DNA of 6,215 nucleotides, taken from the NCBI GenBank assembly GCA_021783895.1, contig JAJXTJ010000081.1:1-6215 (forward strand), read 5' to 3'. Positions 1 through 6,215 of the stretch are shown piece after piece. A program made the translations under genes and the position numbers. The notes beneath the pieces are model-generated. The model saw only the letters and a program-made list of their open reading frames with translations. It did no database searches and had not been told where the DNA came from. This DNA comes from Pseudomonadota bacterium (GTDB lineage: Bacteria; Pseudomonadota; Gammaproteobacteria; Burkholderiales; Sulfuricellaceae). Within the stretch, counting starts at the first letter, position 1, and every line of letters begins with the position of its first letter.

Positions 1-116
1 TCGGCGCAGTACGAGCCGACGCCGCCGAGCCCGGCGACAAACACGTGCCTGGATGCCAGCCTGGCGATGCCTTCATCGCCGAGCAGAATATGGGTGCGTT
101 CGAATTGGGGGAGCAA
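1..116 (-). CDS. tcdA: tRNA threonylcarbamoyladenosine dehydratase, N-terminal part
   Basis: The gene runs off the window edge; only about 38 N-terminal residues are visible. They begin LPQFERTHILLGDEG after the initiator and reach the glycine-rich GLGGVGSYCA. In the ThiF/E1-like superfamily this GxGGxGS motif binds ATP. The ERT..LLG.EG..RL lead-in followed by that motif matches TcdA (CsdL/YgdL), which in the cytosol uses ATP to cyclise tRNA N6-threonylcarbamoyladenosine at position 37. The start is TTG (116-114). An in-frame TAA two codons upstream (122-120) rules out a longer form, and AAGGA (129-125) lies 8 nt ahead. It follows the cation diffusion facilitator gene after a 135-bp gap filled by an inverted repeat. 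A different ThiF-family member (MoeB/ThiF) is possible but less likely given the N-terminal sequence. Confidence 0.82.
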   Translation of the reverse strand, partial: MLPQFERTHILLGDEGIARLASRHVFVAGLGGVGSYCA

Positions 117-123
117 GGTTTAT

Positions 124-129
124 ATCCTT
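124..129 (-). promoter_or_regulatory. Ribosome binding site deciding the TTG start of tcdA
   Basis: The minus strand reads AAGGAT ending 7 nt before TTG (116-114). Because TAA sits in frame between this site and the TTG, translation of tcdA must begin at or after the TTG, and no ATG follows in frame within the visible part. The site overlaps a perfect AT-only inverted repeat (TTAAAAA-TAA-TTTTTAA, 128-144) that joins the gene's leader to the end of the upstream repeat element. Confidence 0.7.
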
Positions 130-140
130 AAAAATAATTT

Positions 141-255
141 TTAACCACGGGGTACACGGGGAAAGCAAGAGCTCCCATTCGCCCAACGGACGTGTTGGCG
201 GGGCTATGTGACTTATCGGCTTTTCCCCCGTGATCCCCGTGCGCCCCGTGGTTAA
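141..255. repeat. Intergenic inverted-repeat element, copy 1
   Basis: The 22-bp arms (141-162 and 234-255) are inverted copies with two mismatches, beginning TTAACCACGGGG. Each arm is made of CACGGGG units at 9-nt period: three in the right arm, two in the left, so one unit was lost or never present on the left. The roughly 70-nt core contains CATTCGCCCAAC (176-187), the reverse complement of a motif in the copy at 4804-4937 (11 of 12 bases agree). The core also has a small hairpin, CCAAC (183-187) with GTTGG (194-198). This copy is therefore inverted relative to the other. It has no coding capacity that I believe. It fills the gap between the cation diffusion facilitator gene and tcdA, and its right arm supplies that gene's TAA stop. 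I know no formal name for this family. Confidence 0.8.
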
Positions 256-1163
256 CTGCTTTTTCCATGTTCATGGCGCCCCTTCTCTGATTGCGTTTCC
301 AGCGGCTCGACATGGATAGTCACTGCGGTGTTGGGCAGGGCGAGACCCAGCGCCGCCTCGATCCGGTCGCACAGGGTATGAGCCTCGTTCACCGTACTTT
401 CCCCCGGCACCAGCAGGTGAAGATCGATGAAGCGGCGCGATCCGGATTTGCGGGTACGCAGGTCGTGGAAGGAGGTGCCATTGGGCAATAATTTGCCGAT
501 TTCCGCCTCGATCTGGCCGACCTCCTCGACCGGCAGGGCTGCGTCCATCAGCCCGCTCCAGGAACGCCGCAGCAGGCTGAAACCGGCATAGATGATGTTG
601 AGTCCCACCGCCACCGCCATCAGCGGGTCGAGTATCTGCCACGAGGGCGGCGCGAACATCACCACGCCCAGGCCCGCCACCACCCCCACCGAGGTCCAGA
701 CGTCGGTCAGCAGGTGCTTGGCATCCGCTTCCAGTGTGATGCTGTCGTACTTGACTCCCACCTTGAGCATGGCCCGTGCCGTGGCGAAATTCAGCGCCGC
801 CGCGAGCAATGAAACCATCAGGCCGGGGCCGAGATTTTCCAGCGCAGCGGGATGCAGGAAGCGCCCCACTGCGGCATAGATGATGGATGCCGCCGCCACC
901 AGAATCAGCGCGCCCTCGGCGCCGCTGGAAAAATATTCCGCCTTGTCGTGGCCGTAGGCGTGGTCGACGTCCGCAGGACGGGAAGCGATGATCAGCGCCG
1001 TCAGGGCGATCAGGCCGGCGGCGAGGTTGACCAGCGATTCGACGGCGTCGGAAAGCAGGCTCACCGAACCGGTAAGAAAAAATGCGCCGAATTTCAGCGC
1101 CATCGTCGTGATCGAGGTCACGATCGACAGGTACGCCATGCGCAGGGTGGCTTGTTTTCTCAT
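252..1163 (-). CDS. Cation diffusion facilitator (CDF) family metal efflux transporter
   Basis: This 303-residue inner-membrane protein is of standard CDF length and probably exports a divalent metal (Zn, Fe or Mn) in exchange for protons. Six membrane segments fall in roughly residues 10-200. TM2 carries SDAVESLVN, placing E42 and N46 at the usual DxxxD positions; TM5 carries H150xxxD154. The loop HAYGH (68-72) is a second metal-site signature. The cytoplasmic domain (about 207-288) keeps H233, H249, H262, H284 and E286, closely matching the zinc-site pattern I recall for YiiP. A short tail RHEHG is mildly His-rich. The start codon overlaps the tatD stop as ATGA, and a good AAAGGA site lies 5 nt upstream. 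The TAA stop lies inside the arm of the adjoining repeat. Family assignment is firm; metal specificity cannot be read from the sequence, and N46 in place of Asp argues against copying the FieF/YiiP label. Confidence 0.93.
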   Translation of the reverse strand: MRKQATLRMAYLSIVTSITTMALKFGAFFLTGSVSLLSDAVESLVNLAAGLIALTALIIASRPADVDHAYGHDKAEYFSSGAEGALILVAAASIIYAAVGRFLHPAALENLGPGLMVSLLAAALNFATARAMLKVGVKYDSITLEADAKHLLTDVWTSVGVVAGLGVVMFAPPSWQILDPLMAVAVGLNIIYAGFSLLRRSWSGLMDAALPVEEVGQIEAEIGKLLPNGTSFHDLRTRKSGSRRFIDLHLLVPGESTVNEAHTLCDRIEAALGLALPNTAVTIHVEPLETQSEKGRHEHGKSS

Positions 1164-1924
1164 GCCAGTCCTTTCAGGATCGCCCTGGCATTGGCCGTGG
1201 TCGCCTCCGCCACCTCGGCGACCGCCATCCCGCGCAATTCAGCCAAAGTTTCGGCAATGCGCGGCAAGTATTCCGGGCTGTTGCGCGTCTTGCCGATGAA
1301 TGCCGGCGGAATATCCGGCGCATCGGTTTCGAGCACGATGCTGTCCAGCGGCAGGGTGGCGGCCAACTCGCGCAGTTTGGTGGCGCGGTCGTAAGTCATG
1401 GCGCCGCCGAAGCCGAGCTTGAATCCCAGCTTGATGAATTCCTCCGCCTGCTGGCGGCTGCCGTTGAAGGCATGGGCGATGCCGCCTTTCACCTTGGCTG
1501 AGCGCAAGAACTTCAGCACACTATCCTGCGCCCGGCGGATGTGCAGCAGCACCGGCAAGTCGAACTCCCGCGCGATTTTCAGCTGTTCGGAAAAATAGAA
1601 TTTCTGGCGCTCGCGGTCGTAATCCGGCACGAAAAAGTCCAGGCCGATTTCGCCGATGGCGACCGGTCGGTGCACAACGATCATCTCGCGCAGCGCCGTC
1701 AAATCTTCGTGCTGGGCACTATCCACATACATCGGATGGATGCCCAGCGCCGGAAAGCAGCCGGGATAGCGCCCGCAAGTCGCCAGCAGCGCGGCGAAGC
1801 CGGCTCGTTCCACGCCGGGAACCACGATGACCCCGACCCCCACCGTACGGGCACGCGCCGCCACTTCGTCGCGGTCGGCGGCGAATTCGGCGGCATCCAG
1901 ATGGCAGTGGGTGTCGATCAGCAT
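1160..1924 (-). CDS. TatD family metal-dependent hydrolase, YjjV-like
   Basis: This 254-residue soluble TIM-barrel hydrolase has typical TatD-family length. Metal ligands are visible in order: H6 and H8 (DTHCHLD), E92 (GEIGLD), H128 (LLHIRR), H151 (AHAFNGS) and D201 (LETDAPD). The stretches RQQAEEFIKLGFKLGFGG and LETDAPDIPP resemble E. coli YjjV more than TatD itself. The family is linked to metal-dependent DNase activity and to D-aminoacyl-tRNA-deacylase-like hydrolysis; the physiological substrate here is not known. The ATG is fixed by an in-frame TAA four codons upstream (1936-1934), although the ribosome binding site is weak. The stop overlaps the start of the cation diffusion facilitator gene by 4 nt, so the two genes should share a transcript. 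The 158-bp leader holds a degenerate inverted repeat and a possible promoter. Confidence 0.94.
   Translation of the reverse strand: MLIDTHCHLDAAEFAADRDEVAARARTVGVGVIVVPGVERAGFAALLATCGRYPGCFPALGIHPMYVDSAQHEDLTALREMIVVHRPVAIGEIGLDFFVPDYDRERQKFYFSEQLKIAREFDLPVLLHIRRAQDSVLKFLRSAKVKGGIAHAFNGSRQQAEEFIKLGFKLGFGGAMTYDRATKLRELAATLPLDSIVLETDAPDIPPAFIGKTRNSPEYLPRIAETLAELRGMAVAEVAEATTANARAILKGLA
1169..1174 (-). promoter_or_regulatory. Ribosome binding site of the CDF gene inside tatD
   Basis: AAAGGA on the minus strand lies 5 nt before the ATG at 1163-1161, within the last codons of tatD. With the ATGA stop/start overlap this is the classical arrangement for translational coupling, and it supports the chosen start. 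Confidence 0.7.
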
Positions 1925-1950
1925 GGGTCTATTTTACCTAAAACAGGGCG

Positions 1951-2066
1951 TTTCACCGCAGAGGACACGGAGGACGCAGAGGAAAAACATGAAGCAAAAT
2001 ATAGTCATGCGTTTTCCTCTGATAAACGCTCTATTGGGCCGATATTTTTGAATTCCTCTACGGTTC
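1951..2066. repeat. Degenerate intergenic inverted repeat with GCAGAGG-type arm
   Basis: The left part reads ACCGCAGAGG, ACACGGAGG, ACGCAGAGG, so similar units recur at 9-nt period (1955-1981). Its outer end (1955-1965) pairs with 2054-2064 with one mismatch. The inner part CAGAGGAAAAAC (1977-1988) pairs with GTTTTCCTCTG (2011-2021) with one extra A. The right side is interrupted and has lost most of the tandem units. Architecture and spacing resemble the CACGGGG elements at 141-255 and 4804-4937, but the unit sequence differs and the GTTGGGYGAATG core is not recognisable. It occupies the gap between the ATPase and tatD. It may be a decayed relative or an independent family of similar design. 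Confidence 0.5.
1998..2026 (-). promoter_or_regulatory. Possible sigma-70 promoter upstream of tatD
   Basis: On the minus strand TATATT (2003-1998) matches five of six bases of the -10 consensus. TTTATC (2026-2021), a poor -35, lies 17 nt further upstream. The site is about 75 nt before the tatD ATG and lies within the degenerate repeat. If real it would drive tatD and the cation diffusion facilitator gene separately from the ATPase. The support is weak. Confidence 0.25.
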
Positions 2067-2082
2067 AAGATTTTTGTAAGGC

Positions 2083-4776
<2,694 letters not shown>

Positions 4777-4803
4777 TTATTCTTTAACCCTGGGAAAATC
4801 AGC

Positions 4804-4937
4804 TAACCACGGGGCACACGGGGATCACGGGGATAAAATCAATATGTTATGTCGTTCTGTCCAAGCACCTGTTGGGTGAATGCGTTGATGTCCCAAGTCT
4901 TTAGTTTTCCCCGTGGTCCCCGTGTGCCCCGTGGTTA
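4804..4937. repeat. Intergenic inverted-repeat element, copy 2
   Basis: This is the best-preserved copy: 30-bp arms (4804-4833 and 4908-4937) differ at one position. Each arm starts TAACCACGGGG and contains three CACGGGG units at exact 9-nt period. The 74-nt core carries GTTGGGTGAATG (4871-4882), which matches copy 1 in inverted orientation. It also has a small hairpin of CCAA (4861-4864) and TTGG (4872-4875). The element occupies most of the gap between mutY and the ATPase gene and ends 28 nt before the ATPase ATG. If transcribed it would fold into a long GC-rich stem. No U-tract follows, so it is not a textbook terminator, but it could protect, process or pause the transcript. Confidence 0.85.
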
Positions 4938-4954
4938 GAAAGCTGTTTCTAACC
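4933..4954. repeat. Perfect 9-bp hairpin between mutY and the repeat element
   Basis: GGTTAGAAA (4933-4941) and TTTCTAACC (4946-4954) are perfect inverted copies around a 4-nt loop, starting 6 nt after the mutY stop. One side is the outer end of the adjoining inverted-repeat element, so the other side looks like an extra copy of that element's end. There is no following U-tract, so I do not call it a terminator. Confidence 0.55.
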
Positions 4955-4959
4955 AGCCT

Positions 4960-6051
4960 TTAGGCAAGCGCTTTCAAAATATCCCGCACCGGCTTGGGCA
5001 GCGCCGCCCCCATTGCATCGGCCAAAGTAAGCCACAGCCCCCCCGGCTCGCGTACCCCAAGTTGCGGACCACCCTCACCCCAACCCTCTCCCGCTTGCGG
5101 GCGAGGGAGCAAAGGTGAAGGGCACTTGTTCTGATTTGCCGTCACCTCGAACACCCTCGGCACGATGCGCAGGCGGAAATGGGTGAAGGTATGCTGCCGC
5201 TCAGACAGCGGGCTGACTTCCTTGCCCGCCATGCCGAGGCGGGCAAGCGCGTCCGTCTCCAGAACAGGCACCTCGGGCAAGCTCCACATGCCGCCCCAGA
5301 TGCCGGTGGGCGGCCGCTTTTCCAGGTACACCTCGCCCTGGCGCAGCAGGATCAGCATGGCGGTTTCCTTCTGCGGCAGCGGCTTGCGCGGTTTGGGCGT
5401 GGGTAACTCCGCCACCCGCTTTTCATTGTAGGCGACACAGCCGGAACCGAGGGGGCAAGCGGCACAGGACGGCTTGCGGGTGCACACCGTGGCACCTAGG
5501 TCCATCAGCGCCTGGGTATAGGTTTCGATGCCGGATTCGGGCAGCAGCGCCTCGGCCTGTTGCCACAGCCGGTTTTCCACCGCCTTGACGCCGGGATAGC
5601 CGGCGATGCCGAAACAGCGCACCAGCACGCGCTTGACGTTGCCATCCAGGATCGCACGGCGCTGGCCGAAAGAGAAAGCCAGGATTGCGGCAGCGGTGGA
5701 ACGACCGATGCCGGGCAGCGCCACGACCTGCTCAAGATCGAATGGAAAAATGCCGCCATGCTGCGCCGACACGAGCTGCGCGGCACGGTGCAGATTGCGT
5801 CCGCGTGCGTAGTAGCCGAGCCCGCTCCAGTGGGCGAGCACCTCATCCTGCGACGCGGCGGCGAGGGCGGCGATATCGGGAAAGCGCGCGATGAAACGCT
5901 GGTAATAGGGGATGACGCTGGCGACCTGGGTCTGCTGCAGCATGATTTCCGACAGCCACACCGCATAAGGATCGCGGGTCTGCTGCCAAGGCAGGTCATG
6001 CCTGCCATGATGTTGCTGCCACTCGATCAGGCTCAGGGCGAAGTTTTTCAT
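4960..6051 (-). CDS. mutY: A/G-specific adenine DNA glycosylase MutY
   Basis: MutY removes adenine mispaired with 8-oxoguanine or guanine, preventing G:C to T:A mutations. At 363 residues it is slightly longer than the E. coli protein. The helix-hairpin-helix glycosylase domain covers about 1-220: E35 in LSEIMLQQTQ, hairpin LPGIGRSTAAA (112-122) with S118, catalytic D136 in ILDGNVKRVL. An iron-sulfur motif is formed by C190, C196, C199 and C205. The C-terminal Nudix-like 8-oxoG-recognition domain includes RPPTGIWGGMWSLPE (246-260) and the FTH loop (289-291). Two oddities: the first cysteine pair is spaced CX5C instead of the usual CX6C, and residues about 309-328 are encoded by a REP-like palindrome. 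The ATG lies 10 nt after the AsmA-like stop with no clear ribosome binding site, so coupling is likely; no other in-frame start was found before an upstream stop. Confidence 0.97.
   Translation of the reverse strand: MKNFALSLIEWQQHHGRHDLPWQQTRDPYAVWLSEIMLQQTQVASVIPYYQRFIARFPDIAALAAASQDEVLAHWSGLGYYARGRNLHRAAQLVSAQHGGIFPFDLEQVVALPGIGRSTAAAILAFSFGQRRAILDGNVKRVLVRCFGIAGYPGVKAVENRLWQQAEALLPESGIETYTQALMDLGATVCTRKPSCAACPLGSGCVAYNEKRVAELPTPKPRKPLPQKETAMLILLRQGEVYLEKRPPTGIWGGMWSLPEVPVLETDALARLGMAGKEVSPLSERQHTFTHFRLRIVPRVFEVTANQNKCPSPLLPRPQAGEGWGEGGPQLGVREPGGLWLTLADAMGAALPKPVRDILKALA
5072..5122. repeat. REP-like palindrome embedded in the mutY coding sequence
   Basis: The inner stem pairs CCCTC-T-CCCGC (5084-5094) with GCGGG-C-GAGGG (5097-5107) around a TT centre. 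The outer stem pairs CCCTCACC (5072-5079) with GGTGAAGGG (5114-5122) with one bulged A. This CCCTCACCCCAACCCTCTCCC type is, from general knowledge, a common dispersed intergenic palindrome in proteobacteria. On the minus strand it is read in frame as PSPLLPRPQAGEGWGEG, so it adds about 20 residues to MutY without breaking the frame. Confidence 0.8.
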
Positions 6052-6061
6052 TCCGGAAAAG

Positions 6062-6215
6062 CTACTGAACTGCGGAGGGGTTCAGATTGCCGCCATCCGC
6101 CTTGACATTGAGCTTGATGTTGGAAGACTTGATGCTCGCGACCTTGAGCACGCCGATGCTGAGCTGGCCGCTGGCATTAAGATTATTCAGGAAGCCGAAA
6201 TCCAGCGGCTTTTCG
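6062..6215 (-). CDS. AsmA-like protein, C-terminal end
   Basis: Only the last 50 residues are inside the window, read from 6214 to the TAG at 6064-6062. The sequence LDFGFLNNLNASGQLSIG, then LKVASIKSSNIKLNVKAD and GGNL, resembles the conserved C-terminal AsmA repeat (LxxLNxxGxLxIGxLKVxxxKxSNxxLxxKAxxGxL). AsmA-family proteins are large, membrane-anchored periplasmic proteins linked to outer-membrane lipid homeostasis. In the family members I recall, this segment is followed by well over 100 further residues, often starting with an LYxG motif; here the frame stops at once with NPSAVQ. The gene may be truncated at its 3' end or belong to a shorter branch. It lies 10 nt upstream of mutY in the same direction, so the two are probably co-transcribed. 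Confidence 0.6.
   Translation of the reverse strand, partial: EKPLDFGFLNNLNASGQLSIGVLKVASIKSSNIKLNVKADGGNLNPSAVQ

Follow-up and report, generated by a model that had tools for sequence, protein, structure and literature searches.

A family of small, mobile palindromic repeats with periodic heptamer arms, probably a non-autonomous DNA transposon of betaproteobacteria

Several families of small repeats have been described from bacterial genomes, and the following features are given as outlined in the cited descriptions. YPAL, or RU-2, of Yersinia is 168 bp long with duplications of 3-26 bp, while ERIC, also called IRU or RU-1, of enterobacteria measures 127 bp, has TA ends and a 7-bp terminal inverted repeat (TIR), and an effect on mRNA stability has been proposed for it (PMC2229807). 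For the REP sequences, the description is that two of them invariably flank the genes of the REP-associated tyrosine transposase (RAYT) (PMC2817692). Among miniature inverted-repeat elements (MITEs), BrickBuilt of Porphyromonas gingivalis carries one 23-nt tandem array between a leader and a tail, and its TIRs are most like those of ISPg1 and ISPg9 of the IS5 family (PMC4596501); Chunjie of Geobacter comprises copies of 178-235 bp whose ends are conserved, and one copy is inserted in an operon (PMC10969869).

The window, i.e. the whole stretch of 6,215 nt of DNA that was analysed, holds two palindromes that the original prediction had located at 141-255 and 4804-4937. Inverted repeats were found at both places: 141-255 in copy 1 (arms of 22 nt, 91% complementary, spacing 71 nt) and 4803-4938 in copy 2 (arms of 34 nt, 94% complementary, spacing 68 nt). 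The palindromes had been placed correctly, but the elements themselves are about 14 nt longer on each side (~127-269 and ~4789-4951). By the family profile R1, which was built only from sequence using 22 copies, copy 1 extends over 127..269 on the plus strand (76.4 bits, E 7.8e-24) and copy 2 over 4789..4951 on the minus strand (103.4 bits, E 3.1e-32), scores that arise partly by construction because both copies are among the sequences of the model. The arms are made of the predicted CACGGGG heptamers at a 9-nt period in both cases. The left arm of copy 1 (143..161, plus strand) reads AACCACGGGG TA CACGGGG, two 9-nt units, and its right arm (225..253, minus strand) reads inward AACCACGGGG CG CACGGGG AT CACGGGGG, three units. 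The corresponding arms of copy 2 are AACCACGGGG CA CACGGGG AT CACGGGG (4805..4832, plus strand) and, inward, AACCACGGGG CA CACGGGG AC CACGGGG (4909..4936, minus strand). The core motif, expected in both copies and inverted in copy 1, is indeed exact in each, as GTTGGGCGAATG at 176..187 on the minus strand, where it forms one side of the central hairpin, and as GTTGGGTGAATG at 4871..4882 on the plus strand, within CACCTGTTGGGTG. The outer ends are CCTTAAAAA (126..134, plus strand) and CCTGGGAAAA (4789..4798, plus strand), and the ends of the family resemble CCTRRAAAA. Compared with each other, the two copies form a 92-nt inverted pair with a 73% match. The RNA fold of copy 2 reaches -83.8 kcal/mol (z -8.1; as stable in 0/200 shuffles) and that of copy 1 -57.7 kcal/mol (z -3.9; as stable in 1/200).

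A third, degenerate copy of the wider family lies at 1937..2000 on the plus strand, its right end perhaps near 2081, with the outer end CCTAAAACAGGGCG, the arm CACCGCAGAGGACACGGAGGACGCAGAGG and CRCRGAG heptamers. It is absent from the R1 model, which matches it at 1941-1997 (E 1.7e-4), and its best BLAST match is an element (L370) of genome G071, discussed below, with 78% over 55 nt. Given this copy at ~1937-2000, three intergenic gaps of the window each hold one; repeats of this kind can be dense, with three copies within 6 kb. The surrounding genes for a cation-efflux transporter (252..1163; PF01545, PF16916; assigned as ORF), a TatD nuclease, a P-type cation ATPase (2083..4776; PF00122, PF00689 and others; assigned as ORF) and a MutY-like A/G-specific adenine glycosylase (4960..6051; PF00730, PF14815; assigned by homologs) are all on the minus strand and have no common theme. 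Among the best 120 relatives of the MutY-like protein, the named ones belong mainly to Sulfuricella, Sulfurimicrobium, Gallionellaceae and other betaproteobacterial MAGs, so that the DNA probably comes from a similar betaproteobacterium. The left arm of copy 2 is separated by 28 nt from the start of the ATPase gene, and its right arm by 23 nt from the stop of the MutY-like gene. The TAA stop codon of the cation-efflux gene sits inside the GGTTAA end of copy 1, and the last codons of this gene fall in the outer end; hence, the prediction that the elements are non-coding applies to almost their whole length, but not to this end of copy 1.

An alignment of 33 copies (100-145 nt, including both window copies) with 60-nt flanks revealed conservation past the earlier-stated ends. 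Read in one direction, the full unit consists of CCTRRAAAA.., an A/T-rich stretch, AACCACGGGG NN CACGGGG NN CACGGGG AAA, the core, centred on CACCC..GGGTG, and a roughly mirrored second half; its terminal inverted repeats comprise the outer CCT..AGG plus the heptamer arms. The distance between the outer arm ends varies from 55 to 214 nt among 60 copies outside the window and is at least 95 nt in 37 of them. An apparent 910-nt "autonomous" copy at C79 of genome G001 proved to be two separate short elements. Orthologous copies at ~90% genome identity differ by whole 9-nt units (L039/L065, L050/L061, L090/L017), so the arm arrays expand and contract. The invariance of the arms seen among G001-type copies partly reflects ascertainment because these copies were found by the arm pattern. 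Complementarity of the dinucleotide spacers between the arms showed no excess among 17 copies (5/17 vs 3.0 and 1/17 vs 1.8). The consensus fold contains no pair with a two-sided compensatory change that would point to selection on the structure.

Relatives of the window copies were searched in several ways. A scan of genome contigs for the succession of arm, core motif and arm gave four matches; one was a real homolog by inspection, L006 in the Betaproteobacteria bacterium RBG_16_58_11 MAG (genome G001), and the other three were judged as chance. Without any model involved, window positions 4794-4952 (copy 2) match an element of G001 by BLAST with 72.5% over 160 nt (E 1e-17, computed against the fetched G001 loci). 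In G001, 72 exact matches were counted for the arm pattern AACCACGGGGNNCACGGGG vs 0 for its reversed control. Exact arm matches occur in 5/10 genomes of its family, G001 included, matches to a stricter three-unit pattern in 5/200 genomes of the order, including G001 and G003, and matches to a looser CACRGRG pattern in 2/120 genomes of the phylum, including G001; since so few genomes match, the family is sporadic. The R1 profile finds matches in 12/14 genomes, ten of the 14 being G001 and its family and the other four picked for having pattern matches, with 136 matches in G001 among at most 150 candidates scored per genome; they were counted on both strands, and many elements are therefore counted twice. 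Copies are thus numerous and their core is conserved, as against a repeat restricted to two copies with no conserved core. Copy 2 gave one 30-nt match to plasmids (E 0.4) and two 33-nt matches to phages (E 0.5), which were taken as chance, a G071 copy gave none against the same collections, and a search for viral contigs bearing the outer end found none. The family also lacked a name in the original prediction, and no named family was matched here: Rfam returned 0 matches for the window at gathering scores, the 8 matches at E 1 or better for 5 loci with relatives were all below gathering, and a literature search by exact element strings yielded nothing on a bacterial repeat judging by title and start of abstract, most subscription papers being outside this search.

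Orthologous sites provide evidence of mobility. Five G001 sites were compared with their orthologs in other genomes of the family. The flanks of site C36 directly adjoin each other in G003, G005 and G008, while G002 holds a different insert of ~66 nt; GCTCATG flanks the element on both sides in G001 and is present once in G003, G005 and G008. This heptamer was first taken as a 7-bp duplication and is read as the 5-mer CTCAT in light of G071. As to further flanks, Those of C92 do so in G002 and G003, so that with C36 two precise empty sites were found in relatives, where the prediction had proposed to look for them. At C151, G002 and G008 carry 26 and 19 nt vs 168 and 165 in G001 at a flank identity of ~90%, and G003 has an unrelated stretch of ~200 nt; the direction is less certain here because part of the site may be a replacement. 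The first site at C143 holds a different palindrome in G002 and a CACGGAG-type element in G004 and is empty in G005, and at the second the single comparable relative, G008, carries a CCTCTCC-type repeat. Shared filled sites exist as well (e.g. L017/L090, L032/L058). Taken together, filled, empty and shared sites indicate that copies were both inherited and newly placed.

Further evidence comes from G071, a genome of the same order. Its elements, with the ends CCTAGAAAAAGC..GCCACAGAG, have arms of the form GCCACAGAG NN CACAGAG NN CACAGAG, outer ends similar to the G001-type and a central hairpin, TCACCCATCAGGTGAATGCG, similar to that of the other copies. The sample comprised 35 left ends (up to 3 mismatches), 30 of them with loci, from which 27 distinct two-ended copies were tested after leaving out two without a right end and one duplicate; the boundary was chosen after viewing the copies but is identical for all. 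An exact 5-bp target duplication was present in 15/27 copies, compared with a permuted mean of 1.40 and a maximum of 6 in 2000 permutations, and no other length from 2 to 9 gave a comparable result. The duplication has the consensus WTNAW, with T at position 2 in 49/54 and A at position 4 in 52/54 flanks. The median identity among 28 G071 copies is 0.84, rising to 98% in the most similar pairs; an identical pair stems from segmental duplication. The L340 tandem pair represents a 943-nt segmental duplication that includes part of a neighbouring gene. L351 and L371 have no same-strand right end within 300 nt, nor out to ~2.6 and 6.1 kb. Among the 61 G001-type and window elements no general target duplication signal was found; with end weights derived from G071, both ends were recognisable in 17/39 G001-type copies, with a mean match of 2.12 vs 1.82 (P 0.12), and the window copies have no target duplication (3 and 1 matches of 5). 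Perfect 5-mers occur in three G001-type copies (L022, L024, L030), and the G001-type flanks share the preference at positions 2 and 4 (T 34/52, A 31/52). The G071 subfamily is younger, and the G001-type subfamily, to which the window copies belong, is older.

The original suggestion of mobility is thus corroborated by the empty sites at C36, C92 and C151 and by the 5-bp target duplications of the related G071 subfamily, and we regard it as very likely that the repeat is a mobile element with target duplication. Its most probable identity is that of a non-autonomous DNA transposon, i.e. a MITE, with a full form of ~160 nt. As in a MITE, the copies are short, numerous and without coding capacity, they have inverted ends, filled and empty sites and, in G071, target duplications, although no partner was found. 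Its parts are the outer inverted ends near CCTRRAAAA, the heptamer arms at a 9-nt period and a core of ~70 nt with a central hairpin. A transposase encoded elsewhere would bind the ends and arms, move the element and duplicate 5 bp (WTNAW) of the target. Copies would then survive where they are least harmful, close behind stop codons. In the mRNA they could give rise there to a long hairpin, flanked by outward T-tracts, which may terminate transcription weakly in both directions or serve as an RNA-processing site.

The position of the copies bears on the question whether they could instead be maintained for a regulatory or terminator function, with mobility being incidental. Using gene calls from a codon-usage script, both neighbours were called for 50/60 copies outside the window (4 lie inside a called ORF and 6 have no called neighbour), and 35 of these pairs are tandem, 11 convergent and 4 divergent, compared with 52, 4 and 9 among neighbouring gene pairs without element. 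Convergent pairs are enriched (11/50 vs 4/65, P 0.02), the shortage of divergent pairs is not significant (P 0.39), and these position counts are not fully independent since they include a few mutually orthologous elements. A stop codon lies within 30 nt in 40/50 elements; the 62 stop distances include 8 of -1 or -2 and 18 of 17-19 nt, some stops being within the element's own ends. Moreover, a stretch of 6 nt with at least 4 T comes after a fraction of 0.81 of 123 outer ends vs 0.21 and 0.16 in control bins further out, and outward T-tracts are present at both ends in 40/61 elements. Because the elements lie near stops and carry outward T-tracts, a role at mRNA ends is plausible, and a regulatory reading, as originally predicted, would fit this anatomy; a real effect on mRNA ends is nevertheless considered less likely than not. 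A terminator scan, which covers loops of 3-8 nt, gave no mark at element sites. The layout matches a two-way terminator, yet the hairpin arms lie far apart. Some of the 35 co-directed pairs are very close, and a strong terminator there would be costly. The T-tracts, the proximity to stops and the convergent enrichment speak for such a function, but the five orthologous sites are either empty in relatives or occupied by something unrelated or by a different repeat, whole arm units are gained or lost between orthologous copies, and the genes next to the window copies have nothing in common, which makes maintenance as a functional unit improbable as the primary explanation.

Similarly improbable is a derivation of the element from an IS1380-type insertion sequence. 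Members of the IS1380 family have ends beginning with CC and target duplications of 4-5 bp. These traits agree with the CCT..AGG ends and the 5-bp duplication, and for this reason genes with PF13701 (IS1380-type) were examined. A truncated PF13701 gene is indeed present in G071, but matches above cut-off occur in only 2/14 genomes, and the 6 loci inspected out of 11 showed neither arms nor similar ends.

Less probable still is that the element represents a REPIN, that is, two inverted REP sequences moved by a RAYT. The size, the inverted doublet, the location between genes and the number of copies would fit, and Y1_Tnp genes are present in 8/10 family genomes. However, arm repeats were found at 0/30 Y1_Tnp loci in the 10 family genomes (flanks up to ~1.5 kb; loci of 1661-3354 nt), although RAYT genes are described as always REP-flanked (PMC2817692). 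Furthermore, Y1_Tnp and element numbers do not track each other, since G005 combines 9 genes with 0 exact arm matches and G008 1 gene with 18; folding of three single arms yields -2.8 to -5.9 kcal/mol, hence no strong hairpin, and the G071 copies have a 5-bp target duplication.

Convergence of GC-rich palindromes would be conceivable for low-complexity arms, and arm-like strings are also present in unrelated DNA, but, as originally predicted, the copies belong to one element: both the core and the outer ends can be aligned between copies and between genomes, the reversed-pattern control gave 0, and this core homology refutes the convergence reading, which we consider as practically negligible.

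Returning to the MITE, no autonomous partner with the same ends was found at the 30 Y1_Tnp loci, or at the 6/11 PF13701 loci and 30/35 G071 left ends that were inspected. Since the searches of Y1_Tnp and PF13701 loci gave no linked enzyme, we infer mobilisation in trans, for which a DDE transposase is the somewhat favoured candidate. Given the young copies of G071 and comparable empty sites, the missing transposase can realistically be searched for. A more speculative and rather unlikely possibility is that a common transposon scaffold carries arms built as arrays of an exchangeable recognition heptamer (CACGGGG, CACGGAG or CACAGAG), where the mobilising protein of each genome would read its own heptamer at 9-nt spacing, arms and protein would co-evolve, and the same arrays would have spread as single arms in contigs of viral collections. 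If true, the superfamily would be a wide one, and its logic of recognition would be new. The MITE reading itself would add a family to the bacterial MITEs in environmental betaproteobacteria, and one of unusual design, in which the inverted arms grow and shrink by whole 9-nt units and the heptamer varies by subfamily while ends and central hairpin stay similar.

Compared with the known systems as they are described, the element shares with REPIN/REP the inverted doublet with spacer, the high copy number and the proposed mobilisation in trans, but differs by lacking a GT(A/G)G head with a palindrome of its own behind it, by the absence of any observed RAYT linkage and by a 5-bp duplication in G071 (PMC3116915, PMC2817692). 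ERIC is likewise small, located between genes and gives highly paired transcripts, but has TA ends and a 7-bp TIR, unlike the element (PMC2229807). As an indirect test, copy 2 was compared with E. coli genomes, where ERIC is expected (20,395 records; blastn word 11), and gave no match at E 1 or better. BrickBuilt resembles the element as a MITE with a tandem repeat, from which the element differs by its 9-nt units in both inverted arms (PMC4596501), and Chunjie, by its description, can be likened to it as a MITE (PMC10969869). By description, YPAL/RU-2 is the nearest analogue. It agrees in length, imperfect palindrome, intergenic location, filled and empty sites and the lack of TA ends, and it is set apart by duplications of 3-26 bp vs the 5-bp WTNAW excess in G071 and by the periodic heptamer arms of the element, which do not feature in the cited description of YPAL (PMC2229807).

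Single arms of the intergenic element seem to have spread apart from the remaining element in IMG/VR contigs. The arm GCCACAGAGNNCACAGAGNNCACAGAG is contained in 78 IMG/VR stretches (L392-L469), 17 of which carry at least two copies of it. Among its 100 occurrences in these stretches, a facing arm was detected by a strict regular expression for 14, and an ATG follows within 30 nt after the arm in 32, both of which are raw counts given with no chance level. The IMG/VR contig L002 harbors three single CACGGGG arms, each of them followed by an ATG within about 40 nt.

Altered or replaced copies were also observed in related genomes. In G002 and G003, which belong to the family of Betaproteobacteria RBG_16_58_11 (G001), the remnants at loci L043, L052 and L055 consist of one arm joined directly to a stretch resembling the right flank, an arrangement that deletion of the hairpin would leave. 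In a further genome of this family, G008, the segment L094:1414-2038 holds a BrnT-like gene (PF04365) together with a 78-aa ORF that has no Pfam match; at the orthologous site L015 of G001, half of the element lies in their place. Moreover, an element arm is broken up by a GTAGGTCGGGCACCCCGTGCCCGAC repeat at locus L351 of G071, a genome of the same order.

The window itself contains a degenerate third element of the wider family (1937 to perhaps 2081), which lies in the intergenic space that separates the stop of the P-type ATPase gene from the start of tatD. Furthermore, the MutY-like protein (4960-6051) carries 23 residues that its best homolog P0001 (341 aa) lacks; they form an insert at about 5062-5136, which spans a CCCTCACCCCAACCCTCTCCCGCTTGCGGGCGAGGG-type repeat and across which the reading frame is preserved. 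Different, unrelated repeats occur in related genomes at the same intergenic sites in the orthologs of loci L064, L065 and L022, as if some intergenic gaps were repeat hot spots.
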